Below are positions 1-64,000 of a stretch of 64,000 nt of DNA, one piece after another. Source of the DNA: Flavobacterium erciyesense. Lineage in GTDB: Bacteria > Bacteroidota > Bacteroidia > Flavobacteriales > Flavobacteriaceae. Each line of letters begins with the position of its first letter. Position 1 is the stretch's first letter. The translations under genes and the position numbers were made by a program. The notes below the pieces were generated by a model. That model was given only the letters and a program-made list of their open reading frames with translations, made no database searches and was not told the DNA's origin. The DNA lies in the NCBI RefSeq assembly GCF_018069925.1, contig NZ_JAGPXB010000004.1, forward strand, positions 1 to 64,000, given 5' to 3'.

Positions 1-264
1 TTGAAGCAAGTCATACATGTATTTAAAATACTCATTGTGACCACCTTGATAAGAGGTAATAGCAATAGCATTGGCATCTTCTTGAATGGCAGTATTCACA
101 ACCTCTTCTACGCTGCGGTCGTGACCTAAGTGAATCACTTCGACACCTGTAGATTGGATAATACGGCGCATGATATTGATTGCTGCATCATGGCCATCAA
201 AAAGAGCTGCTGCCGTTACAATTCTTACTTTATTGTTAGGGATATATGGTATTTGTTGTTCCAT
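1..264 (-). CDS. icmF: Fused isobutyryl-CoA/methylmalonyl-CoA mutase, N-terminal part (partial)
   Basis: This is the first 88 codons of a gene that runs off the left edge. The protein opens with a cobalamin-binding domain: after a short leader it reads [19 protein letters not shown], where DGHD is the B12-ligand loop (DxH). It continues [12 protein letters not shown] and [11 protein letters not shown], both typical of B12-dependent mutase small domains. In flavobacteria a B12 domain at the N-terminus is characteristic of IcmF, in which the B12 domain, a G-protein chaperone and the mutase domain are fused (about 1100 residues). The family rearranges branched acyl-CoA thioesters. The fusion itself lies outside the window, so the IcmF assignment rests on domain order. 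A separate B12-binding subunit is the alternative. Confidence 0.8.
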
Positions 265-367
265 TTTATGAATATGATAATTTAAGCCTGCAATTTACAA
301 TTTTATTTTAAAAAACTATTTGAAGTTGGATGATGTTATTCACAATCGAAGCAAAAAATAGCTATTC

Positions 368-431
368 TAGCCCCGATTGCAGCGGCATCCCTCGCTTTTT
401 TGGGAGCGAGGATACAGCGGAAAGCGGGAGA
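368..431 (+). repeat. Dispersed hairpin element, family A copy 1
   Basis: The element starts TAGCCCCGATTGCAGCGGC, continues into a stem (ATCCCTCGCT paired with AGCGAGGAT around TTTTGGG), and ends ACAGCGGAAAGCGGGAG. The same head and tail, with different stem sequences, occur at 14667-14736 and 36833-36912, and inverted at 11817-11943. It lies in the 280-bp gap between icmF and the DUF4197 gene, where no other feature is seen. Confidence 0.75.
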
Positions 432-544
432 AGCCGTGATTTGAAAACAAAAACGCCTGCTCCTAGTCAATAATTGGCTTTGTTTTTGCAATTGTTGTAT
501 TTTTACCAATGCCAGATGGCCAATTAATGTAACCGATTCTTTTT

Positions 545-1252
545 ATGAAAAAAATTATAGTTTTAGCAGTCGCACTTTCGTTATCGAGTTGTGCCGAAAT
601 GCAGCAAGTGATGAGTCAATTTCCGCAAACACAAGGTATAGGCGGCGTGGATATTGCGGGCGGATTAAAAGAAGCGTTGAACAACGGAATTTCGAAACAA
701 GTGAGTAAATTAACAGCAACTGATGGGTTTTATCGCAACGAAGCTGTGAAAATTTTACTTCCTTCTGAATTGAGAAAAGTAGATGCGGGCTTGCGCAAAA
801 TTGGATTAAGTTCCTTGGCTGACGAGGGTTTAAAAGTTTTGAATCGTGCTGCAGAAGATGCCGTGAAAGAAGCCACTCCAATTTTTGTAGATGCGGTGCG
901 CAATATGAGTTTTGCTGATGCGAAAAGTATTTTATTGGGTAACCAAAGCGCAGCAACCACTTATTTACAAAACAGCACGAGTACGGCTTTGTATGGAAAA
1001 TTCAATCCGGTTATAAAAAATTCATTTACTAAAGTGGGCGCTGATAAAGTTTGGGCTAATATTATCACCAAATACAACAGCATCCCGCTTGTGAACAAAG
1101 TGAATCCTGATTTGACAGACTATGTGACTAATCAAGCTTTGAATGGCGTATTTAAAATGGTAGCCGTTGAGGAGCAAAATATTAGAACCAACTTGAGCGC
1201 ACGAACTTCTGTTTTGTTGCAACGTGTATTTGCCATGCAAGACAAAAAATAA
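545..1252 (+). CDS. DUF4197 domain lipoprotein
   Basis: A 235-residue exported protein of the DUF4197 family, whose function is unknown. Residues 1-16 form a lipoprotein signal with lipobox LSSC (Cys16), so the mature protein should be anchored to the periplasmic face of a membrane. The body is helical and contains the family segments DAGLRKIGLSSLADEGLKV and FADAKSILLGNQSAATTYL, and a C-terminal stretch around NKVNPDLTDYVTNQALNGV. The length matches the family. The ATG at 545 is chosen because it directly precedes the Lys-rich signal start. It appears to be a single-gene unit between icmF (opposite strand) and purU. Confidence 0.85.
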   Translation: MKKIIVLAVALSLSSCAEMQQVMSQFPQTQGIGGVDIAGGLKEALNNGISKQVSKLTATDGFYRNEAVKILLPSELRKVDAGLRKIGLSSLADEGLKVLNRAAEDAVKEATPIFVDAVRNMSFADAKSILLGNQSAATTYLQNSTSTALYGKFNPVIKNSFTKVGADKVWANIITKYNSIPLVNKVNPDLTDYVTNQALNGVFKMVAVEEQNIRTNLSARTSVLLQRVFAMQDKK

Positions 1253-1361
1253 ATTTTGAACTTTTTTAAAACATATTTGGTTGCCTCAGCGATTTTTTAA
1301 TCGAATTGATTGGGTTATTTTTGAGACACATTACTGAAATACAGCTATAACAATAATTGAA

Positions 1362-2216
1362 ATGCAAAAAATTACCTTACTCATACATTGCAAAGACCAA
1401 AAAGGCATCATTGCCGCTGTAACTAATTATATTGCCTGTATTGACGGCAATATTGTGTACTTAGACCAACATGTAGACGAGGACGAAGATGTTTTTTTTA
1501 TGCGCATTGAATGCGAGTTTAAAAATCCGAAAAATGATTTGAAGGCGCTAGAAGCAGATTTTGAGCAACAATTGGCAGCGCCTTTCGAAATGACTTGGCA
1601 ATTGTTTACGCAAGAGCAAAAACCAAAGATGGCAATTTTTGTCTCCAAATACGATCATTGTTTGTATGATGTTTTGGGGCGTTACCGAGCTAATGAGTTG
1701 CCGCTTGAAATTAGTGTGATCATCAGCAATCATAGGGATTTAGAACCTGTTGCCCAACAATTTGGAATTCCTTTTTATCATGTTCCTTTTACAAAAGAAA
1801 TAAAAGTAAAAGGCGAAGAGCAACAGCTAGAAATACTCCATAAATATGAGATTGATTTCATTGTTTTGGCGCGCTACATGCAAATAATAACCCCAAACTT
1901 GATTGCGCGTTACAAAAACAGAATTATCAATATTCACCATTCGTTTTTGCCTGCTTTTCCTGGTGCCAAGCCGTATCATTCTGCTTTTAAACGCGGTGTA
2001 AAAATTATTGGAGCCACCAGTCATTATGTGACCGAGGAGCTAGACGAAGGACCAATTATCGAGCAAGATATTGCACGCGTTTCGCATAGCCATTCTATTG
2101 AAGATTTTATAACTAAAGGTCGTGATGTAGAGCGAATGGTATTGGCAAGAGCGATCAAACTTCATGCGGAGCACAAGACGATGGTGTACAATAATAAAAC
2201 GGTTGTTTTTCTATAA
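1362..2216 (+). CDS. purU: Formyltetrahydrofolate deformylase
   Basis: A 284-residue enzyme that hydrolyses 10-formyltetrahydrofolate to formate and tetrahydrofolate, balancing one-carbon pools and supplying formate to purine synthesis. An N-terminal ACT domain (about residues 3-75, starting ITLLIHCKDQKGIIAAVT) precedes the formyltransferase-fold hydrolase domain (about 90-280). The catalytic region is visible as VLARYMQIITPNLI, NIHHSFLPAFPGAKPYHSA and the segment TEELDEGPIIEQD, with the Asn/His/Asp set of the family. Length is normal. There is a 109-bp gap from the preceding gene and no operon partner. A strong stem-loop lies about 190 nt downstream. Confidence 0.95.
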   Translation: MQKITLLIHCKDQKGIIAAVTNYIACIDGNIVYLDQHVDEDEDVFFMRIECEFKNPKNDLKALEADFEQQLAAPFEMTWQLFTQEQKPKMAIFVSKYDHCLYDVLGRYRANELPLEISVIISNHRDLEPVAQQFGIPFYHVPFTKEIKVKGEEQQLEILHKYEIDFIVLARYMQIITPNLIARYKNRIINIHHSFLPAFPGAKPYHSAFKRGVKIIGATSHYVTEELDEGPIIEQDIARVSHSHSIEDFITKGRDVERMVLARAIKLHAEHKTMVYNNKTVVFL

Positions 2217-2409
2217 TTAAAAAAAATAAAGCCTTCATTGTCAGTTTTTTAATCTTTAAAAAATCTTAAGAACCTAGCGACTTAAAATCTTAACGAATGG
2301 TTCGCAAAGTAATAACAAAATCTTAACAGCGATATCTGTGCTTGTTACCGACCTTTGTAGTGTAATAAACTGGTTATTTATTATTTTGGTTTTGGTTAGT
2401 TAAAGATTT

Positions 2410-2441
2410 GCTCGCACAACTTGTGCGGGCATTTTTTTTTT
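2410..2441 (+). terminator. Rho-independent terminator downstream of purU region
   Basis: GCTCGCACAA pairs with TTGTGCGGGC (one G-T pair) and is followed by a run of T. It points rightwards. It is about 190 nt beyond the purU stop and only about 50 nt after a GACCTTTG promoter-like box, so it may end a separate short transcript. It abuts the stop of the alpha/beta hydrolase on the other strand. Confidence 0.75.
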
Positions 2442-3253
2442 TAGTGGGCTGTTTTAAGGAAAGAAAGCACCACATCATTAAAAATATTCGGTTGCTCCAC
2501 GTTTACTACGTGTCCTGAATTTTGAACGACAAAAAGCTTTGACGACTTGTAATGACTTTCGACCACCTTACGAACTGACGGTAAAAACATATAATCCTCC
2601 TCACCCATTACGTAAAGCGTAGGGATATTCAATTCTACTTGTCGGAACCATTTAAGTACCGGATTTATCTCGGCCGTTAACTTAAACCATTTGATAAATT
2701 CTTTTTGATACAATTTTTTTGCTTCATTTATAAAAAGTAGTCGCGATTGTTTGTGACTTTTCTTAGGCATGATTACAAAAGCAAAAAATTGATACAAAAC
2801 CAAATATGGCAACACGTATTTGAACATATTACCTAATCGCATCAAAACTTGCGAGCGGAAATTCATTTTTAAAATAGCGCCTCCCAAAATCATGCTTTGC
2901 ACGCGCTCCGGATACATTTCAGCTAATTGTCTAATTAAAATAGTACCTAGTGATATACCAACAAAATGTGATTTCTTAATTTGTAAATGATCTAAAACTT
3001 CAAGAATGTCATTTGCCAGAGCAGAAAAAGTATACTTTTGTTTGAAAGCCGTTTTTAACGTTGTTTTTGATTCGCCGTGTCCGCGAAGATCTAAGAGTAA
3101 AACATTGTACTGTTTTTTAAAATCTCTAATTTGTTTGAACCAAATAGACGAACTCCCTCCTGCACCATGGACAAAAGTAACCCATTGGTCAGTTGAAGCA
3201 TTGTTATATATGGTGTAACTAATCACGTGTTTTTTTTGGTAAAAATAGCACAT
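2441..3253 (-). CDS. Alpha/beta hydrolase
   Basis: A 270-residue cytosolic alpha/beta-hydrolase-fold protein. The oxyanion loop HGAGGSSSIW is at about residues 29-38, and the nucleophile elbow GISLG places Ser101. The acid is probably the Asp in GEEDYMF, and the catalytic His is in NSGHVVNVEQP near the C-terminus, so the triad is complete. A DLRGHGES motif after strand 4 is typical of the family. The substrate cannot be read from the sequence; esterases, lactonases and haloperoxidase-like enzymes all share this plan. It is divergent from the small gene at 3334, with about 80 bp between the starts, and has no signal peptide. Confidence 0.85.
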   Translation of the reverse strand: MCYFYQKKHVISYTIYNNASTDQWVTFVHGAGGSSSIWFKQIRDFKKQYNVLLLDLRGHGESKTTLKTAFKQKYTFSALANDILEVLDHLQIKKSHFVGISLGTILIRQLAEMYPERVQSMILGGAILKMNFRSQVLMRLGNMFKYVLPYLVLYQFFAFVIMPKKSHKQSRLLFINEAKKLYQKEFIKWFKLTAEINPVLKWFRQVELNIPTLYVMGEEDYMFLPSVRKVVESHYKSSKLFVVQNSGHVVNVEQPNIFNDVVLSFLKTAH

Positions 3254-3283
3254 TAAATCGAAATCTCAATCTTAACAAAAAAT

Positions 3284-3317
3284 ATTGCGAATTTTATAAA
3301 AGTAAGCCTTAAATTTG
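3284..3317 (+). promoter_or_regulatory. Bacteroidota-type promoter for the 49-residue ORF
   Basis: TTG at 3284-3286 is followed after 23 nt by TAAATTTG (3310-3317), matching the TTG-N(17-23)-TAnnTTTG consensus of the Bacteroidota primary sigma factor. It lies 16 nt upstream of the ATG at 3334. Confidence 0.65.
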
Positions 3318-3333
3318 CAAAAAAATTGCACCC

Positions 3334-3483
3334 ATGAAAGGATTATTGAAAGAGAAGCGTGAAATAGAAAAACTCATTGAAGAATACCAGTTCTTAGCTA
3401 CCGTAAATTTTGACCTCTCCAAAATTGAATTGGAATCAAGTATATACCAAGAAGAATGCGTTCTAGAAGAATGTGAGCTATAG
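3334..3483 (+). CDS. Small protein of 49 residues, unknown function
   Basis: The translation begins MKGLLKEKREIEKLIEEYQF and ends ECVLEECEL. It is highly charged and predicted helical at the N-terminus, with two Cys near the C-terminus and no signal or membrane segment. A good TTG-N23-TAAATTTG promoter sits just upstream, and the stop overlaps the stop of the convergent BtuF-like gene by 6 bp. Tight packing plus a dedicated promoter favour a real gene. I do not recognise a characterised family. Confidence 0.6.
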   Translation: MKGLLKEKREIEKLIEEYQFLATVNFDLSKIELESSIYQEECVLEECEL

Positions 3484-4272
3484 TTTTTGGTGTAACTTCA
3501 TAAAATAATCAAACGCTTTCAGCAACCTGCTGCCGTACCAAGAAAACATTTCGCCATCTACGAATATCGTTTTGGCGTGGTGCGTATGTACACCAATTTC
3601 AAAAGCATGTTGCTCTGTAAAAGGAAAAGGTTCCGATGATAAAAACACAATGGCAGGATCGCCTTCTGCACGAATTTTACTGATTTCTACTTCGGGGTAA
3701 CGACCTCTGCCTTCATAAATATTTTCAAAATGATTTAACTTTAATAATTCGTTGATAAAGTTAGATCCACCGGCCACCATATAAGGATCTTTCCAGATGA
3801 AGTACGCTACTTTTTTGATTGGTTTGTCTGCAATGAAATTTTTAAAGTTTGCCAAAGCAAATTTTAACTTATCGTTCCATTTTTGAGCTTCGGTACGGGC
3901 ATTGAAAAGTTGCCCGAAATCAATAATCATTTGTAAATTGTCCTCGATAGTGCAAATATCTGTGACCCAAACGGTGGCAATTTTCCGCAATTCAGCAACC
4001 ATCTCCTCGGTATTTTCCTCTTTGTTACAAATGATAATATCTGGTTGTAAAAGTTTAATTTTTTCGAAATGTACTTTTTTCGTACCACCAACAATTTTTT
4101 TGGTTGATTTAAAATGATACGGATGCACACAAAATTTGGTTATCCCCACAATTTTTTCCTCTAAACCCAACTCATACAATAATTCTGTTTGCGAAGGCAC
4201 AAGTGAAATAATGCGCTGCGGAGCGGATTCAAAGGAATGGGAAATACCGAGTTGGTCTGTGTATGTTTTCAT
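3478..4272 (-). CDS. BtuF-like helical-backbone metal/cobalamin receptor
   Basis: A 264-residue protein of the periplasmic-binding-protein class III fold, as in BtuF and siderophore-binding proteins. Family motifs are QRIISLVPSQTELLYELGL, GGTKKVHFEKIKLLQPDII and the C-terminal lobe AYFIWKDPYMVAGGSNFIN. The two lobes are separated by a long helix around residues 125-150. Oddly, it has no signal peptide: translation begins directly at MKTYTDQLGISHSF and the upstream in-frame sequence offers no hydrophobic leader. It may therefore act in the cytoplasm as a corrinoid-binding protein instead of as an ABC-transporter partner. No transporter genes are adjacent. A 43-bp gap separates it from pyrF upstream on the same strand. 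Confidence 0.75.
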   Translation of the reverse strand: MKTYTDQLGISHSFESAPQRIISLVPSQTELLYELGLEEKIVGITKFCVHPYHFKSTKKIVGGTKKVHFEKIKLLQPDIIICNKEENTEEMVAELRKIATVWVTDICTIEDNLQMIIDFGQLFNARTEAQKWNDKLKFALANFKNFIADKPIKKVAYFIWKDPYMVAGGSNFINELLKLNHFENIYEGRGRYPEVEISKIRAEGDPAIVFLSSEPFPFTEQHAFEIGVHTHHAKTIFVDGEMFSWYGSRLLKAFDYFMKLHQKL

Positions 4273-4315
4273 TAAAAGTCGGGATAGTAAAAAAATTTAA
4301 AAGTTCAAGTACTGC

Positions 4316-5158
4316 CTAGTTCGAAAATTTAGCATCTAAAATCACTTGCATTTCTTGCTGCATTTTAAGCGCTTCTGCACGAGCTTTTACAGCAAAATCA
4401 AAATCATTGGATGCATAGATAATTGCACGTGACGAATTTATCAATAAACCCACTTGATCATTCATACCATGCGCGCACACCTCAGCCAAATTACCTCCTT
4501 GCGCACCTACTCCTGGAACCAATAAAAAACTGTCAGGTACAATTTTTCGAATTTCTGAAAAATAAGTCGCCTTTGTAGCACCCACCACATACATTAAATT
4601 TTTGCTGTTGGTCCAGTTTTTAGATGTTTCTAAAACTTGTTGGTACAATTCAGCTTCAAGAAGTTTTTCAGATTTAGATTGCAAGGTTTGAAAATCAAAT
4701 GCACCCGTGTTTGAAGTTAAAGCCAAAAGTATCGTATGCTTGTTTTCAAAAGCCAAAAAAGGCTCGACAGAATCTTTACCCATATAAGGCGCCACGGTAA
4801 CACTATCAAAATTTAAATCTTCAAAAAATGCCTTGGCATACATAGAAGAAGTATTCCCAATATCACCACGTTTAGCATCGGCAATGGTAAACAAATCTGG
4901 ATAATTCTCGTTGATGTAATTGATTGTTTTTTGGAGTGAAATCCAACCCTTGATTCCGTAAGCTTCGTAAAAAGCAGTATTTGGTTTATAGGATACTGCC
5001 AAATCGTGGGTGGCATCAATAATTGCTTTGTTAAACTCAAAAATTGGATCTTCAAGAACTAATAAATGTTGCGGAATTTTAGTCAAATCGACATCTAAAC
5101 CAACGCAAAGAAATGATTTTTTGAGTTGAATTTGTTCAAATAATTGTTGTGTAGTCAT
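4316..5158 (-). CDS. pyrF: Orotidine 5'-phosphate decarboxylase (subfamily 2)
   Basis: A 280-residue enzyme that decarboxylates OMP to UMP, the last step of de novo pyrimidine synthesis. The active-site signature [19 protein letters not shown] and the upstream CVGLDVDL are present. The length and the [11 protein letters not shown] phosphate loop fit the longer OMPDC subfamily 2. I place the start at MTTQQLFEQ (5158) because the 11 residues of the longer frame overlap a TAGTTTTG -7 box (5177-5184, minus strand), so they are probably untranslated. It may be cotranscribed with the BtuF-like gene that follows. Confidence 0.95.
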
Positions 5159-5191
5159 GTTGTTGTAGTTGTGCTGCAAAACTACAAACAA

Positions 5192-5520
5192 AGGAGCAAA
5201 ATTTGCTATTGTACTTTAATAAAAAAACAAAGCAAGTGAAAAAACATTTACAACAAGAGACAAATAGTCTCCAGAGTTGAAAGCAAATTACCTAAAAGTG
5301 AAATATTAAAATTAGTAATAAACCTACTAAAAATATCATAAAATTAACTTTTGTTCAATCTTTAGTAAAATAGATAAATCAATTATACTACCCAAGAAAA
5401 CACATGCAATCATCTCATAATCAAAAACAAAATACATCATTACAACAAAATTATTTTTAACTATCAAGCCTCTAACATGACGTATACACTAAGATCTTTT
5501 TTTTGTGACGAACAACATTA
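5192..5520. other. AT-rich intergenic gap, nothing recognised
   Basis: The gap between the divergent pyrF and AraC-type genes is very AT-rich. Apart from the promoters at its edges I see no ORF with coding character, stem-loop or repeat. Confidence 0.5.
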
Positions 5521-5549
5521 TTGTTAAAAGAACAGTTTTTATATCTTTA
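5521..5549 (+). promoter_or_regulatory. Promoter of the AraC/receiver/kinase unit
   Basis: TTG at 5521-5523 is followed after 18 nt by TATCTTTA (5542-5549), a close match to TAnnTTTG. It lies 21 nt before the ATG at 5571. Confidence 0.6.
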
Positions 5550-5570
5550 CTACATTAAACAACAATTTTT

Positions 5571-6134
5571 ATGAAAGTATATTTAAAATTTGATTATGTA
5601 CAATTGACAAAAAAAATTGTTCAAGATAGACTAAGCGAGTTGGGATATAAATTCAATATTGTCGGATTTGGCGAATTTAATTTTTTAGAAAAAGTACCTA
5701 CCTCTAAAATGGACGAGCTCACTAGTGTTTTTAAAGAGTACGGTATTGACATTGTAGAAAATCAGAAAAGTGTTTTAGTTCAAAAAATAAAAGATGCTAT
5801 CATTGAGATGGTGCATAGCGAAAAACCATTGCAAGTAAAAAGTTCGGTTTACATTGCTGATAAGTTAAATTTGAGCTACGCCTATTTATCAAATGTTTTT
5901 TCGGAGGTTACGTACACCTCAATCGAAAACTTCATCATCATCCAAAAAATTGAATTGGCCAAACAACTGATGATTAATACTCCAATGAATTTGACTGAAA
6001 TTTCAATTCAATTGAATTATTCTAGTGTGGCGCACCTAAGTACGCAATTCAAACACACAACGGGCATGACACCCTCAGCCTTTCAAAAAATCATTCAAAA
6101 ACGTAGAGCTTTAAGTACTAAAAACTCAATTTAA
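5571..6134 (+). CDS. AraC-family regulator with a cysteine-less HMA-like N-terminal domain
   Basis: A 187-residue transcription factor. Residues about 95-182 are an AraC-type double helix-turn-helix: SYAYLSNVFSEV is the first recognition segment, and LTEISIQLNYSSVAHLSTQF followed by KHTTGMTPSAF is the second. Residues 1-70 (MKVYLKFD at the start, GYKFNIVGFGEFNF in the middle) resemble the small ferredoxin-like heavy-metal-associated domain found at the start of short Bacteroidota AraC regulators. There it normally carries a CxxC-type site after the first strand. Here that position reads YVQLTKK with no cysteine, so metal sensing is unlikely. The gene is followed after 11 bp by a receiver and then a histidine kinase, implying that signalling replaced metal input. 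Confidence 0.8.
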   Translation: MKVYLKFDYVQLTKKIVQDRLSELGYKFNIVGFGEFNFLEKVPTSKMDELTSVFKEYGIDIVENQKSVLVQKIKDAIIEMVHSEKPLQVKSSVYIADKLNLSYAYLSNVFSEVTYTSIENFIIIQKIELAKQLMINTPMNLTEISIQLNYSSVAHLSTQFKHTTGMTPSAFQKIIQKRRALSTKNSI

Positions 6135-6145
6135 ACTAAACAACG

Positions 6146-6592
6146 ATGAATACTGACTTTATAAATATATGCCTTGCTGATGATGACGAAGACGACAGAT
6201 TGTTTTTTACTGACGCCTTCGAAGAACTCAAAATGAAAACCAATGTAATGACATTTAACGACGGTGTAGAGTTGATGGATTATTTGAATGACGGCGATTC
6301 TATCCTGCCAAATGTTTTATTTTTAGATTTGAATATGCCTAAAAAAAATGGCGTAGAATGTTTACTTGAAATTAAGCAGAACGAAAAATTAAATGACATT
6401 GCGATTGCCATTTACTCTACCTCATCATCTGAAGAGCATATTGAAGAGACTTTTGTTAATGGAGCCAATATCTATATCAAAAAACCAAGTGACTTTGAAG
6501 ATCTTAAAAAAATCCTATCGGAAGTTGTTACCATAAATTGGCAATACCACACTTCAGGATTAAACAAGGACAATTTTTTAATGCGTCTATAA
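6146..6592 (+). CDS. Single-domain response regulator
   Basis: A 148-residue stand-alone receiver. The acidic pocket ADDDEDD (residues 11-17) coordinates Mg2+, LFLDLNMP supplies the phospho-acceptor Asp61, YSTSSS supplies the conserved Ser/Thr, and YIKKPSDF holds the conserved Lys. There is no output domain, as in the Rcp1-type receivers that partner phytochrome-like kinases. It sits between an AraC regulator (11-bp gap) and a histidine kinase (1-bp gap), so the three genes are surely cotranscribed. A role as phosphorelay intermediate, or as a partner that binds other proteins, is inferred. Confidence 0.92.
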   Translation: MNTDFINICLADDDEDDRLFFTDAFEELKMKTNVMTFNDGVELMDYLNDGDSILPNVLFLDLNMPKKNGVECLLEIKQNEKLNDIAIAIYSTSSSEEHIEETFVNGANIYIKKPSDFEDLKKILSEVVTINWQYHTSGLNKDNFLMRL

Positions 6593-6593
6593 A

Positions 6594-8381
6594 ATGAAAT
6601 ACATTCAAATTCATAAATCACCCCTGTTTTTAAAAATAATCTTTATTGTTTCAGTAGCAGTAATCTTTTTTATAGGTGGTATTACTTTTAAGCATATTAC
6701 TGTTTTAAAAAAATCATCCCACTTTGTAACCAATAGCCATGCGGTGAATACTGAATTAGAACGTTTAATATCCTACCTAAAAGATGCAGAAACTGGGCAA
6801 CGTGGTTACTTGCTCACCAAAGACACTGCGTTTTTAAGACCGTACAATAATTCTAAAGACCTGATTAGGGATTCTTTCAATGAACTATCAAAGCTTACCC
6901 AAAACAGTCGAACGCAACAGGCCAATTTAAAAAAACTTCTTTTTTACATAAATAAAAAACAAAATTACCTTTCGAAAAACATTTATATAACCCAGCAAAA
7001 AAACTATAAAGAAGCAGATTTAAGCTATAACTTAACTATCGGTAGACAAGCCATGGACTCTATTCGTAAAAAAATAGACGAAATGATTATTACTCAGAAA
7101 ATCCTTTTAACTAACAGGCAACAAGATTATGACTCTACTATGAGTTATACGCCATTGTTAATCTATTTAACATTAATTGTTACTTTAATTTTGATTACCA
7201 TCGCTTTTATCAAAATGAATCGTGACCTTGTGCTACTTAGAAACACCATCAATACCCTAACCGTTGCTAATGAGGCGAGTAATTTGGCCGAAATTGTGGG
7301 CGGATTTGGTAGCTGGCAATATAACATAGATAGCGGCCAATTTACTTTTTCGGATAATGAATACCGCCTTTTAGGTTGTGCACCACAGTCTTTCGAAGCG
7401 AGTTCTGAAGAATTTTACAAATTCGTTCACCCAGAAGATTTACAATATGTAATTGAAAGTTCTAAAAGCGTGCAGGAAAAAACCAATTTAAATCCATTTA
7501 CTTATCGGGTAATTCGTAAGGATGGAGAAATTCGATATTTTAGAGCCTCGGGCCGTGTAGTTACCGTTGCCTCAGGAGAACGCACACACATTGGCACTAC
7601 TAGTGATGTAACGGAACAGGTATACGCACAAAATTATATTGAGGAGCGAAACAGAGAACTTGAAAACAACAATAAAGAATTAACAGCATTTAACTATATA
7701 GCAAGCCACGATTTACAAGAGCCTTTACGCAAAATAGAAACCTTCTTATCTCGATTAATAAGTAAGGACTATGAAAACATGTCTAAGTCTGGGCAACAAT
7801 ATATTAATAGCATTCAAGCATCGGCGAAAAGAATGCGCATGCTCATTGAAGATTTATTACAGTTCTCGCGAACTAATAAAGCGGAGAAGGTTTTTGAACC
7901 AGCTGATTTAAATGAAATTTTAGATCATGTAAAACAAGAACTTGTTCAAGTGATTGATGATAAAAAAGGGACTATTGAAAGCCAGAACTTACCTATTTTG
8001 AATGTCATTCCGTTTCAAATTCAGCAATTATTCACCAACTTGATCAATAATTCCTTGAAATATAGTAAAACGGATGTACCGCCCATTATCACTATCAAAT
8101 CTAAGTTAGTTAGTGCCTTAGACGAAGAATTGTTACCTCACAACACACTCGCTCATTACCATAAAATCATATTTACTGATAATGGTATCGGATTTGAACA
8201 AGAGTATGCTAAAAAAATATTCATTCTTTTTAACCGATTACACAACAAAAACGAATACGACGGTACTGGAATTGGTTTAGCTATTTGTAAAAAAATTGCC
8301 GACAACCACAAAGGCTATCTTTTTGCCAATGGCGAGTTGGGTGTGGGAGCCACTTTTACCCTATTTTTACCCGCAGTGTAA
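6594..8381 (+). CDS. CHASE3/PAS hybrid-sensor histidine kinase
   Basis: A 595-residue membrane kinase. TM1 (about residues 13-33) and TM2 (about 188-206) flank an extracytoplasmic CHASE3 domain carrying the signature LKDAETGQRGYLLTKD. A PAS fold of the PAS_3 type follows (about 230-345, with FRASGRVV and HIGTTSDVTEQ). The dimerisation/phosphoacceptor domain has ASHDLQEPLRKIETF with His372. The ATPase domain shows the N box NNSLKYS, the G1 box DNGIGF and the G2 box DGTGIGLAICKKI. The transmitter is closely related to that of the kinase at 15061. It starts 1 nt after the receiver gene and should phosphorylate it. Confidence 0.93.
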   Translation: MKYIQIHKSPLFLKIIFIVSVAVIFFIGGITFKHITVLKKSSHFVTNSHAVNTELERLISYLKDAETGQRGYLLTKDTAFLRPYNNSKDLIRDSFNELSKLTQNSRTQQANLKKLLFYINKKQNYLSKNIYITQQKNYKEADLSYNLTIGRQAMDSIRKKIDEMIITQKILLTNRQQDYDSTMSYTPLLIYLTLIVTLILITIAFIKMNRDLVLLRNTINTLTVANEASNLAEIVGGFGSWQYNIDSGQFTFSDNEYRLLGCAPQSFEASSEEFYKFVHPEDLQYVIESSKSVQEKTNLNPFTYRVIRKDGEIRYFRASGRVVTVASGERTHIGTTSDVTEQVYAQNYIEERNRELENNNKELTAFNYIASHDLQEPLRKIETFLSRLISKDYENMSKSGQQYINSIQASAKRMRMLIEDLLQFSRTNKAEKVFEPADLNEILDHVKQELVQVIDDKKGTIESQNLPILNVIPFQIQQLFTNLINNSLKYSKTDVPPIITIKSKLVSALDEELLPHNTLAHYHKIIFTDNGIGFEQEYAKKIFILFNRLHNKNEYDGTGIGLAICKKIADNHKGYLFANGELGVGATFTLFLPAV

Positions 8382-8407
8382 ATCAAAATTTAAAATATAC
8401 AATCATA

Positions 8408-8447
8408 ACAGCAGTTCGACTTTTAAAGTCTAGCTGCTGTTTTTTTT
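8408..8447 (+). terminator. Terminator of the AraC/receiver/kinase unit
   Basis: ACAGCAG pairs with CTGCTGT, with an inner GACTTT/AAAGTC stem, followed by a run of eight T. It starts 27 nt after the kinase stop. Confidence 0.85.
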
Positions 8448-8756
8448 GTGGCCTTACTTGACATTTTCAAAAATCACTACTGCTACAAATAGTGATATTA
8501 TGCAACACCTTTCATAAAAAAAAATAAATTGGTATAAAAAGAAAAAAACCACAACAAAAGCTTAATAATCATTTGCTTATAAATGCATTACCCACCACAA
8601 AAAACTACCAGACCAGTGTGTAACCAGATCATTTAAATCAATTTAACTAAGAACATCTGTAAATTCTATAACAAATCAATAAATTGATGTAACACGCAAT
8701 TTGTGAAGTGATCGCATCTTTGTAAAAACAAAACAACACATTAAACTACAAACGAT
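8448..8756. other. Intergenic gap upstream of the beta-barrel gene
   Basis: About 310 bp of AT-rich sequence. A CATCTTTG box at 8715-8722 resembles the -7 element for the gene at 8757, but no TTG lies at the right distance. Nothing else is recognised. Confidence 0.4.
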
Positions 8757-9392
8757 ATGAAAAACTTAAAACGCATTTTAGCAGTTGCTCTAATCCTTGC
8801 AGGAGCATCAAAAATTCAAGCACAAGAAAATAGCCCATCACTTGGTATTAAAGGAGGTTATAACATGTCAAACCTTTACACTGAAGATGTTGATGATCAA
8901 AACGTATTGAGCGGATTCAATGTTGGTCTTTTTGCAACATTACCAATATCATCAAGTTTAGCTATTCAACCTGAATTAAACTACACCACAAAAGGAGCAG
9001 AATTGCGATATGATAACTTTTTCGCACAAGGAACTGCTAAATTTAGGCTGAACTACGTGGAAGTTCCGGTTTTAATTAAAGCCAATTTAACCAAGAATTT
9101 CAATGTGCATTTTGGACCTTACGCAGCTTTCTTAATTGATTCTAAAATAACTAATGAAGGTCAAGACGGAAATATCAATTTTGAAGAATCAATTGATAAA
9201 GATGATTTAAATACTGTAGATGTAGGAGTTGCTGCAGGTGTTGGATTCGATTTTGACACATTTGGAATTGGAGCACGATACAATTACGGATTAACTACCG
9301 TTGGTAAAGAGCGTAATTTTGCTGGAGGAACTTACACTTTCCCCGATTCAAAAAACAGCGTATTGAGCATTTACGCAGCCTTCAAATTTTAA
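8757..9392 (+). CDS. PorT-type outer membrane beta-barrel protein
   Basis: A 211-residue exported protein. The signal peptide covers residues 1-22, ending IQAQ. The mature part has alternating amphipathic strands typical of the small OmpX/PorT-like barrel family (outer membrane protein beta-barrel domain): LGIKGGYNMSNL at the start, IQPELNYTTKGAEL, LNYVEVPVLIKANL, VHFGPYAAFLI, and a final strand ending in Phe (IYAAFKF), which serves as the barrel-assembly signal. No ligand can be predicted. Two small membrane or stress-type genes follow on the same strand within 200 bp. Confidence 0.85.
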   Translation: MKNLKRILAVALILAGASKIQAQENSPSLGIKGGYNMSNLYTEDVDDQNVLSGFNVGLFATLPISSSLAIQPELNYTTKGAELRYDNFFAQGTAKFRLNYVEVPVLIKANLTKNFNVHFGPYAAFLIDSKITNEGQDGNINFEESIDKDDLNTVDVGVAAGVGFDFDTFGIGARYNYGLTTVGKERNFAGGTYTFPDSKNSVLSIYAAFKF

Positions 9393-9419
9393 ATATACTT
9401 AACCTAAAAATATAAAATC

Positions 9420-9563
9420 ATGCAAAACCTATTATACGCCGCAGCAGTAGTATTAGTGATACTATGGGCATTAGGATTCTTCGTTTACAGCGCGGGAGGA
9501 ATCATTCACATTTTATTAGTAATAGCATTAATCGCAATTTTACTGAGAGTAATAAAAGGATAA
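9420..9563 (+). CDS. Lmo0937-family small membrane protein
   Basis: A 47-residue protein beginning MQNLLYAAAVVLVILWALGF and ending LLRVIKG. Two hydrophobic helices (about residues 4-23 and 29-43) are joined by a short YSAGGI turn, exactly the plan of the Lmo0937/DUF5670 family of two-helix membrane proteins. It starts 27 bp after the barrel gene and is followed by the YtxH gene after 21 bp, so all three probably share a transcript. In other bacteria these small families accompany envelope stress responses; that role here is inferred. Confidence 0.8.
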   Translation: MQNLLYAAAVVLVILWALGFFVYSAGGIIHILLVIALIAILLRVIKG

Positions 9564-9584
9564 CAATTACAAAAATTAGAAATT

Positions 9585-9878
9585 ATGAAAAATAGCAATT
9601 TAGCAGCAGGAATTTTGGGCGGTTTAGCAGTTGGAACTATATTGGGAATTTTGTTTGCACCAGCCAAAGGAAGTGAAACTAGAAAAAAAATCGTTGATAA
9701 AAGCACCGATTTGAAAGATAAAGTTGTTGAAACAACTGGGAAATTGTCAGATAAAATTTCACAAACTGTGCAAGATCTAAAAAGAGAATCACAAGAATTT
9801 TTAGGGCACACGACAGAAATCATCAAAGATGAAGTTCAAAATTTTAATCATCTTGCAGACATCAACAAACAAAAATAA
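9585..9878 (+). CDS. YtxH-domain protein
   Basis: A 97-residue protein. One hydrophobic Gly-rich helix (about residues 5-24, GILGGLAVGTILGILFAPAK) leads into an amphipathic, Lys-rich helical tail with the GSETRKK motif that defines YtxH (general-stress-type membrane proteins). The tail repeats a roughly 11-residue LEA-like pattern (KSTDLKDKVVETTGKLSDKI). It lies immediately downstream of the Lmo0937-type gene. An in-frame Met at the start is preceded by a purine-rich region. Function in stress tolerance is family-based inference. Confidence 0.85.
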   Translation: MKNSNLAAGILGGLAVGTILGILFAPAKGSETRKKIVDKSTDLKDKVVETTGKLSDKISQTVQDLKRESQEFLGHTTEIIKDEVQNFNHLADINKQK

Positions 9879-9896
9879 AAAATCAATTCAGTACGA

Positions 9897-9931
9897 TTCA
9901 CACTATCACAAGTAGTGTGAATTTTGCTGTT
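9897..9931 (+). terminator. Probable terminator after the YtxH gene
   Basis: TTCACACTA (9897-9905) pairs perfectly with TAGTGTGAA (9913-9921), followed by a broken T tract (TTTTGCTGTTT). The weak tail lowers confidence. Confidence 0.5.
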
Positions 9932-10139
9932 TAAACCAGTAGCATAATTGCTTTTTTTACTGATTGTCCTTTAAAAACAGATATCCAACATAGAAAAAAA
10001 TACCATTTCTGCTAAACAACCAATAATAAAAAACCAACCAAAACACAAGCCATTGCAAACACTCGATTGACAGTGTAAATCAATAGCATCAAAACATTGT
10101 TCAGTGCAAGGAATACTGATCCCAAATAAGAAATACAAA

Positions 10140-10481
10140 ATGAAAAATGCAGCAAAACTTATAGTTCTTCTTACCCTATGCTTCACTATAATTTCGTGTA
10201 AAAGTGAGGCTGAAAAAAAGGTAGAAATCGTAACTAATAATTATGTACGCTTTGTAGACTCTGTTACTTCTAGAAACAAAGCAGACGCTAAGGCAAATTG
10301 GAATAAAATTGAAAAGGCTTTTGAAAAAAAGACCATTGAACTCAATTTTAAAATGGATAATTTAGAAGATTCTAAAAACTTAGGCGTCAAAATGGATTCT
10401 GCCACCAAAAAATACAAATCCTTTAAGCAAGCACTATTTGGTTTCGCCATCGAATCTGATACCAGTTTGTTTATTGAATAA
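10140..10481 (+). CDS. Small lipoprotein, unknown function
   Basis: A 113-residue exported lipoprotein starting MKNAAKLIVLLTLCFTIISC. The lipobox TIISC gives the acylated Cys20. The mature part is short, charged and helical (KSEAEKKVEIV, NKADAKANWNKIEKAFEKK) and ends DTSLFIE. No catalytic motif is visible and I do not recognise a named family. The start at 10140 is preferred over an upstream Met at 10104 because it begins the signal peptide. It is a monocistronic unit between two terminators. Confidence 0.65.
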   Translation: MKNAAKLIVLLTLCFTIISCKSEAEKKVEIVTNNYVRFVDSVTSRNKADAKANWNKIEKAFEKKTIELNFKMDNLEDSKNLGVKMDSATKKYKSFKQALFGFAIESDTSLFIE

Positions 10482-10501
10482 TAAAAAGGTATTATTAATT
10501 C

Positions 10502-10541
10502 AAAAAAAATACCGTGTCCCAAAGGCACGGTATTTTTTTAT
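10502..10541. terminator. Bidirectional terminator between the lipoprotein gene and prfA
   Basis: AATACCGTG pairs with CACGGTATT, with an A run on the left and a T run on the right. It can therefore end transcription of both convergent genes. Confidence 0.85.
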
Positions 10542-10562
10542 TTTTAACAAAGAAATCGAAAT

Positions 10563-11639
10563 TTAAAAAACTTCGCTCGCTTCTTTTAATTTCTCCATAT
10601 TGTTCACTAATTGCAACTCGTCAACAATTTTTTGAATATCACCATTCATGATATTACCCAAATCATAAAGTGTTAAGCCCACACGGTGGTCAGTAACACG
10701 TCCTTGCGCATAGTTATACGTTCTAATTTTAGCTGAACGGTCACCCGAACTTACTTGCGAAGTACGTTTAGAGGCATCTTCAGCTTGCTTTTTAGCTAAT
10801 TCCTGCTCGTATAAACGAGAACGCAATACGCCAAAAGCTTTATCTTTATTCTTGTGTTGTGATTTTTGATCCTGACACTGAGCCACTAATCCAGTAGGAA
10901 TGTGCGTTAAACGTACAGCCGACTTAGTTGTGTTTACCGATTGTCCTCCAGGCCCTGACGAACAAAAGAAATCAACACGAACATCGTTCATATCAATATG
11001 TACATCAAATTCCTCTGCTTCTGGTAAAACCATCACTGTCGCTGCTGATGTGTGTACACGACCTTGCGTTTCTGTTTGAGGCACACGTTGTACACGGTGT
11101 ACACCCGCTTCAAACTTCAAAGTACCGTAAACATCTTCACCAGTAACTTCAAAAATCACCTCTTTGAATCCGCCCGAAGTCCCCTCGTTCATATCCACTA
11201 CAGATGTTCTCCAACCTTGATTTTCGCAATATTTAGTGTACATACGGAACAAATCACCTGCAAAAATACTGGCTTCGTCACCACCTGTACCGGCACGAAT
11301 CTCCACCATCACGTTCTTAGCATCTTCCGGATCTTTTGGGATCAACATGAATTTGATCTCTTCTTCAAGCACTGGCAAACGTTCTTTGGCTTCTTCTAGT
11401 TGCATTTTGGCCATTTCGGTCATATCTGCATCACTATTATCAGCTATAATTTCGTTGGCTTCGTCAATGTTAGCCATTAACAAAACGTATTCATCGCGTT
11501 TTTCGGCCAACGCCTTTAAACTTTTATACTCTTGATTCAATTGCACATAACGCTTTTGATCCGAGATTACATCCGGTTGAATAATCAAATCCGAAATCTC
11601 ATCAAAACGCTGTTTTACTATTTGCAGTCTATCTAACAT
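10563..11639 (-). CDS. prfA: Peptide chain release factor 1
   Basis: A 358-residue class I release factor that recognises UAA/UAG. The universal peptidyl-tRNA hydrolysis motif lies in [16 protein letters not shown] (GGQ at about residues 230-232). The stop-codon recognition tripeptide is PQT, in [14 protein letters not shown], at the place of the PxT motif of RF1. Domain 1 (residues 1-105) is the helical N-terminal part, and the C-terminal segment [19 protein letters not shown] is typical. Length is normal. The start follows a good TTG-N20-TAATTTTG promoter on the minus strand. Confidence 0.97.
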
Positions 11640-11663
11640 TTTCTTAGTCCTTTATTTAGGGTG

Positions 11664-11694
11664 CAAAATTACGAAAAAAGTATTCAGTTTGCAA
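11664..11694 (-). promoter_or_regulatory. prfA promoter
   Basis: On the minus strand TTG (11692-11694) is followed after 20 nt by TAATTTTG (11664-11671), matching TAnnTTTG. It lies 24 nt before the prfA ATG. Confidence 0.65.
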
Positions 11695-11816
11695 GGCTCG
11701 TTTTTGGTGTATTCTTAATCTACATAAATCTTTATCAGCACAAAGCCATCAACAATACAAACAGCCCTACGGTAGCAATTTTCAACAGTAAAACAGTACA
11801 CATTTAAAGTTTTTTT

Positions 11817-11943
11817 AGGAGCTGTTTCCTGCTATGCGTTACAAATGAAATTCACTGAATACCTATAAAAATAAGAGTATAATGAAGTAATCTTTTTTTC
11901 GGCAAAAAGCCTTAAAAAAGGATTTTCACTGCTATCAGGGCTA
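11817..11943 (-). repeat. Dispersed hairpin element, family A copy with internal insertion
   Basis: Read on the minus strand it starts TAGCCCTGATAGCAGTGAAA, continues with a hairpin (ATCCTTTTTTAAGGC pairing with GCCGAAAAAAAGAT), then carries about 45 extra bases before the family tail TGTAACGCATAGCAGGAAAC and AGCTCCT. The other copies have the tail directly after the stem. A weak open frame across it (11832-12080) is not a gene. Confidence 0.7.
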
Positions 11944-12178
11944 GGAATTTGCGTTAAAAAAAGATGTTTACGGTTTCCCGTAAGGTACTTCAAACAAAAG
12001 GAATTAGTTTTGTAACAATAATTTTTTATCAGCTTTTTCGGAAATAAACAATATATTTGATTGAGTAATAAAATCGACATGAACTTTCGAATATTAACCC
12101 AAAGATCGGAAGATTAGAATGAAAAAGCATTTTCTAAATTATCTTAATAATAAAACAACCAAAATTAACCCTTAATTT
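11944..12178. other. Intergenic, left edge of AT-rich island
   Basis: From about 12.1 kb the sequence becomes markedly richer in A and T than its neighbours. No ORF or structured element is recognised between the repeat and the ATG at 12179. Confidence 0.4.
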
Positions 12179-13995
12179 ATGAATAACAAATAAAAAAAAT
12201 AATACCAGCCACAATTTTATCTATTTTCACTTTATTAATTATGACTAATTGTGAAGAGAATTTATTAATCAAAACTAATCCAAATTCTGTTACTAACGAT
12301 CAACAATCAAGATTTAAAGTAATAGTTTTGAATAATGAAAAAATTAGGTCTAATACTAAGATAGTACAAAAATTAGTTAGTATTGAGTAAAAAAAAACAA
12401 AAACCATTAAATCCCTATTTTCGAAAGAAATTCATCATAAACTCGGTTTTACAGTTAATACAGACAATGCTAATTACATGGAAGACACTCAAACTGGCAG
12501 ACACTCCTACAGTTTTCAAATCGTCAGGGATACCGTTAAAATAACTAATCTTGAAAACCTTTTGATTCAATCGAATAGCAAGGGTGGTTATGATGCTTAC
12601 ATTATTCAGTATGGTTTTACTTCGGTTGAATATGCAAAATTAAATTCCAACTCTATAAAAAATTATAGAACTTCAATATATTCAATTGATTTTGACACTT
12701 CCACTTTTAAAAATGGTACTTCTTCTAAAATGGCTTATGGATGTACTGCCGCCTGGGAATGGAAAATTATAAAAGATGGAGACAAAGGTGAACTTGTAGG
12801 CGCAGGTAATGAAGACCCATTTGAGGAAGGATGGGTACTTACCAATCTTTCATGTGGTTATTATGAAGATGGTACAGGAAATAATGATGGGCAAACAACA
12901 AATCTACCAAATACAACAAATACATCAGGAGGAGGTTCTTCGGCTGTAATAGCGGCACCAAATACCGTGACACATACCTCTCAGCTAAAAAACTTTGAAA
13001 GCGGCTTTCTCAGTATTGATGAAAGAAATTATTACCATTCTGATCCACAATCTAATATTAAAAGTACGATAGACTGGTATTTAATAAAATATAATTTCTC
13101 TGAAACTTCAAAATCCGATGCAAAATCAGCTTTGAACTTTGGGGATAAGCTAAATCTAAATTTTCAGCAGTTTAATTGGGTGTTTAATAATAGAACCAGC
13201 CAAAAATTACAAGATATTATTTTTTTTTTAGTTGAAGTTGGAGAAATAACTCCTGAAATTGATAATTTTTTAAAAGAAGTGATTATTAGTCAAATAAAAA
13301 CAAATAATAGCACTGAAGTTGATTTTGATGCACAAATCATCAACTCACTTACTGGAAAAGCATTATGTATCTACAACAAATTAAAATCTTCAAGCTTAGG
13401 TTTTTCAAATTCTATTAAAAAATTTGATGGGGAATTCCCTGTAAGTCATTTGAAATTTACAATTAACAACGACTTACCTTCAGGAAATTATGGTGTTACA
13501 AATCCACCCGATAATTTTATAATAACAATAGAACTAAGCAATACCCAACTGGCGAATATTTCTGATCTTGGAAGTGCAATATCTATAGCTCATGAAATAA
13601 TTCATGCTGAAATTTTCAGAAAGCTACTGTCTGCAGCGAAAAAAGGAGACTTAAATACAAACAATTACACAACACAAGAAAATATTAATTTTGTTAATTC
13701 ATTGCGAAACAATTTCCCAGGATTATATGATTATTATTACGCAAGAGTTCATAAATATTGGAACCATGATTTAATGGCTCAACATTATCGTTCCACAATT
13801 GCAGATATAGCCCAACAATATGACAACAATAGATTTCCTAGACAAATTTATGAAGATTTAGCATGGGCAGGTTTAAGGGAAATAGACAAAAATGTTAATT
13901 CAATTGCATGGAACAAGCTGCCTACTACAGAACAAGAAAGGATAAAATTAAATATCATAAACCTATTTCATAATGGAACAAAAAACTGCAATTAA
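12179..13995 (+). pseudogene. Decayed lipoprotein gene with a zinc-peptidase (HEIIH) motif
   Basis: The intact reading frame 12478-13995 (505 codons) is only part of a longer gene. In the same frame upstream, codons from about 12193 read KKIIPATILSIFTLLIMTNC (a lipoprotein signal with lipobox), then a charged linker, an in-frame TAA at 12388-12390, and KEIHHKLGFTVNTDN leading straight into the 12478 frame. The ATG at 12179 reaches a stop after four codons; one extra A in the AAA at 12188-12190 would join it to the signal peptide. Restored length is about 605 residues. The motif SIAHEIIHAEIFRKL puts HEIIH at residues 372-376 of the open part, as in gluzincin or similar zinc peptidases. A shorter product from 12478 would lack its export signal. 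AT content suggests acquired DNA. Confidence 0.7.
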
Positions 13996-14431
13996 AACGA
14001 AAAAAATATTTTTTTTAATTATTTTTTTTACAAATTTTATTTTTTCACAAACTAAAAACTATTACACCATTGAAAAAAACGGGAAAAAATATCCAAAAAT
14101 AGTTAGACATATATCATTAGACAAAGGGGAAAAAATTATTCATAATTCAAATACAATTATTTTTAATATTGATCACCAAATATTTAAGTACAACAAAAAT
14201 ATTCACAAAGCAGATACATGCTCTAATTTTAAAATAAAGAAGATTAAAGCAATCACAGTTAGTCAATTAACCACAGATGAATATAATGAACATTTAAATC
14301 GATCAAAGGAAAATGGTAGAAAAATTCCAGTTCCATTCAATCATTATAATTGTAGAGTTTTCATATTAGAAAAGTTGTCCACAGAAAAAAATATTATATA
14401 TGAAGTTGATTGGATTTATTCCATCAGGTAA
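13973..14431 (+). CDS. Exported protein, unknown, probably frameshifted at its C-terminus
   Basis: A 152-codon frame that overlaps the end of the zinc-peptidase-like gene by 23 bp. Residues about 9-26 (KTKKIFFLIIFFTNFIFSQ) form a signal peptide; the mature part is Lys- and Asn-rich with no recognised motif, plus single Cys residues in ADTCSNF and HYNCRVF. The stop at 14429 comes within the sequence ATCAGGTAA. One extra G there would continue as VKDYSINLSKDGIFRSINEA and end at 14511, giving 179 residues. The overlap suggests translational coupling with the upstream gene and a partner role (for example inhibitor or chaperone), which is speculation. Confidence 0.5.
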   Translation: MEQKTAIKTKKIFFLIIFFTNFIFSQTKNYYTIEKNGKKYPKIVRHISLDKGEKIIHNSNTIIFNIDHQIFKYNKNIHKADTCSNFKIKKIKAITVSQLTTDEYNEHLNRSKENGRKIPVPFNHYNCRVFILEKLSTEKNIIYEVDWIYSIR

Positions 14432-14519
14432 AAGATTATAGCATAAATCTAAGTAAAGATGGAATATTTAGAAGTATAAATGAGGCTTTTGAAAAATGTA
14501 AAGTAATTTAAACCCCTTT

Positions 14520-14547
14520 AGTCGAAGTCTCCTGACTTCGACTTTTT
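14520..14547 (+). terminator. Terminator closing the AT-rich island
   Basis: AGTCGAAGTC (14520-14529) pairs perfectly with GACTTCGACT (14534-14543) around a TCCT loop, followed by TTTT. It begins 9 nt after the potential extended stop at 14511, supporting that frame as the true 3' end. Confidence 0.85.
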
Positions 14548-14588
14548 ATTTCCTGATTTGTTAGTAGGAAAAGTTTCCTCACCAACAT

Positions 14589-14625
14589 AAAAGCAGCTTG
14601 TTATTGAGCTGCTTTTGTGCTTTAT
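14589..14625 (+). terminator. Second stem-loop terminator-like structure
   Basis: AAAAGCAGCT (14589-14598) pairs with AGCTGCTTTT (14607-14616), followed by GTGCTTT. No gene lies between it and the terminator at 14520, so it may be an orphan left by deletion of a gene. Confidence 0.55.
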
Positions 14626-14666
14626 CAAAACTGCCACTCGCCTTCTGAAATAGCGCAACGCCTGTT

Positions 14667-14736
14667 TAGCCCCGATAGCAGTGAAAATCCTTTATTGCCG
14701 GGGTTCGGCAGTAAAGATTGTAACGGATAGCGGGAA
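14667..14736 (+). repeat. Dispersed hairpin element, family A copy 2
   Basis: Head TAGCCCCGATAGCAGTGAAA; stem ATCCTTTATTGCCG pairing with CGGCAGTAAAGAT around GGGTT; tail TGTAACGGATAGCGGGAA. The stem sequence differs from those of the other copies, but pairing is preserved. Confidence 0.75.
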
Positions 14737-15022
14737 TGTGCGTGTTATGAAAACAGAACTTCTGCTACCTAAAAAACAAAGCTAAAAATTGAGGACAGCT
14801 TAAAGATTCCGCTAAGAAAAGTTTACCGCCTTCGACCTGATTTGAATTAGTTTTAGATAGATCATTTGTCAAGCTGTTATTTAAATATACAAATAGCGTG
14901 GCCTTCTTCTAAATCTAAAAATACAGCCAACTATTAAATTTACGAGACAAAAAATTTACAACCATATTTATAGGTTTAACTTTATAAAAAACCTAAAAGT
15001 AGTTTAACAGCATTAGTTAGTC
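14737..15022. other. Intergenic gap before the soluble kinase
   Basis: About 290 bp without a coding frame or repeat that I can recognise. It separates the island from the kinase promoter. Confidence 0.4.
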
Positions 15023-15030
15023 TATCTTTG
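15023..15030 (+). promoter_or_regulatory. -7 promoter element of the soluble kinase gene
   Basis: TATCTTTG is a perfect TAnnTTTG match 30 nt before the ATG. No TTG sits at the usual distance upstream. Confidence 0.5.
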
Positions 15031-15060
15031 CCTTTCAATTTTATTTAAGCAAAAAACATA

Positions 15061-16272
15061 ATGGTGCAAAAAGAGGATATGGAAGCAAATGACGAGCAAG
15101 CACTATTAAAAGAAACGAACCATAATTTAGCGCAGCAAATTCTGGAAACAGAACAGCAAAAGCGCGAATTACAAACCCTCAATGACTTACTAAAAAAGCA
15201 AAGCGCCGAGAATGCCGAATTAGCCCATCAACTCCAAATTGCTAATGAAGAGCTTGTTTTACAGAATATTGAAAAAGAAAAAAGAGCGCAGGAATTACTA
15301 ATTGCTAATAAAGAACTGGCGTATCAAAATCAAGAAAAAGAAAAAAGAGCGCAAGAATTACTCATAGCCAATAAAGAACTGGCGTATCAAAATCAAGAAA
15401 AACAAAACAGAGCAAACGAATTGGCGCTTGCGAATATCGAACTCCAATATCAAAACCAGGAAAAGCAAAAACGAGCCGAAGAGCTTGCTATTGCTAATAC
15501 CGAATTGGAATTTCAAAATCAAGAAAAGGAAAAAAGAGCCAATGAACTCCTGCTGGCTAACAAAGAAATTGAATCGTTTACCTATATTTCTAGTCATGAT
15601 TTGCAGGAACCGCTGCGTAAAATTCAATCTTTTTCGGGACGTATTTTTGTTGAAGAATATGACAATTTATCAGCCATGGGCAAATATTACGTAGAGCGAA
15701 CCAAACTTTCGGCCCTACACATGCAGACTCTAATTAATGATCTTCTTGCTTATTCTAGAACGAGCACCACACAACGCAAGTTTGTGTCTTGCAACCTTAA
15801 GGAAATTGTAGACGAAGCAATGGCCATGCTCAAAGAGGATTTAGCTGAAAAGAAAGCAGTAATTGAAATTGCTAATGCAGAAAACATTACTATCATACCG
15901 TTTCAATTCCGTCAACTTTTACAAAATATCATCAGTAATTCGTTAAAATTTTGTCCTTCATCAAGAACTCCAATTATAAAAATCGATAGTAAACTAATCA
16001 CTTTCGATGCGACTCAGCCTGACAAAATGATATTGAATACTAATTACCATATAATAACCATAACTGATAATGGAATTGGATTTGAAAAACAATACAAGGA
16101 TAAAATTTTTGAAATTTTTCAACGCCTTCATGATCGTAAAGAATATGATGGAACAGGTATTGGCTTAACCATTGCCCGCAAAATCGTTGAAAATCATGGC
16201 GGAAAAATCACTGCCGAATCTGAAATAAATGTAGGATCTACTTTTCATATTTACTTGCCCGAATTGCAGTAA
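15061..16272 (+). CDS. Soluble sensor histidine kinase with 21-residue coiled-coil repeats
   Basis: A 403-residue kinase without signal peptide, membrane segment or recognisable sensor fold. Residues about 10-170 are one long coiled coil. Within it, five tandem 21-residue units (residues 60-164; consensus IANKELAYQNQEKEKRAQELL) run directly into the transmitter. The phosphoacceptor segment is SSHDLQEPLRKIQSF with His179. The ATPase domain has SNSLKF, DNGIGF and DGTGIGLTIARKI. The transmitter closely resembles that of the kinase at 6594, so the two probably diverged after duplication and loss or gain of sensors. No receiver gene is adjacent; it presumably works with a partner elsewhere. Confidence 0.9.
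   Translation: MVQKEDMEANDEQALLKETNHNLAQQILETEQQKRELQTLNDLLKKQSAENAELAHQLQIANEELVLQNIEKEKRAQELLIANKELAYQNQEKEKRAQELLIANKELAYQNQEKQNRANELALANIELQYQNQEKQKRAEELAIANTELEFQNQEKEKRANELLLANKEIESFTYISSHDLQEPLRKIQSFSGRIFVEEYDNLSAMGKYYVERTKLSALHMQTLINDLLAYSRTSTTQRKFVSCNLKEIVDEAMAMLKEDLAEKKAVIEIANAENITIIPFQFRQLLQNIISNSLKFCPSSRTPIIKIDSKLITFDATQPDKMILNTNYHIITITDNGIGFEKQYKDKIFEIFQRLHDRKEYDGTGIGLTIARKIVENHGGKITAESEINVGSTFHIYLPELQ
15238..15552 (+). repeat. Five tandem 63-bp coding repeats in the kinase gene
   Basis: Five in-frame 63-bp units encode the 21-residue coiled-coil repeats, and a sixth partial unit (LANKEI) follows. Units 2 and 3 are almost identical at DNA level, implying recent duplication. Twenty-one residues equal three heptads, so gain or loss of units keeps coiled-coil register. 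Confidence 0.85.
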
Positions 16273-16361
16273 CTTTCTCTTGATTTGCTCCTAATTCTTT
16301 TGCTAAAACTTCTGATTCATAATTACTGCTGAATTAATTTCAAGACCTATTTGTAAATTCC

Positions 16362-16369
16362 TAGATTTG
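16362..16369 (+). promoter_or_regulatory. -7 promoter element of topB
   Basis: TAGATTTG matches TAnnTTTG and lies 23 nt before the topB ATG. No well-spaced TTG is visible. Confidence 0.5.
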
Positions 16370-16392
16370 CGCCATCAAAAAAATAGTAAAAA

Positions 16393-18699
16393 ATGAAGGT
16401 TTGCATTGCCGAAAAACCAAGTGTCGCCCGTGAAATAGCAGCTGTTTTGGGTGCCAATACCAAGCACGATGGCTATTTTGAAGGCAATGGCTATGCGGTT
16501 ACATACACGTTTGGGCATTTGTGTACCTTAAAAGAACCCAACGATTACAAACCGCACTGGAAAAGCTGGGATTTGAACAACTTGCCCATGTTACCCGAGA
16601 AATTTGAAACGAAAATAGTGGCAAATTCGGGGATTCAGAAGCAATTTAAAATCATCAAAAAATTATTTGACCAAGCAGAATTGGTTATCAATTGTGGCGA
16701 TGCTGGGCAAGAGGGAGAATTGATTCAGCGTTGGGTAATGACCGAAGCCAATTACAAAGGCAAAGTGCAACGCCTATGGATTTCATCATTAACTGCCGAA
16801 GCCATAAAAGAGGGTTTCCAGAATCTAAAACCTGCTTCAAACTACGATAATTTATACTACGCTGGATTTTCAAGAGCTATTGGCGATTGGCTTTTGGGTA
16901 TGAACGCTACACGCTTGTACACTGTAAAACACGGCGGTTACAAACAAGTGCTTTCAATTGGTCGTGTACAAACTCCAACCTTGGCAATGGTCGTTGACCG
17001 TTTCAAGGAAATCGAAAATTTTAAACCGCAATCCTATTGGGAATTGCAAACCTTGTACAGAGAAACACTTTTTAGCTATGAAGAAGGTCGCTTTTTAAAT
17101 AAAGAAGATGGAGAACTATTGGCCAATAAAGTAAAAGAAAGCGAGTTTGAAATTGTTTCTATCGACAAAAAAAACGGAAACGAATACGCTCCAAAACTGT
17201 TTGACTTAACGGGCTTACAGGTGTATTGCAATACAAAATTTGGTTTTTCGGCAGACGAGACATTAAAAATTGTTCAAACATTGTACGAACAAAAAGTGGT
17301 CACCTACCCTAGAGTTGACACTACTTTTTTGCCGAGCGATATTTACCCAAAAGTGCCGGGGATCTTGCAAAAATTAACCAATTATGCGGCGTTGACACAA
17401 CCGCTTTTGGAGAAAAAAATTAAAAAATCGCCTAAGGTTTTCAACGATAAAAAAGTAACCGATCACCATGCGATAATTCCAACTGGAGTACAAAACAATT
17501 TGCAGTATAATCAACAACAAGTTTATGACATTATCACCAAACGCTTTATTGCCGTTTTTTATGATGATTGTTTGGTTGCCAATACTACCGTTGTAGGCAA
17601 AGCTGCAGAAGTATTATTTAAAGCTACGGGTAAAGAAATTTTGAAAAAAGGTTTTCGTATCGTTTTCGAAGCTTCGACTGCGCTCAGCTCAAACGCCAAG
17701 GAAAAAGAAGCTGATATTTTACCCAGTTTTGTTGTTGGCGAAAAAGGACCACACCAACCCTCCTTTTTAGAAAAAGAAACCAAAGCACCCAACCAATTTA
17801 CCGAAGCTACTTTGTTGCGCGCCATGGAAACCGCAGGTAAACAAGTTGATGATGAAGACTTGCGCGAATTGATGAAAGAAAATGGAATTGGTAGGCCGTC
17901 AACACGGGCGAATATTATTGAGACACTTTTTAGGAGACAATACATCGTTCGAAATAAAAAACAAGTTTTACCTACGACAACTGGCATTCAATTAATAGAT
18001 ACGATTCAGAACGAATTGGTAAAATCAGCAGAGTTAACCGGAACTTGGGAAAAGCAATTGAAAGATATTGAAAAAGGAACTTTCACAGCGGGCTCGTTCA
18101 TCAAAAACATGAAGCTAATGGTGGCCACTTTGGTTGACGAAGTGCGCAGCGAAAGCAGGCGCGCCAACATTTCGCACGTTGCCACCAGCCCAAAAGTAGT
18201 AGTAAAAACAGAAAAAAAGAAAGCCGCGGGAATTTTAGCCGAAACCTGTCCGAAATGCAAAACAGGAACCTTACTGAAAGGAAAAACTGCTTACGGTTGT
18301 ACCAATTATAAAACGGGTTGTAATTTTAAATTGCCATTTGTTTTCAGTGATAAAAAAATATCCGAAAATCAATTTATAAGGTTACTTCAAAAAGGATCAA
18401 CGGTGAACTTGAAGGATTTTAAAACCGAAACTGGAACAGTTGAAGGACTGCTGCGTTTTGACGAAAATTTCCAACTTGTTCTAGAACCTAAAAAGACAGT
18501 AGCGAAAGCCGTTCCTGACGAATTAGCATGTCCGAAATGCAAAAAAGGAACAGTTTTAAAAGGAAAAACAGCTTACGGTTGCAGTCATTACAAATCAGGA
18601 TGTAACTTTAAAGTAACTTTTGAACAAGTTCGAGCGCAATTGAAGGAGCAAAAACCAACAAAAGAATTGGTGTATGCAATTTTGAAATCGAGCATTTAA
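16393..18699 (+). CDS. topB: DNA topoisomerase III (type IA)
   Basis: A 768-residue type IA topoisomerase that relaxes or decatenates DNA through a single-strand break. The Toprim domain starts at once (MKVCIAEKPSVAREIAAVLG) and has the acidic motif NCGDAGQEGELIQR. The catalytic tyrosine is Tyr305 in VVTYPRVDTTFLP. The helix-rich gate region contains LRELMKENGIGRPSTRANII. The C-terminus has two zinc-ribbon-like repeats, each CPKCKxGTxLKGKTAYGC followed by a further Cys (about 614-650 and 712-745), which assist single-strand binding. The two ribbons are near-identical in their LKGKTAYGC core, suggesting internal duplication. Length is normal for bacterial TopB. Confidence 0.95.
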   Translation: MKVCIAEKPSVAREIAAVLGANTKHDGYFEGNGYAVTYTFGHLCTLKEPNDYKPHWKSWDLNNLPMLPEKFETKIVANSGIQKQFKIIKKLFDQAELVINCGDAGQEGELIQRWVMTEANYKGKVQRLWISSLTAEAIKEGFQNLKPASNYDNLYYAGFSRAIGDWLLGMNATRLYTVKHGGYKQVLSIGRVQTPTLAMVVDRFKEIENFKPQSYWELQTLYRETLFSYEEGRFLNKEDGELLANKVKESEFEIVSIDKKNGNEYAPKLFDLTGLQVYCNTKFGFSADETLKIVQTLYEQKVVTYPRVDTTFLPSDIYPKVPGILQKLTNYAALTQPLLEKKIKKSPKVFNDKKVTDHHAIIPTGVQNNLQYNQQQVYDIITKRFIAVFYDDCLVANTTVVGKAAEVLFKATGKEILKKGFRIVFEASTALSSNAKEKEADILPSFVVGEKGPHQPSFLEKETKAPNQFTEATLLRAMETAGKQVDDEDLRELMKENGIGRPSTRANIIETLFRRQYIVRNKKQVLPTTTGIQLIDTIQNELVKSAELTGTWEKQLKDIEKGTFTAGSFIKNMKLMVATLVDEVRSESRRANISHVATSPKVVVKTEKKKAAGILAETCPKCKTGTLLKGKTAYGCTNYKTGCNFKLPFVFSDKKISENQFIRLLQKGSTVNLKDFKTETGTVEGLLRFDENFQLVLEPKKTVAKAVPDELACPKCKKGTVLKGKTAYGCSHYKSGCNFKVTFEQVRAQLKEQKPTKELVYAILKSSI

Positions 18700-18993
18700 A
18701 AGGATAAATTAATTTCAAACCATATAAGACTTTTAAAGTCATTGAAGTTGGTTTAAAAGACAAATAATTTACTCGAGAAATTTTGATAGATTTATTCTTG
18801 GCGCAATTAAGGATCATTTTTTTTTGAGGTTTAAAAAAGAATGTAATCTCATAATATCCTAGCTGCTTTGGTCAAATTCCAATCAATGTAAAACTTGATT
18901 AATTTTCAAGAATTCAAACTTTAAAAAAACCAAACCAATACCTTTTTTTTTTATATTTTAGCTTGTTAAAAATAACCTTCTAATTTTAAGCTT

Positions 18994-19473
18994 ATGTTTC
19001 AGAAAACAACCTCGTTACTACTTCTGCTTGCTTTGGTTGCTTGTAAAAATCAAGAAACAACCGAGAAAGAAAAAATAAAAGCGGCCACTTGGCTTCTAGG
19101 AAATTGGGAAAGCAAATCAGCTGAAGGAAGTTTAAAAGAAAATTGGTCGCAAGTAAATGATAGTACGTTTTCGGCTACCTCTTATTTTATCAATGCAAAA
19201 GATACCGTGCATTTTGAAACGATTCGTTTGCAACAAGTAGGAGAACAACTGACCTACACTGCAACAATCAAAGGGCAACACAATGACAAGCCGGTAGCTT
19301 TTACTTTGTTTTCTGAAACCGAAAAGCAAGTCATTTTTGAAAACCAAAAAAACGATTATCCACAAAAAATATCCTACACCAAAATCACTGCTGATAGTAT
19401 TGTAGCCCAAATTTCTGGGAAACTACAAGGAAAACAAAGCTCCGAACAGTTTGGATTAAAAAAAATCAAATAA
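18994..19473 (+). CDS. DUF6265-type lipoprotein
   Basis: A 159-residue exported protein. The signal peptide ends LLALVAC, giving acylated Cys17. The mature part begins with a short linker and then WLLGNWESKSAEGSLKENW, the hallmark of the DUF6265 calycin-like beta domain, followed by strands such as DTVHFETIRLQQVG and KQVIFENQKNDYPQKISY. The family is unstudied; the fold suggests binding of a small hydrophobic ligand in the periplasm, which is inference. A terminator follows directly. The roughly 290-bp gap upstream holds nothing that I recognise. Confidence 0.75.
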   Translation: MFQKTTSLLLLLALVACKNQETTEKEKIKAATWLLGNWESKSAEGSLKENWSQVNDSTFSATSYFINAKDTVHFETIRLQQVGEQLTYTATIKGQHNDKPVAFTLFSETEKQVIFENQKNDYPQKISYTKITADSIVAQISGKLQGKQSSEQFGLKKIK

Positions 19474-19496
19474 AAAACTTTAGCTAGTTTTACCAT

Positions 19497-19529
19497 AACT
19501 CACTCATTAGTAGTGAGTTTTTTTTTGTT
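19497..19529 (+). terminator. Terminator after the DUF6265 lipoprotein gene
   Basis: AACTCACT pairs with AGTGAGTT, followed by a run of T. Confidence 0.8.
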
Positions 19530-19787
19530 TCAAAAATCAAATAAATTAGTGTGCTTACTTTTAAAAACCCTCTATCTCATTGCAACTTTTCAAGTAACTT
19601 TCTTGTTGATGATAAACGTTTAGCAAAGATTTATTTAAAAAACACAAAAAGAAGCAGCGCAAGTCAGACTCTAGTATTAAACCTTTTCTTGTTTTTAACA
19701 TCCAAAGAATCAAATAAAGAAGTTACATAAAAGTGTCGGTAACATCCATTATCAAGTCTTAATTTTTTGTGATAATTGCTACAATTA

Positions 19788-19820
19788 TTGCCGAAGATAT
19801 TATTTTAATTTTTACATTTG
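19788..19820 (+). promoter_or_regulatory. Promoter of the ankyrin/DUF2271 unit
   Basis: TTG (19788-19790), 22-nt spacer and TACATTTG (19813-19820). It sits 62 nt before the ATG at 19883 and shows that the longer in-frame extension starting at 19769 is not translated. Confidence 0.65.
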
Positions 19821-19828
19821 CATTATTT

Positions 19829-19845
19829 TTATTTAATCTAAATAA
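19829..19845 (+). promoter_or_regulatory. Palindromic operator candidate, TTATTTA-ATC-TAAATAA
   Basis: This is a perfect 7-3-7 inverted repeat just downstream of the -7 element, where a bound repressor would block transcription. Fifteen bases (ATTTAATCTAAATAA) recur exactly at 27003-27017 upstream of the TonB receptor gene. A Fur-type iron repressor is the likely reader, judging by the iron-related genes; this is inferred. Confidence 0.55.
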
Positions 19846-19882
19846 TATATACAACAGAACATACTTAAGCATCATAAGCCTT

Positions 19883-21373
19883 ATGAAAAAAAATCTAATA
19901 ATAGCACTTACCCTTTGCGCCACCGCATGGATGAACGCACAACAAAAAAACAGTCTTTTAGAGCAAGCCTTTTGGAAAACCGCTCCAGATGTGGCAACTG
20001 TTAAAGCTGAAATTGCAAAAGGAAATAATCCAACCGCAGCAACCTCAAACGCATTTGACGCAACCGTATTAGCCATCAACAATGATGCGCCTTTAGCTAC
20101 CATTCAATTCTTGATAGACCAACCCGGAAATGAAGTAACTAAAATTACGCACGACAGCCGTATTTACCTGCATTGGGCCGCCAACAAAGGAAATGTAGCA
20201 TTGGTTGAGTACCTCATCAAAAAAGGATCCGACATCAATCTCGAAGACAGCAAAGGCGAAACGCCTTTAACATTCGCAGCCATCGGTGGACAAAGTAATC
20301 CAGCACTTTATGAAGCTTTTTTTAAAGCTGGGGCCGACCCAAAGAAAAAATACAAAGACGGGGTGACGCTGCTACTCATGTCGATTGCTGCTGATAAAAA
20401 CTTAAGTCTTGCCACTTATTTAAACTCAAAAGGATTGTCGTTAAAAGACACTGATGCTGCAGGAAACACCGCATTTGACTATGCTGCCAAATCAGGCAGT
20501 ACCGCTCTTTTACAATCTCTTTTAGACAAAGCCGTAAAATACAGCAACAATGCCTTGTTGTTTGCCGCACAAGGTACACGCCGTGAAACTACTTCACTAG
20601 AGACTTATAAATATTTAGTCGAAACTTTAAAAATAAAAGCCACAGCTACCAATAAATCAGGCGAAAATGTGCTGCATTATTTGGCCAATAAACCCAATCA
20701 AACCGCTATCATCAACTACTTTCTTTCGCAAGGTGTAGATGCCAATGCAGCAACTATTGACGGCACGACACCTTTAATGATTGCCGCAACTGCTCGAGAC
20801 AATGCCGCTTTAGACTTATTTTTAGGAGTGGTAAAAAATAGCAATGCTAAAAACAACAAAGGCGAATCGGCGCTAACAATGGCAGTAAAATCAGGAACTC
20901 CCGAGGCAATTACCGCACTTTTAAACAAAGGCGCTGACGCAAATGTACTTGATAAAGACAATAACAACTTGGGATTCTACCTCGTACAATCCTACCGACC
21001 TGCCCCTCGTGGCGCCACTACTGCTGATCCGTTTGAAGTAAAAATTAAACTTTTGCAGGACAAAGGTCTAAATTTAGCTACTCCTCAAAACGATGGCAAC
21101 ACTTTATTGCATTTTGCCGTTGTCAAAAACGACCTTTCTTTGTTGCAAAAATTAGCAGCTTTAAACATCGATCTAAATGCTAAAAACAAAGACGGCTTAA
21201 CTGCATTACACAAAGCAGCTCTTATTGCCAAAGACGATACGATCTTGAAATACCTCATTTCTATCGGTGCCAAAAAAGACATTTTAACTGACTTTGATGA
21301 AAGTCCGTATGCACTAGCACAAGAAAACGAGTCGTTAATTCAAAACAAAATTTCTTTAGACTTTTTAAAATAA
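19883..21373 (+). CDS. Exported ankyrin-repeat protein
   Basis: A 496-residue protein with a cleavable signal peptide (MKKNLIIALTLCATAWMNAQ). The mature part is built almost wholly of ankyrin repeats, about ten to twelve, with clear units such as LHWAANKGNVALVEYLIKKG, GETPLTFAAIGG, GTTPLMIAATARDNAALDLF and GNTLLHFAVVKNDLSLLQKL. The family scaffolds protein contacts, so a periplasmic assembly role is likely. The DUF2271 gene follows after 16 bp. It heads the locus that ends with the TonB receptor and shares an operator-like palindrome with it. In catalase-ankyrin pairs such periplasmic proteins protect against peroxide, one alternative role. Confidence 0.85.
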   Translation: MKKNLIIALTLCATAWMNAQQKNSLLEQAFWKTAPDVATVKAEIAKGNNPTAATSNAFDATVLAINNDAPLATIQFLIDQPGNEVTKITHDSRIYLHWAANKGNVALVEYLIKKGSDINLEDSKGETPLTFAAIGGQSNPALYEAFFKAGADPKKKYKDGVTLLLMSIAADKNLSLATYLNSKGLSLKDTDAAGNTAFDYAAKSGSTALLQSLLDKAVKYSNNALLFAAQGTRRETTSLETYKYLVETLKIKATATNKSGENVLHYLANKPNQTAIINYFLSQGVDANAATIDGTTPLMIAATARDNAALDLFLGVVKNSNAKNNKGESALTMAVKSGTPEAITALLNKGADANVLDKDNNNLGFYLVQSYRPAPRGATTADPFEVKIKLLQDKGLNLATPQNDGNTLLHFAVVKNDLSLLQKLAALNIDLNAKNKDGLTALHKAALIAKDDTILKYLISIGAKKDILTDFDESPYALAQENESLIQNKISLDFLK

Positions 21374-21389
21374 AAAATAGCAGCAAAAC

Positions 21390-21872
21390 ATGAAATCAAT
21401 CCTAAAAATCAGCCTTTCAATAGCCTTTTTATTCCTAGTATCTGCATCGGCTACAGCCCAAACAAGCAAATACAAATGCATGTTGCAAATGTCTAACTAC
21501 ATGGGCGAAGGCGCGTATATCGTAGTTTCTTTGGTTAATGCCAAAGGCGAATACGTAAAAACCTTATACGTTATGGGCGACGATAAAAAATGGTACAAAA
21601 CCATCAAAGAATGGCATAAATTCTATTCAAAAAAACCAGAAAATATAAGTGCAAAAACGGGCGCATCGGTAACGGGCGGCGATCGTAGTATTACCACCAT
21701 CGAAATCGAAGACGCTAAAATCAACAAAGGTTTTAAACTGCGTTTTGAAACATCGGTAGAGGATCAAAAATACCACACTGCCGATCTTGAAATTCCTTTA
21801 ACAACCGAGGGAATTGCTGCAAAAACCGAAGGCAAAAACTACATTCGCTACGTGCGTTTGAACAAAATTTAA
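21390..21872 (+). CDS. DUF2271 periplasmic protein, candidate flavinylated carrier
   Basis: A 160-residue exported protein. The signal peptide ends ATAQ (about residue 24). The mature domain is DUF2271 (LQMSNYMGEGAYIVVSLVN, VKTLYVMGDDKKWYKTIKEW). At residues 90-93 it reads TGAS within ENISAKTGASVTGGD. Other DUF2271 proteins have a DxxTGAT-like sequence in this place, and ApbE attaches FMN to Ser/Thr in motifs of that type. Ser93 is therefore a candidate FMN attachment site. The nearby apbE and PepSY reductase genes support an electron-carrier role. The missing Asp before the motif is a caution. It is cotranscribed with the ankyrin gene. Confidence 0.8.
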   Translation: MKSILKISLSIAFLFLVSASATAQTSKYKCMLQMSNYMGEGAYIVVSLVNAKGEYVKTLYVMGDDKKWYKTIKEWHKFYSKKPENISAKTGASVTGGDRSITTIEIEDAKINKGFKLRFETSVEDQKYHTADLEIPLTTEGIAAKTEGKNYIRYVRLNKI

Positions 21873-21894
21873 AAAACAAAACAACGTTTTTTTT

Positions 21895-22006
21895 GGGGCG
21901 TGACCCTCTTTAAAAAAAGTCGGGTCGGGTCTTCCGTTCCCGCTTTTTTTATAAAGGCAAAAAAAGCCTTTATAAAAAAGAGCTCCACTGCAACCCCTCA
22001 CGCAAA
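21895..22006 (+). repeat. Dispersed hairpin element, family B copy 1
   Basis: Head GGGGCGTGACCC and GTCGGGTCGGGTCTTCCG; then TTCCCGCTTTTTTT, a stem TTTATAAAGGC pairing with GCCTTTATAAA, and tail GAGCTCCACTGCAACCCCTC followed by ACGCAAAA. An inverted partner is at 24339-24450. On its reverse strand it shares GCAGTGGAGCTC and AGCGGGAA with family A elements. Confidence 0.75.
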
Positions 22007-22108
22007 ACCACCTGAAACACAAATCGGCGTTGGTCAAGCAGTAACTTTTTAATATCCCGCTCCTTTTCTCGAACCGAATTTTGGAGTCCTGAAAAATACC
22101 TTTTCAAC

Positions 22109-24292
22109 ATGACACTTTCTTTTTGGCGTTACGCACACTTAACTTTAGCCATTTTTTCTGCTGCATTCTTAGTATTAGCATCGGTTACGGGAGTAATCCT
22201 TGCCGTTGATGCTATTCAAGAAAAAACGCCGCCCTACAAGATTGCTAATTTTGACGCCATTAGTCTTGAGCAAACCTTGCCTGTTTTACGAAAAACATAT
22301 CCTGAAATCACTGAACTCGCGGTAGATCACAATCAATTTGTAAGCCTGCAAGGTATCGATCAAAAAGGCAATGATGTCAATGCGTATGTTGATGCAAAAA
22401 CAGCCAAAATTTTAGGGACACCCGAGCAAAAAAGTGAATTCATACAATGGACAACCGCCTTGCACCGCTCGCTTTTTCTTAAAGAAACGGGACGATTTAT
22501 TGTCGGTTTTGTTTCGTTTTTATTGCTTTTGATTGCTATTTCAGGTTTTGCCTTATTGCTCAACCGCCAAAAAGGAATCAAAGCGTTGTACTCCAAAATC
22601 ATCAAGGAGAATTTTGCACAGTACTACCATGTGTATTTGGGTCGCTTGTCATTGCTTCCGATAATTTTGCTTTCCGTTTCTGGTACGTATTTGACGTTGG
22701 AAAAATTTAATTTTTTCCTAGAAAAAAAATCCAGTGAACCCACCAATCAAACCGTTTCTCCTCCGGCAGCGACTACTAATTTCTTTTCGACAACTCTTTT
22801 AAGCGAGGTTAAAAAAATTGAATTCCCATTCTCTGACGATCCCGAAGATTTTTACATCATTACGTTACACGATCGCGAAATTGAAGTGAACCAAAAAACG
22901 GGTGCCATCATGAGCGAAACTCTTTTTCCGCTGCAAACCATTGCAACCGAATGGAATTTAGATTTGCACACGGGTCGCACGAGCATTTTATGGGCAATAG
23001 TTTTGGCGCTAGCTAGCTTCAATATTTTATTTTTCATTTACTCTGGTTTTGCTATGACGCTCAAACGCAGAGCAAGCCGAATCAAAAACATGTTTAAAGC
23101 TGCCGAAAGTGAATTTATTTTACTAGTAGGGTCAGAAAACGGAAGCACGCTTGCGTTTGCAAATGCCATTCAAAAACAATTAATAGCACAAGGCAAAAAA
23201 GTATTTTTAGGCGAATTGAATTCGTATACTAGCTACCCAAAAGCGCAACAACTGATTGTTTTTACTTCAACCCATGGTTTGGGCGATGCACCAGCAAATG
23301 CCAGTAACTTTTTAACTCGCTTACAAAAAACAGCCCAACAGCAACCCATTCAGTTTTCGGTAGTAGGGTTTGGATCAGTAGCGTATCCTGATTTTTGTGC
23401 CTTTGCAAATGATGTTGATCAAGCTTTAGCTCAGCAAAAATGGGCTAATCGTGTGATGGAAATGCAAACTGTAAACGACAAATCGGCTACCGAATTTGTT
23501 GCATGGATTAACTTATGGAACGCCCAAACTGGCGTAAACCTAGCCACTACTCCGTCACTTTATAATGAAGTCCCAAAAGGCCTTGAAAAAATAAAGGTAC
23601 TCGACAAAACGTTGATTTCAGAAACCGAACATACTTTTCTGTTGACATTACAAACCACTACTTTTTCTAAATATACCTCAGGCGATTTACTTGCTGTGTA
23701 TCCGGCAAATGATAATCAAGAGCGCCTCTACTCTATCGGAAAAGTGAACGGAAAAATGCAATTGGTAGTCAAACTGCATCCCTCAGGTTTGGGCTCGAAC
23801 TTCTTGTATGATTTAGAGAAAGGAAGCGTTTTTAAAGCAAGGATCATTGAGAACAAATCGTTTCACTTACCTGCAAAAGCAACTCAAGTAGCAATGATAT
23901 CTAACGGAACGGGTATTGCTCCATTTTTGGGAATGATTTCACAAAATCAGAGCAAAACTGCAACACACTTGTATTGTGGTTTCCGTCAGCAAACCGCAAC
24001 GGTGATGGGTTACCAACAATTTGCCAACGACATGCTAGCCAAACAACAGTTAAACAGTTTTCATTTGGCACTATCTCGTGAAGGTAACCAAGAATATGTG
24101 ATGGATTTGATTCAGCGCGACGCCTTGTTTTTTGGAAAACTATTGCAAGATGGCGGTACTGTTTTGATTTGTGGGTCGCTCGCGATGCAAAAAGACGTCG
24201 AAAAAGTGCTCGATACGATTTGTTTACAGCAATCAAACAAGAGTATTGCTTTTTATAAAGAAAACGGACAAGTACTTACTGATTGTTATTAA
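22109..24292 (+). CDS. PepSY membrane / flavodoxin / FNR-type reductase fusion
   Basis: A 727-residue inner-membrane oxidoreductase. The N-terminal third (about residues 1-325) is a PepSY-TM module with helices near 9-31, 131-152, 178-200 and 292-314. Conserved His in RYAHLTLAI, ALHRSLF, YHVYLGRLS and LDLHTGRTSI are likely haem ligands. A flavodoxin domain follows (about 340-470; LVGSENGSTLAFANA, STHGLGDAPAN), then an FAD/NADPH reductase domain (about 490-727; ERLYSIGKV, ISNGTGIAPFLGM, HLALSREG). The layout moves electrons from NADPH through FAD, FMN and haem to the periplasm, as in ferric-chelate reductases. The DUF2271 protein is a plausible acceptor. Inverted family B repeats flank the gene. 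Confidence 0.88.
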   Translation: MTLSFWRYAHLTLAIFSAAFLVLASVTGVILAVDAIQEKTPPYKIANFDAISLEQTLPVLRKTYPEITELAVDHNQFVSLQGIDQKGNDVNAYVDAKTAKILGTPEQKSEFIQWTTALHRSLFLKETGRFIVGFVSFLLLLIAISGFALLLNRQKGIKALYSKIIKENFAQYYHVYLGRLSLLPIILLSVSGTYLTLEKFNFFLEKKSSEPTNQTVSPPAATTNFFSTTLLSEVKKIEFPFSDDPEDFYIITLHDREIEVNQKTGAIMSETLFPLQTIATEWNLDLHTGRTSILWAIVLALASFNILFFIYSGFAMTLKRRASRIKNMFKAAESEFILLVGSENGSTLAFANAIQKQLIAQGKKVFLGELNSYTSYPKAQQLIVFTSTHGLGDAPANASNFLTRLQKTAQQQPIQFSVVGFGSVAYPDFCAFANDVDQALAQQKWANRVMEMQTVNDKSATEFVAWINLWNAQTGVNLATTPSLYNEVPKGLEKIKVLDKTLISETEHTFLLTLQTTTFSKYTSGDLLAVYPANDNQERLYSIGKVNGKMQLVVKLHPSGLGSNFLYDLEKGSVFKARIIENKSFHLPAKATQVAMISNGTGIAPFLGMISQNQSKTATHLYCGFRQQTATVMGYQQFANDMLAKQQLNSFHLALSREGNQEYVMDLIQRDALFFGKLLQDGGTVLICGSLAMQKDVEKVLDTICLQQSNKSIAFYKENGQVLTDCY

Positions 24293-24338
24293 ATCGCCTA
24301 ACTACATTTTTGCAACCCACATCTTATGTAACACTTTG

Positions 24339-24450
24339 TCCGCGTGAGTGATGGCAGCGGAGCTCTTTTTTAGCCTGCCCTTTTTTCGGGCAGGCTAAAA
24401 AAAGCGGGAGCGTACAGCACGACCCGAAGTTTTTACGGAGGGGCACGCCC
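24339..24450 (-). repeat. Dispersed hairpin element, family B copy 2 (inverted)
   Basis: On the minus strand it reads GGGCGTGCCCCTCCG, CGGGTCGTGCTGTACGCTCC and CGCTTTTTTTAGCC, a stem GGGCAGGCTAAA/TTTAGCCTGCCC, then GAGCTCCGCTGCCATCACTC. Head and tail match copy 1 while the stem sequence is entirely different. It is opposite in orientation to the copy at 21895, with the PepSY reductase gene between them. Confidence 0.75.
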
Positions 24451-24480
24451 AAATAATTATATTCTCGAAAAATTCCTTTT

Positions 24481-24509
24481 TTGAAAACGGACTTCAAATA
24501 GTACCTTTA
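24481..24509 (+). promoter_or_regulatory. Promoter of chrA-apbE
   Basis: TTG (24481-24483), 18-nt spacer and TACCTTTA (24502-24509), 25 nt before the ATG at 24535. Confidence 0.6.
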
Positions 24510-24534
24510 CTGTTTACAATTGAAACTGAACCGC

Positions 24535-25671
24535 ATGACTGAAAAAAGTAGTGTTCCCTTAAAAGAAATTGCAGGCCTTTTTTTGAAATTAGGCATCATT
24601 GGTTTTGGCGGTCCTGCAGCACATATTGCGATGATGCAGGACGAGGTGGTTGCCAAACGAAAATGGTTCAGCGAGCAACATTTTTTAGATTTAATTGGCG
24701 CTACCAACTTGATTCCCGGTCCAAATAGCACCGAAATGGCCATACACATTGGGTATGAAAAAGGCGGCTGGAAAGGATTATTGGTCGCCGGACTTTGCTT
24801 TATCTCGCCAGCGGTTTTGATTACTGCTTTTTTGGCTTGGAGCTACAAAGAATACGGACAAACTCCGGCTGTGCAACCTTTTTTGTACGGAATTAAACCA
24901 GCTATTATTGCCATAATTATTGCAGCGGTTTATCCGTTGGCCAAAAAATCATTGAAAACGGTGACATTAGCCCTCATTGGCTTGCTAGTTTTACTGGGTT
25001 CATTGCTGCATTATTATGAAATTTACTTGTTATTTGGTGCAGGTTTTGTGGGTCTTTTTTTGAAGTATTGGAATTCGAATCGTGCCTTTAGAAGTAATTG
25101 TATGCTACCTTTAGTTGCGTTACCCACAACAGCAGGAACACTTTTGGCTAGTAGTAATGCAAAGTTGTTTTGGATTTTTTTAAAAATAGGCGCTATTCTA
25201 TACGGTAGCGGTTATGTTTTATTTGCTTTTTTAGACACGGAGTTAGTTGCAACGGGACTTTTAACGCGCCAACAATTAATTGATGCTATTGCTATTGGGC
25301 AATTTACGCCCGGACCCGTTTTCTCATCGGTAACATTTATTGGCTATCAAATTAACGATTGGACTGGCGCGATTGTTGCTAGTGTCGGTATTTTTCTGCC
25401 TTCGTTTGTATTTGTAGCATTGCTCAATCCGTTGGTCAGCAAAATGCGAAACTCGGTACTTTTTGCTGCTTTTCTGGATGCTGTAAATGTAGCTTCGGTT
25501 GCTATTATTGTGTCGGTTTGCTGGTCTATGGGAGCAGAAAGCATCCTAGATTGGAAAACACTTTTGATTGCAGTGCTGAGTATGCTCATTTTGTTTAGTT
25601 ACAAAAAACTAAACAGCGTATTGGTGGTTGTTGGAAGTTCACTTTTGGGATATTTACTTAGCTTAATCTAG
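24535..25671 (+). CDS. chrA: ChrA-family chromate/anion transporter
   Basis: A 378-residue inner-membrane protein with two tandem homologous CHR domains. The first begins LFLKLGIIGFGGPAAHIAMM with NLIPGPNSTEMAIHIGY; the second begins FLKIGAILYGSGYVLFAFLD with GQFTPGPVFSSVTFIGYQI. The internal duplication and about ten hydrophobic segments fit the long-chain CHR family, which exports chromate by proton antiport. Here its place between the reductase and apbE could mean it handles a different oxyanion. The ATG at 24535 is preferred over a TTG at 24520. apbE follows after 54 bp. Confidence 0.9.
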   Translation: MTEKSSVPLKEIAGLFLKLGIIGFGGPAAHIAMMQDEVVAKRKWFSEQHFLDLIGATNLIPGPNSTEMAIHIGYEKGGWKGLLVAGLCFISPAVLITAFLAWSYKEYGQTPAVQPFLYGIKPAIIAIIIAAVYPLAKKSLKTVTLALIGLLVLLGSLLHYYEIYLLFGAGFVGLFLKYWNSNRAFRSNCMLPLVALPTTAGTLLASSNAKLFWIFLKIGAILYGSGYVLFAFLDTELVATGLLTRQQLIDAIAIGQFTPGPVFSSVTFIGYQINDWTGAIVASVGIFLPSFVFVALLNPLVSKMRNSVLFAAFLDAVNVASVAIIVSVCWSMGAESILDWKTLLIAVLSMLILFSYKKLNSVLVVVGSSLLGYLLSLI

Positions 25672-25725
25672 TCAGAATAATTGATTGAGCTATCTCGCTT
25701 AATAATTATTGGTAACGAATAAATT

Positions 25726-26736
25726 ATGAAAACAAAATCGATTACTACTTTTTTCCTTTTGATAGCGCTTGTTGTGCATTGTACCTCTGACGCTCAAGTA
25801 TTGCGTAAACGAACCACTTTATTGATGGGCGGTCGTTTTGACATCACAATTGTAGGGAATGATTCGCTTACCGCAGAAAAAAATATTGATGTTGTTATTG
25901 CAGAGATTAGCCGAATTGAAAATTTAATTTCAGACTGGAAGTCAGACTCACAAATATCAGAAGTAAATCGGAATGCGGGCGTTCAACCTGTGAAAGTAGA
26001 TCGGGAAGTTTTTGAATTAACGCAACGTGCGCTGCGGTTTTCGGAAGTTACAAACGGTAGTTTCGATATTAGTTTTGCCGCAATGGACAGAATTTGGAAA
26101 TTTGATGGTTCAATGACTGAAATACCGTCTGAAGAAGCTATTAAAAAATCAGTTGAAAAAGTAGGCTACAAAAACATTGTTTTGGATAGCGCCAATACAA
26201 CCATTTTTTTGAAACTGAAAGGTATGAAAATTGGTTTTGGTGCGCTCGGCGAAGGCTACGCAACTGATAAATGTCGTAAAATGATGCTCGACAATGGCAT
26301 TGAAGCCGGAATCATAAATGGCTCCGGAGATATGAGTACTTGGGGCAAACAACCCAATGGCAAAGCTTGGAATATAGGCATTACAAATCCTTTTCGTCCT
26401 GAAAAATTATTGGCTGTAGTGCCTTTAACACAAGAGGCAGTAACCACATCGGGCAGTTATGAAAAATTTGTAGTTCTGGATGGCAAACGCTATTCGCATA
26501 TTATCAATCCTGCGACAGGTTACCCCGCAACAGGTTTATGCAGCGTTACCGTTTTTGGCCCTGATGCCGAAACTGCCAATGGATTGAGTACCTCGCTAAT
26601 GGTTTTAGGTTCAACTTCGGGATTACAATTACTGCAGCAATTCCCAGAATACAGCTGTATCATGATTACCGATACTGGTAAGGTCATTAAATCGAAAAAC
26701 TTCCGAGTGAAGAAATTCAAAAACAAAGCCAAGTAA
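25726..26736 (+). CDS. apbE: FAD:protein FMN transferase (ApbE)
   Basis: A 336-residue exported enzyme that transfers FMN from FAD onto Ser/Thr of extracytoplasmic redox proteins. The signal segment covers about residues 1-25 (FFLLIALVVHCTSDAQ); the Cys may be lipidated but the lipobox is poor. Family motifs are LMGGRFDITIVG near the mature N-terminus, FGALGEGYATDKC, AGIINGSGDMSTWGKQ and the metal/FAD-binding HIINPATGYPATGL. The natural substrate is probably encoded nearby: the DUF2271 protein with its TGAS motif is the best candidate. It is likely cotranscribed with chrA. Confidence 0.93.
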   Translation: MKTKSITTFFLLIALVVHCTSDAQVLRKRTTLLMGGRFDITIVGNDSLTAEKNIDVVIAEISRIENLISDWKSDSQISEVNRNAGVQPVKVDREVFELTQRALRFSEVTNGSFDISFAAMDRIWKFDGSMTEIPSEEAIKKSVEKVGYKNIVLDSANTTIFLKLKGMKIGFGALGEGYATDKCRKMMLDNGIEAGIINGSGDMSTWGKQPNGKAWNIGITNPFRPEKLLAVVPLTQEAVTTSGSYEKFVVLDGKRYSHIINPATGYPATGLCSVTVFGPDAETANGLSTSLMVLGSTSGLQLLQQFPEYSCIMITDTGKVIKSKNFRVKKFKNKAK

Positions 26737-27000
26737 ACACTACTTTTCAGTTAAAGGTCTATTAGGTCTGATAAATAACTCCACCTACTAAAATAGTACT
26801 TCCCGTTTAGCCGCGGATTGTAGCAACTTAAAATAGCAATAATCTTATATTAAAAGTTAATTTCTTTTTACTCGTCAATCCTTCTATATTTTAACACTAT
26901 TTTACTTCAATTAAAACTTCTTGATGACTATGTTAATAAATAAGAATTATTATAAATAACATTAAAACAAGAGCTTAGCTTTTCAATAAAATTATTATTC
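26737..27000. other. Regulatory gap upstream of the TonB receptor gene
   Basis: An AT-rich stretch without ORFs. Two TAAATAA half-sites (26937-26943 and 26953-26959) match the arms of the palindromes nearer the promoter, so the operator region may extend upstream. Confidence 0.4.
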
Positions 27001-27017
27001 ATATTTAATCTAAATAA
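27001..27017 (+). promoter_or_regulatory. Palindromic operator candidate upstream of the TonB receptor promoter
   Basis: ATATTTA-ATC-TAAATAA differs by one base from the perfect palindrome at 19829-19845. It lies immediately upstream of the TTG at 27021. Confidence 0.55.
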
Positions 27018-27020
27018 GTT

Positions 27021-27050
27021 TTGTTAATCCAAAAGAGGGCTCTATCTTTG
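27021..27050 (+). promoter_or_regulatory. TonB receptor promoter
   Basis: TTG (27021-27023), 19-nt spacer and perfect TATCTTTG (27043-27050). It is one of the best consensus matches in the window. Confidence 0.75.
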
Positions 27051-27060
27051 CGCTGTTATT

Positions 27061-27078
27061 TTTAATTATTCTAAATAA
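27061..27078 (+). promoter_or_regulatory. Second operator-like site in the receptor leader
   Basis: TTTAATTATTCTAAATAA carries TTTA and TAAA arms, lies between the -7 box and the ATG, and shares the CTAAATAA half-site with the other two palindromes. Confidence 0.4.
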
Positions 27079-27084
27079 ACAGTT

Positions 27085-29295
27085 ATGAAATACCTATTAT
27101 TTGCAGCCTCAACGTTACTTTTTAGTACAAACATTTTAGCTCAAGAGCGCATCAGTGCTGCAAACAGCGACCATCAAGACACTTCTTTTGCACAAGCATT
27201 AAACGATACCATTAAAAACAAAAAAGGTGAAATATTAAAAGAAGTAATCGTAACCAACAACAGAGAGAAAAAACCAGTATCGGTGTTGCGTTCGGGTTTA
27301 AAACCGATGGATACCCCACAAAGTATTCAAGTTATTGGATCTGAAATCATCACACAACAACAGGCTATTCGGTTAAGTGAGGTTATTAAAAACGTAAATG
27401 GCGTTTATGTTGGTTCAGCAAGAGGCGGCGCTCAGGAATCATTTTTTTCGAGAGGTTATGACATGTCAGCCAACAATATGTTCAAAAATGGCTTTCGTTT
27501 TAATAGCGGATCTATCCCTGAAGTTTCATCTTTGGAAAAAGTTGAAGTCTTAAAAGGAAGTGCCGCTCTACTTTATGGCAATGTGGCGCCTGGGGGAATT
27601 TTAAATATGGTTACCAAAACTCCATCTTTCACAAAAGGAGGTGAAATTTCAATGCAAATGGGAAGTTATTCTTTTTATAAACCATCCATTGATGTTTATG
27701 GGCCATTAAATGACATTATTGCTTACCGCTTTACTGGTTCTTATGAAAACTCTGAAAGTTTTAGAGATAATGTAACCAAAGAGCGCTACTACATTAATCC
27801 TTCTTTTTTGTTTCAAGTAAGTGATAAAACGGAGATTGTTCTACAAGGAGATTATTTGAAAGACTATTGGACACCCGATTTTGGAACGGGAATAATCGGA
27901 AAAAAAATCTTAGACCTTCCTAGAAACCTTTATTTAGGCGCAACTTGGTCTAATGGTGAAACTAATCAAGCTACTGTTTCAGGTTTGGTTACACATAACT
28001 TTAATAAAGACTGGAAATTAAATTTTAATACTTCTTTTCAAAATTTTGAGAGAACTTCTAAAGGTACCGAACGAGTACAACCAACTGCAAATGGCGATTG
28101 GAATCGACCTTTGGGTCAGAACAGAAACTTAGAACAAATTATAGGCGAACAATTAAGTGTGCAGGGAAATTTTAAAACAGGTCAAATTAAACATCAATTG
28201 TTTACTGGTGTAGATATGGAAAATTCCTTTTCGCAAGCATATACCTTTACGTTTACACCTACAACGTACGGAAGTGGAAACCTACTTGATTTTGAAAATT
28301 TTGATCAAGGCGGAGCAATCCCAAATGGCACAAATACCCGAATTGTAAAAACAAATACGAACCGTTTTGGTATCTATGCACAAGATTTAATTTCACTTAC
28401 TGAAAAATTTAAAGTTCTGGCAGGAATTCGTTGGTCTTGGCAAGAAGCACAAGTAGAAACTACAGATTTGACTAAAAAAACAATCATCAAAGATAAAAAG
28501 CGAAAAGACCTTGCCTTCACTCCAAAACTTGGATTAGTTTATCAACCTACAAAGGATATGTCTGTATTTGCCAGTTACTCAAACTCTTTTACGCCAAATA
28601 CAGGAACAACAGTAGACTTGAAAGCAATAGAACCTTCCATCATTGATCAATATGAATTCGGCGTGAAAAAAGATTTTTGGAAAGGAGTATTGAGCACAAA
28701 TGTTACCTTGTACCAAATTACAAATAGTAATTTAGCACAAACAGCTGAATTTAAAGCTGATGGATCCCCTAATACAGATAGCTCAATAAAAGTGTTAAGT
28801 GGAGAAACAAACAGCAAAGGTGTAGAACTGGATATTATTGCAAAACCAATTGAGGGACTAAACATTATTGCCGGATATAGTTACAATGACATGCGTTTTA
28901 CAAAAACTTCTGGTTTAAAAGGGAGTTTTATTGAAGGGGATCGATTGGCTAGAACTCCAGCAAATACAGCCAATTTAAGCTTTTTCTACACTTTACAATC
29001 TGGCACACTTAAAGGAGTTTCGCTGGGAGCTTTAGGAAATTATATCGGGAAAAGAGTTGGTGGATGGAACAATCAAGTAGATCCTGCGTTGCCTAATGGT
29101 ATATTTGACAGAGAAATTCCTTTAGAGGGTTATACTACAATTGACCTATCAGTTGGTTATGAATGGAAAAAAATTGCTATCCTTTGCAAATTATCTAACA
29201 TCACGAATGAATTGAATTATACCGTACACGAAAATTACAGTGTAAACCCGATTGCTCCGAGACAAATCATGACAAGTTTGCGATATAAGTTTTAG
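27085..29295 (+). CDS. TonB-dependent siderophore receptor
   Basis: A 736-residue outer-membrane receptor. The signal peptide ends NILAQ (residue 19). The plug domain (about 60-180) has the siderophore-receptor signature MDTPQSIQVIGSEII, then RGYDMSANNMFKNGFRF and VEVLKGSAALLYGNVAPGG. A 22-strand barrel follows and ends SLRYKF with terminal Phe. It lacks the carboxypeptidase-like extension and the SusD partner of glycan receptors, so it is of the FhuA/FecA type for ferric chelates. The promoter is flanked by palindromes that suggest iron control. It ends the redox locus, and a strong terminator follows. Confidence 0.93.
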   Translation: MKYLLFAASTLLFSTNILAQERISAANSDHQDTSFAQALNDTIKNKKGEILKEVIVTNNREKKPVSVLRSGLKPMDTPQSIQVIGSEIITQQQAIRLSEVIKNVNGVYVGSARGGAQESFFSRGYDMSANNMFKNGFRFNSGSIPEVSSLEKVEVLKGSAALLYGNVAPGGILNMVTKTPSFTKGGEISMQMGSYSFYKPSIDVYGPLNDIIAYRFTGSYENSESFRDNVTKERYYINPSFLFQVSDKTEIVLQGDYLKDYWTPDFGTGIIGKKILDLPRNLYLGATWSNGETNQATVSGLVTHNFNKDWKLNFNTSFQNFERTSKGTERVQPTANGDWNRPLGQNRNLEQIIGEQLSVQGNFKTGQIKHQLFTGVDMENSFSQAYTFTFTPTTYGSGNLLDFENFDQGGAIPNGTNTRIVKTNTNRFGIYAQDLISLTEKFKVLAGIRWSWQEAQVETTDLTKKTIIKDKKRKDLAFTPKLGLVYQPTKDMSVFASYSNSFTPNTGTTVDLKAIEPSIIDQYEFGVKKDFWKGVLSTNVTLYQITNSNLAQTAEFKADGSPNTDSSIKVLSGETNSKGVELDIIAKPIEGLNIIAGYSYNDMRFTKTSGLKGSFIEGDRLARTPANTANLSFFYTLQSGTLKGVSLGALGNYIGKRVGGWNNQVDPALPNGIFDREIPLEGYTTIDLSVGYEWKKIAILCKLSNITNELNYTVHENYSVNPIAPRQIMTSLRYKF

Positions 29296-29302
29296 TCCTA
29301 TT

Positions 29303-29353
29303 TCAAAAAAAACAAGCCCCAAAATACATTTATTTTGGGGCTTGTTTTTTTAT
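29303..29353. terminator. Bidirectional terminator after the TonB receptor gene
   Basis: AACAAGCCCCAAAATA (29311-29326) pairs perfectly with TATTTTGGGGCTTGTT (29331-29346) around CATT, with an A run on the left and a T run on the right. It serves both convergent genes. Confidence 0.92.
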
Positions 29354-29362
29354 AATAATAAA

Positions 29363-29740
29363 TTAATGCATTTCAATTCCGTTAACTTCCAATAGATCGT
29401 TCAACAAAACATTAACATGAGGTTCGTATTTTTCTACCCCACTTTGGTACCACTCTGCAATTAAACCCAATTGATGAGCTGTATAGCCTTCGTCATCGAT
29501 TGGTAACCCGAGTAAACCTGCTATTAAAAAATCTTCAAGTATTTTATCAGTAACTATTCTTTCAGGAATACCTTTGCTAATACAACCATTAAGACGTTCG
29601 TACTCCATACGCCCTGCGATAAATCCAGCAATAACTGCCTCATTTTTCATGGCATCATTAAATTCTAAATAAGGATCCAAACCAATTGCAAGTCCTCTGT
29701 AATAATTTTGCCTGTATACATCATTTATTATCCTTTTCAT
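29363..29740 (-). CDS. Cytosolic protein of unknown function
   Basis: A 125-residue protein beginning MKRIINDVYRQNYYRGLAIG. It is predicted mostly helical and acidic (EFNDAMKNEAVIAGFIAGRM, LEDFLIAGLLGLPIDDEGYT), without signal peptide, membrane segment, metal motif or catalytic signature. The start at 29740 is preferred to an upstream Met at 29776 because the intervening residues look non-coding. It stands alone between two terminators. I recognise no family. Confidence 0.6.
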   Translation of the reverse strand: MKRIINDVYRQNYYRGLAIGLDPYLEFNDAMKNEAVIAGFIAGRMEYERLNGCISKGIPERIVTDKILEDFLIAGLLGLPIDDEGYTAHQLGLIAEWYQSGVEKYEPHVNVLLNDLLEVNGIEMH

Positions 29741-29976
29741 AGAAATATCATTTGTGGTGTTTGAAATTCTATACAAACCTACTTATATTGCATCTCCAAA
29801 AAAACTATAATCGTTGAACGGGCTATTTAATCTGTTAATTACAAGGCGCTTGCCGTTAATCGGTACTTTTAAAATGTTAAAACATATTTAGCACAGCAAC
29901 TGTTCTAAGCTTTCCTTTGCTAATGTGGCATACCAATATAGATTTATTTTCTTTATACTGATAATCAAACTACTTT

Positions 29977-30017
29977 TAAAAAAAATCCCACTTTAGAAAA
30001 GATTCTAAAATGGGATT
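29977..30017 (-). terminator. valS terminator
   Basis: On the minus strand AATCCCATTTTAGAA pairs with TTCTAAAGTGGGATT, followed by a T run. It starts 24 nt beyond the valS stop. Confidence 0.85.
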
Positions 30018-30040
30018 GCGATAATTTATTTTACTATAAT

Positions 30041-32674
30041 TTATTGTAAACCAGCTAAGCTATTTTTCAGCGTGTCGATTTTTGCTAATGCATCGGCTTC
30101 TTTTTGTTTTTCGTTAGCCAAAACTTTTTCTGGTGCACCAGAAACAAATTTCTCATTTGCTAATTTACTTTGAACCGACTTTAAAAAACCTTCCGTATAA
30201 CTCAATTCGGCAGTAAGTTTTGCAATCTCGGCAGCAACATCAATATTACCAGTGATTGGGATAAAATATTCATTTGATTTAACTCTAAAAGAAAGTGCTC
30301 CATCTACTTTATCAGAAACATATTCTAAGTTGCTAATGTTCCCTAATTTAGACACAACAGCATCAAAATAAGCTGACGACTTATCATTGTTCACAATCTT
30401 TAATTCGATGGTATCTTTGAACGGTATATTCTTGTCTTTACGAATCGTTCTAATTCCAGAAATCACTTCGATTGTTGCATCAAAATCAGCAATCAAACTC
30501 GCATTAAACGGTTTCATTTCTGGCCAAGTAGCAACAATTAAAGCTTCATTTGGAGTACGTTCTGCAATAAACTGCCAAATTTCCTCAGTTAAAAATGGCA
30601 TAAACGGGTGCAATAACTTCAAATTGTTCTCAAGCATTTCTATTGCTTTCGCAAAAGTTTTACTGTCAATTGGTTGTTGGTAACCCGGTTTGATCATTTC
30701 TAGGAACCAAGAACAGAAATCATCCCAAACCAATTTATAGATAGCCATCAAGGCATCAGAAATTCTATATTTTTCGAAGTTATCTTCAATCTCTGCTAAT
30801 GTTTGTTGTAATTTAGCTTCGTACCATTCAATTGCTACTTTAGAAGATTCAGGTTGTGGAATAGCCTCTGAAACTTCCCAGCCTTTGATTAACTTAAAGG
30901 CATTCCAAATTTTATTGGTAAACGCCTTGCCTTGGTTACACAATTCCTCATCAAACATAATATCGTTTCCTGCTGAGGCGCTTAATAACAAGCCAACACG
31001 AACTCCATCTGCCCCGAATTTATCAATTAAATCTAACGGATCTGGTGAATTTCCTAACGATTTAGACATTTTACGACGTTGCTTATCACGCACCAATCCA
31101 GTCAAATACACATTTGTAAATGGTTTTTCACCAGTATATTCATAGCCCGCAATAATCATACGTGCTACCCAGAAAAACAAAATATCTGGACCAGTTACCA
31201 AATCATTTGTTGGATAGTAATATTTAAAATCAGCGCTTTCAGGATCCATAATCCCTCCAAAAACTGACATTGGCCACAACCATGAAGAGAACCAAGTATC
31301 AAGTGCGTCAACATCCTGAGTTAAATCTTTTGTTTCAAGTTTAAGGTTTAAAGTTTTCTCTCTTGCTAACTTTAAGGCATCATCAATATTCTCTGCAACT
31401 ACAAAATCTTCTTTTCCATCACCATAAAAATAGGCTGGTATTTGTTGTCCCCACCATAATTGACGGGAGATATTCCAATCTCTAATGTTGTTTAACCAAT
31501 GTGCATAGGTATTATTGAAACGAGCTGGGTGCAATTTAATATCACCATCTTCAAGAACAGATTTGATAGCTGGTTTTACCAACTCCTCCATTTTCAGAAA
31601 CCATTGGTCCGACAAACGAGGCTCAATAACTGCTTTGGTTCTTTCAGATGTTCCTACTTTATTTAAGTGCGACTCTGTTTTTAACAAAGCTCCAATTTTT
31701 TCTAACTCGATTGCAATTTCGGCGCGAACCACAAAACGGTCTTTCCCTTGGTAATGCAATCCGAAAGAATTGAGAGAAGCATCTTCGTTTAAAATATCGA
31801 TAATTTCTAACTGATGTTTTTCGCCCAAAGTTTTGTCGTTCATATCGTGGGCTGGTGTTACTTTTAAGCAACCTGTTCCAAACTCCATATCTACGTACTC
31901 ATCTTCAATAATAGGAATTACTCTTCCGCAAATTGGCACAATTGCTTTTTTACCTCGTAAATGGGCAAAACGTTCATCATTAGGATTAATACAAATTGCA
32001 GTGTCTCCAAAAATTGTTTCAGGTCGTGTGGTGGCAATCGTTAAAAAGTCTTCGGTGCCTTCGATTTTGTATTTTAAAAAGAATAGTTTTCCTTGTTGTT
32101 CTTCGTAAATTACTTCTTCGTCAGAAAGTGTAGTTTTGGCCTCTGGATCCCAATTCACCATTCGATACCCTCTATAAATCATTCCTTTATTGTACAAATC
32201 AACAAAGGAACGTATTACTGATGCTGACATATCTGGATCCATGGTAAACTTTGTACGCTCCCAATCACAAGAAGCACCTAGTTTTTTGAGTTGCTCTAGA
32301 ATTACGCCACCGTATTTATCTGTCCATTCCCATGCGTGCGCCAAGAACTCTTCACGAGTTAAATCGTTTTTATTAATTCCTTCGGCTTTTAGCTTAGCAA
32401 CAACTTTTGCCTCGGTTGCAATTGAGGCGTGATCCGTACCCGGAACCCAACATGCATTAAATCCTTTTAATCGAGCACGTCGAATTAAAACATCTTGAAT
32501 GGTATTGTTTAACATGTGCCCCATGTGCAAAACTCCAGTCACATTGGGCGGTGGGATTACAATTGTATACGGTGTTCTGTGATCTGGCTCCGAATGAAAA
32601 TAATTATTTTTCATCCAGTAGTCATACCACTTATTCTCAATAGTTTTCGCGTCAAATTGGGCAGGAATTGTCAT
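30041..32674 (-). CDS. valS: Valyl-tRNA synthetase
   Basis: An 877-residue class I aminoacyl-tRNA synthetase that charges tRNA-Val and edits mischarged Thr. The HIGH motif appears as HMGHMLNN (about residue 50), after PYTIVIPPPNVTGVL. The KMSKS loop is RRKMSKSLGNSPDP, and the editing domain has TTRPETIFGDTAI. The C-terminal coiled-coil tail (from about residue 810, AAEIAKLTAEL) is the tRNA-binding arm of ValRS. The start is MTIPAQFD; three extra upstream codons are unlikely to be used. A TATTTTTG -7 box lies at 32694-32701 on the minus strand. Confidence 0.97.
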   Translation of the reverse strand: MTIPAQFDAKTIENKWYDYWMKNNYFHSEPDHRTPYTIVIPPPNVTGVLHMGHMLNNTIQDVLIRRARLKGFNACWVPGTDHASIATEAKVVAKLKAEGINKNDLTREEFLAHAWEWTDKYGGVILEQLKKLGASCDWERTKFTMDPDMSASVIRSFVDLYNKGMIYRGYRMVNWDPEAKTTLSDEEVIYEEQQGKLFFLKYKIEGTEDFLTIATTRPETIFGDTAICINPNDERFAHLRGKKAIVPICGRVIPIIEDEYVDMEFGTGCLKVTPAHDMNDKTLGEKHQLEIIDILNEDASLNSFGLHYQGKDRFVVRAEIAIELEKIGALLKTESHLNKVGTSERTKAVIEPRLSDQWFLKMEELVKPAIKSVLEDGDIKLHPARFNNTYAHWLNNIRDWNISRQLWWGQQIPAYFYGDGKEDFVVAENIDDALKLAREKTLNLKLETKDLTQDVDALDTWFSSWLWPMSVFGGIMDPESADFKYYYPTNDLVTGPDILFFWVARMIIAGYEYTGEKPFTNVYLTGLVRDKQRRKMSKSLGNSPDPLDLIDKFGADGVRVGLLLSASAGNDIMFDEELCNQGKAFTNKIWNAFKLIKGWEVSEAIPQPESSKVAIEWYEAKLQQTLAEIEDNFEKYRISDALMAIYKLVWDDFCSWFLEMIKPGYQQPIDSKTFAKAIEMLENNLKLLHPFMPFLTEEIWQFIAERTPNEALIVATWPEMKPFNASLIADFDATIEVISGIRTIRKDKNIPFKDTIELKIVNNDKSSAYFDAVVSKLGNISNLEYVSDKVDGALSFRVKSNEYFIPITGNIDVAAEIAKLTAELSYTEGFLKSVQSKLANEKFVSGAPEKVLANEKQKEADALAKIDTLKNSLAGLQ

Positions 32675-32780
32675 ATAAAGCAACTGTTAAAACCAAAAAT
32701 ATGTTTTGGTCTGATATTTGTAAATCTAATATTAAACAAAAGTAAATAATAAAGTACACTATAAAAAGCGAAATAAAAAT

Positions 32781-32810
32781 TTGTACGTTATTTAAAAGAA
32801 AGTAACTTTA
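32781..32810 (+). promoter_or_regulatory. Promoter of the DUF1573 gene
   Basis: TTG (32781-32783), 19-nt spacer and TAACTTTA (32803-32810), 24 nt before the ATG at 32835. Confidence 0.6.
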
Positions 32811-32834
32811 CTAACCGAATTTAAACCTTTGATA

Positions 32835-33221
32835 ATGAAAAAAAGTATCGCCTTATTAGCATTTGTCTTAATCAGTACGATTGGTTTTGCGCAAAATGGT
32901 CCAAAGATCGAATTTTCGGCAAAGAATAACACCATTGATTACGGGCGCGTTAAAAGTACCGACAACAGTAGCAGAGATTTTATTTTTACCAACACAGGAA
33001 ACGCTCCTTTATTGATTACCAACGTACTTTCTACCTGCGGCTGTACGATTCCTACTAAACCTGATGCGCCAATAATGCCTGGAAAAACAGGGAAAATAAC
33101 CGTAAAATACAATATGGCAATAGGACCAATTAGAAAAACATTAACTGTAGAATCGAATGCGATTAACTACGAAAGTGGTCGTGTTGCTCTTAAGATTAGA
33201 GGTGAAGTAGTAGAAAATTAA
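32835..33221 (+). CDS. DUF1573 periplasmic protein
   Basis: A 128-residue exported protein with signal peptide ending IGFAQ. The mature part is a single Ig-like DUF1573 domain: IDYGRVKSTDNSSRDFIFTN, then NAPLLITNVLSTCGCTIPTK with the conserved CGC pair, and GKTGKITVKYN. The family is abundant in Bacteroidota, is related to ASPM/SPD-2/Hydin-type domains, and has no known enzymatic role. The Cys pair may bind metal or form a disulfide. It is monocistronic, with its own promoter and terminator. Confidence 0.9.
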   Translation: MKKSIALLAFVLISTIGFAQNGPKIEFSAKNNTIDYGRVKSTDNSSRDFIFTNTGNAPLLITNVLSTCGCTIPTKPDAPIMPGKTGKITVKYNMAIGPIRKTLTVESNAINYESGRVALKIRGEVVEN

Positions 33222-33237
33222 ATTTTAAAACTTTGTC

Positions 33238-33278
33238 AACTAACATTTTTTGCTTTAGAGAAATGTTAGTTTTTTTTA
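33238..33278. terminator. Terminator shared by the DUF1573 and protease genes
   Basis: AACTAACATTT (33238-33248) pairs with AAATGTTAGTT (33261-33271), followed by a T run. It overlaps the stop codon of the convergent protease gene. Confidence 0.75.
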
Positions 33279-34604
33279 TAACTTATTTTCCAACTGAAAA
33301 GAGAAGGTTAATAATTGACTTTTTCTTTCAATTTCTAAAGTAATCCATTTATCCTCTTCTGATTTGAAAAGTTGATTGATCTGCTCCAATGAATATTGAT
33401 AAGGCATTCTATTGTTAATTCGAACTAAGATATCACCTTTTTGCAACCCAGCTAATGCTGCGGGAGAACCTTGTCGAATATGCGCAATATCGTACACTGG
33501 TTTTAACTTGAACTTGTATTTGAAATCATTTCTATAAACCGATTGACCGCCCGATGCATTGAAACCTGATTGCGGGACAGTTTCCATTTGTACTGTTTCT
33601 TGTACCCATTGTAAACCGTGATGCTGGATTTCAATTCCACTTTTATTATAAGAGAACGGCTCGTAATAAGCTTTGCTTTTTCGCAAAAACATTTGCTGCG
33701 CCGAGTAATCGAACAAAACCTTAAAGCGTTTCATAATCTCACCTCCTACTGATCCCATTCGGTCAGGAACCATCGTCACATTTTTGATCGAAATTGAATC
33801 GGGAAAAGCACTAATAACATCATCAAAGGTAAAATCAGCCAATTTAAACCTGTTTACTTTTGCTCGCTGGCCTTCAATATCACCACTAAATCCGCGGCCC
33901 AAAAAATCATTAAAGTTTTTTTTAGGAACATTTACCAAAGGATCACGATTATGAAAAAGCCAAACTGCATCACTATTACCAATATCAACCAATAACTTTA
34001 CTGGAATATCTTGCTTTTCAAGATCTACTTTAGCGATTACATAAGGCTTGTTACCTTCTATCTGTAACGGTACTACTGAAGATTTATGCGTGTATTTTTT
34101 TCTGTTTTGAGGTGTGTCTTTCAAGACAACTATCTTTTTTCGTCGGTAATCCAAATGAATCAAATTATTTTTAAAAAAATGATATCCAATGATTCCATTA
34201 ACAGGAATCCCAATATGTGAGGACAAATTAAAATCAGGATCTAGCACGATATAAAGAAAATGTCCGCGGTATTGCAAATTGCCAAATTCTAAGAGATTAT
34301 TAGTCGATTTGAGTCCTTCTACAGTATCTTGACTTCCTAAACCTTTGAGCATTACTTTTTGCGCATTAAAAAAACGCACTTCTTTTTTTTCCTCAAGGCT
34401 AAACAAAATAGTCTCAGAAACCCCAGTATCGAGTAAAAAATTCAATTCGACACCATTAACTTTGATTGGTACAAAGACTAAATTATTAATCAACTGAAAA
34501 GGAACTGTTACTTTTGTTTCACCCTCTTTAAATTCAAATCCTACTTGCGCAACCAAAATTTGGTTACAGAACGTAAATAAAAGGACCAGAAAACATTTTT
34601 TCAT
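33276..34604 (-). CDS. Exported retropepsin-like aspartyl protease with PDZ domain
   Basis: A 442-residue protein with a signal peptide (FLVLLFTFCNQILVAQ). It contains two pepsin-like halves: LLDTGVSETILF supplies the first catalytic Asp (DTG), while the second half has LVDIGNSDAVWLF with DIG. A C-terminal PDZ domain (about residues 365-440; GSPAALAGLQKGDILVRINN) should bind peptide tails. The arrangement is common in Bacteroidota, and the substrate is unknown. The altered second motif (DIG for DTG) may be tolerated, but activity is not assured. It lies between two convergent or divergent single-gene units. Confidence 0.85.
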   Translation of the reverse strand: MKKCFLVLLFTFCNQILVAQVGFEFKEGETKVTVPFQLINNLVFVPIKVNGVELNFLLDTGVSETILFSLEEKKEVRFFNAQKVMLKGLGSQDTVEGLKSTNNLLEFGNLQYRGHFLYIVLDPDFNLSSHIGIPVNGIIGYHFFKNNLIHLDYRRKKIVVLKDTPQNRKKYTHKSSVVPLQIEGNKPYVIAKVDLEKQDIPVKLLVDIGNSDAVWLFHNRDPLVNVPKKNFNDFLGRGFSGDIEGQRAKVNRFKLADFTFDDVISAFPDSISIKNVTMVPDRMGSVGGEIMKRFKVLFDYSAQQMFLRKSKAYYEPFSYNKSGIEIQHHGLQWVQETVQMETVPQSGFNASGGQSVYRNDFKYKFKLKPVYDIAHIRQGSPAALAGLQKGDILVRINNRMPYQYSLEQINQLFKSEEDKWITLEIERKSQLLTFSFQLENKL

Positions 34605-34677
34605 AAATTAACTTTCCCTTAAAATTACGAAATAAAAGAATGAGAAATACAGATTTAACAATTGATAGAGCATTTAA

Positions 34678-34711
34678 TTGGATTTAATTCGGAAAAAAAA
34701 TCGCAAATTTG
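34678..34711 (+). promoter_or_regulatory. Promoter of the aminotransferase gene
   Basis: TTG (34678-34680), 23-nt spacer and CAAATTTG (34704-34711), a one-base variant of TAnnTTTG. It lies inside the longer open frame and so favours the start at 34732. Confidence 0.55.
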
Positions 34712-34731
34712 CAATTCAACAAAAAAAGACT

Positions 34732-35937
34732 ATGCCAACAATATCTAAAAAAGGCACGCAAATGCCTGAATCTCCCATTCGAAAATTAGTTCCTTTTGCT
34801 GAAATCGCAAAGAAAAAAGGAAACAAAGTATTTCATTTAAACATTGGCCAACCGGACATAAAAACTCCAGAAGTTGCCATGGAAGCGGTAAAAAATATCG
34901 ACTTGACTATTTTAGAGTACAGTCATTCTGCTGGTAACGAAAGTTACAGAACTAAATTGAGCGCCTCTTATATCAAACAAGGTGTTTCAGTAAACAAAGA
35001 AGACATCATCATTACAACCGGTGGATCAGAAGCTTTGCTATTTGCTATTGGTAGCACTATGGATCAAGGTGATGAAATTATTATTCCAGAACCATTTTAC
35101 GCTAATTATAACGGATTTTCAACTGCATCAGGAGTGACTGTTGTACCCGTGATCTCAACGATAGACACTGGATTTTCTTTACCAGCCGTAGCTGATTTTG
35201 AAAAATTGATTACTCCAAAAACCAAAGCAATTTTGATTTGTAATCCAGGAAATCCAACGGGTTATTTGTATTCAAAAGAAGAAATTATGCAATTGGCTGA
35301 GTTGGTACAAAAACACGATTTGTTTTTGATTTCTGACGAGGTTTACCGTGAATTTACCTATGATGGTGATGTGCATTACTCAGTAATGAATATCCCTGGA
35401 TTAGAGCAACACGCTATTATGATTGATTCTGTGTCAAAAAGATACAGCATGTGTGGCGCACGAATTGGTGCCATGGTTTCAAAAAACAAAGAAGTAATGA
35501 ACGCGGCCATGAAATTTGCACAAGCAAGATTGAGTCCGCCAACAATTGAACAAATTGCAGCCGAAGCCGCTTTAGACACCCCAAAAAGCTATTTTGATGA
35601 AGTGATTGGAGAATATAGAGAGCGTCGCGATACATTGATTGAAGAGTTAAGCCAAATTGAAGGCGTAATTATCAGCAAGCCAAAAGGTGCTTTTTACTGC
35701 ATCGCACAATTACCAATTGATAACGCAGATGCTTTTGCACAATGGTTACTTGAAAGTTATGACCTAAACGGCGAAACTGTTATGGTTGCTCCTGCCGCTG
35801 GATTTTACTCGACTCCAGGCGTAGGTTTGAATCAAGTTCGAATTGCCTATGTTTTGAAAAAGGACGATTTAATAAGTGCGGTTCGTATTTTAAAAGCAGC
35901 AATTCCTGCCTACCAAGCCATGACACAAAAAGGATAA
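34732..35937 (+). CDS. PLP-dependent class I/II aminotransferase
   Basis: A 401-residue fold-type I transaminase starting MPTISKKGTQMPESPIRKL. Motifs: HLNIGQPDIKTPE near the N-terminus, TTGGSEALLFAIGS (cofactor phosphate), CNPGNPTGYLYSKEE (Asn/Pro of the substrate site), ISDEVYREF (Asp binding the pyridine N), and DSVSKRYSMCGARIG with the PLP lysine Lys236. The C-terminal RIAYV supplies the substrate-carboxylate Arg. It belongs to the aspartate/aromatic aminotransferase group. The donor and acceptor cannot be fixed from sequence alone. It is monocistronic, with a terminator at 35961. Confidence 0.93.
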   Translation: MPTISKKGTQMPESPIRKLVPFAEIAKKKGNKVFHLNIGQPDIKTPEVAMEAVKNIDLTILEYSHSAGNESYRTKLSASYIKQGVSVNKEDIIITTGGSEALLFAIGSTMDQGDEIIIPEPFYANYNGFSTASGVTVVPVISTIDTGFSLPAVADFEKLITPKTKAILICNPGNPTGYLYSKEEIMQLAELVQKHDLFLISDEVYREFTYDGDVHYSVMNIPGLEQHAIMIDSVSKRYSMCGARIGAMVSKNKEVMNAAMKFAQARLSPPTIEQIAAEAALDTPKSYFDEVIGEYRERRDTLIEELSQIEGVIISKPKGAFYCIAQLPIDNADAFAQWLLESYDLNGETVMVAPAAGFYSTPGVGLNQVRIAYVLKKDDLISAVRILKAAIPAYQAMTQKG

Positions 35938-35960
35938 ATAGTTAAAAACTAATGATTTCA

Positions 35961-35998
35961 AAAAGGCAATAGCAACACGCTATTGCCTTTTTTGTTTT
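35961..35998 (+). terminator. Aminotransferase terminator
   Basis: AAAGGCAATAGC pairs with GCTATTGCCTTT around AACAC, followed by more T residues. Confidence 0.9.
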
Positions 35999-36128
35999 GC
36001 ACACAAAAAATACTACAGTTACAAAGCGATAAAGAAGTCTTAAATAGTGTACGCTATAGAAATTCTTAAATTTTTATTATTTATCTTTACCGCTCAAATA
36101 AATACACCCACTATAATAGTTGCATTTA

Positions 36129-36800
36129 ATGATAAAAAACGAAGAATTTCAAGACGAAATAGGCGATAATCACGTAAGCTTATCAGCTCAAAACCCAATA
36201 AGAGAAGATGCTTTTGCACTTTCTGACGATGATAAAATTGAAAAGATTAAAAAAGATGTCGAAAACATTCTGCAAACTTTAGGAATGGATTTGACAGATG
36301 ATAGTTTAAAAGGCACACCTAATCGTGTGGCAAAGATGTTTGTAAAGGAAATTTTTGGAGGTTTAAATCCAAATAAAAAACCAAAAGCATCTACTTTTGA
36401 TAACAACTACAAATACGGTGAAATGCTGGTAGAAAAAAACATTATTGTTTACTCTACTTGTGAGCATCATTTATTACCAATTATCGGTAGAGCTCACGTA
36501 GCATACATATCGAATGGTACCGTAATTGGATTATCTAAAATGAATCGTATTGTTGAATATTATGCAAAAAGACCACAAGTTCAAGAGCGTTTAACGATGC
36601 AAATTGTACAAGAGTTGCAACAAGCTTTGGGTACCGAAGACGTTGCTTGTGTGATTGATGCTAAACACTTATGTGTAAACTCAAGAGGAATTAGTGATAT
36701 CGAAAGTAGTACAGTAACCTCTGAATTTGGTGGTAAATTTAAAGATACAGTAACGCGTAGAGAATTTTTAGATTACATCAAATTAGAAACAAAATTCTAA
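36129..36800 (+). CDS. folE: GTP cyclohydrolase I
   Basis: A 223-residue enzyme that converts GTP to 7,8-dihydroneopterin triphosphate, the first step of folate (and queuosine precursor) synthesis. The zinc site is visible as STCEHHLLPI and the later Cys in AKHLCVNSRGISD. GLSKMNRIVEYYAKRPQVQE and FGGKFKDTVTRREFLD are family segments. An acidic, variable N-terminal tail of about 40 residues precedes the domain. The ATG at 36129 is preferred to a TTG at 36120. A TATCTTTA -7 box is at 36082-36089. Confidence 0.96.
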   Translation: MIKNEEFQDEIGDNHVSLSAQNPIREDAFALSDDDKIEKIKKDVENILQTLGMDLTDDSLKGTPNRVAKMFVKEIFGGLNPNKKPKASTFDNNYKYGEMLVEKNIIVYSTCEHHLLPIIGRAHVAYISNGTVIGLSKMNRIVEYYAKRPQVQERLTMQIVQELQQALGTEDVACVIDAKHLCVNSRGISDIESSTVTSEFGGKFKDTVTRREFLDYIKLETKF

Positions 36801-36832
36801 ATTAGTAAGTTCGTAATTAGACTGCTAAACTA

Positions 36833-36912
36833 TAGCCCTGATTGCAGTGAAAATCCTTTATATTTTTTCTTAAAAATATAAAGATTGAAACGAAAAGCAG
36901 GAAACAGCTCCT
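36833..36912 (+). repeat. Dispersed hairpin element, family A copy 3
   Basis: Head TAGCCCTGATTGCAGTGAAA; stem ATCCTTTATATTTTT pairing with AAAAATATAAAGAT; tail TGAAACGAAAAGCAGGAAAC and AGCTCCT. It ends 12 nt before the cysS ATG, so it lies in the cysS leader and its AGCTCCTAAAA end occupies the ribosome-binding region. Confidence 0.75.
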
Positions 36913-36924
36913 AAAAAAAACAAA

Positions 36925-38403
36925 ATGCCATTATACGAAACGCAAGCCATTAAAATATACAATTCTCTTTCAGGAGAAAAAGAAACATTTACACCTATCA
37001 CCGAAGGAAATGTAGGAATGTATGTATGCGGTCCTACGGTGTACAGCAATGTGCATTTAGGAAACGTGCGTACCTTTATGTCGTTTGATATCATTTTTAG
37101 GTATTTTCAGCATTTGGAGTACAAAGTGCGCTATGTTCGAAATATTACAGATGTTGGTCATATTGTTGATGATGTAGATGAAGGCGAAGATAAAATTGCC
37201 AAAAAAGCTCGCTTGGAACAATTGGAACCAATGGAAGTAGTGCAACGCTACACCGTAGATTTTCATGATATTTTAAGTGCTTTTAACTTTTTGCCACCAA
37301 GCATTGAGCCAACGGCAACCGGACATATTATTGAGCAAATTGAAATTATCAAGACTATCATTGCGAATGGGATTGGGTATGAAGCCAATGGATCGGTTTA
37401 CTTTGACGTTGTAAAATTCAATGAAACCAATAATTACGGCAAGTTAAGCGGTCGAAATATTGAAGACATGCTTGCTAATACGCGTGATCTTGACGGACAA
37501 AGCGACAAGCGCAACCCACAAGATTTTGCCCTGTGGAAAAAAGCAGAGCCACAACACATCATGAGATGGCCTTCGCCTTGGAGCGATGGTTTTCCGGGTT
37601 GGCACCTTGAATGTACTGCTATGAGTACTAAATATTTGGGAAATCATTTTGATATACACGGTGGTGGAATGGATTTGAAATTCCCACATCATGAATGCGA
37701 AATTGCTCAAAACGAAGCTTGTACAGGACAAACGCCTGTGAATTATTGGATGCACGCCAACATGCTTACGTTGAATGGTAAAAAAATGGCCAAATCAACT
37801 GGAAATAATATTTTGCCAAGAGAAATTTTGACTGGCGAAAATACGATTTTAAGTAAAGCCTTTTCAGCAGCGGTAGCTCGATTTTTTATGTTACAAGCGC
37901 ATTACCGTAGTATTTTAGATTTCTCAGATGATGCTATTGTTGCAGCTGAAAAAGGATACAAAAGATTAATGGAAGCCATGAGTGCATTAGCAACACTTTC
38001 TGCAGGCAAAACCAGTTCATTGGCTATTGCTGAATGGAAACAATCGTGCTACGATGCAATGAATGACGACTTTAATACTCCAATTTTAATCGCACATTTG
38101 TTTGAAGGGGTTCGCTTTATCAATTTATTGAAAGATGGTAAAGAAACTTTAAACGCAGCTGATTTAGAAACTTTAAAGCAAACTATGAATGCCTTCATTT
38201 ACGACGTGCTTGGTTTAGAGGATGAAAAAGTTTCGGATAGCAAGAACGATAAGTTAGAAGGAACTATTTCGCTACTAATTGAAATGCGTAAGCAAGCTAG
38301 AGAGAATAAAAATTTCGCCTTATCAGATCAAATTAGAGATCAACTATTGGCTTTAGGAATTCAGTTGAAAGATGGGAAAGAAGGAACGACGTTTAGCATT
38401 TAA
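36925..38403 (+). CDS. cysS: Cysteinyl-tRNA synthetase
   Basis: A 492-residue class I synthetase that charges tRNA-Cys. Cys35 in [18 protein letters not shown] and [10 protein letters not shown] provide the zinc ligands that select cysteine. The HIGH motif is HLGN (44-47) and the KMSKS motif is [10 protein letters not shown]. The C-terminal anticodon-binding part ends with [16 protein letters not shown], typical of CysRS. Length is normal. The hairpin repeat directly upstream replaces an ordinary leader. yidD follows after 50 bp and lgt after that, a probable operon. Confidence 0.97.
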
Positions 38404-38453
38404 AGGAATTGCTTTTATTTGCTAAAGCGTTACAATCAAAAGAAAGGATCACT

Positions 38454-38696
38454 ATGGTATCGAAAATATTGATTTTACCATTTGTATTATTGGTGCGATT
38501 TTATCAAACCGCGATATCTCCTTTTACACCTGCTGCTTGTCGTTTTGAACCTACATGCAGTTCGTACATGATTCAATCCTTGCAAAAACACGGCTTGTTT
38601 TATGGTAGTTTTTTAGGATTAAAACGAATTTTGCGCTGTAATCCTTGGGGACCAACAGGCTATGATCCTGTTCCTGATAACCAACCAAAAAAATAA
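38454..38696 (+). CDS. yidD: Membrane protein insertion efficiency factor
   Basis: An 80-residue member of the YidD family, peripheral to the inner membrane and assisting YidC/Sec insertion. The N-terminal amphipathic helix ([20 protein letters not shown]) is followed by the invariant [19 protein letters not shown] and [14 protein letters not shown]. The ATG at 38454 follows AAAGGATCACT and gives the normal length; the longer frame from a TTG at 38409 is unlikely. It is unusual only in lying with cysS and lgt instead of near rnpA. Confidence 0.95.
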
Positions 38697-38747
38697 AAAA
38701 AATAATAGATAACAAGTAAACTCTATTTAACAGAATACAAAAACACT

Positions 38748-39671
38748 ATGACACACGCTTTAACCATTGTTTGGAATCCTTCAGAAGGAATCGATTTAGG
38801 ATTTTTTACCATACGCTTTTACAGCTTAATGTTTGTAATTGCATTTGGTTTAGGTTGGTACATCATGAAACATATTTTTGTTCGTGAAGGAGAATCAATT
38901 GAAAAACTAGATTCACTTTTCATCTGGACAGTACTTGCTACTTTGGCTGGAGCTCGTTTGGGTCATGTGTTTTTTTACGACTGGGAATATTACCGCAACC
39001 ATTTACCCGAAATTATATTACCGTTCCGCTTAAGTCCAAGTTTTGAGTTTACAGGCTACCAAGGATTAGCGAGTCATGGTGCGGCAATTTCGATAATAAT
39101 AGCCATGTACTTTTACAGCAAGAACATCTTGAAGCGACCACAGCTTTGGATTTTAGATCGCGTTGTTATTCCAGTGGCTAGTGGTGCTATATTTGTACGT
39201 TTGGGTAACTTTTTTAACTCTGAAATTATTGGTAACGCTACTGATTCGGCATTCGGTATTAAATTCATAAAAGACCATTTTAGTCCACAAGACGCGGTTA
39301 CCAACACACAAATAGCCAATCCTAAAGAAGCATACACAGCTATTGCCACAGATCCAAAATTTGCAAATTTATTAGAGCAAGTGCCAAGCAGTCATCCTAC
39401 ACAATTGTACGAAGCATTTAGTTACATATTTGTATTTGCCATATTATTTTTCTTGTATTGGAAAACAGACAAACGCAAATACACTGGATATTTATTCGGA
39501 ATGTTTTTGGTATTATTGTTCTCGGTACGTTTTGTAGTAGAGTCGGTAAAAGAAAGCCAAGGTGGATTTGAAAGTGCTTTAGGCTTATTTTCAACAGGAC
39601 AGTGGTTAAGTATTCCTTTTGTACTGATCGGTTTGTATTTTGTAATCACCGCTCAAAGAGAACTTAAATAA
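38748..39671 (+). CDS. lgt: Prolipoprotein diacylglyceryl transferase
   Basis: A 307-residue inner-membrane enzyme that attaches diacylglycerol from phosphatidylglycerol to the lipobox cysteine, the first step of lipoprotein maturation. About seven membrane segments are visible. The signature RLGNFFNSEIIG includes the essential Arg/Asn/Glu, and SHGAAISIIIAM and HPTQLYEAFSYI are conserved (His and Tyr residues of the active region). The region between the HPTQ motif and SHGAA has an insert of about 40 residues (FIKDHFSPQDAVTNTQIANP), common in Bacteroidota. It supports the many lipoproteins seen in this window. Confidence 0.96.
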   Translation: MTHALTIVWNPSEGIDLGFFTIRFYSLMFVIAFGLGWYIMKHIFVREGESIEKLDSLFIWTVLATLAGARLGHVFFYDWEYYRNHLPEIILPFRLSPSFEFTGYQGLASHGAAISIIIAMYFYSKNILKRPQLWILDRVVIPVASGAIFVRLGNFFNSEIIGNATDSAFGIKFIKDHFSPQDAVTNTQIANPKEAYTAIATDPKFANLLEQVPSSHPTQLYEAFSYIFVFAILFFLYWKTDKRKYTGYLFGMFLVLLFSVRFVVESVKESQGGFESALGLFSTGQWLSIPFVLIGLYFVITAQRELK

Positions 39672-39690
39672 AATAAATTACAAAAAAATT

Positions 39691-39731
39691 AAAGCGCTAA
39701 TCCCTCAAAAAGGATTAGCGCTTTTTTTTGA
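39691..39731 (+). terminator. lgt operon terminator
   Basis: AAAGCGCTAATCC pairs with GGATTAGCGCTTT around CTCAAAAA, followed by a T run. It may also act for the convergent PagL-like gene. Confidence 0.92.
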
Positions 39732-40361
39732 CTACAATTGAAAAGCACAACTCAACTCTATATTTTTAATGTTATAGCCTGCATTTGAAGCACCAAGACC
39801 CGCATTTGACTGATGTTGAAGACTCGGTCGGAGATCAATTGTAACCGACTTTATTTTATACGAAAATCCTATTGCCAAAACATCAGAGAAAGCGAAACCT
39901 TTGGAAAGGCGTTCCGTTTGCGTGTCGGTATACATCGGACCTACACTTAACATGACATAACAACTTGCCGCGGTTGAAAATTGTTTCCTAAGCAATCCGC
40001 CTACATTTAAAATATAACTTTTTACTATCCTATTTTGACTGTAAAGCGACCGTAAATCTTCATAATTGGGTGTGTCAGGCTTGACAAAAAAGATATTCAA
40101 CATTTGATGTTTAGCGTTATTAAATTCGGGTTGAATCAATAACTCCAATCCGATAGATTTTTTTCTCATCAGCGAGTACAACAATTCCAACTTTACAAAA
40201 TCAGCACTATGGCTGTAATTCCGATTTTTAAACTCGGAACCTGAACCTACAGCAAACCCAATTGAAGTGGGACGAAAAACTGATTGACTACGAACAACCG
40301 AACTAAAGAGAAAGCAAATGCAAGTAGCAAGCGCAATTCTGTATAAATTATAAACTTTCAT
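39732..40361 (-). CDS. PagL-like acyloxyacyl hydrolase (lipid A deacylase)
   Basis: A 209-residue exported beta-barrel protein. The signal peptide ends VVRSQ. The C-terminal segment LRPSLQHQSNAGLGASNAGY matches the PagL active-site pattern, with His183 and Ser185 as catalytic pair and Asn186 next to them; the last strand ends in CAFQL. PagL-type enzymes remove the 3-O-acyl chain of lipid A in the outer membrane. The rest of the barrel is divergent, as is usual for this family. No LPS gene is adjacent. Confidence 0.75.
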   Translation of the reverse strand: MKVYNLYRIALATCICFLFSSVVRSQSVFRPTSIGFAVGSGSEFKNRNYSHSADFVKLELLYSLMRKKSIGLELLIQPEFNNAKHQMLNIFFVKPDTPNYEDLRSLYSQNRIVKSYILNVGGLLRKQFSTAASCYVMLSVGPMYTDTQTERLSKGFAFSDVLAIGFSYKIKSVTIDLRPSLQHQSNAGLGASNAGYNIKNIELSCAFQL

Positions 40362-40402
40362 GTTATATAGTAAAATCTAAATGCAGTAAAATTATAGTCA
40401 AT

Positions 40403-40437
40403 GCAAAAAAAAGGTTCAACTTACGCTGAACCTTTTT
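40403..40437 (-). terminator. secDF terminator
   Basis: AAAAGGTTCA pairs with TGAACCTTTT around ACTTACGC. The long A run on the left becomes the T tract on the minus strand. Confidence 0.8.
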
Positions 40438-40458
40438 ACTATAAATTAGTTGCGAGCA

Positions 40459-43431
40459 TTATGCCGCAGCATGTTCTTTTTCAATAGCATCTTTATCCTC
40501 TTTTGTGAAAGTATCAACAACTACTGGAGTTGCGATAAATAAAGAAGAATAAGTACCTACGATAATACCCACTAACATTGCAAATATAAATCCTCTGATT
40601 GACTCGCCTCCAAAAAGGAACATTGTCAACAATACCAAGATCATCGTTAATGAAGTATTTAAAGTTCTTGACAACGTAGTGTTAATCGAAGCGTTTACAA
40701 TACTATCAAATGTACCTTTGCGTTTTCCTAAGATAAACTCACGAATTCTGTCAAATACAATTACAGTATCATTCATCGAGTATCCAATTACAGTTAAGAT
40801 CGCTGCAATGAAATGCTGATCCATTTCCATGTGGAAAGGCATGAATTTGTAACATAAAGAGTAAATTCCTAATACAAAGATAACGTCGTGCGCAACTGCT
40901 GCGATCGCACCTAATGAATATTGCCATTTACGGAAAGAAATCATTAAGTATAAAAAGATTACTGCTAATGCACCAAGTACCGCCCAGTATGAATTGGTTT
41001 TGATATCCTCAGAGATCGAAGCACCTACTTTTGAAGCTTGCAATACCCCTACTTTTTTACCATCAAATGTATTTGTAAATTTATCATAAGATGTATTTGG
41101 ATAATACTTAGCTAAAGCTTTGTATAATTTCTCATTTACTTCTTTATCAACTTCAATTCCATCCTCTTGGATTTTATATTTAGTTGTAATTTTCAATTGA
41201 TCGTCATCGCCTAAAACTTTAGCCTCTACAGGAGTTCCAAATGCAGTTGACAATTCTTCAGAAATTACAGAGGCATCTACTGGCTTTTCGAATTTTACTT
41301 GGAAAGTTCTACCTCCAACAAAATCCACACCTTGATCTAATCCGTTTACGAAGAAGATAGAAATCAAACTCACTACAACTACAATTGAAGAGAAAACATA
41401 AGTAAACTTTTTAATTTTTATAAAATCGTAATTAAAGTTAGTAAACCAGTCTTTAGTCATATTTGTGCAGAAAGTTAAATCTGCTTTTCCTGCAATGTTT
41501 TTATCAATAAAGATTCTTGCAATGAAAATAGAAGTAAACAATGAAGTTGCAATACCAATAAGTAAGGTCAAAGCAAAACCTTTGATTGGTCCTGTTCCAA
41601 AAATGAACAAAATCGCTCCCGTTAATACGTGGGTAACGTTTGCATCAATGATCGAACGCATTGCACCATGCCATCCGTAAGCCGAAACTACTGCTTCTGA
41701 TAAAGTTTTACCATCACGCAATTCTTCCTTAGCTCTTTCGTAAATAATGATATTCGCATCAACTGCTGTACCTAATGTTAAAACTATACCTGCAATACCC
41801 GGCAATGTCAATACAAAACCAAAACTTGCCATAATTCCAAATAAGAACAATAAGTTCAATAACAAAGCTAAATTAGCATACCAACCTGCTTTTCCGTAAT
41901 AGAAAACCATCCAGAAACAAACTAATAAAAATCCGATGATAGATGAAATTAATCCTGCATCAATAGACGCTTGTCCTAATGAAGGTCCTACTACAGTAGA
42001 TTGAATGATATCAGCAGAGGCTGGTAATTTACCTGCATTTAAAACGTTAGCTAAATCTTTAGTTTCCGTGATATCGAAAGCACCTGAAATCTCAGATCTT
42101 CCTCCAGCGATTGGTCCGCTAGAAACACCTGGAGCAGAATATACTACATTATCTAAAACAATAGCAATGTTGCTTTTTTGAGTAAAAGCTCTTCCGGTTA
42201 ATTCTTCCCAACCTTTTGCTCCTTGAGCATTCATTTGCATAGAAACAGCTGGTTTACCCAATTGATCAAATGTATCTTTTGCATCAGTAACTACAGCACC
42301 TAACATTGCTGGAGCATTATCTCTATTACCTTTAAGAGCATATAATTCAACTACTTCAACTTGTTTTTGTTTGTCGTCAGTAATTTTCAATGGTTTTCCC
42401 CAAACAAACTTAGCGTAAGTTAAAGCTGCTGGTAAAAGAATTTTGATATCTTGTCTCTTGAAATATGCGTTGATTGTAGCTGTATCTTTTGGAGCAAATA
42501 AACCTAAAACTGGTCCACCGCCTTGACCAACAATTTTGTCAAATAATGGATTGTTTCCTTTTTTAGTTGCAGCTGAATCTTTTGCATCAGTCAACAAAGC
42601 ACTCAATGAATCTTTAACAACTGGTTTTGCTTCTGTTTTAACAACCTCTGTTTTCTTCAATGCTTCGTTAGCAGCCACTAAAAAGTTTCCAACTTCTTGA
42701 ACATTGTAAGTTTCCCAAAATTCAAGTTGTGCTTTACCACCTAATAATTTTTTAATTCTATCTACGTCTTTAGCACCAGGAAGTTCAACAAGAATTCTTC
42801 CTGTTTCTCCTAATTTTTGGATGTTTGGTTGTGTTACACCAAATTTGTCAATACGCTCTCTTAATACTTTAAAAGCACTTTCGATAGACTCATCAACTTT
42901 TCTTTTGATTACTTTTTGAACATCAGAATCTGACATTTGAAAACTAACACCACCTTCACCTTGCAATGATCTGTTTGCAAAGATATCAGGAGAAGCTAAT
43001 TTTACAGTTCCTTTTGAATTGGCTTCGAAAGCTTCAAAAAACTTATTCAAATAAGTTTTGTTTCCTTCTTTATTTGCAGTAGCATCTGCCAAAGACTTAT
43101 TAAAAACTGGGTTTTTTGAGTTATTAGATAAACCTTTCAAAACGTCTTTAATAGAAATTTGAAGAATTACGTTAATTCCTCCTTCTAAGTCAAGACCTTT
43201 GTTGATTTGCTTGTTTTTAATTTCATCATAAGTGAAATCAGTAAAACCAAGATCCAATATTTTCTCTTTACCAATAGAATCTAAATATTTCAACTCTTTA
43301 TCAGGATTGTCTCCTGCAAAAACTTTAGCATCACCTTTGATGTTATTGGCCACAAAAGTGAAAGAAAGTTGGTAAATACTTACCAGTGCAAATAGAATTG
43401 CAAAAAATTTAATCAGTCCTTTATTCTGCAT
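40459..43431 (-). CDS. secDF: SecDF fused protein-export membrane protein
   Basis: A 990-residue fusion of SecD and SecF, which uses the proton-motive force to pull secreted proteins through SecYEG. The SecD half starts with a TM helix, then GLDLEGGINVILQIS and a large periplasmic P1 region (to about residue 480), followed by the six-helix bundle with GTAVDANIIIYERAKEELRDG. The SecF half (from about 665) has GLDQGVDFVGGRTFQVKF and GYSMNDTVIVFDRIREF. The conserved membrane Asp residues (VDAN and NDTVIVFD) are both present. The P1 region contains a long insert of charged low-complexity sequence around residues 255-300. Confidence 0.97.
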   Translation of the reverse strand: MQNKGLIKFFAILFALVSIYQLSFTFVANNIKGDAKVFAGDNPDKELKYLDSIGKEKILDLGFTDFTYDEIKNKQINKGLDLEGGINVILQISIKDVLKGLSNNSKNPVFNKSLADATANKEGNKTYLNKFFEAFEANSKGTVKLASPDIFANRSLQGEGGVSFQMSDSDVQKVIKRKVDESIESAFKVLRERIDKFGVTQPNIQKLGETGRILVELPGAKDVDRIKKLLGGKAQLEFWETYNVQEVGNFLVAANEALKKTEVVKTEAKPVVKDSLSALLTDAKDSAATKKGNNPLFDKIVGQGGGPVLGLFAPKDTATINAYFKRQDIKILLPAALTYAKFVWGKPLKITDDKQKQVEVVELYALKGNRDNAPAMLGAVVTDAKDTFDQLGKPAVSMQMNAQGAKGWEELTGRAFTQKSNIAIVLDNVVYSAPGVSSGPIAGGRSEISGAFDITETKDLANVLNAGKLPASADIIQSTVVGPSLGQASIDAGLISSIIGFLLVCFWMVFYYGKAGWYANLALLLNLLFLFGIMASFGFVLTLPGIAGIVLTLGTAVDANIIIYERAKEELRDGKTLSEAVVSAYGWHGAMRSIIDANVTHVLTGAILFIFGTGPIKGFALTLLIGIATSLFTSIFIARIFIDKNIAGKADLTFCTNMTKDWFTNFNYDFIKIKKFTYVFSSIVVVVSLISIFFVNGLDQGVDFVGGRTFQVKFEKPVDASVISEELSTAFGTPVEAKVLGDDDQLKITTKYKIQEDGIEVDKEVNEKLYKALAKYYPNTSYDKFTNTFDGKKVGVLQASKVGASISEDIKTNSYWAVLGALAVIFLYLMISFRKWQYSLGAIAAVAHDVIFVLGIYSLCYKFMPFHMEMDQHFIAAILTVIGYSMNDTVIVFDRIREFILGKRKGTFDSIVNASINTTLSRTLNTSLTMILVLLTMFLFGGESIRGFIFAMLVGIIVGTYSSLFIATPVVVDTFTKEDKDAIEKEHAAA

Positions 43432-43557
43432 TATTACTAAAAATTAATTATTTTAAATTTGTTTATTGATGATTTGCTTCGACTCCTGCTGCACTTTTTC
43501 TATTTTACAAACAATAAAAAAGAAACAATTGCGTTGGGCTATTTTTTTTAAACCGAG

Positions 43558-43588
43558 CAAATATATAATTAAGGTTAAGATTAACCAA
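43558..43588 (-). promoter_or_regulatory. secDF promoter
   Basis: On the minus strand TTG (43586-43588), 20-nt spacer and TATATTTG (43558-43565), a full consensus match. It implies a leader of about 120 nt. Confidence 0.65.
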
Positions 43589-43609
43589 TTTATTTATTAA
43601 TTAATCTCA

Positions 43610-43636
43610 AGAAAAAGACTGCCCTTAAGCAGTCTT
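43610..43636 (-). terminator. mdh terminator
   Basis: AAGACTGC pairs with GCAGTCTT around a six-base loop (CCTTAA on the plus strand, TTAAGG as read on the minus strand), with a T tract on the minus strand. It lies just beyond the mdh stop. Confidence 0.75.
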
Positions 43637-43657
43637 CCTTAATTATTTGTGATTTTC

Positions 43658-44593
43658 TTAGGCTAAAATCGATTTTAAGGCGTCGTTCATTTGTCGGACT
43701 GCAGCTGCACTCTTTTCAAACAAGCCTTTTTCAGTTTCGTTCAATTGAATATCTACAATTTCCTCAACACCGTTTTTACCTATTATACAAGGTACACCGA
43801 TGCAAATATCATCTTGACCATATTCTCCTTCTACAAATACAGAACAAGCAATCATTTTCTTTTGATCGTTTAAAATACTATCTACCAAAAACGCCACTGA
43901 AGCACCCGGCGCATACCAAGCTGATGTACCCAAAAGCCCCGTAAGTGTGGCACCACCTACCATTGTATCAGCAGCTACTTTTTGTAATTGCTCTTCAGAT
44001 AAAAATTGAGAAACTGGAATACCATTATAAGAAGCTAAACGAGTAAGCGGGATCATAGTTGTATCACCATGACCACCAATTACCATTGCCGAAATATCAT
44101 TAGCAGGTTTGTCTAAAGCTAAAGATAAATACGTTCTAAAACGAGAGCTATCAAGCGCACCACCCATACCAATGATTCTGTTTTTTGGCAAACCAGTAGA
44201 TTTCAATGCCAAATAAGTCATCGTATCCATTGGGTTCGAAACTACAACAATGATAGTTTCAGGCGAATATTGTAACACATTCTCAGTCACCGTCTTTACA
44301 ATTCCTGCGTTAATACCAATTAGTTCTTCGCGAGTCATTCCTGGTTTTCTTGGAATTCCTGATGTAATAACCACCACATCACTTCCTGCTGTTTTAGAAT
44401 AATCATTAGTTACTCCCGTCACTTTGGTATTGAAACCAGTGTTGGTTGCGCATTGCATGATATCAAGCGCTTTTCCTTCAGCAAAACCCTCTTTTATATC
44501 TAGCAAAACCACTTCGCTTGCAATTCCTCTGTATGAAATCACATCTGCACAAGTCGCGCCTACATTTCCTGCTCCTACGATGGTCACTTTCAT
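43658..44593 (-). CDS. mdh: Malate dehydrogenase
   Basis: A 311-residue NAD-dependent enzyme of the TCA cycle that oxidises malate to oxaloacetate. The Rossmann motif is VGAGNVGATCADV, followed by the Asp in VLLDIKEG that favours NAD over NADP. The substrate loop has GIPRKPGMTREEL with the two Arg, VSNPMDTMTYLALK is conserved, and the catalytic His lies in IGGHGDTTMIPLTR. It belongs to the lactate-dehydrogenase-like MDH group usual in Bacteroidota. It starts 66 bp after gyrB and may be partly cotranscribed with it. Confidence 0.97.
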   Translation of the reverse strand: MKVTIVGAGNVGATCADVISYRGIASEVVLLDIKEGFAEGKALDIMQCATNTGFNTKVTGVTNDYSKTAGSDVVVITSGIPRKPGMTREELIGINAGIVKTVTENVLQYSPETIIVVVSNPMDTMTYLALKSTGLPKNRIIGMGGALDSSRFRTYLSLALDKPANDISAMVIGGHGDTTMIPLTRLASYNGIPVSQFLSEEQLQKVAADTMVGGATLTGLLGTSAWYAPGASVAFLVDSILNDQKKMIACSVFVEGEYGQDDICIGVPCIIGKNGVEEIVDIQLNETEKGLFEKSAAAVRQMNDALKSILA

Positions 44594-44659
44594 CTTTTAT
44601 AGTTTATTCGGTTAATTGTTTATTTGGTTTATTTTTATTGAGCTTTTCAAAAAAATTAA

Positions 44660-46609
<1,950 letters not shown>

Positions 46610-46643
46610 TTAATCTAAAAAATGTAATTTTTTGTATAACACG

Positions 46644-46651
46644 CAAATATA
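46644..46651 (-). promoter_or_regulatory. -7 promoter element of gyrB
   Basis: TATATTTG on the minus strand, 40 nt before the gyrB ATG. The rest of the 300-bp gap holds this box and the terminator at 46795; nothing else is recognised. Confidence 0.5.
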
Positions 46652-46794
46652 TAAAAACGCAAATTATATAACCGTTAAAATCACTTTTAAAGGCTTTAAG
46701 TTATTAACATTTGTTTAAAAAATTAAGCTATTTGAATTGCTAAAACCAATAAAAAGCAAGCTTGTATCGAAATACAAAAATCATCCTAAATAAA

Positions 46795-46850
46795 AAACAG
46801 ATTTTTAGTAGCAAACTGAGCAGTTTTACCCTAAAAATCTGTTTTTTTTA
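46795..46850. terminator. Long-stem terminator near asnB
   Basis: AAACAGATTTTTAG (46795-46808) pairs perfectly with CTAAAAATCTGTTT (46831-46844) around a 22-nt loop, with A-rich and T-rich flanks on both sides. It serves the asnB gene on the minus strand. Confidence 0.75.
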
Positions 46851-46904
46851 TCAAAATTTATATCTGATTTTAGTGGCACGACAAGCACTAAAAGTATTAC
46901 TGTA

Positions 46905-48509
46905 TCATTCAGTCTTTCCCGACAATGCTGACTTGACATGGGCAGCATTGGCTCTTCCGCTTGGGTCTTGGTTTTCTTGCCACTTTGGAATCCATTTGCG
47001 AACCGTTTGCGCAGCACTTAACTGTGGATAATGTTTATGAAAAATTTGACGATACAAATACGCCTCTTTCGTTGTAGGCGAATTGTATGGGTATTCTTGA
47101 GCGGCTCCAGCCAATTGCTCATCCGAAATTTGCTTGGCGCAAAAATCAATCAGTTGGTCTACCCACGAATAACCAACACCATCCGAAAATTGTTCTTTTT
47201 GTCTCCACAAAACTTCCTCTGGCAAATACGGATTTTCAGGCGTATCAAATGCTTTTCGTAAAATGAATTTCTCCTTTCCATCGTGATTTCGAGGCATTTT
47301 TTCATACGGTTGAATACCAAAAGCCACGTTTAAAAATTCAGCATCTAAAAAAGGAACTCTTGCCTCTACGCCGTGCGCCATTGTGGCTTTATCAGTACGC
47401 AATAAATCAGCTGTAAATAATTTTTGTACTCTCTCGATTGTTTCTTTTTGAAAATCTTCGGCAGATGGCGCATTCGCAAAATACAAATAGCCACCAAAAA
47501 TTTCATCGGCACCTTCGCCAGAAAGTATTACTTTGATTCCCGCTTGCTGAATTGCCTTTGCTACAAAATACATCGGAACGCTAGCTCGCACGGTAATCAC
47601 ATCATAAGTTTCTATTTGTTTGATTAGCGTATCTAAAATCTCAAGTCCTTGCTCTACGGTAAAAAACACTTCTGTATGCGCTGTATCTAAAAACTGAGCA
47701 ACTTTTCGAGCAGCTACTACATCTGGAGCTTCACTATCCAAACCAATTGCAAATGACTTTAATTTTTGACCCTTTTCTTCGAAAAATCTGCTGGCGATAG
47801 CCGTAATAAGTGACGAATCCAAACCACCAGACAACAAAACACCAACAGGAACATCAGCTATCATTCTTTTTTGAGTCGCTTTTGTCAAGGTTTCTCGTAT
47901 TAGAACCAAATCAGACTCCTGAGTAGCCGTTTGATAATCCTCAAATTCTGGTCTGAAGTATTTCACAAAACCTGTTTTTGGAGTATAGTAATGCCCTGGC
48001 GGAAAAGTAGAACATGTTTTGCACTGGTCAATTATCGCTTTCATTTCGGAGGCAAAAAACATTCTACCGCGCTCATCCAAACCATAATACAGTGGCTTTA
48101 CACCCAACGGATCGCGTGCTGCCATATAATCATCGCCATCAACAATCACAAAAGCAAAATCACCGTCTAATTGCGTACAAAAATCGTAACCCAATAGTTC
48201 ATACAGGTGTACAATGACCTCTGAGTCGCTCTTGGTTCGAAAAGTACACCCATCAAGAATTCCTTTTCGTAATTCTACATGGTTATAAATTTCGCCATTG
48301 TGCACCATGTACACCGACTCAGAACCTTGAATAGGTTGTTTACCCGAATGCAAATCGATGACAGCGAGACGTTCGTGAGCTAAGAAATGTCCTTTTTCGG
48401 TTTGAAATAAATCATTTTCATCAGGACCACGATGCGCCATACGCGCCGAAAGGTCTCGTACTAACTGTTCGTCTTTTCCTTTACCTATAATGGCTAATAA
48501 TCCGCACAT
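46905..48509 (-). CDS. asnB: Asparagine synthetase B, paralogue 1
   Basis: A 534-residue glutamine-dependent asparagine synthetase. The N-terminal glutaminase starts with Cys2 (MCGLLAIIGKGK), which fixes the start at 48509; RMAHRGPDEND and MVHNGEIYNH bind glutamine. The synthetase domain has the ATP-pyrophosphatase motif VLLSGGLDSSLITA and SGEGADEIFGGYLYF. The C-terminus is LWRQKEQFSDGVGYSWVD. It is about 20 residues shorter than the paralogue at 50491 and diverges most in the glutaminase half. The promoter (48540-48569) lies within the longer open frame, again favouring the MCG start. Confidence 0.93.
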   Translation of the reverse strand: MCGLLAIIGKGKDEQLVRDLSARMAHRGPDENDLFQTEKGHFLAHERLAVIDLHSGKQPIQGSESVYMVHNGEIYNHVELRKGILDGCTFRTKSDSEVIVHLYELLGYDFCTQLDGDFAFVIVDGDDYMAARDPLGVKPLYYGLDERGRMFFASEMKAIIDQCKTCSTFPPGHYYTPKTGFVKYFRPEFEDYQTATQESDLVLIRETLTKATQKRMIADVPVGVLLSGGLDSSLITAIASRFFEEKGQKLKSFAIGLDSEAPDVVAARKVAQFLDTAHTEVFFTVEQGLEILDTLIKQIETYDVITVRASVPMYFVAKAIQQAGIKVILSGEGADEIFGGYLYFANAPSAEDFQKETIERVQKLFTADLLRTDKATMAHGVEARVPFLDAEFLNVAFGIQPYEKMPRNHDGKEKFILRKAFDTPENPYLPEEVLWRQKEQFSDGVGYSWVDQLIDFCAKQISDEQLAGAAQEYPYNSPTTKEAYLYRQIFHKHYPQLSAAQTVRKWIPKWQENQDPSGRANAAHVKSALSGKTE

Positions 48510-48539
48510 AGCATATAATTTAACTGTTAAGCAAGTTGG

Positions 48540-48569
48540 CAAATATGAGCTACTCGCTTATAAGTGCAA
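48540..48569 (-). promoter_or_regulatory. Promoter of asnB paralogue 1
   Basis: On the minus strand TTG (48567-48569), 19-nt spacer and CATATTTG (48540-48547), a one-base variant of the consensus. Confidence 0.6.
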
Positions 48570-48692
48570 ACACAACTTTGCTTTCTACTTTCGTTTTTGA
48601 AGTAAAAAATAAGATTTGAATTCAAAATGTAATCAGAATATACCGAAGCATTTCAAATTAAAATGACATTTATTCAAAAGCATCAAATGAAA

Positions 48693-50318
48693 TTACTTCA
48701 CTTTTTGCCCTTTCAGGTACGTTCCTGCAGGTTTGATTTTCACAATTTGATTTTCTGGCACTTTCATCAAATCTTGATCATAAAGCACAAAATCAGCCCA
48801 TTTACCAACTTCTAAACTGCCTTTTTCTTTTTCTTCAAAATTCGAAAATGCTGCCCACAAAGTCATACCTCGTAGAGTCTCAGCGCGCGACAATGCATTT
48901 TCAATCTGAAATCCGCCTTTAGGATATTCTTTGCTGTCTTTTCTCGCAACGGCAGCGTGAAACGTTAACATCGGATTTACTTCTTCAACTGGAAAATCAG
49001 TTCCTAAAGCAATAGTTCCTGCTTTTTGCAATAATTTTTTGTACGCATAAGCATTTTTTAAACGTTCCTTTCCTAAGCGTTCGCCTGCCCAATACATGTC
49101 AGAAGTAGCATGCGTTGGTTGAACCGATGGAATGATTCCGAACCTAAAATAATCAAAATCAGCTTCGCGTAGTACTTGAGCGTGTTCAATTTTCCAACGA
49201 CGATCTTTGGTACCCGCTAAAACTTCTTTGTAAATTTTAAGGATTACCGTGTTTGCGCTATCACCAATGGCATGTGTATTAAGTTGAAAATCTGAAGGCG
49301 CTAGTTGTTTTGCAACATCTTTTAAACCTACAATTGGTGCTAGCAAAGCTCCAAATTGCCCTGGCTTATCAGAATAGGCTTTGTGCATACAAGCACCGCG
49401 AGAACCTAACGCTCCGTCGCCATACATTTTAAAAGAACGTACATTGATTTGATCCGTTTTATAAACTCCTTTTTTTAAGTACAAATCAATATTTTTTTGA
49501 TTGGCAGTAATCATAGCATACACATTCAGTTTTAATAATTTGGCCTTTTGCAAACTATCAATCAAATGAATCACATCTGGATCTAAACCTGCATCGTTAA
49601 CTGTTGTTAAACCGTGCTCGAACATTACTTTTTCGGCGTCTAACAAAGCTGCTATTTGAATTTTACGAGTTGGTTTTGGAATAATTTTAAAAACCAATTC
49701 CATCGGATTATCAACTAAAATACCTGTTGGCTCACCATTTGCGAGTTCAATTTGACCGCCGTCTGCATTTGTATCTTTTGTAATTCCCGCTAGTTGCAGG
49801 GCTTTACTATTTACAATTATGGCATGTCCATCAACACGATTTAACACTACCGGAATGTCTGGAAATGCTTTATCTAAATCGGCTTTTGTTGGATATTTTT
49901 TCACAGCCCAATCATTTTGATCCCAACCATTACCCACAATAAAAGCAGGATTCTTTTTCTTTTGAAAAGCTTGCAAACGACTCACGATTTCATCCATACT
50001 TTTGGTGCCTCGTAAATCAACTTCTTGCAAGGTCAACCCAAAATTATAAAAGTGGCAATGTGCATCATACAAGCCCGGATAAATGAATTTCCCGTCAGCT
50101 TCAACAGTGTTTTTAGATTCGTATTTTCCTGTAATTTCGCTATCTGAGCCAATGGCAACAATTTTCCCATTGTCAATGGCCATGGCTGTGGCAGTAGCAA
50201 AAGCTTCGTTTACGGTATAAATAGTAGCATCGGTTACAATGGTATCTACCTCAATTTTTTTTTTGTTGGAGCAGGACATCAGAAGTAAGGATGCGAAAAA
50301 GAAAGTATAAAATTTCAT
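48693..50318 (-). CDS. YtcJ-like amidohydrolase, lipoprotein
   Basis: A 541-residue exported enzyme of the amidohydrolase-3 (YtcJ/LAF3) family. The lipobox LLLMSC gives Cys16, so it is anchored at the cell envelope. The metal-binding TIM barrel has DAHCHFYNFG (HxH), NTHAIGD, KIEHAQVL and GTDFPVEEVNP with the final Asp. The N-terminal TDATIYTVNEAFATATAMAI is the usual small beta domain. The true substrate is unknown; family members hydrolyse amides or cyclic imides. It is sandwiched between two asparagine synthetase genes on the same strand, which might hint at an amide substrate. Confidence 0.88.
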   Translation of the reverse strand: MKFYTFFFASLLLMSCSNKKKIEVDTIVTDATIYTVNEAFATATAMAIDNGKIVAIGSDSEITGKYESKNTVEADGKFIYPGLYDAHCHFYNFGLTLQEVDLRGTKSMDEIVSRLQAFQKKKNPAFIVGNGWDQNDWAVKKYPTKADLDKAFPDIPVVLNRVDGHAIIVNSKALQLAGITKDTNADGGQIELANGEPTGILVDNPMELVFKIIPKPTRKIQIAALLDAEKVMFEHGLTTVNDAGLDPDVIHLIDSLQKAKLLKLNVYAMITANQKNIDLYLKKGVYKTDQINVRSFKMYGDGALGSRGACMHKAYSDKPGQFGALLAPIVGLKDVAKQLAPSDFQLNTHAIGDSANTVILKIYKEVLAGTKDRRWKIEHAQVLREADFDYFRFGIIPSVQPTHATSDMYWAGERLGKERLKNAYAYKKLLQKAGTIALGTDFPVEEVNPMLTFHAAVARKDSKEYPKGGFQIENALSRAETLRGMTLWAAFSNFEEKEKGSLEVGKWADFVLYDQDLMKVPENQIVKIKPAGTYLKGQKVK

Positions 50319-50415
50319 AGTTGTTTTTTTAGGAATGCTAATATAAAAAACTCTCCCTAAATAACTGACGGCTTGAACGATTATATTTTTTGTCTCACCA
50401 AACTTGAAAATATTT

Positions 50416-50449
50416 TACAAAAAAAGCGTCCCACAAAGGAAACGCTTTT
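50416..50449 (-). terminator. asnB paralogue 2 terminator
   Basis: AAAAGCGT pairs with ACGCTTTT around an 11- to 12-nt loop. The A run on the left supplies the T tract on the minus strand, about 40 nt after the stop. Confidence 0.7.
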
Positions 50450-50490
50450 AAAGAAATCCAAAATGGCAAAAATGGATTTGATATCAAAAC

Positions 50491-52167
50491 TTATACTTTT
50501 TCATAAGCATCATCATGCACACTTGCTACCGCTCTACCGGATGGATCGTTCATGTTTTTAAAGGCCTCATCCCACTCCAATGCAATTTTGGTACTACAAG
50601 CCACGCTTGCTTCTTGTGGCACACAAAGCGCCGCAGCATCACTCGGAAAGTGTTCGTGAAAAATAGAACGATAATAGTACTCTTCTTTCGAAGTTGGGGT
50701 TTGTAATGGGAATTTATATTTGGCATTAGCCAATTGTTCATCGGTAATTTCAACTGCAACAGTAGCTTTCAGCGTATCAATCCAGCTGTATCCTACGCCA
50801 TCACTGAATTGCTCTTTTTGTCTCCACGCTACACTTTGCGGCAGCATATCTTCAAAAGCCTTACGAACAACCCATTTCTCCATTGGATGCTCTTTATTGA
50901 TCATTTTATCTTGTGGATTGATGCGCATAGCCACATCCATAAACTCTTTATCTAAAAACGGAACACGACCTTCAATTCCCCAAGCCGCTAAACTTTTGTT
51001 GGCACGCAAACAATCGTACATGTGTAATTTACCTAATTTACGAACGTTCTCTTCGTGAAATTCTCTTGCATTTGGCGCTTTGTGAAAATACAAATAGCCT
51101 CCAAAAAGTTCATCGGCACCTTCGCCGGATAATACCATTTTAATACCCATTGACTTAATCACACGAGCCATTAGCCACATTGGCGTTGATGCTCTAATCG
51201 TAGTAACATCATAAGTTTCTAAATTATAAATTACATCACGTACGGCATCCAAACCTTCTTGAATCGTGAATTTGATTTCGTGATGAATAGTGCCAATATG
51301 GTCGGCTACAATTTGAGCTGCAGCTAAGTCTGGTGAACCTTCCAATCCTACTGAAAACGAATGTAATTGAGGGTACCAAGCATCGGCAACATCGCCTGAT
51401 TCGATACGTTTTTGAGCATATTTTTTGGCTACAGCCGAAGTGATAGAAGAATCTAAACCTCCAGAAAGTAATACTCCGTAAGGTACATCACTCATTAATT
51501 GTCTGTGCACGGCGGCTTCTAAAGCTGTCTTTATGGCACTGATATCGGTTTCATTGTCTTTTACAGCATCAAATTCTGTCCAATCTCTCTTGTACCATTG
51601 TACAAATTCACCATCTGTACTTGTCATATAATGCCCCGGAGGAAACAATTGAATTTTGGTGCAAAATCCTTCCAACGCTTTCAATTCTGAAGCTACGTAA
51701 AAAGTACCGTGCTGATCCCAACCGATGTACAAAGGAATAATTCCCATGTGATCGCGGGCCACGAAATACTCGTCTTTTTCGACATCATAAATAGCAAATC
51801 CGAAAATACCATTCATTTCATCAATAAAATGTGGACCTTTTTCTTGGTATAAAGCCAAAATAACTTCGCAATCGCTTTCTGTTTGAAATTGGTATTTCCC
51901 TTCGAATTGTTTGCGTAAAAGTCTGTGATTGTAAATTTCGCCATTCGCAGCCAAAACCAATTGTTTATCGGCACTCAACAAAGGTTGTTTTCCTGAGGCA
52001 GGATCAACAATTGCCAAACGCTCGTGTGATAAAATGGCTTTATCATTGCTAAAAATTCCGCTCCAGTCTGGACCACGGTGACGAATTATTTTAGACATTT
52101 CTAGAACTTGTGGTCTTAAAACCTCAGCTTTTTGTTTCAAATCGAAGGCACATACAATTCCGCACAT
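50491..52167 (-). CDS. asnB: Asparagine synthetase B, paralogue 2
   Basis: A 558-residue glutamine-hydrolysing asparagine synthetase beginning MCGIVCAFDLKQKA with catalytic Cys2. IIRHRGPDWSGIF and AANGEIYNHRLL are glutaminase motifs. The synthetase half has VLLSGGLDSSITSA, SGEGADELFGGYLYF and WGIEGRVPFLDKEF. It is closest to the E. coli AsnB type in length and motifs and is the likely housekeeping enzyme. A CATCTTTG -7-like box is at 52207-52214 on the minus strand. It shares clear full-length similarity with the copy at 46905. Confidence 0.95.
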   Translation of the reverse strand: MCGIVCAFDLKQKAEVLRPQVLEMSKIIRHRGPDWSGIFSNDKAILSHERLAIVDPASGKQPLLSADKQLVLAANGEIYNHRLLRKQFEGKYQFQTESDCEVILALYQEKGPHFIDEMNGIFGFAIYDVEKDEYFVARDHMGIIPLYIGWDQHGTFYVASELKALEGFCTKIQLFPPGHYMTSTDGEFVQWYKRDWTEFDAVKDNETDISAIKTALEAAVHRQLMSDVPYGVLLSGGLDSSITSAVAKKYAQKRIESGDVADAWYPQLHSFSVGLEGSPDLAAAQIVADHIGTIHHEIKFTIQEGLDAVRDVIYNLETYDVTTIRASTPMWLMARVIKSMGIKMVLSGEGADELFGGYLYFHKAPNAREFHEENVRKLGKLHMYDCLRANKSLAAWGIEGRVPFLDKEFMDVAMRINPQDKMINKEHPMEKWVVRKAFEDMLPQSVAWRQKEQFSDGVGYSWIDTLKATVAVEITDEQLANAKYKFPLQTPTSKEEYYYRSIFHEHFPSDAAALCVPQEASVACSTKIALEWDEAFKNMNDPSGRAVASVHDDAYEKV

Positions 52168-52376
52168 ATTGCTATATTTTTGATATTATTATTTATTTTG
52201 ATAAGGCAAAGATGTGATTATGCTTCTAAATTAAAAACATAAAAGCCTTTTTTAGTTTAAATAATAAATCAAAAAATAACAATAACATTAAATATGTAAT
52301 TATAGATTGAAAAAATTAGTACTTCTAATTACAAACTGTAAAATTGTTGTTGCAATCTAAATTCAGATGGAAAGAA

Positions 52377-52826
52377 TTAATTGATTTGTTCGATCAAATA
52401 TTTGGTGGTGTTTACCTCAAACGAAAAGCCTACTCGCTGACCCATCAGTTTTGAACCAAGGGGCGATTGAGGCGAAAGCGCAATTACCGTAACTTCATCG
52501 ACTGCAATCTTTGGAAGTGCAGCACACATGTACAAAAGAATACCATTGGCTTTGACCAAACTACCCAAAATAATTGTAGACGCCACAGTTGAAGGATCAA
52601 TTTTATCAAGAATGGCCTTTTGACCCAATACTTCCTTGAGTTTATGATTGAGTTTTTCTTGCTCCAAATGCATCATCGAAAGTGCTGTTTCGTGCTTGTC
52701 TCCAGCGGAACCTTTGGCATCGTTTTTTGAATCTTCTGTCAAAGCTACAATCATGTCTTTGAAAACATCAATTCGGTCTTGTACCAGTTGAATGTAGTGT
52801 GTGTGTATTTTTTGTTTGAAAGTCAT
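52377..52826 (-). CDS. GreA/GreB C-terminal-domain protein
   Basis: A 149-residue protein. The C-terminal half (about residues 80-145) matches the FKBP-like domain of transcript-cleavage factors: ILGSLVKANGILLYMCAALP and then ALSPQSPLGSKLMGQRVGFSF, the classic SPLG...LGxxxG motif. The N-terminal half is helical and Asp/Glu/Lys-rich (DAKGSAGDKHETALSMMHLE) and could form a short coiled coil entering the RNA polymerase secondary channel, but the acidic tip of GreA is not obvious. A Gre-fold regulator of RNA polymerase is the best reading. Similar proteins are, to my recollection, sometimes mislabelled as 3-oxoacyl-ACP synthase. Confidence 0.75.
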   Translation of the reverse strand: MTFKQKIHTHYIQLVQDRIDVFKDMIVALTEDSKNDAKGSAGDKHETALSMMHLEQEKLNHKLKEVLGQKAILDKIDPSTVASTIILGSLVKANGILLYMCAALPKIAVDEVTVIALSPQSPLGSKLMGQRVGFSFEVNTTKYLIEQIN

Positions 52827-52928
52827 ATTTGTGAAATAATGCTAAAATCAATAAAGCAGCTAAGAATTGCATGTAGCGAATTCAATAAGCTGCCTCTTGT
52901 TGATTGTTCTGAATTTTATTTTTCTTAG

Positions 52929-54737
52929 TTAAAAATCGAATTTATAATTGGCTCCTACAACAAGCTGCAAACCTTGCACTGGTAAATTCAACCATTTTTG
53001 ATAAGAATTGTTGGCCAAGTTGTTTCCGTTTAAAAATGCTGTCAAACGGTCACTGTATTTGTATCCAATTTTTGCATTTACATCAAAATAACCATCCAAA
53101 GTTATTGGTGGGCTGTTGGTGACAATGGAGGTATTTTCTTGAAAGTCTTTTCGTTCTCCGACATAATAAACGTGTGCAGCAGCAAACCATTTTGGAGAAA
53201 AAGTAACATCTAAATTGGCATTTACTTGCAGCGTTGGAAGGTTCCAAGCTTCTTGTTGGAAAGCCGTTTTGTAAGTACTTACCGTTCCATTTACACCAAA
53301 ACTAACCGCTTTTGAAAAATCAGCTTTTAACTCTCCATAAAAACTAGCGGTCTTCACATCATCGTAAACCACCTGAAAAGAATTACCAAAACCATAATCT
53401 GGATTCGTATTGTTTTCACTGTAATTGTTCGCACGAAACAAAAATTTATTACGTTCGTTTAAGTACGATCCACGTACATTATAGCTAACTGAGTTTGACA
53501 ATTTCCCCTTTAAACCTGCATAAATATCATATTGTTGGTCTGTAGGACGCATCAAATTGGTCGGTGACAAAAACGGATTTTGTCCTACCAAGCTTTCGTA
53601 ACTGTTTTGTTTTAAATCGCCTTGAGCACCAGCATAAAACAGCATCAAATCGCCTACAACTTTGTATGATGCGGTTACTTTCGGATAGATAAAAAAAGAG
53701 TTTTTACTGTTTTGACTGTCCATACTATAAAAGAATGCTGCTCCAAGATTCAGTGTCCAATCATCTCTTTGCATCTCAAAACTTGGTGCCAAACCTAAAT
53801 TTGTAAAACCGTATTTTAAAGCTTCGACATTAGTATTGCTAAAATTATTTTTTAAACTTCCAGACAGATAATCAACCGTCAATTCGGTTTTAATGGCTTT
53901 ATCATTTGCGTTAAACACAAAGGTTGGTTTTACTGCAAAGTGATTTTCGGAAGAATCATACTTATCAAAAAAGTGAGTAAATTTAACCGTTGCGTCTTGT
54001 AAAAAACTTTCAGAAACCACAACATTTCCGCCTAAAGAAAGCGTAGTGTATGCCTGAAGTGGGTCAATACCACTAATAAGTTGAGCATTAGCTTGCGGTG
54101 TGTTTCCTGCTCCAAAACTAGCAGGTAAACCGTACCAATTGTATACTTGGTTTTGATAGCCTGCATTTAGATTATACGACAATCCTTTTTGATTGGAACC
54201 GTACATTACATCGAGAGCAGTATCGTAAAAATTATCATCTAAAACCACTTCATTAATTCCTCCTTGCGAAGAATGATGACGGAACATTCCTCCTACATAA
54301 TCCGTGTTGTTGAGTTCATGGTTTACAAAAAGTTCCCCAATCAAAGTACCATAATTCCCAACACCCAAAGTGGCATAATTTTGAAAAACTTGTGCTTGTT
54401 TTTCTTTGGTCACACCTTCTGCTTTTCCTTTTGATGGTGTAAAAGTCGAAGCTACTGGGAACGAGAAAATAGCATATTTAATACGTTCCTTTTTCTCGTT
54501 ACCTTCATCGTCTAAATCTGGATTTTCTTTGGCTTTGGATGCATCCGAAATTTTGGGAGTATAGGCCTTTACGACATTAACTGTTTCATTGCCTATTTGT
54601 TCTTTCTTTTGTGCTAACGAAATTTGAGAAACCAACAAAACCAGCAAACTTACCGCAGTGGTTTTTGGGTTCAAAAAAGCAAATTGCTTCGTCTGAGAGG
54701 CTTTTATTGTATGTATGATCGATTTTATAACTACCAT
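52929..54737 (-). CDS. Outer-membrane beta-barrel protein resembling a plug-less TonB receptor
   Basis: A 602-residue protein with a long N-region and signal segment ending QISLAQ (about residue 43). A short periplasmic stretch (VVKAYTPKISDASKAKENPD) leads directly to barrel strands typical of TonB-receptor C-termini (YNVRGSYLNERNKFLF, ALNGNNLANNSY-like NGNNLANNSYQKW), ending VVGANYKFDF. No plug domain is present, so a TonB-gated importer is unlikely. It follows the phzF and TPR genes on the same strand with about 50-70 bp gaps, suggesting a complex with the TPR protein. The start at 54737 gives a proper signal; a longer frame exists. Confidence 0.75.
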   Translation of the reverse strand: MVVIKSIIHTIKASQTKQFAFLNPKTTAVSLLVLLVSQISLAQKKEQIGNETVNVVKAYTPKISDASKAKENPDLDDEGNEKKERIKYAIFSFPVASTFTPSKGKAEGVTKEKQAQVFQNYATLGVGNYGTLIGELFVNHELNNTDYVGGMFRHHSSQGGINEVVLDDNFYDTALDVMYGSNQKGLSYNLNAGYQNQVYNWYGLPASFGAGNTPQANAQLISGIDPLQAYTTLSLGGNVVVSESFLQDATVKFTHFFDKYDSSENHFAVKPTFVFNANDKAIKTELTVDYLSGSLKNNFSNTNVEALKYGFTNLGLAPSFEMQRDDWTLNLGAAFFYSMDSQNSKNSFFIYPKVTASYKVVGDLMLFYAGAQGDLKQNSYESLVGQNPFLSPTNLMRPTDQQYDIYAGLKGKLSNSVSYNVRGSYLNERNKFLFRANNYSENNTNPDYGFGNSFQVVYDDVKTASFYGELKADFSKAVSFGVNGTVSTYKTAFQQEAWNLPTLQVNANLDVTFSPKWFAAAHVYYVGERKDFQENTSIVTNSPPITLDGYFDVNAKIGYKYSDRLTAFLNGNNLANNSYQKWLNLPVQGLQLVVGANYKFDF

Positions 54738-54784
54738 TTTGTACTGTTTTATACGTGTGTTTGTTTGTGAATAAAAAGAGAATT

Positions 54785-55647
54785 TTACACTTCCCATTCG
54801 CCTTTTGCTACATATTGTGTTTTGCCTCCAATTTTTATTTCAAAATGTTCAGCCTCTTTTTTTCCGTCAAAATAAATGCGCGAAGGACGGTTCATATAAT
54901 CGCCTTGGTGATGGTTATTTGAATTTCTTGCTGGTAATACTTTAGTAAAAAAGCTTGCAAACAAGTACTCGCACTTCCCGTGGCGGCATCTTCTTTGAGT
55001 TGATTGTCTTCTATGCAAAGCATGCGCGATTCCAATTTATTCCCTTCCAAAGTAAAAAAGTAAAAAGCGCGGTGCGCCGTACCACAATTCGCTACCAACC
55101 ACTCGTGCGCCTTTTGCTTGTCGAGTTGCAAACGTTTTAATGCTTCTGCTGATTTCAAAGGAATTATTACAAAAGCGCTACCTGTTGTTACCTCTTGAAT
55201 GTCAAAATTTGTATCAAAATCGGCTACATTTAAGTTACTGAAATTCTCAAAATCAGTTGCCGAAAAAGTATTTAAAAAGGAAGGTTGCGCAGCTTGAAGC
55301 CAAACCAAATCCCCTTTTTGTTGCACTGGAATTGCTCCTACAGGAACTTCAAGCGTAATAGCATCGAAGTTTTTCTGAAAAATTTTATGCATCAAAATCC
55401 ACGATGTTCCGATTATAGGATGACCTGCAAATTTCATTTCTTGATCAGGTGTAAAAATACGTACCGAAGCAGTACCCGTGTCCTGATTTAAGGCAGTGAT
55501 AAAAGTACTTTCGGCAAAATTAATTTCTCTTGCTATTTGTTGCATTTGCTCAGTAGAGAGTGATTGCGCATCAGTAAAAACAGCCAACTGATTGCCAGCA
55601 TATTTTTGTTCTGCAAAAACATCTACTATATAAAAAGGTAAAGTCAT
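54785..55647 (-). pseudogene. PhzF-family isomerase/epimerase with apparent frameshift
   Basis: The open frame from 55647 gives 251 residues: IVDVFAEQKYAGNQLAVF, the catalytic Glu46 in REINFAEST, GHPIIGTSWIL and EDAATGSASTCLQAFL, all hallmarks of PhzF-like proteins. It then ends ITITKAII. In another frame the sequence carries on as QGDYMNRPSRIYFDGKKEAE and ends GEWEV at 54785, which is the normal family C-terminus. One extra C in the run at about 54905-54909 (GG on the plus strand becoming GGG) would restore 287 residues. This is either a sequence error or a recent mutation. The product lacks its last strand if the frameshift is real. It lies between the TPR and barrel genes. Confidence 0.85.
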
Positions 55648-55714
55648 ATTTTAAAATATCTAAAAGAGTGCTGCAAAAATTCTCAAAGCACCTTTACTGA
55701 TTTATTAATTCAAT

Positions 55715-58700
55715 TTATTTGGTAATACTGGAATTGGTTTTTGCCTCTTCGGTTTTAATTCGATCCAATTCTTTCTTTGCATCTTCAACAACATCTTTAT
55801 AATCTGTAAAATTCTGAATTACATTTTCAAGAATATAAGTTGCCTGAAAACTATCTTTCAAATTGTAAAAATTAGTCGCCATAAGCACCAAACCTTTCGC
55901 TCCGTAATATTTGTAACCCGCATAATTTTTGGCTAGTTTTTGAACAGCCACATTCGAGGCTTCAAACTTCCCTTCTTTTGTTTTAAAATATGCGTCATAG
56001 TATAAAGCTTCGGCTGCAAGTTCCCCTTTGGCAATAAGCTGCACATTGGCGTAAGCCGTTTTGGCTTTGGCCTCGTCACCTAATGCTATTGCCGCGCGAG
56101 CAATGGTAATTTGTGCATCACTTTTTAAAGCATCATCGGCTTTTGGGTTTTGCAATACCTTCTCCGCATATCGAACAGCGTTATCATTGTCTTTTATAAG
56201 TCGGAACAGTCGCATCAAATTGGCTTGTGCGAAAGTTTTGTTTTGTGCCACTTCGGCTTCATTTTCTAATCGAAGTAAAACTAGAATTGCTTGCTCATTA
56301 TTATCCTTTTTGATAAAAATTTGTGCCAAGCGCGACAAAGATTGCTCTGTATATTCGTTATTAGCTTGTGCAATTACATATTGATATGAAGGTACAGCTT
56401 GATCGAAAGACTCTTGTGCAAAATACAATTGTGCTAAAAAGTAATTGGCTTTTAGTGCGTGAATCCCTTTTGGAAATTGACTCACGTAACTACTAAATCC
56501 AGCAATGGCTTGTTTGGTGTTGTTTTGCTGGTACTGACGCTCTGCTGCTTCGTATGAATCGTTATCAAGCTCTGCATCAGTAACCGCCACAAAATCTAAA
56601 GTACGCACCCAAGTTGCATACTCATCTACCCTACCATTATCAACATAAATCAAACGAGCTGTTGCCACGGCCTCAAGTGCCTCGGGAGTTCTTGGGAATT
56701 CAGCAGCAACTTTTTTGAATTTCTGCAAAGCCAAGTCGTCTTTATCAGTATTGTAGTACACCAAGCCTTGACGTAAAATAGCTTTTGCCCCAAAAGAACC
56801 TTTTTTAAATTCGGTTATCAAACGGTCATATGTTTTAACGGCCAAATCGTTTTTATTGTCAGCGGCATAAGTATTTGCCAACTCAAAAAGTGCATCATCT
56901 CGCCAATCCGACTTTAAATACAGTTGCAAAAAAGAGTTCAGTTCTGCAATTTTTTTGTCATTTTTATTTAAAAAACCTTGTGAAATGGCACGTTGAAAAT
57001 AAGCATAATCTGCATCAGAACTTTTAGCATCGATGGCTTTTGTGTAGCCTTCAATGGCTTGACTGTATTTTGAAGTCACAAAACGACAATCGGCCATGCG
57101 CAAATACGAATCGTACAAACGAACCTTATCCGATGGCGCTTGTTCTATTTGATTCTGGAAAAAAGTAGCCGCCTGATCGTACTCTTTTAGTTTAAAATAA
57201 GTGTAGGCAATATTGTAATTGTGATTTTTAAACTCAGGTGTTGTACTCGCTTTTGCTGCAGCACTAAACTGTTTAAAACTTAAAACGGCTTCTTTGTAAT
57301 CCTCTAAAACATATTCAGTTTCAGCTTTCCAAAAAGTAGCTCGTGCTGTTATATATGGATCTTTTGCTTCGTTCAAAGATTTAGTCAACATGGACAATGC
57401 TTCGGAGTATTTTGTATCGGTGTACAATTCCAATCCTCTGTAAAATAAAACCTTTTGATAGGCCAACTTATTTTCAGGTGATTTGTTGCGCTCTAACAAT
57501 ACCAAAGCTTCTTTGTAGTTTTTAGATGAAATATAGGAGTCGATTAATAATTTTTCAACCTCAACTCTACTGGCATTTTTAGGATACTTTTTCAAAAAAG
57601 CTTGCAATACTGCAGGAACACTTTCGTAAGAATTCCCTAATTCGTAACTTAGTTTGGCGTAATTCAAAGCAGCATCTTCTTGGATGGCAAGATCAAAATC
57701 CATTTCAGAAGCATTTTTAAAAGCATTGAGCGCTTGTTGCTTTTTGTCAGTATTCAAATAACTTTCTCCTAAATGATAGTAGGCATTTTGAGCTACAAAA
57801 TCTTTTCCACCTATAATTTTGTTGAATTGTGAGATCGCGTTTTCAAAATCTTTTTGTTTGTAGTACGCGTAACCCAATTGGTAAAAATCAGTATTATTCC
57901 ATTTACCCTTAGTGCCTTTGTATGCTACCAAGTACGGAATAGCTTGGTCGTATTGCTTTAAATTAAAATAACTTTCGCCAATAATTTTATTGAGCTCTGA
58001 TTTTTCTAAAGCCGACGAATTAGGCATAGCTTTTTTACCCAAATCAATTGCTTTTTGAAAATTACCCAACTTAAAATTCATGTCTGCTTGGTAGTAGGAA
58101 AGTTTTTCTTTGTATTTTTCTTCCCCTGAAACCGCATCAAAATATTTGGTAGCTTCTTTGTAATCATCGCCTTCGTAAGCCATAAAACCCAAATAATACT
58201 TGGCTTGAGAACCGTACTCTGCTGAGTTGACTACTTTATTCAAATAGGCAGTTGCTTGCTTTTTATTTTTAGCAGCAAAATAACTGTATCCTTTTTGAAA
58301 GTTGTATTTTTCTTGATCTGCTCTAGTGCCTGCGTTTTCTTCTACTTTTTCAAACCATTGCAAAGCTTGCGGATAATTGCCTTGTGCAAAATGAAACTGA
58401 GCTACTTCTGCGTAAGCCTGATTTTGTTTTACACTTGTAGGATAGGTATCTACAAACTGCTCCATCAACTCATCAGCATTCGACTGATTGGTTTTAATTG
58501 CACAAAAAGCTGCGAAATACGCGCAATCCGATTGTAATTCTTCTGTTGATGCAGTGGCTTTTACTCGGTTGAACAAATGTTGTGCAGAGGTATATTGCCC
58601 GTCCTTGAACATGGCTACAGCAGTATTAAAATCCTTTGAATCATGGGTATAAATAGTAGATTTTTGTGCCCAAATACTGGTTGACATTCCAAAAAGGATG

Positions 58701-58729
58701 CAGAGCGTACTCCAAGAAAGTTTATGCAT
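55715..58729 (-). CDS. Large exported TPR protein
   Basis: A 1004-residue protein with signal peptide ending STSIWAQ. Essentially the whole mature part is tetratricopeptide repeats, more than twenty, with typical pairs such as YFAAKNKKQATAYLNKVV, AYYHLGESYLNTDKKQQALN and DALFELANTYAADNKNDLAV. It should form a long periplasmic solenoid for protein contacts. The gene heads a set with phzF and the plug-less barrel gene. The TPR and barrel products may form an envelope complex. The start at 58729 is chosen over a Met at 58771 because the signal peptide begins there. Confidence 0.9.
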   Translation of the reverse strand: MHKLSWSTLCILFGMSTSIWAQKSTIYTHDSKDFNTAVAMFKDGQYTSAQHLFNRVKATASTEELQSDCAYFAAFCAIKTNQSNADELMEQFVDTYPTSVKQNQAYAEVAQFHFAQGNYPQALQWFEKVEENAGTRADQEKYNFQKGYSYFAAKNKKQATAYLNKVVNSAEYGSQAKYYLGFMAYEGDDYKEATKYFDAVSGEEKYKEKLSYYQADMNFKLGNFQKAIDLGKKAMPNSSALEKSELNKIIGESYFNLKQYDQAIPYLVAYKGTKGKWNNTDFYQLGYAYYKQKDFENAISQFNKIIGGKDFVAQNAYYHLGESYLNTDKKQQALNAFKNASEMDFDLAIQEDAALNYAKLSYELGNSYESVPAVLQAFLKKYPKNASRVEVEKLLIDSYISSKNYKEALVLLERNKSPENKLAYQKVLFYRGLELYTDTKYSEALSMLTKSLNEAKDPYITARATFWKAETEYVLEDYKEAVLSFKQFSAAAKASTTPEFKNHNYNIAYTYFKLKEYDQAATFFQNQIEQAPSDKVRLYDSYLRMADCRFVTSKYSQAIEGYTKAIDAKSSDADYAYFQRAISQGFLNKNDKKIAELNSFLQLYLKSDWRDDALFELANTYAADNKNDLAVKTYDRLITEFKKGSFGAKAILRQGLVYYNTDKDDLALQKFKKVAAEFPRTPEALEAVATARLIYVDNGRVDEYATWVRTLDFVAVTDAELDNDSYEAAERQYQQNNTKQAIAGFSSYVSQFPKGIHALKANYFLAQLYFAQESFDQAVPSYQYVIAQANNEYTEQSLSRLAQIFIKKDNNEQAILVLLRLENEAEVAQNKTFAQANLMRLFRLIKDNDNAVRYAEKVLQNPKADDALKSDAQITIARAAIALGDEAKAKTAYANVQLIAKGELAAEALYYDAYFKTKEGKFEASNVAVQKLAKNYAGYKYYGAKGLVLMATNFYNLKDSFQATYILENVIQNFTDYKDVVEDAKKELDRIKTEEAKTNSSITK

Positions 58730-58925
58730 TGTGATTTTATTTTTATAATTCAAATGTATTGTATTCTGCAATGGATAACGAATCCGTTATCGTTTTTATT
58801 ATGCTTTTGTGTCAAAGCCCAAGTACTCGAAGCAACTTTTGTACCATAAAGCCTTACCATTTTCGTTTAGCATCTTTAAACGTGACCAAATTACAAAATT
58901 TGAGTTCCAAGCCAATAATTTATTT

Positions 58926-58956
58926 GTAATACCAGCGTTATCTTAGTACTTTTACC
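58926..58956 (+). promoter_or_regulatory. Promoter of ftsE and the glycosyltransferase gene
   Basis: TTG (58926-58928), 20-nt spacer and TACTTTTA (58949-58956), 19 nt before the ftsE ATG. Confidence 0.6.
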
Positions 58957-58975
58957 GCACAAACAAATACAAATT

Positions 58976-59662
58976 ATGTCACAAACCGTACTGTCTTTAA
59001 AAAACGTATCCATATACCAAGAAGGAAAATCTATTTTAAGTGAAGTAAATTTAGAAGTTAACCACGGGGAATTTCTATACATAATAGGTAAAACTGGTTC
59101 TGGAAAAAGTAGTTTAATGAAAACCTTATACGCTGATTTACCTTTGACAGAAGGAGAAGGCCACGTGGTAGAATTTGATTTAGCTACATTAAAAGAGGAT
59201 AATATTCCGTTTTTGAGACGCAAGATTGGTATTGTTTTTCAAGACTTCAAATTGCTTCCGGACCGTTCTATCAATGACAATATGTTGTTTGTTTTGAAAG
59301 CTACTGGCTGGACGAATCCAGGCGAAATGGATGCGAAAATTGACGAAGTATTGCACAAAGTAGGCATGAGAGATTTTGGTAAAAAAATGCCACATCAACT
59401 TTCTGGTGGTGAGCAACAACGTGTAGCCATTGCTCGTGCTTTATTAAATGACCCTGAATTAATCTTGGCCGATGAACCTACTGGAAATTTGGACCCGCAA
59501 ACTAGTGCTGAAGTTTTAGAATTATTGAAAAAAATCAACGCTAACGGAAAAACGATCATTATGGCAACGCATGATTACGCTTTGCTAATGAAATTCCCAT
59601 CAAAAACTTTAAAGTGCGAAGATTCTAAAATATTTGAAGTTATTCAACAACGTACGGCATAA
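58976..59662 (+). CDS. ftsE: Cell-division ABC ATPase FtsE
   Basis: A 228-residue ABC ATPase. Walker A is [12 protein letters not shown], the Q loop is [12 protein letters not shown], the signature is [15 protein letters not shown], and Walker B is [12 protein letters not shown]. The spacing and the FKLLPDRS element are typical of FtsE, which with FtsX activates peptidoglycan hydrolases at division. No ftsX is adjacent, which is usual in Bacteroidota. The next gene overlaps its stop by one base (TAATG). A MacB-type lipoprotein exporter ATPase is the alternative, but no permease is present. Confidence 0.9.
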
Positions 59663-60564
59663 TGCTCTCTATACTTGTTCCTGTATACAACTACAACGTA
59701 CTTCCGTTGGTAGAAGCCTTACACGAACAATGCATAACTTGCGGTATTGATTTTGAAATTTTGTGTCAAGATGATGCTTCTGGACCTGTTTTCAATACCG
59801 AAAACGAAAAAGTTAACACACTTTCCAATTGCCAATTTACGGCCTTGACGGAAAATTTAGGCCATCGAGAAAACCGGAATTCACTAGCTGCCCAAGCCCA
59901 ACATCCGTATTTGTTATTTATTGATGGTGATTCAGAATGCATCAGTACTCATTTTATAGCAACCTACTTAGAGTATCTTGTAGAATACGATGTGGTTTAT
60001 GGTGGGCGTGTGCACCCAGAATTTTGTCCGTCAGACAATCAAAAACTAAGGTGGAAATACGGCAAATTTACAGAAGACCAAACGGCAACACAGCGACAAA
60101 AAAGAAAATACCAAGCCTTATTGTTTAATAACACGGTGATAAAAAAATCGTGTTTTGATCAAATAAAATTTGAACCTTACAAAAAACAATACGGCCATGA
60201 AGATACGCAACTTGCTTATCAATTAAGTCTAATAAATGCTAGCATTCAGCATATTGACAACCCCATTGCACATGCTGATCTTGACTCTAATTCAATGTAC
60301 CTTTTAAAAACCAAAGAAGCATTGGATAGTGCTTTAAGTTTATACACAGACCAAAAAATAGCCGCTTCTTTTATTAAAATTATTCAAGTTTTACTGCTGT
60401 TGCAAAAGTTCAAACTAGTTCACTTTACTTCATTTTTATACCTTCGAAATGAAAAATGGATTGAAAAGAACTTAAATGGTAAAAATCCTCGATTATGGAT
60501 TTTCAAATGTTTTAAAATTGGTTACTTGTGTACTTTGGCCCAAAAAAGCAACGCTTTTAGATAG
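59662..60564 (+). CDS. Family 2 glycosyltransferase
   Basis: A 300-residue GT-A fold enzyme. The N-terminal LSILVPVYNYNVLPLVEALH and CQDDASGP match the nucleotide-sugar site, and IDGDSECIS is the DxD-type metal motif. The acceptor side includes KKQYGHEDTQLAYQLSL, an ED motif typical of GT2 polymerising or lipid-linked enzymes. It starts within the ftsE stop (TAATG), so it is translationally coupled. The stop overlaps that of the convergent GT4 gene by 8 bp. The donor sugar is unknown; it begins the surface-glycan cluster. Confidence 0.88.
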   Translation: MLSILVPVYNYNVLPLVEALHEQCITCGIDFEILCQDDASGPVFNTENEKVNTLSNCQFTALTENLGHRENRNSLAAQAQHPYLLFIDGDSECISTHFIATYLEYLVEYDVVYGGRVHPEFCPSDNQKLRWKYGKFTEDQTATQRQKRKYQALLFNNTVIKKSCFDQIKFEPYKKQYGHEDTQLAYQLSLINASIQHIDNPIAHADLDSNSMYLLKTKEALDSALSLYTDQKIAASFIKIIQVLLLLQKFKLVHFTSFLYLRNEKWIEKNLNGKNPRLWIFKCFKIGYLCTLAQKSNAFR

Positions 60565-61639
60565 CACTCAAAAAAGCGTGCCACTGCTCCATAATGAGAT
60601 CAATACTTTGTTGAACGACCTTTTCTTTACCCTTTTTTCCCATGTCAAGACGCAAATTTTCATTTACTAGCAATTGTTTTAAATGAGAAACAAACAATTC
60701 TTGGTTTCCATTTGGAATCAAAAATCCAGTCTCTCCAGATTCAATTATAGCTGCTGGACCGCAGGGACAATCGTAAGCAATACAAGGCAATCCACTAGCC
60801 ATGGCTTCTATTAAAACCATCGGGTAACAATCAAAACGAGAACTTAAAACAAAGACTGCAGCATTAGCATACACAACATCAATTGCGGTAACTGATTGCC
60901 GCAAACACACACTATCAGAAATACCAAAACCATCAACTTGCGCTTGCAACTGCCCTACTTGATCTCCAATTATATGCAGTTTCCAATCCGGATACTCTTT
61001 TGTGACCGCTGACCAAATAGGCAAAAGTCGGTCAAGACCTTTTTCATAACAGTTTCGTGCTATTGCCAAAACTATTTTTTGTTTATCCTTACCAATTGGA
61101 ACATTTTCTATCCAAACCGGGTTAGGCAAAATGACGCCATCTATATTGTTCCATTCCTTTTTACTACTTTCAGACAAATACACTATTTGCGAAAAGCGCT
61201 TGGCGCAAAAGTTTTTATATTTGTATTTCATCCATCGAAATCCTTGATCTAAAAAATGTCGAGCAGGGCGCTCTTCAATAAATTTAGAACTATGAATTTC
61301 TAAAATTAATGGCATTTTTACACCAAGAAAAAAAGGCAATAAAAAAGCTTTCAAACCATTATCACAAACCAAAACTAAATCGGGCTGAACGGTATTGATG
61401 ATTTTTTTTAGTTTGGTAATATAATCGAAAACAAAGCCTACTGCGTTTTTTTTCAGAACAATATCATGTATTGCAATAGCAGCATCAAACTCATAAAAAA
61501 GCGGTGTGTGACCTTGATTCTGCGTCACAATATGCACTTCATATTGCCAATTTCGAATCAAATAATTGGCTTTTAGCGCCAAAACACGCGCTACGCCTCC
61601 GTCATTATTAATGCTGGGAACTACATACAAGATTTTCAT
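60557..61639 (-). CDS. Family 4 glycosyltransferase
   Basis: A 360-residue GT-B fold enzyme. The N-terminal domain starts ILYVVPSINNDGGVARVLA, the usual acceptor/lipid-binding start with Gly-rich loop. The C-terminal domain has LPIWSAVTKEYPDWKLHIIG and the E-x7-E nucleotide-sugar motif in MVLIEAMASGLPCIAYDCP, closely similar to the GT4 at 62019. The ATG (61637-61639) overlaps the stop of the FdtA-like gene (ATGA), so the two are coupled. Confidence 0.92.
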   Translation of the reverse strand: MKILYVVPSINNDGGVARVLALKANYLIRNWQYEVHIVTQNQGHTPLFYEFDAAIAIHDIVLKKNAVGFVFDYITKLKKIINTVQPDLVLVCDNGLKAFLLPFFLGVKMPLILEIHSSKFIEERPARHFLDQGFRWMKYKYKNFCAKRFSQIVYLSESSKKEWNNIDGVILPNPVWIENVPIGKDKQKIVLAIARNCYEKGLDRLLPIWSAVTKEYPDWKLHIIGDQVGQLQAQVDGFGISDSVCLRQSVTAIDVVYANAAVFVLSSRFDCYPMVLIEAMASGLPCIAYDCPCGPAAIIESGETGFLIPNGNQELFVSHLKQLLVNENLRLDMGKKGKEKVVQQSIDLIMEQWHAFLSAI

Positions 61640-62028
61640 TGTACCGATTGTAAAAAGACATCAAAATCCCGAATGTAATCGGCTTCATCAAAAACTTCGG
61701 AAGCCAAGACGATACAAACAGCTCCTGACGAAAAATTCTCTAATTCACGCCAAGTATTATTTCGCAACAGCAAACCTTTATCAGGCTTGTTTAATGTTAT
61801 TGTTTTTTGACTTTTACCATCATTTAGCACCACATCAAAACTTCCTGAAATAGCAATTAAAACCTGCTGTAATTTTTTATGTGAATGACCGCCCCGCTTG
61901 GATGAACTTGGGATATCATACAAGTAATACACGCGCTTGATTTCAAAAGGAATTACCTCATTTTCGATAACAGCGATATTGCCCAAAACATTTTCAATCT
62001 TAGGGATATCAATAATTTCTATTTGCAT
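61636..62028 (-). CDS. fdtA: FdtA/QdtA-type sugar 3,4-ketoisomerase (WxcM-like cupin)
   Basis: A 130-residue single cupin starting MQIEIIDIPKIENVLG. The motif KRGGHSHKKLQQVLIAI holds the conserved His pair of the WxcM/FdtA family, and SFDVVLNDGKSQKTITLNK and LLLRNNTWRELENF complete the fold. Members convert dTDP-4-keto-6-deoxyglucose to its 3-keto isomer, leading to amino-deoxy sugars such as Fuc3NAc or Qui3NAc. Partner aminotransferase and acetyltransferase genes are not in the window. Start and stop overlap the GT4 genes on both sides, so the three form one tight unit. Confidence 0.85.
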   Translation of the reverse strand: MQIEIIDIPKIENVLGNIAVIENEVIPFEIKRVYYLYDIPSSSKRGGHSHKKLQQVLIAISGSFDVVLNDGKSQKTITLNKPDKGLLLRNNTWRELENFSSGAVCIVLASEVFDEADYIRDFDVFLQSVQ

Positions 62029-63116
62029 GAATGGGAATTTAAGTTTAAAAAATGGAGCCATTGCTGACCAATGTGTTCCAGCTCAAAATGAGTTATGGTG
62101 CCTGCTGCGTTGCGCTTGCATTTTTGGTACAAATTAGTATCCTCGATCATTCTATTTATGGCTTGCGTTAGCGCTTGCTGATCCTGATTAGGCACTAATA
62201 AACCATTTATTTCATGGTCAATAATTTCGTTCGGACCAGCAAAACAATCAAACGAAACTACGGGAGTGCCAACTGCAAGACTTTCAATTAATACATTTGA
62301 AAGTCCTTCATACTGACTGCTAACCACTGTAAAAAGTGCCTTTTTAAGGTACTTAAAAGGATTTTTTTGCTGCCCTGCAAAAACTACTGAATCTTGCACA
62401 CCGCAATTTAGTGCGACTTTTTTCCACTCCGCTTCTAAAGCTCCAGATCCGATTAACATTAATTGTACGCCTTGCTGTGGCAATATCGATTCGGCGAAAG
62501 CCTGAATTAAAACATCAAATTGTTTCACTCGTTCGTTCATTCGCCCCACTGCTACAATATACGGATTTTTGATTTCAACTTCGGCGGCAGCCAATTCCTG
62601 AATTTGCTTAAAAGGAATTGGATTGTAAATAGAAGTTACCTTTTTCTTGTAACGGGTTGCCACTGCAGATGCAACCGCTTTGCTAACGGCTACCCAACGA
62701 TGCTTTTTATAGATAAGTCGCGCTAAAAAACGACTTTCAGGAATATAATTCGTGTATAAACTACTGTGAATGGTATAAACAGCAGGTTTTTTATATACCC
62801 AATGCGCCATCAAGCATTCATTAAAAAAATTTACACGATACCTAAAATCGATAATGATATCAAAATTATGCTCGGCTAAATAGGTTTTTATCTTTTTTAA
62901 ACGCTTTAGTTTATCAAGGGTTAATTCGACTTTTTGCTTGCCAAGATTATATAATTCTCCAGCATATTCATAAGAGGTGTCATCAACAAAAATAATGTGG
63001 TGTACATTTATGCCTTTACTTTCAAAAAAAATAGACAAAAGTGCCTGCACTCTCTCAGCACCGCCTCCACCAAGAGAATCGCCCACCAATGCTATTTTAG
63101 TTTTACCAGTACTCAT
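62019..63116 (-). CDS. Family 4 glycosyltransferase
   Basis: A 365-residue GT-B enzyme starting MSTGKTKIALVGDSLGGGGAERV. The Gly-rich loop and VQALLSIFFESKG are typical of capsular or O-antigen GT4 enzymes. The E-x7-E motif is in VLIESLAVGTPVVSFDCFAG followed by PNEII. The start at 63116 is chosen because a TATATTTG -7 box lies within the longer frame. The stop overlaps the fdtA start by 10 bp. It is divergent from the GT2 gene at 63165. Confidence 0.92.
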   Translation of the reverse strand: MSTGKTKIALVGDSLGGGGAERVQALLSIFFESKGINVHHIIFVDDTSYEYAGELYNLGKQKVELTLDKLKRLKKIKTYLAEHNFDIIIDFRYRVNFFNECLMAHWVYKKPAVYTIHSSLYTNYIPESRFLARLIYKKHRWVAVSKAVASAVATRYKKKVTSIYNPIPFKQIQELAAAEVEIKNPYIVAVGRMNERVKQFDVLIQAFAESILPQQGVQLMLIGSGALEAEWKKVALNCGVQDSVVFAGQQKNPFKYLKKALFTVVSSQYEGLSNVLIESLAVGTPVVSFDCFAGPNEIIDHEINGLLVPNQDQQALTQAINRMIEDTNLYQKCKRNAAGTITHFELEHIGQQWLHFLNLNSHSCK

Positions 63117-63139
63117 GCAATAAATTACTATTTTAGCAC

Positions 63140-63147
63140 CAAATATA
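63140..63147 (-). promoter_or_regulatory. -7 promoter element of the GT4-fdtA-GT4 unit
   Basis: TATATTTG on the minus strand, 24 nt before the ATG at 63116. The intergenic gap is only 48 bp, so the promoter for the divergent GT2 gene must overlap it. Confidence 0.5.
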
Positions 63148-63164
63148 AACACTTTGCCGTACAA

Positions 63165-64000
63165 ATGAATGACAAACCGCTAGTTTCCATAATATGTCTT
63201 TGCTACAATCATGGCCAATATGTGCAAGAAGCATTGCAGTCGGTAAAAAATCAAAGCTACACTAATATTGAACTTATTATAGTAGATGATTGCAGTACTG
63301 ATGACTCTGTGGAAGCGATTGCGGACTGGTTGAAAAAAAATCCTGAAATTGTTTTTATAAAAAATGAACACAATTTAGGAAACACCCAATCATTCAACAA
63401 AGCATTTGCAAAAAGCAACGGAAGTTATATTATTGACTTAGCAGCTGATGATGCATTGGTTGACAACTGTGTAGAGCTGCAATTAGAAGCTTTTGCAAAA
63501 AGTCAATTTTCAAATGTTGGAATTGTTTATGGTAATGCAGAATTAGTTTTTGAAGACGACACTCATTTTTGTTACTTTTTTGAGGTTGACGAAAACAAAA
63601 GAAGAATAAAACCACAGGCTGTAGGCGATATATATTTGAGTCTGCTGCGACTTGAAAATAATGTCTGTTCTGTTTCGGCCATGGCAAGAAGAGAAGTTTA
63701 CGATCGTTTTCAGGGATTTAATGAAAATTTACAATTTGAAGATTATGATTTTTGGATTAAAACAGCGCGTTTCTATCAATTTGATTTTATTGACAGTATT
63801 TTGGTCAAAAAGAGAGAACTCCGTAATTCCTTAAGCTCGCGCCGCTTTAAACGTTTGAACAAAAAAACAAGATTATACAACCGCAGCACCTACCAAGTTG
63901 TGCGTAATGCATTGCAGCTCAATACCTCCAAGGAAGAAAACCAAGCCGTATTGAAAATGATACATTTTGAAATGCAAATAGCGTTGCGGACTATTGATCC
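63165..64000 (+). CDS. Family 2 glycosyltransferase (partial)
   Basis: The first 278 codons of a gene that runs off the right edge with no stop in the window. The protein starts MNDKPLVSIICLCYNHGQYV and has the GT-A motifs IIVDDCSTDDSVE and DLAADDALVDNCVE (the DxD-like position), then FNENLQFEDYDFWIKTARF with the ED acceptor motif. This is the plan of a cell-surface GT2 enzyme. It is divergent from the GT4 genes and belongs to the same surface-glycan cluster. The domain beyond residue 278 is unknown. Confidence 0.88.
   Translation, partial: MNDKPLVSIICLCYNHGQYVQEALQSVKNQSYTNIELIIVDDCSTDDSVEAIADWLKKNPEIVFIKNEHNLGNTQSFNKAFAKSNGSYIIDLAADDALVDNCVELQLEAFAKSQFSNVGIVYGNAELVFEDDTHFCYFFEVDENKRRIKPQAVGDIYLSLLRLENNVCSVSAMARREVYDRFQGFNENLQFEDYDFWIKTARFYQFDFIDSILVKKRELRNSLSSRRFKRLNKKTRLYNRSTYQVVRNALQLNTSKEENQAVLKMIHFEMQIALRTID

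Follow-up and report, generated by a model that had tools for sequence, protein, structure and literature searches.

PepSY-DUF2271-ApbE systems are common. Flavinylation clusters of this type were described by Méheust et al. 2021, whose main text proposes a role in iron reduction, counts 231 clusters with a TonB receptor among 3220 of the PepSY-like kind, and reports that the DUF2271 protein of Amantichitinum ursilacus was demonstrated to be an ApbE substrate (PMC8238504). The genes of FoxB (Pseudomonas aeruginosa) and HiuB (Caulobacter) are described as adjoining TonB receptors importing ferrioxamine, and hiuABC is under Fur regulation (HiuABC paper). XusABC of Bacteroides thetaiotaomicron comprises a TonB receptor and a PepSY inner-membrane protein, for which the main text proposes ferrisiderophore reduction (PMC13142918). 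Exploring a 64,000-nucleotide stretch of Flavobacterium erciyesense DNA (the window), we found in its ORF list six genes in the order ankyrin, DUF2271, PepSY-flavodoxin-NAD-binding, ChrA, ApbE and TonB receptor, all on the forward strand (Table 1); the coordinates and Pfam domains bear out the one-strand set of the initial annotation. With a probability of roughly 0.65, we read this cluster as coding for a periplasmic reductase of ferric siderophores under Fur control, whose flavin carrier, DUF2271, is held by an ankyrin solenoid.

Table 1. Features of the F. erciyesense cluster (positions in the window).
Feature	Position	Strand	Basis
Fur-box-like 17-bp palindrome TTATTTAATCTAAATAA, ends 37 bp 5' of ankyrin ATG	19829..19845	+	perfect match
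Exported ankyrin-repeat protein, 496 aa	19883..21373	+	Pfam Ank_2 1e-38; N-terminal signal-peptide-like stretch
DUF2271 protein, 160 aa, predicted ApbE substrate	21390..21872	+	Pfam PF10029 3.4e-37
T-G-A-S flavinylation motif codons, residues 90-93	21657..21668	+	sequence
Flavo-1-like repeat, inverted, in the DUF2271-PepSY gap	21887..22003	-	inverted repeats I1, I2
PepSY_TM-flavodoxin-NAD-binding membrane reductase, 727 aa	22109..24292	+	Pfam domains
Flavo-1 RNA element	24334..24428	+	Rfam RF01705, 54 bits
ChrA chromate transporter, TTG start, first ATG 24535	24520..25671	+	Chromate_transp 5.5e-84; TIGR00937
ApbE FAD:protein FMN transferase	25726..26736	+	PF02424 1.5e-80; N-terminal export-signal-like stretch
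Fur-box-like palindrome 5' of receptor	27001..27017	+	1 mismatch
Second Fur-box-like palindrome, ends 6 bp 5' of receptor start	27062..27078	+	1 mismatch
TonB-dependent siderophore receptor, 736 aa	27085..29295	+	TonB barrel 7e-51 and plug; TIGR01783

The ORF list starts the ankyrin frame at an upstream GTG (19769). The gaps between DUF2271 and PepSY (236 nt) and between PepSY and ChrA (227 nt) each hold a Flavo-1 or Flavo-1-like element, the Flavo-1-like repeat having no Rfam match at the gathering score.

To see how the cluster is arranged in relatives, we counted 83 loci, the window itself excluded; 81 loci were usable for ankyrin-DUF2271 adjacency. From the 83, weak DUF2271 matches (L102, L103, L125, L126) and ApbE-DUF2271 fusions (L138, L139) were left out. 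A second survey covered 81 regions with 79 ankyrin-anchored loci; among the matches listed, 544 stretches were confirmed, and the named loci are the best 80 of these. The two surveys are not independent, because the named loci partly overlap the genomes of the other. Rows kept were 107 of 110 in A1 and 93 of 122 in A3. The ankyrin gene lay directly 5' of DUF2271 in 78 of the 81 usable loci, and DUF2271 was next after the ankyrin gene in 79/79 ankyrin-anchored loci (named-loci survey, best 80 of 544), as separate reading frames at every adjacency found. Comparing 150 genomes of the genus, we detected the ankyrin gene in all 48 with a strong DUF2271 match vs one of the 102 others (p = 1e-38, a value that ignores kinship), and it was single-copy in 48 of the 49 genomes that carry one. 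Ankyrin is thus as constant beside DUF2271 as PepSY is, a near-constant partner in the relatives examined, and the clustering of the three is not by chance. These counts overturn the doubt, voiced in the initial annotation, that ankyrin belongs to such a set; the conserved clustering it had called for was found for ankyrin, DUF2271 and PepSY and not for ChrA.

We also modelled in-frame read-through fusions of neighbouring proteins with AlphaFold. The ankyrin and DUF2271 model reached a pTM of 0.83, which exceeds what the 73% share of ankyrin alone should yield, with pLDDT values of 72 and 82 for the flavin-loop blocks; the model of DUF2271 with the PepSY membrane part reached a pTM of 0.62 and loop blocks of 36 and 67. 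In these models, which differ in query sequences and alignments, the flavin-site loop is better defined with ankyrin than with PepSY. When the ankyrin and DUF2271 model was searched by fold, residues 12-491 matched ankyrin solenoids and the DUF2271 part was barely covered; the DUF2271 sequence gave chance-level matches only against solved structures. Taken by pTM and pLDDT, the models suggest that DUF2271 has a dedicated periplasmic partner in the ankyrin solenoid, which would dock on it. The ankyrin protein might instead be merely co-transcribed and serve in the periplasm on its own, scaffolding or protecting, say, a target other than DUF2271, as functionally parallel genes can share conserved operons, and both locus L116 (DUF2271-PepSY) and five pseudomonadotal records, according to their gene tables, do without it. 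Set against a linkage that is near-absolute across several Bacteroidota families, a spacing of at most 12 nt in 31/78 loci and the read-through model, we consider this explanation to lie on the unlikely side.

The TGAS motif of DUF2271 fits [S/T]GA[S/T] and is kept in 67 of 68 relatives; we take the flavin target to be the last residue, presumably Ser93. The genome carries two ApbE genes, one in the cluster and one beside DUF3570, each adjoining a known type of ApbE substrate, and no FMN_bind match was obtained in the genome. DUF2271 is a predicted flavinylated electron carrier. ApbE was absent from the fetched regions of 21/21 loci of the same family and other genera, which makes its clustering largely a trait of the genus.

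The membrane reductase carries Flavodoxin_1 (5.9e-15) and NAD_binding_1 (4.3e-8) along with PepSY_TM, and FAD_binding_6 scored just below the cut-off (Pfam). In a 65-sequence alignment, all rows longer than 600 aa had His10, 119, 174 and 287 unchanged; these are predicted to form two FoxB-like pairs of transmembrane haem ligands. A fold search with the membrane part of a relative's protein retrieved FoxB (7abw; E 8.4e-9, prob 1.00, with modest TM-scores of 0.33/0.42) as the sole match at E <= 0.001, the next one having an E of 0.055. FoxB and HiuB have haem-ligand histidines, as predicted for the cluster protein, and FoxB has the PepSY_TM fold in common with it, whereas the solved FoxB chain of 365 residues is half of the 727 found here, the cluster protein adding flavodoxin and NAD-binding parts. 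The main text of the HiuABC paper has zero occurrences of DUF2271, ApbE and ankyrin alike.

Under the ferric-siderophore reductase reading, the receptor would take the ferric siderophore into the periplasm, and electrons would run from cytosolic NAD(P)H through the FAD/flavodoxin part of the PepSY protein to its two transmembrane haems. ApbE would put FMN on the TGAS of the exported DUF2271 protein, which would hand electrons to the ferric substrate, and the released ferrous iron would then enter the cell through a separate importer. The ankyrin solenoid may hold DUF2271 near the flavin-bearing loop, either presenting the flavin to reductase and substrate or shielding it.

The receptor scored 314.2 bits against TIGR01783 (TonB-siderophor; cut-off 223.5), and its solved relatives include the enantio-pyochelin receptor, FhuA and FoxA. 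It has its own upstream Fur-box-like sites, separate from the ankyrin-gene site, and three of the nine such sites of the genome fall in the cluster. A site with at least 13 of 14 arm positions lay 5' of the ankyrin gene in 35/78 loci vs 2/390 shuffles. Among 29 sites in five relatives, 13 were beside TonB receptors, four at the ankyrin gene and one at an imelysin pair. The cluster site and the Riemerella Fur consensus ATTTAGAATTATTCTAAAT have the half-site TCTAAAT in common and are alike, not identical. Over the whole window Fur-like sites were not enriched (5 found vs 3.4 expected from shuffles), and in genomes G197 and G208 they were no commoner than in the reversed control (1 vs 1 and 5 vs 5). 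The site 5' of the ankyrin gene was mostly weak outside the genus, and weak too (11/14) in the closest surveyed relative (G197, locus L073). By these sites, Fur is a putative regulator of the cluster.

A receptor lay 3' of ApbE in 8/83 loci and in 11/81 regions (named-loci survey, best 80 of 544); found in so few, it is not a fixed part of the cluster. This, together with the functional diversity of PepSY_TM proteins, of which Bordetella CrpH, described in its main text as supporting copper oxidase function (PMC13038864), is an example, would fit a reductase that works on a different metal, copper for instance, or feeds electrons into repair or respiration in the periplasm, next to an incidental siderophore receptor. 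We regard this as unlikely: the receptor here is of the siderophore type and has two Fur-box-like sites, such sites are common to TonB receptors and an imelysin pair, and in some other loci the neighbours include a TonB receptor, PepSY and a lipoprotein-like gene. In the manner of XusABC, a receptor and a lipoprotein-like gene closely precede the ankyrin gene in some relatives. The upstream lipoprotein-like neighbours of ~450 aa gave no Pfam match (two scanned) and no solved relative (one searched); they are putative XusB counterparts at most. XusB-type DUF4374 was not among the eight window proteins scanned with Pfam (18994-29776), nor was DUF4198, a point of difference from the Méheust 2021 clusters. 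The XusABC main text has zero occurrences of ankyrin and flavin (PMC13142918).

The extracytoplasmic flavin electron-transfer system for metal acquisition proposed in the initial annotation is supported in part, with iron as the probable metal, given the TGAS motif, the four PepSY histidines, the FoxB fold, the ApbE-substrate neighbours, the Fur-box-like sites and the siderophore receptor; ChrA drops out of it. ChrA shares the strand of the other genes and comes after PepSY and before ApbE, as it might if it were a working member and the cluster handled chromate by export and periplasmic reduction. It was found in 0/89 and 0/81 related regions (170, partly overlapping; 81 from the named-loci survey, best 80 of 544), its homologue occurred in 44 of the 150 genus genomes (18/48 with DUF2271 vs 26/102 others; p = 0.18), and in close relatives PepSY and ApbE occur with no intervening ChrA, several having a Flavo-1 element in that interval. 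Chromate handling is highly improbable for this cluster and, as a general feature, largely refuted; ChrA is a local insertion, a hitch-hiker outside the system. As a cluster component it was ruled out by the region survey and the co-occurrence in genus genomes.

Five pseudomonadotal plasmid clusters (Hoeflea, Paracoccus, Marinobacter, Shinella and Janthinobacterium) resemble the F. erciyesense cluster in having DUF2271 directly 5' of PepSY (5/5), with ApbE in the region in two (Hoeflea and Paracoccus). All five have response-regulator and ATP-binding protein genes upstream and four a small PepSY gene; ankyrin is listed in 0/5, as read from the incomplete PLSDB gene table. We tentatively suggest, rating it somewhat below an even chance, that in Bacteroidota the exported ankyrin protein could be an obligate periplasmic redox scaffold, clamping the DUF2271 flavin loop, steering electron delivery and standing in for the small PepSY protein and the two-component control of the pseudomonadotal clusters. 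Were that so, ankyrin repeats would have a new role, in extracytoplasmic electron transfer. The ankyrin protein is in any case a concrete one to delete, purify and co-crystallise when asking how the DUF2271 flavin meets donor and acceptor, and the survey gives context to a gene annotated only generically and sorts a true component, ankyrin, from a hitch-hiker, ChrA, within one cluster. No publication combining DUF2271 and ankyrin, or wider combinations, was found in the main texts, few of them from subscription papers, that a literature search covered. We compared PF03929 (9e-33) beside PF10029 and PF02424 with the operational PepSY-cluster definition in the main text of Méheust 2021; those clusters and this one have in common PepSY_TM (in part with NAD-binding), DUF2271 with [S/T]GA[S/T], and ApbE (PMC8238504). 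With its core system already described there, the cluster itself offers less novelty than the initial annotation implied. Ankyrin occurs 0 times in that main text, whereas here it is the near-constant neighbour of DUF2271.

Gene calls bore out the six clustered genes, all on one strand, that the initial annotation had assigned to a candidate flavin electron-transfer system, with labels by Pfam and NCBIfam (table); for the DUF2271 protein the Pfam label stands without an NCBIfam match. Read by eye from sequence, the ankyrin, DUF2271 and ApbE proteins carry signal-peptide-like N-terminal stretches. Surveying 83 strong-DUF2271 loci other than the window, 81 of which had sufficient upstream sequence, we found the ankyrin gene immediately 5' of DUF2271 on the same strand in 78/81 (exceptions L105, L116 and L123), with a gap of 12 nt or less in 31 of these 78, and PepSY downstream, co-oriented and no more than 1.5 kb away, in 79/81 (exceptions L105 and L123). 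The converse survey, anchored on 80 ankyrin loci of named genomes (the best 80 of at least 544) and one Spirosoma plasmid, placed DUF2271 as the next gene in 79/79 loci with more than 700 nt downstream. These loci span Spirosoma, Chryseosolibacter, Adhaeribacter and Terrimonas as well as Flavobacterium; the plasmid carries the receptor (opposite strand), ankyrin, DUF2271 and PepSY in this order, and ApbE three genes further. DUF2271 has a patchy distribution, with strong matches in 48 of 150 genus genomes, matches in 21/60 genomes of the family and, above the cut-off, in 22/296 of a phylum sample. The ankyrin gene (E ≤ 1e-60) occurred in 48/48 of the DUF2271 genomes of the genus (Fisher p = 1e-38, uncorrected for relatedness) and in one additional genome, G090, whose copy reaches the contig end at the expected DUF2271 position. 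A tandem pair of ankyrin paralogues of the same family lies at a contig end of G090. The gene's closest named relatives among the matches listed are from Flavobacterium species (up to 76% identity), so the source is probably a Flavobacterium. The family has conserved features of its own, among them a C-terminal FLK and the motif THDxRxYxxWA (residues 89-99). The ankyrin protein is a member of the system; clustering in relatives was conserved for ankyrin, DUF2271 and PepSY and not for ChrA.

ChrA matches were absent from 89 DUF2271-survey regions and 81 ankyrin-anchored regions, and ChrA homologues (E ≤ 1e-60; 44/150 genus genomes) were found in 18/48 DUF2271 genomes versus 26/102 others (p = 0.18); we rejected ChrA as a component. 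Since 4 of 8 close loci keep a Flavo-1 element after PepSY, at or before the ApbE frame start, without ChrA, while the window reads PepSY, Flavo-1, ChrA, ApbE, ChrA seems to have entered beside a pre-existing repeat. The window's four Flavo-1 RNA elements look like dispersed intergenic repeats, and an inverted Flavo-1-like copy lies between DUF2271 and PepSY. ApbE is present in 56/83 DUF2271 loci and in 0/21 same-family, other-genus regions fetched, and the receptor follows ApbE in 8/83 DUF2271 and 11/81 ankyrin-anchored loci. On these counts, the cluster is a near-fixed core of ankyrin, DUF2271 and PepSY, with ApbE and receptor loosely attached.

Coordinates of features in the window and in related loci (L, loci; G, genomes; C, contigs)
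Feature	Position	Strand
Ankyrin	19883-21373	+
DUF2271	21390-21872	+
PepSY	22109-24292	+
ChrA	24520-25671	+
ApbE	25726-26736	+
TonB receptor	27085-29295	+
Palindrome, ankyrin	19829..19845	
Palindrome copies, receptor	27001..27017; 27062..27078	
Flavo-1	365-435; 14664-14741; 24334-24428; 36830-36908	
Inverted Flavo-1-like copy	about 21887-22003	
Ankyrin paralogue pair	G090:C490:4-3184	minus
Second ApbE	G000:C39, L127:9077-12143	
DUF6607	L110:7275-8183; L169:540-1454; L178:1563-2465	
Lipoprotein-like	L074:16380-17711; L117:11899-13290	
Weak DUF2271-like	L126:9701-10594; L125:9553-10380; L102:8645-9424; L103:9497-10279	
ApbE-DUF2271 fusions	L138:8780-10288; L139:9776-11290	

In the 3.43-Mb source genome ApbE is encoded twice, and FMN_bind has no match at E ≤ 0.001. 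The second ApbE is flanked by a thioredoxin-like gene and DUF3570, named in PMC8238504 (Méheust et al. 2021) as the second new ApbE substrate; with one ApbE near DUF2271 and the other beside DUF3570, each seems to have its own substrate close by. Elsewhere, weak DUF2271-like proteins adjoin ApbE in four loci, with a TGAT motif in L126 and L125 and none in L102 and L103; Pfam assigns a Por_Secre_tail (T9SS sorting domain) to the L102 protein, which also has a YceI neighbour. These are possibly secreted or surface flavinylated DUF2271 proteins. Within the same class, other families have natural ApbE-DUF2271 fusions of about 505 aa.

The DUF2271 sequence has TGAS at residues 90-93, and the flavinylation motif is kept in 67/68 relatives examined (exception L123); the same paper demonstrated flavinylation of another species' DUF2271 at such a motif, and described 3220 PepSY-like clusters, of which 2833 include DUF2271 and 231 a TonB receptor. 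In a 65-sequence alignment PepSY His10, 119, 174 and 287 were invariant in all rows longer than 600 aa, the pattern expected of two putative haem sites, and a model of a relative's PepSY membrane part had FoxB (7abw) as sole solved match at E ≤ 0.001 (8.4e-9), with modest TM-scores. A read-through model, made from loci with ankyrin and DUF2271 in one frame (query L137, 107 rows), gave pTM 0.83 over 667 residues; as ankyrin makes up only about 73% of the length, DUF2271 placement should contribute to this score. With TGAS-loop block pLDDT of 72 and 82, the model suggests, and does not prove, that ankyrin touches the flavin-bearing face of DUF2271. Modelling DUF2271 with the PepSY membrane part (query L086, 93 rows) gave pTM 0.62, close to the PepSY share of 65%, and TGAS-loop blocks of 36 and 67, no sign of stable docking. 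Most likely, NAD(P)H electrons would pass through the PepSY FAD/flavodoxin domains and two haems to FMN on DUF2271, and from there to a ferrisiderophore brought by the receptor. For the steps leading up to DUF2271 the basis is FoxB together with published work on flavinylation; we infer that the ankyrin solenoid places or shields the DUF2271 flavin, and this step would be new. Our literature search found no report joining DUF2271 with ankyrin, although Méheust et al. may list the neighbour in their supplementary tables.

The substrate could instead be copper (PMC13038864). For iron, a 17-bp palindrome, TTATTTAATCTAAATAA, ends 37 bp upstream of the point where ankyrin begins, and the receptor has two copies upstream of it, each with one mismatch. 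Across the 64-kb window, sites with at most two mismatches show no enrichment (5 versus 3.4 expected), so the Fur-box-like case rests on position and conservation. Upstream of ankyrin, 13 or 14 of 14 arm positions matched in 35/78 loci versus 2/390 mononucleotide shuffles, the match being weak outside the genus and also in the close relative L073. When no more than one mismatch is allowed, the whole source genome yields nine sites against 3 in the reversed control; three of the nine lie in the cluster and one overlaps the reading-frame start of another TonB receptor. Five relatives gave 29 versus 10 in the reversed control, with no excess in G197 and G208. Of the 29, 13 adjoin TonB receptors (12 assigned by Pfam, that of L168 by resemblance to the window's receptor), 4 precede ankyrin, 1 lies between two imelysin genes and 11 are elsewhere. 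The palindrome has a half-site in common with the published Riemerella Fur box ATTTAGAATTATTCTAAAT (PMC5609570), and these Fur-box-like sequences are candidate Fur sites. DUF6607, an uncharacterised family that looks iron-linked, lies immediately upstream of ankyrin in L110; two relatives have loci where a divergent Fur-box-like site is common to it and a TonB receptor. Roughly 450-aa lipoprotein-like proteins without a Pfam match (that of L074 with no solved relative found) adjoin a TonB receptor beside the cluster in two loci and are candidate surface siderophore binders.

HiuABC (PMC13001220) and XusABC (PMC13142918) are related systems, and the word ankyrin is absent from the main texts that describe them. 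On pseudomonadotal plasmids (five records examined of 97 with a match), no ankyrin is among the genes listed in an incomplete gene table, whereas the window has one. DUF2271 precedes PepSY in all five records, as in the window, and the plasmid clusters differ in carrying two-component-type regulator genes upstream (5/5) and a small PepSY gene (4/5).
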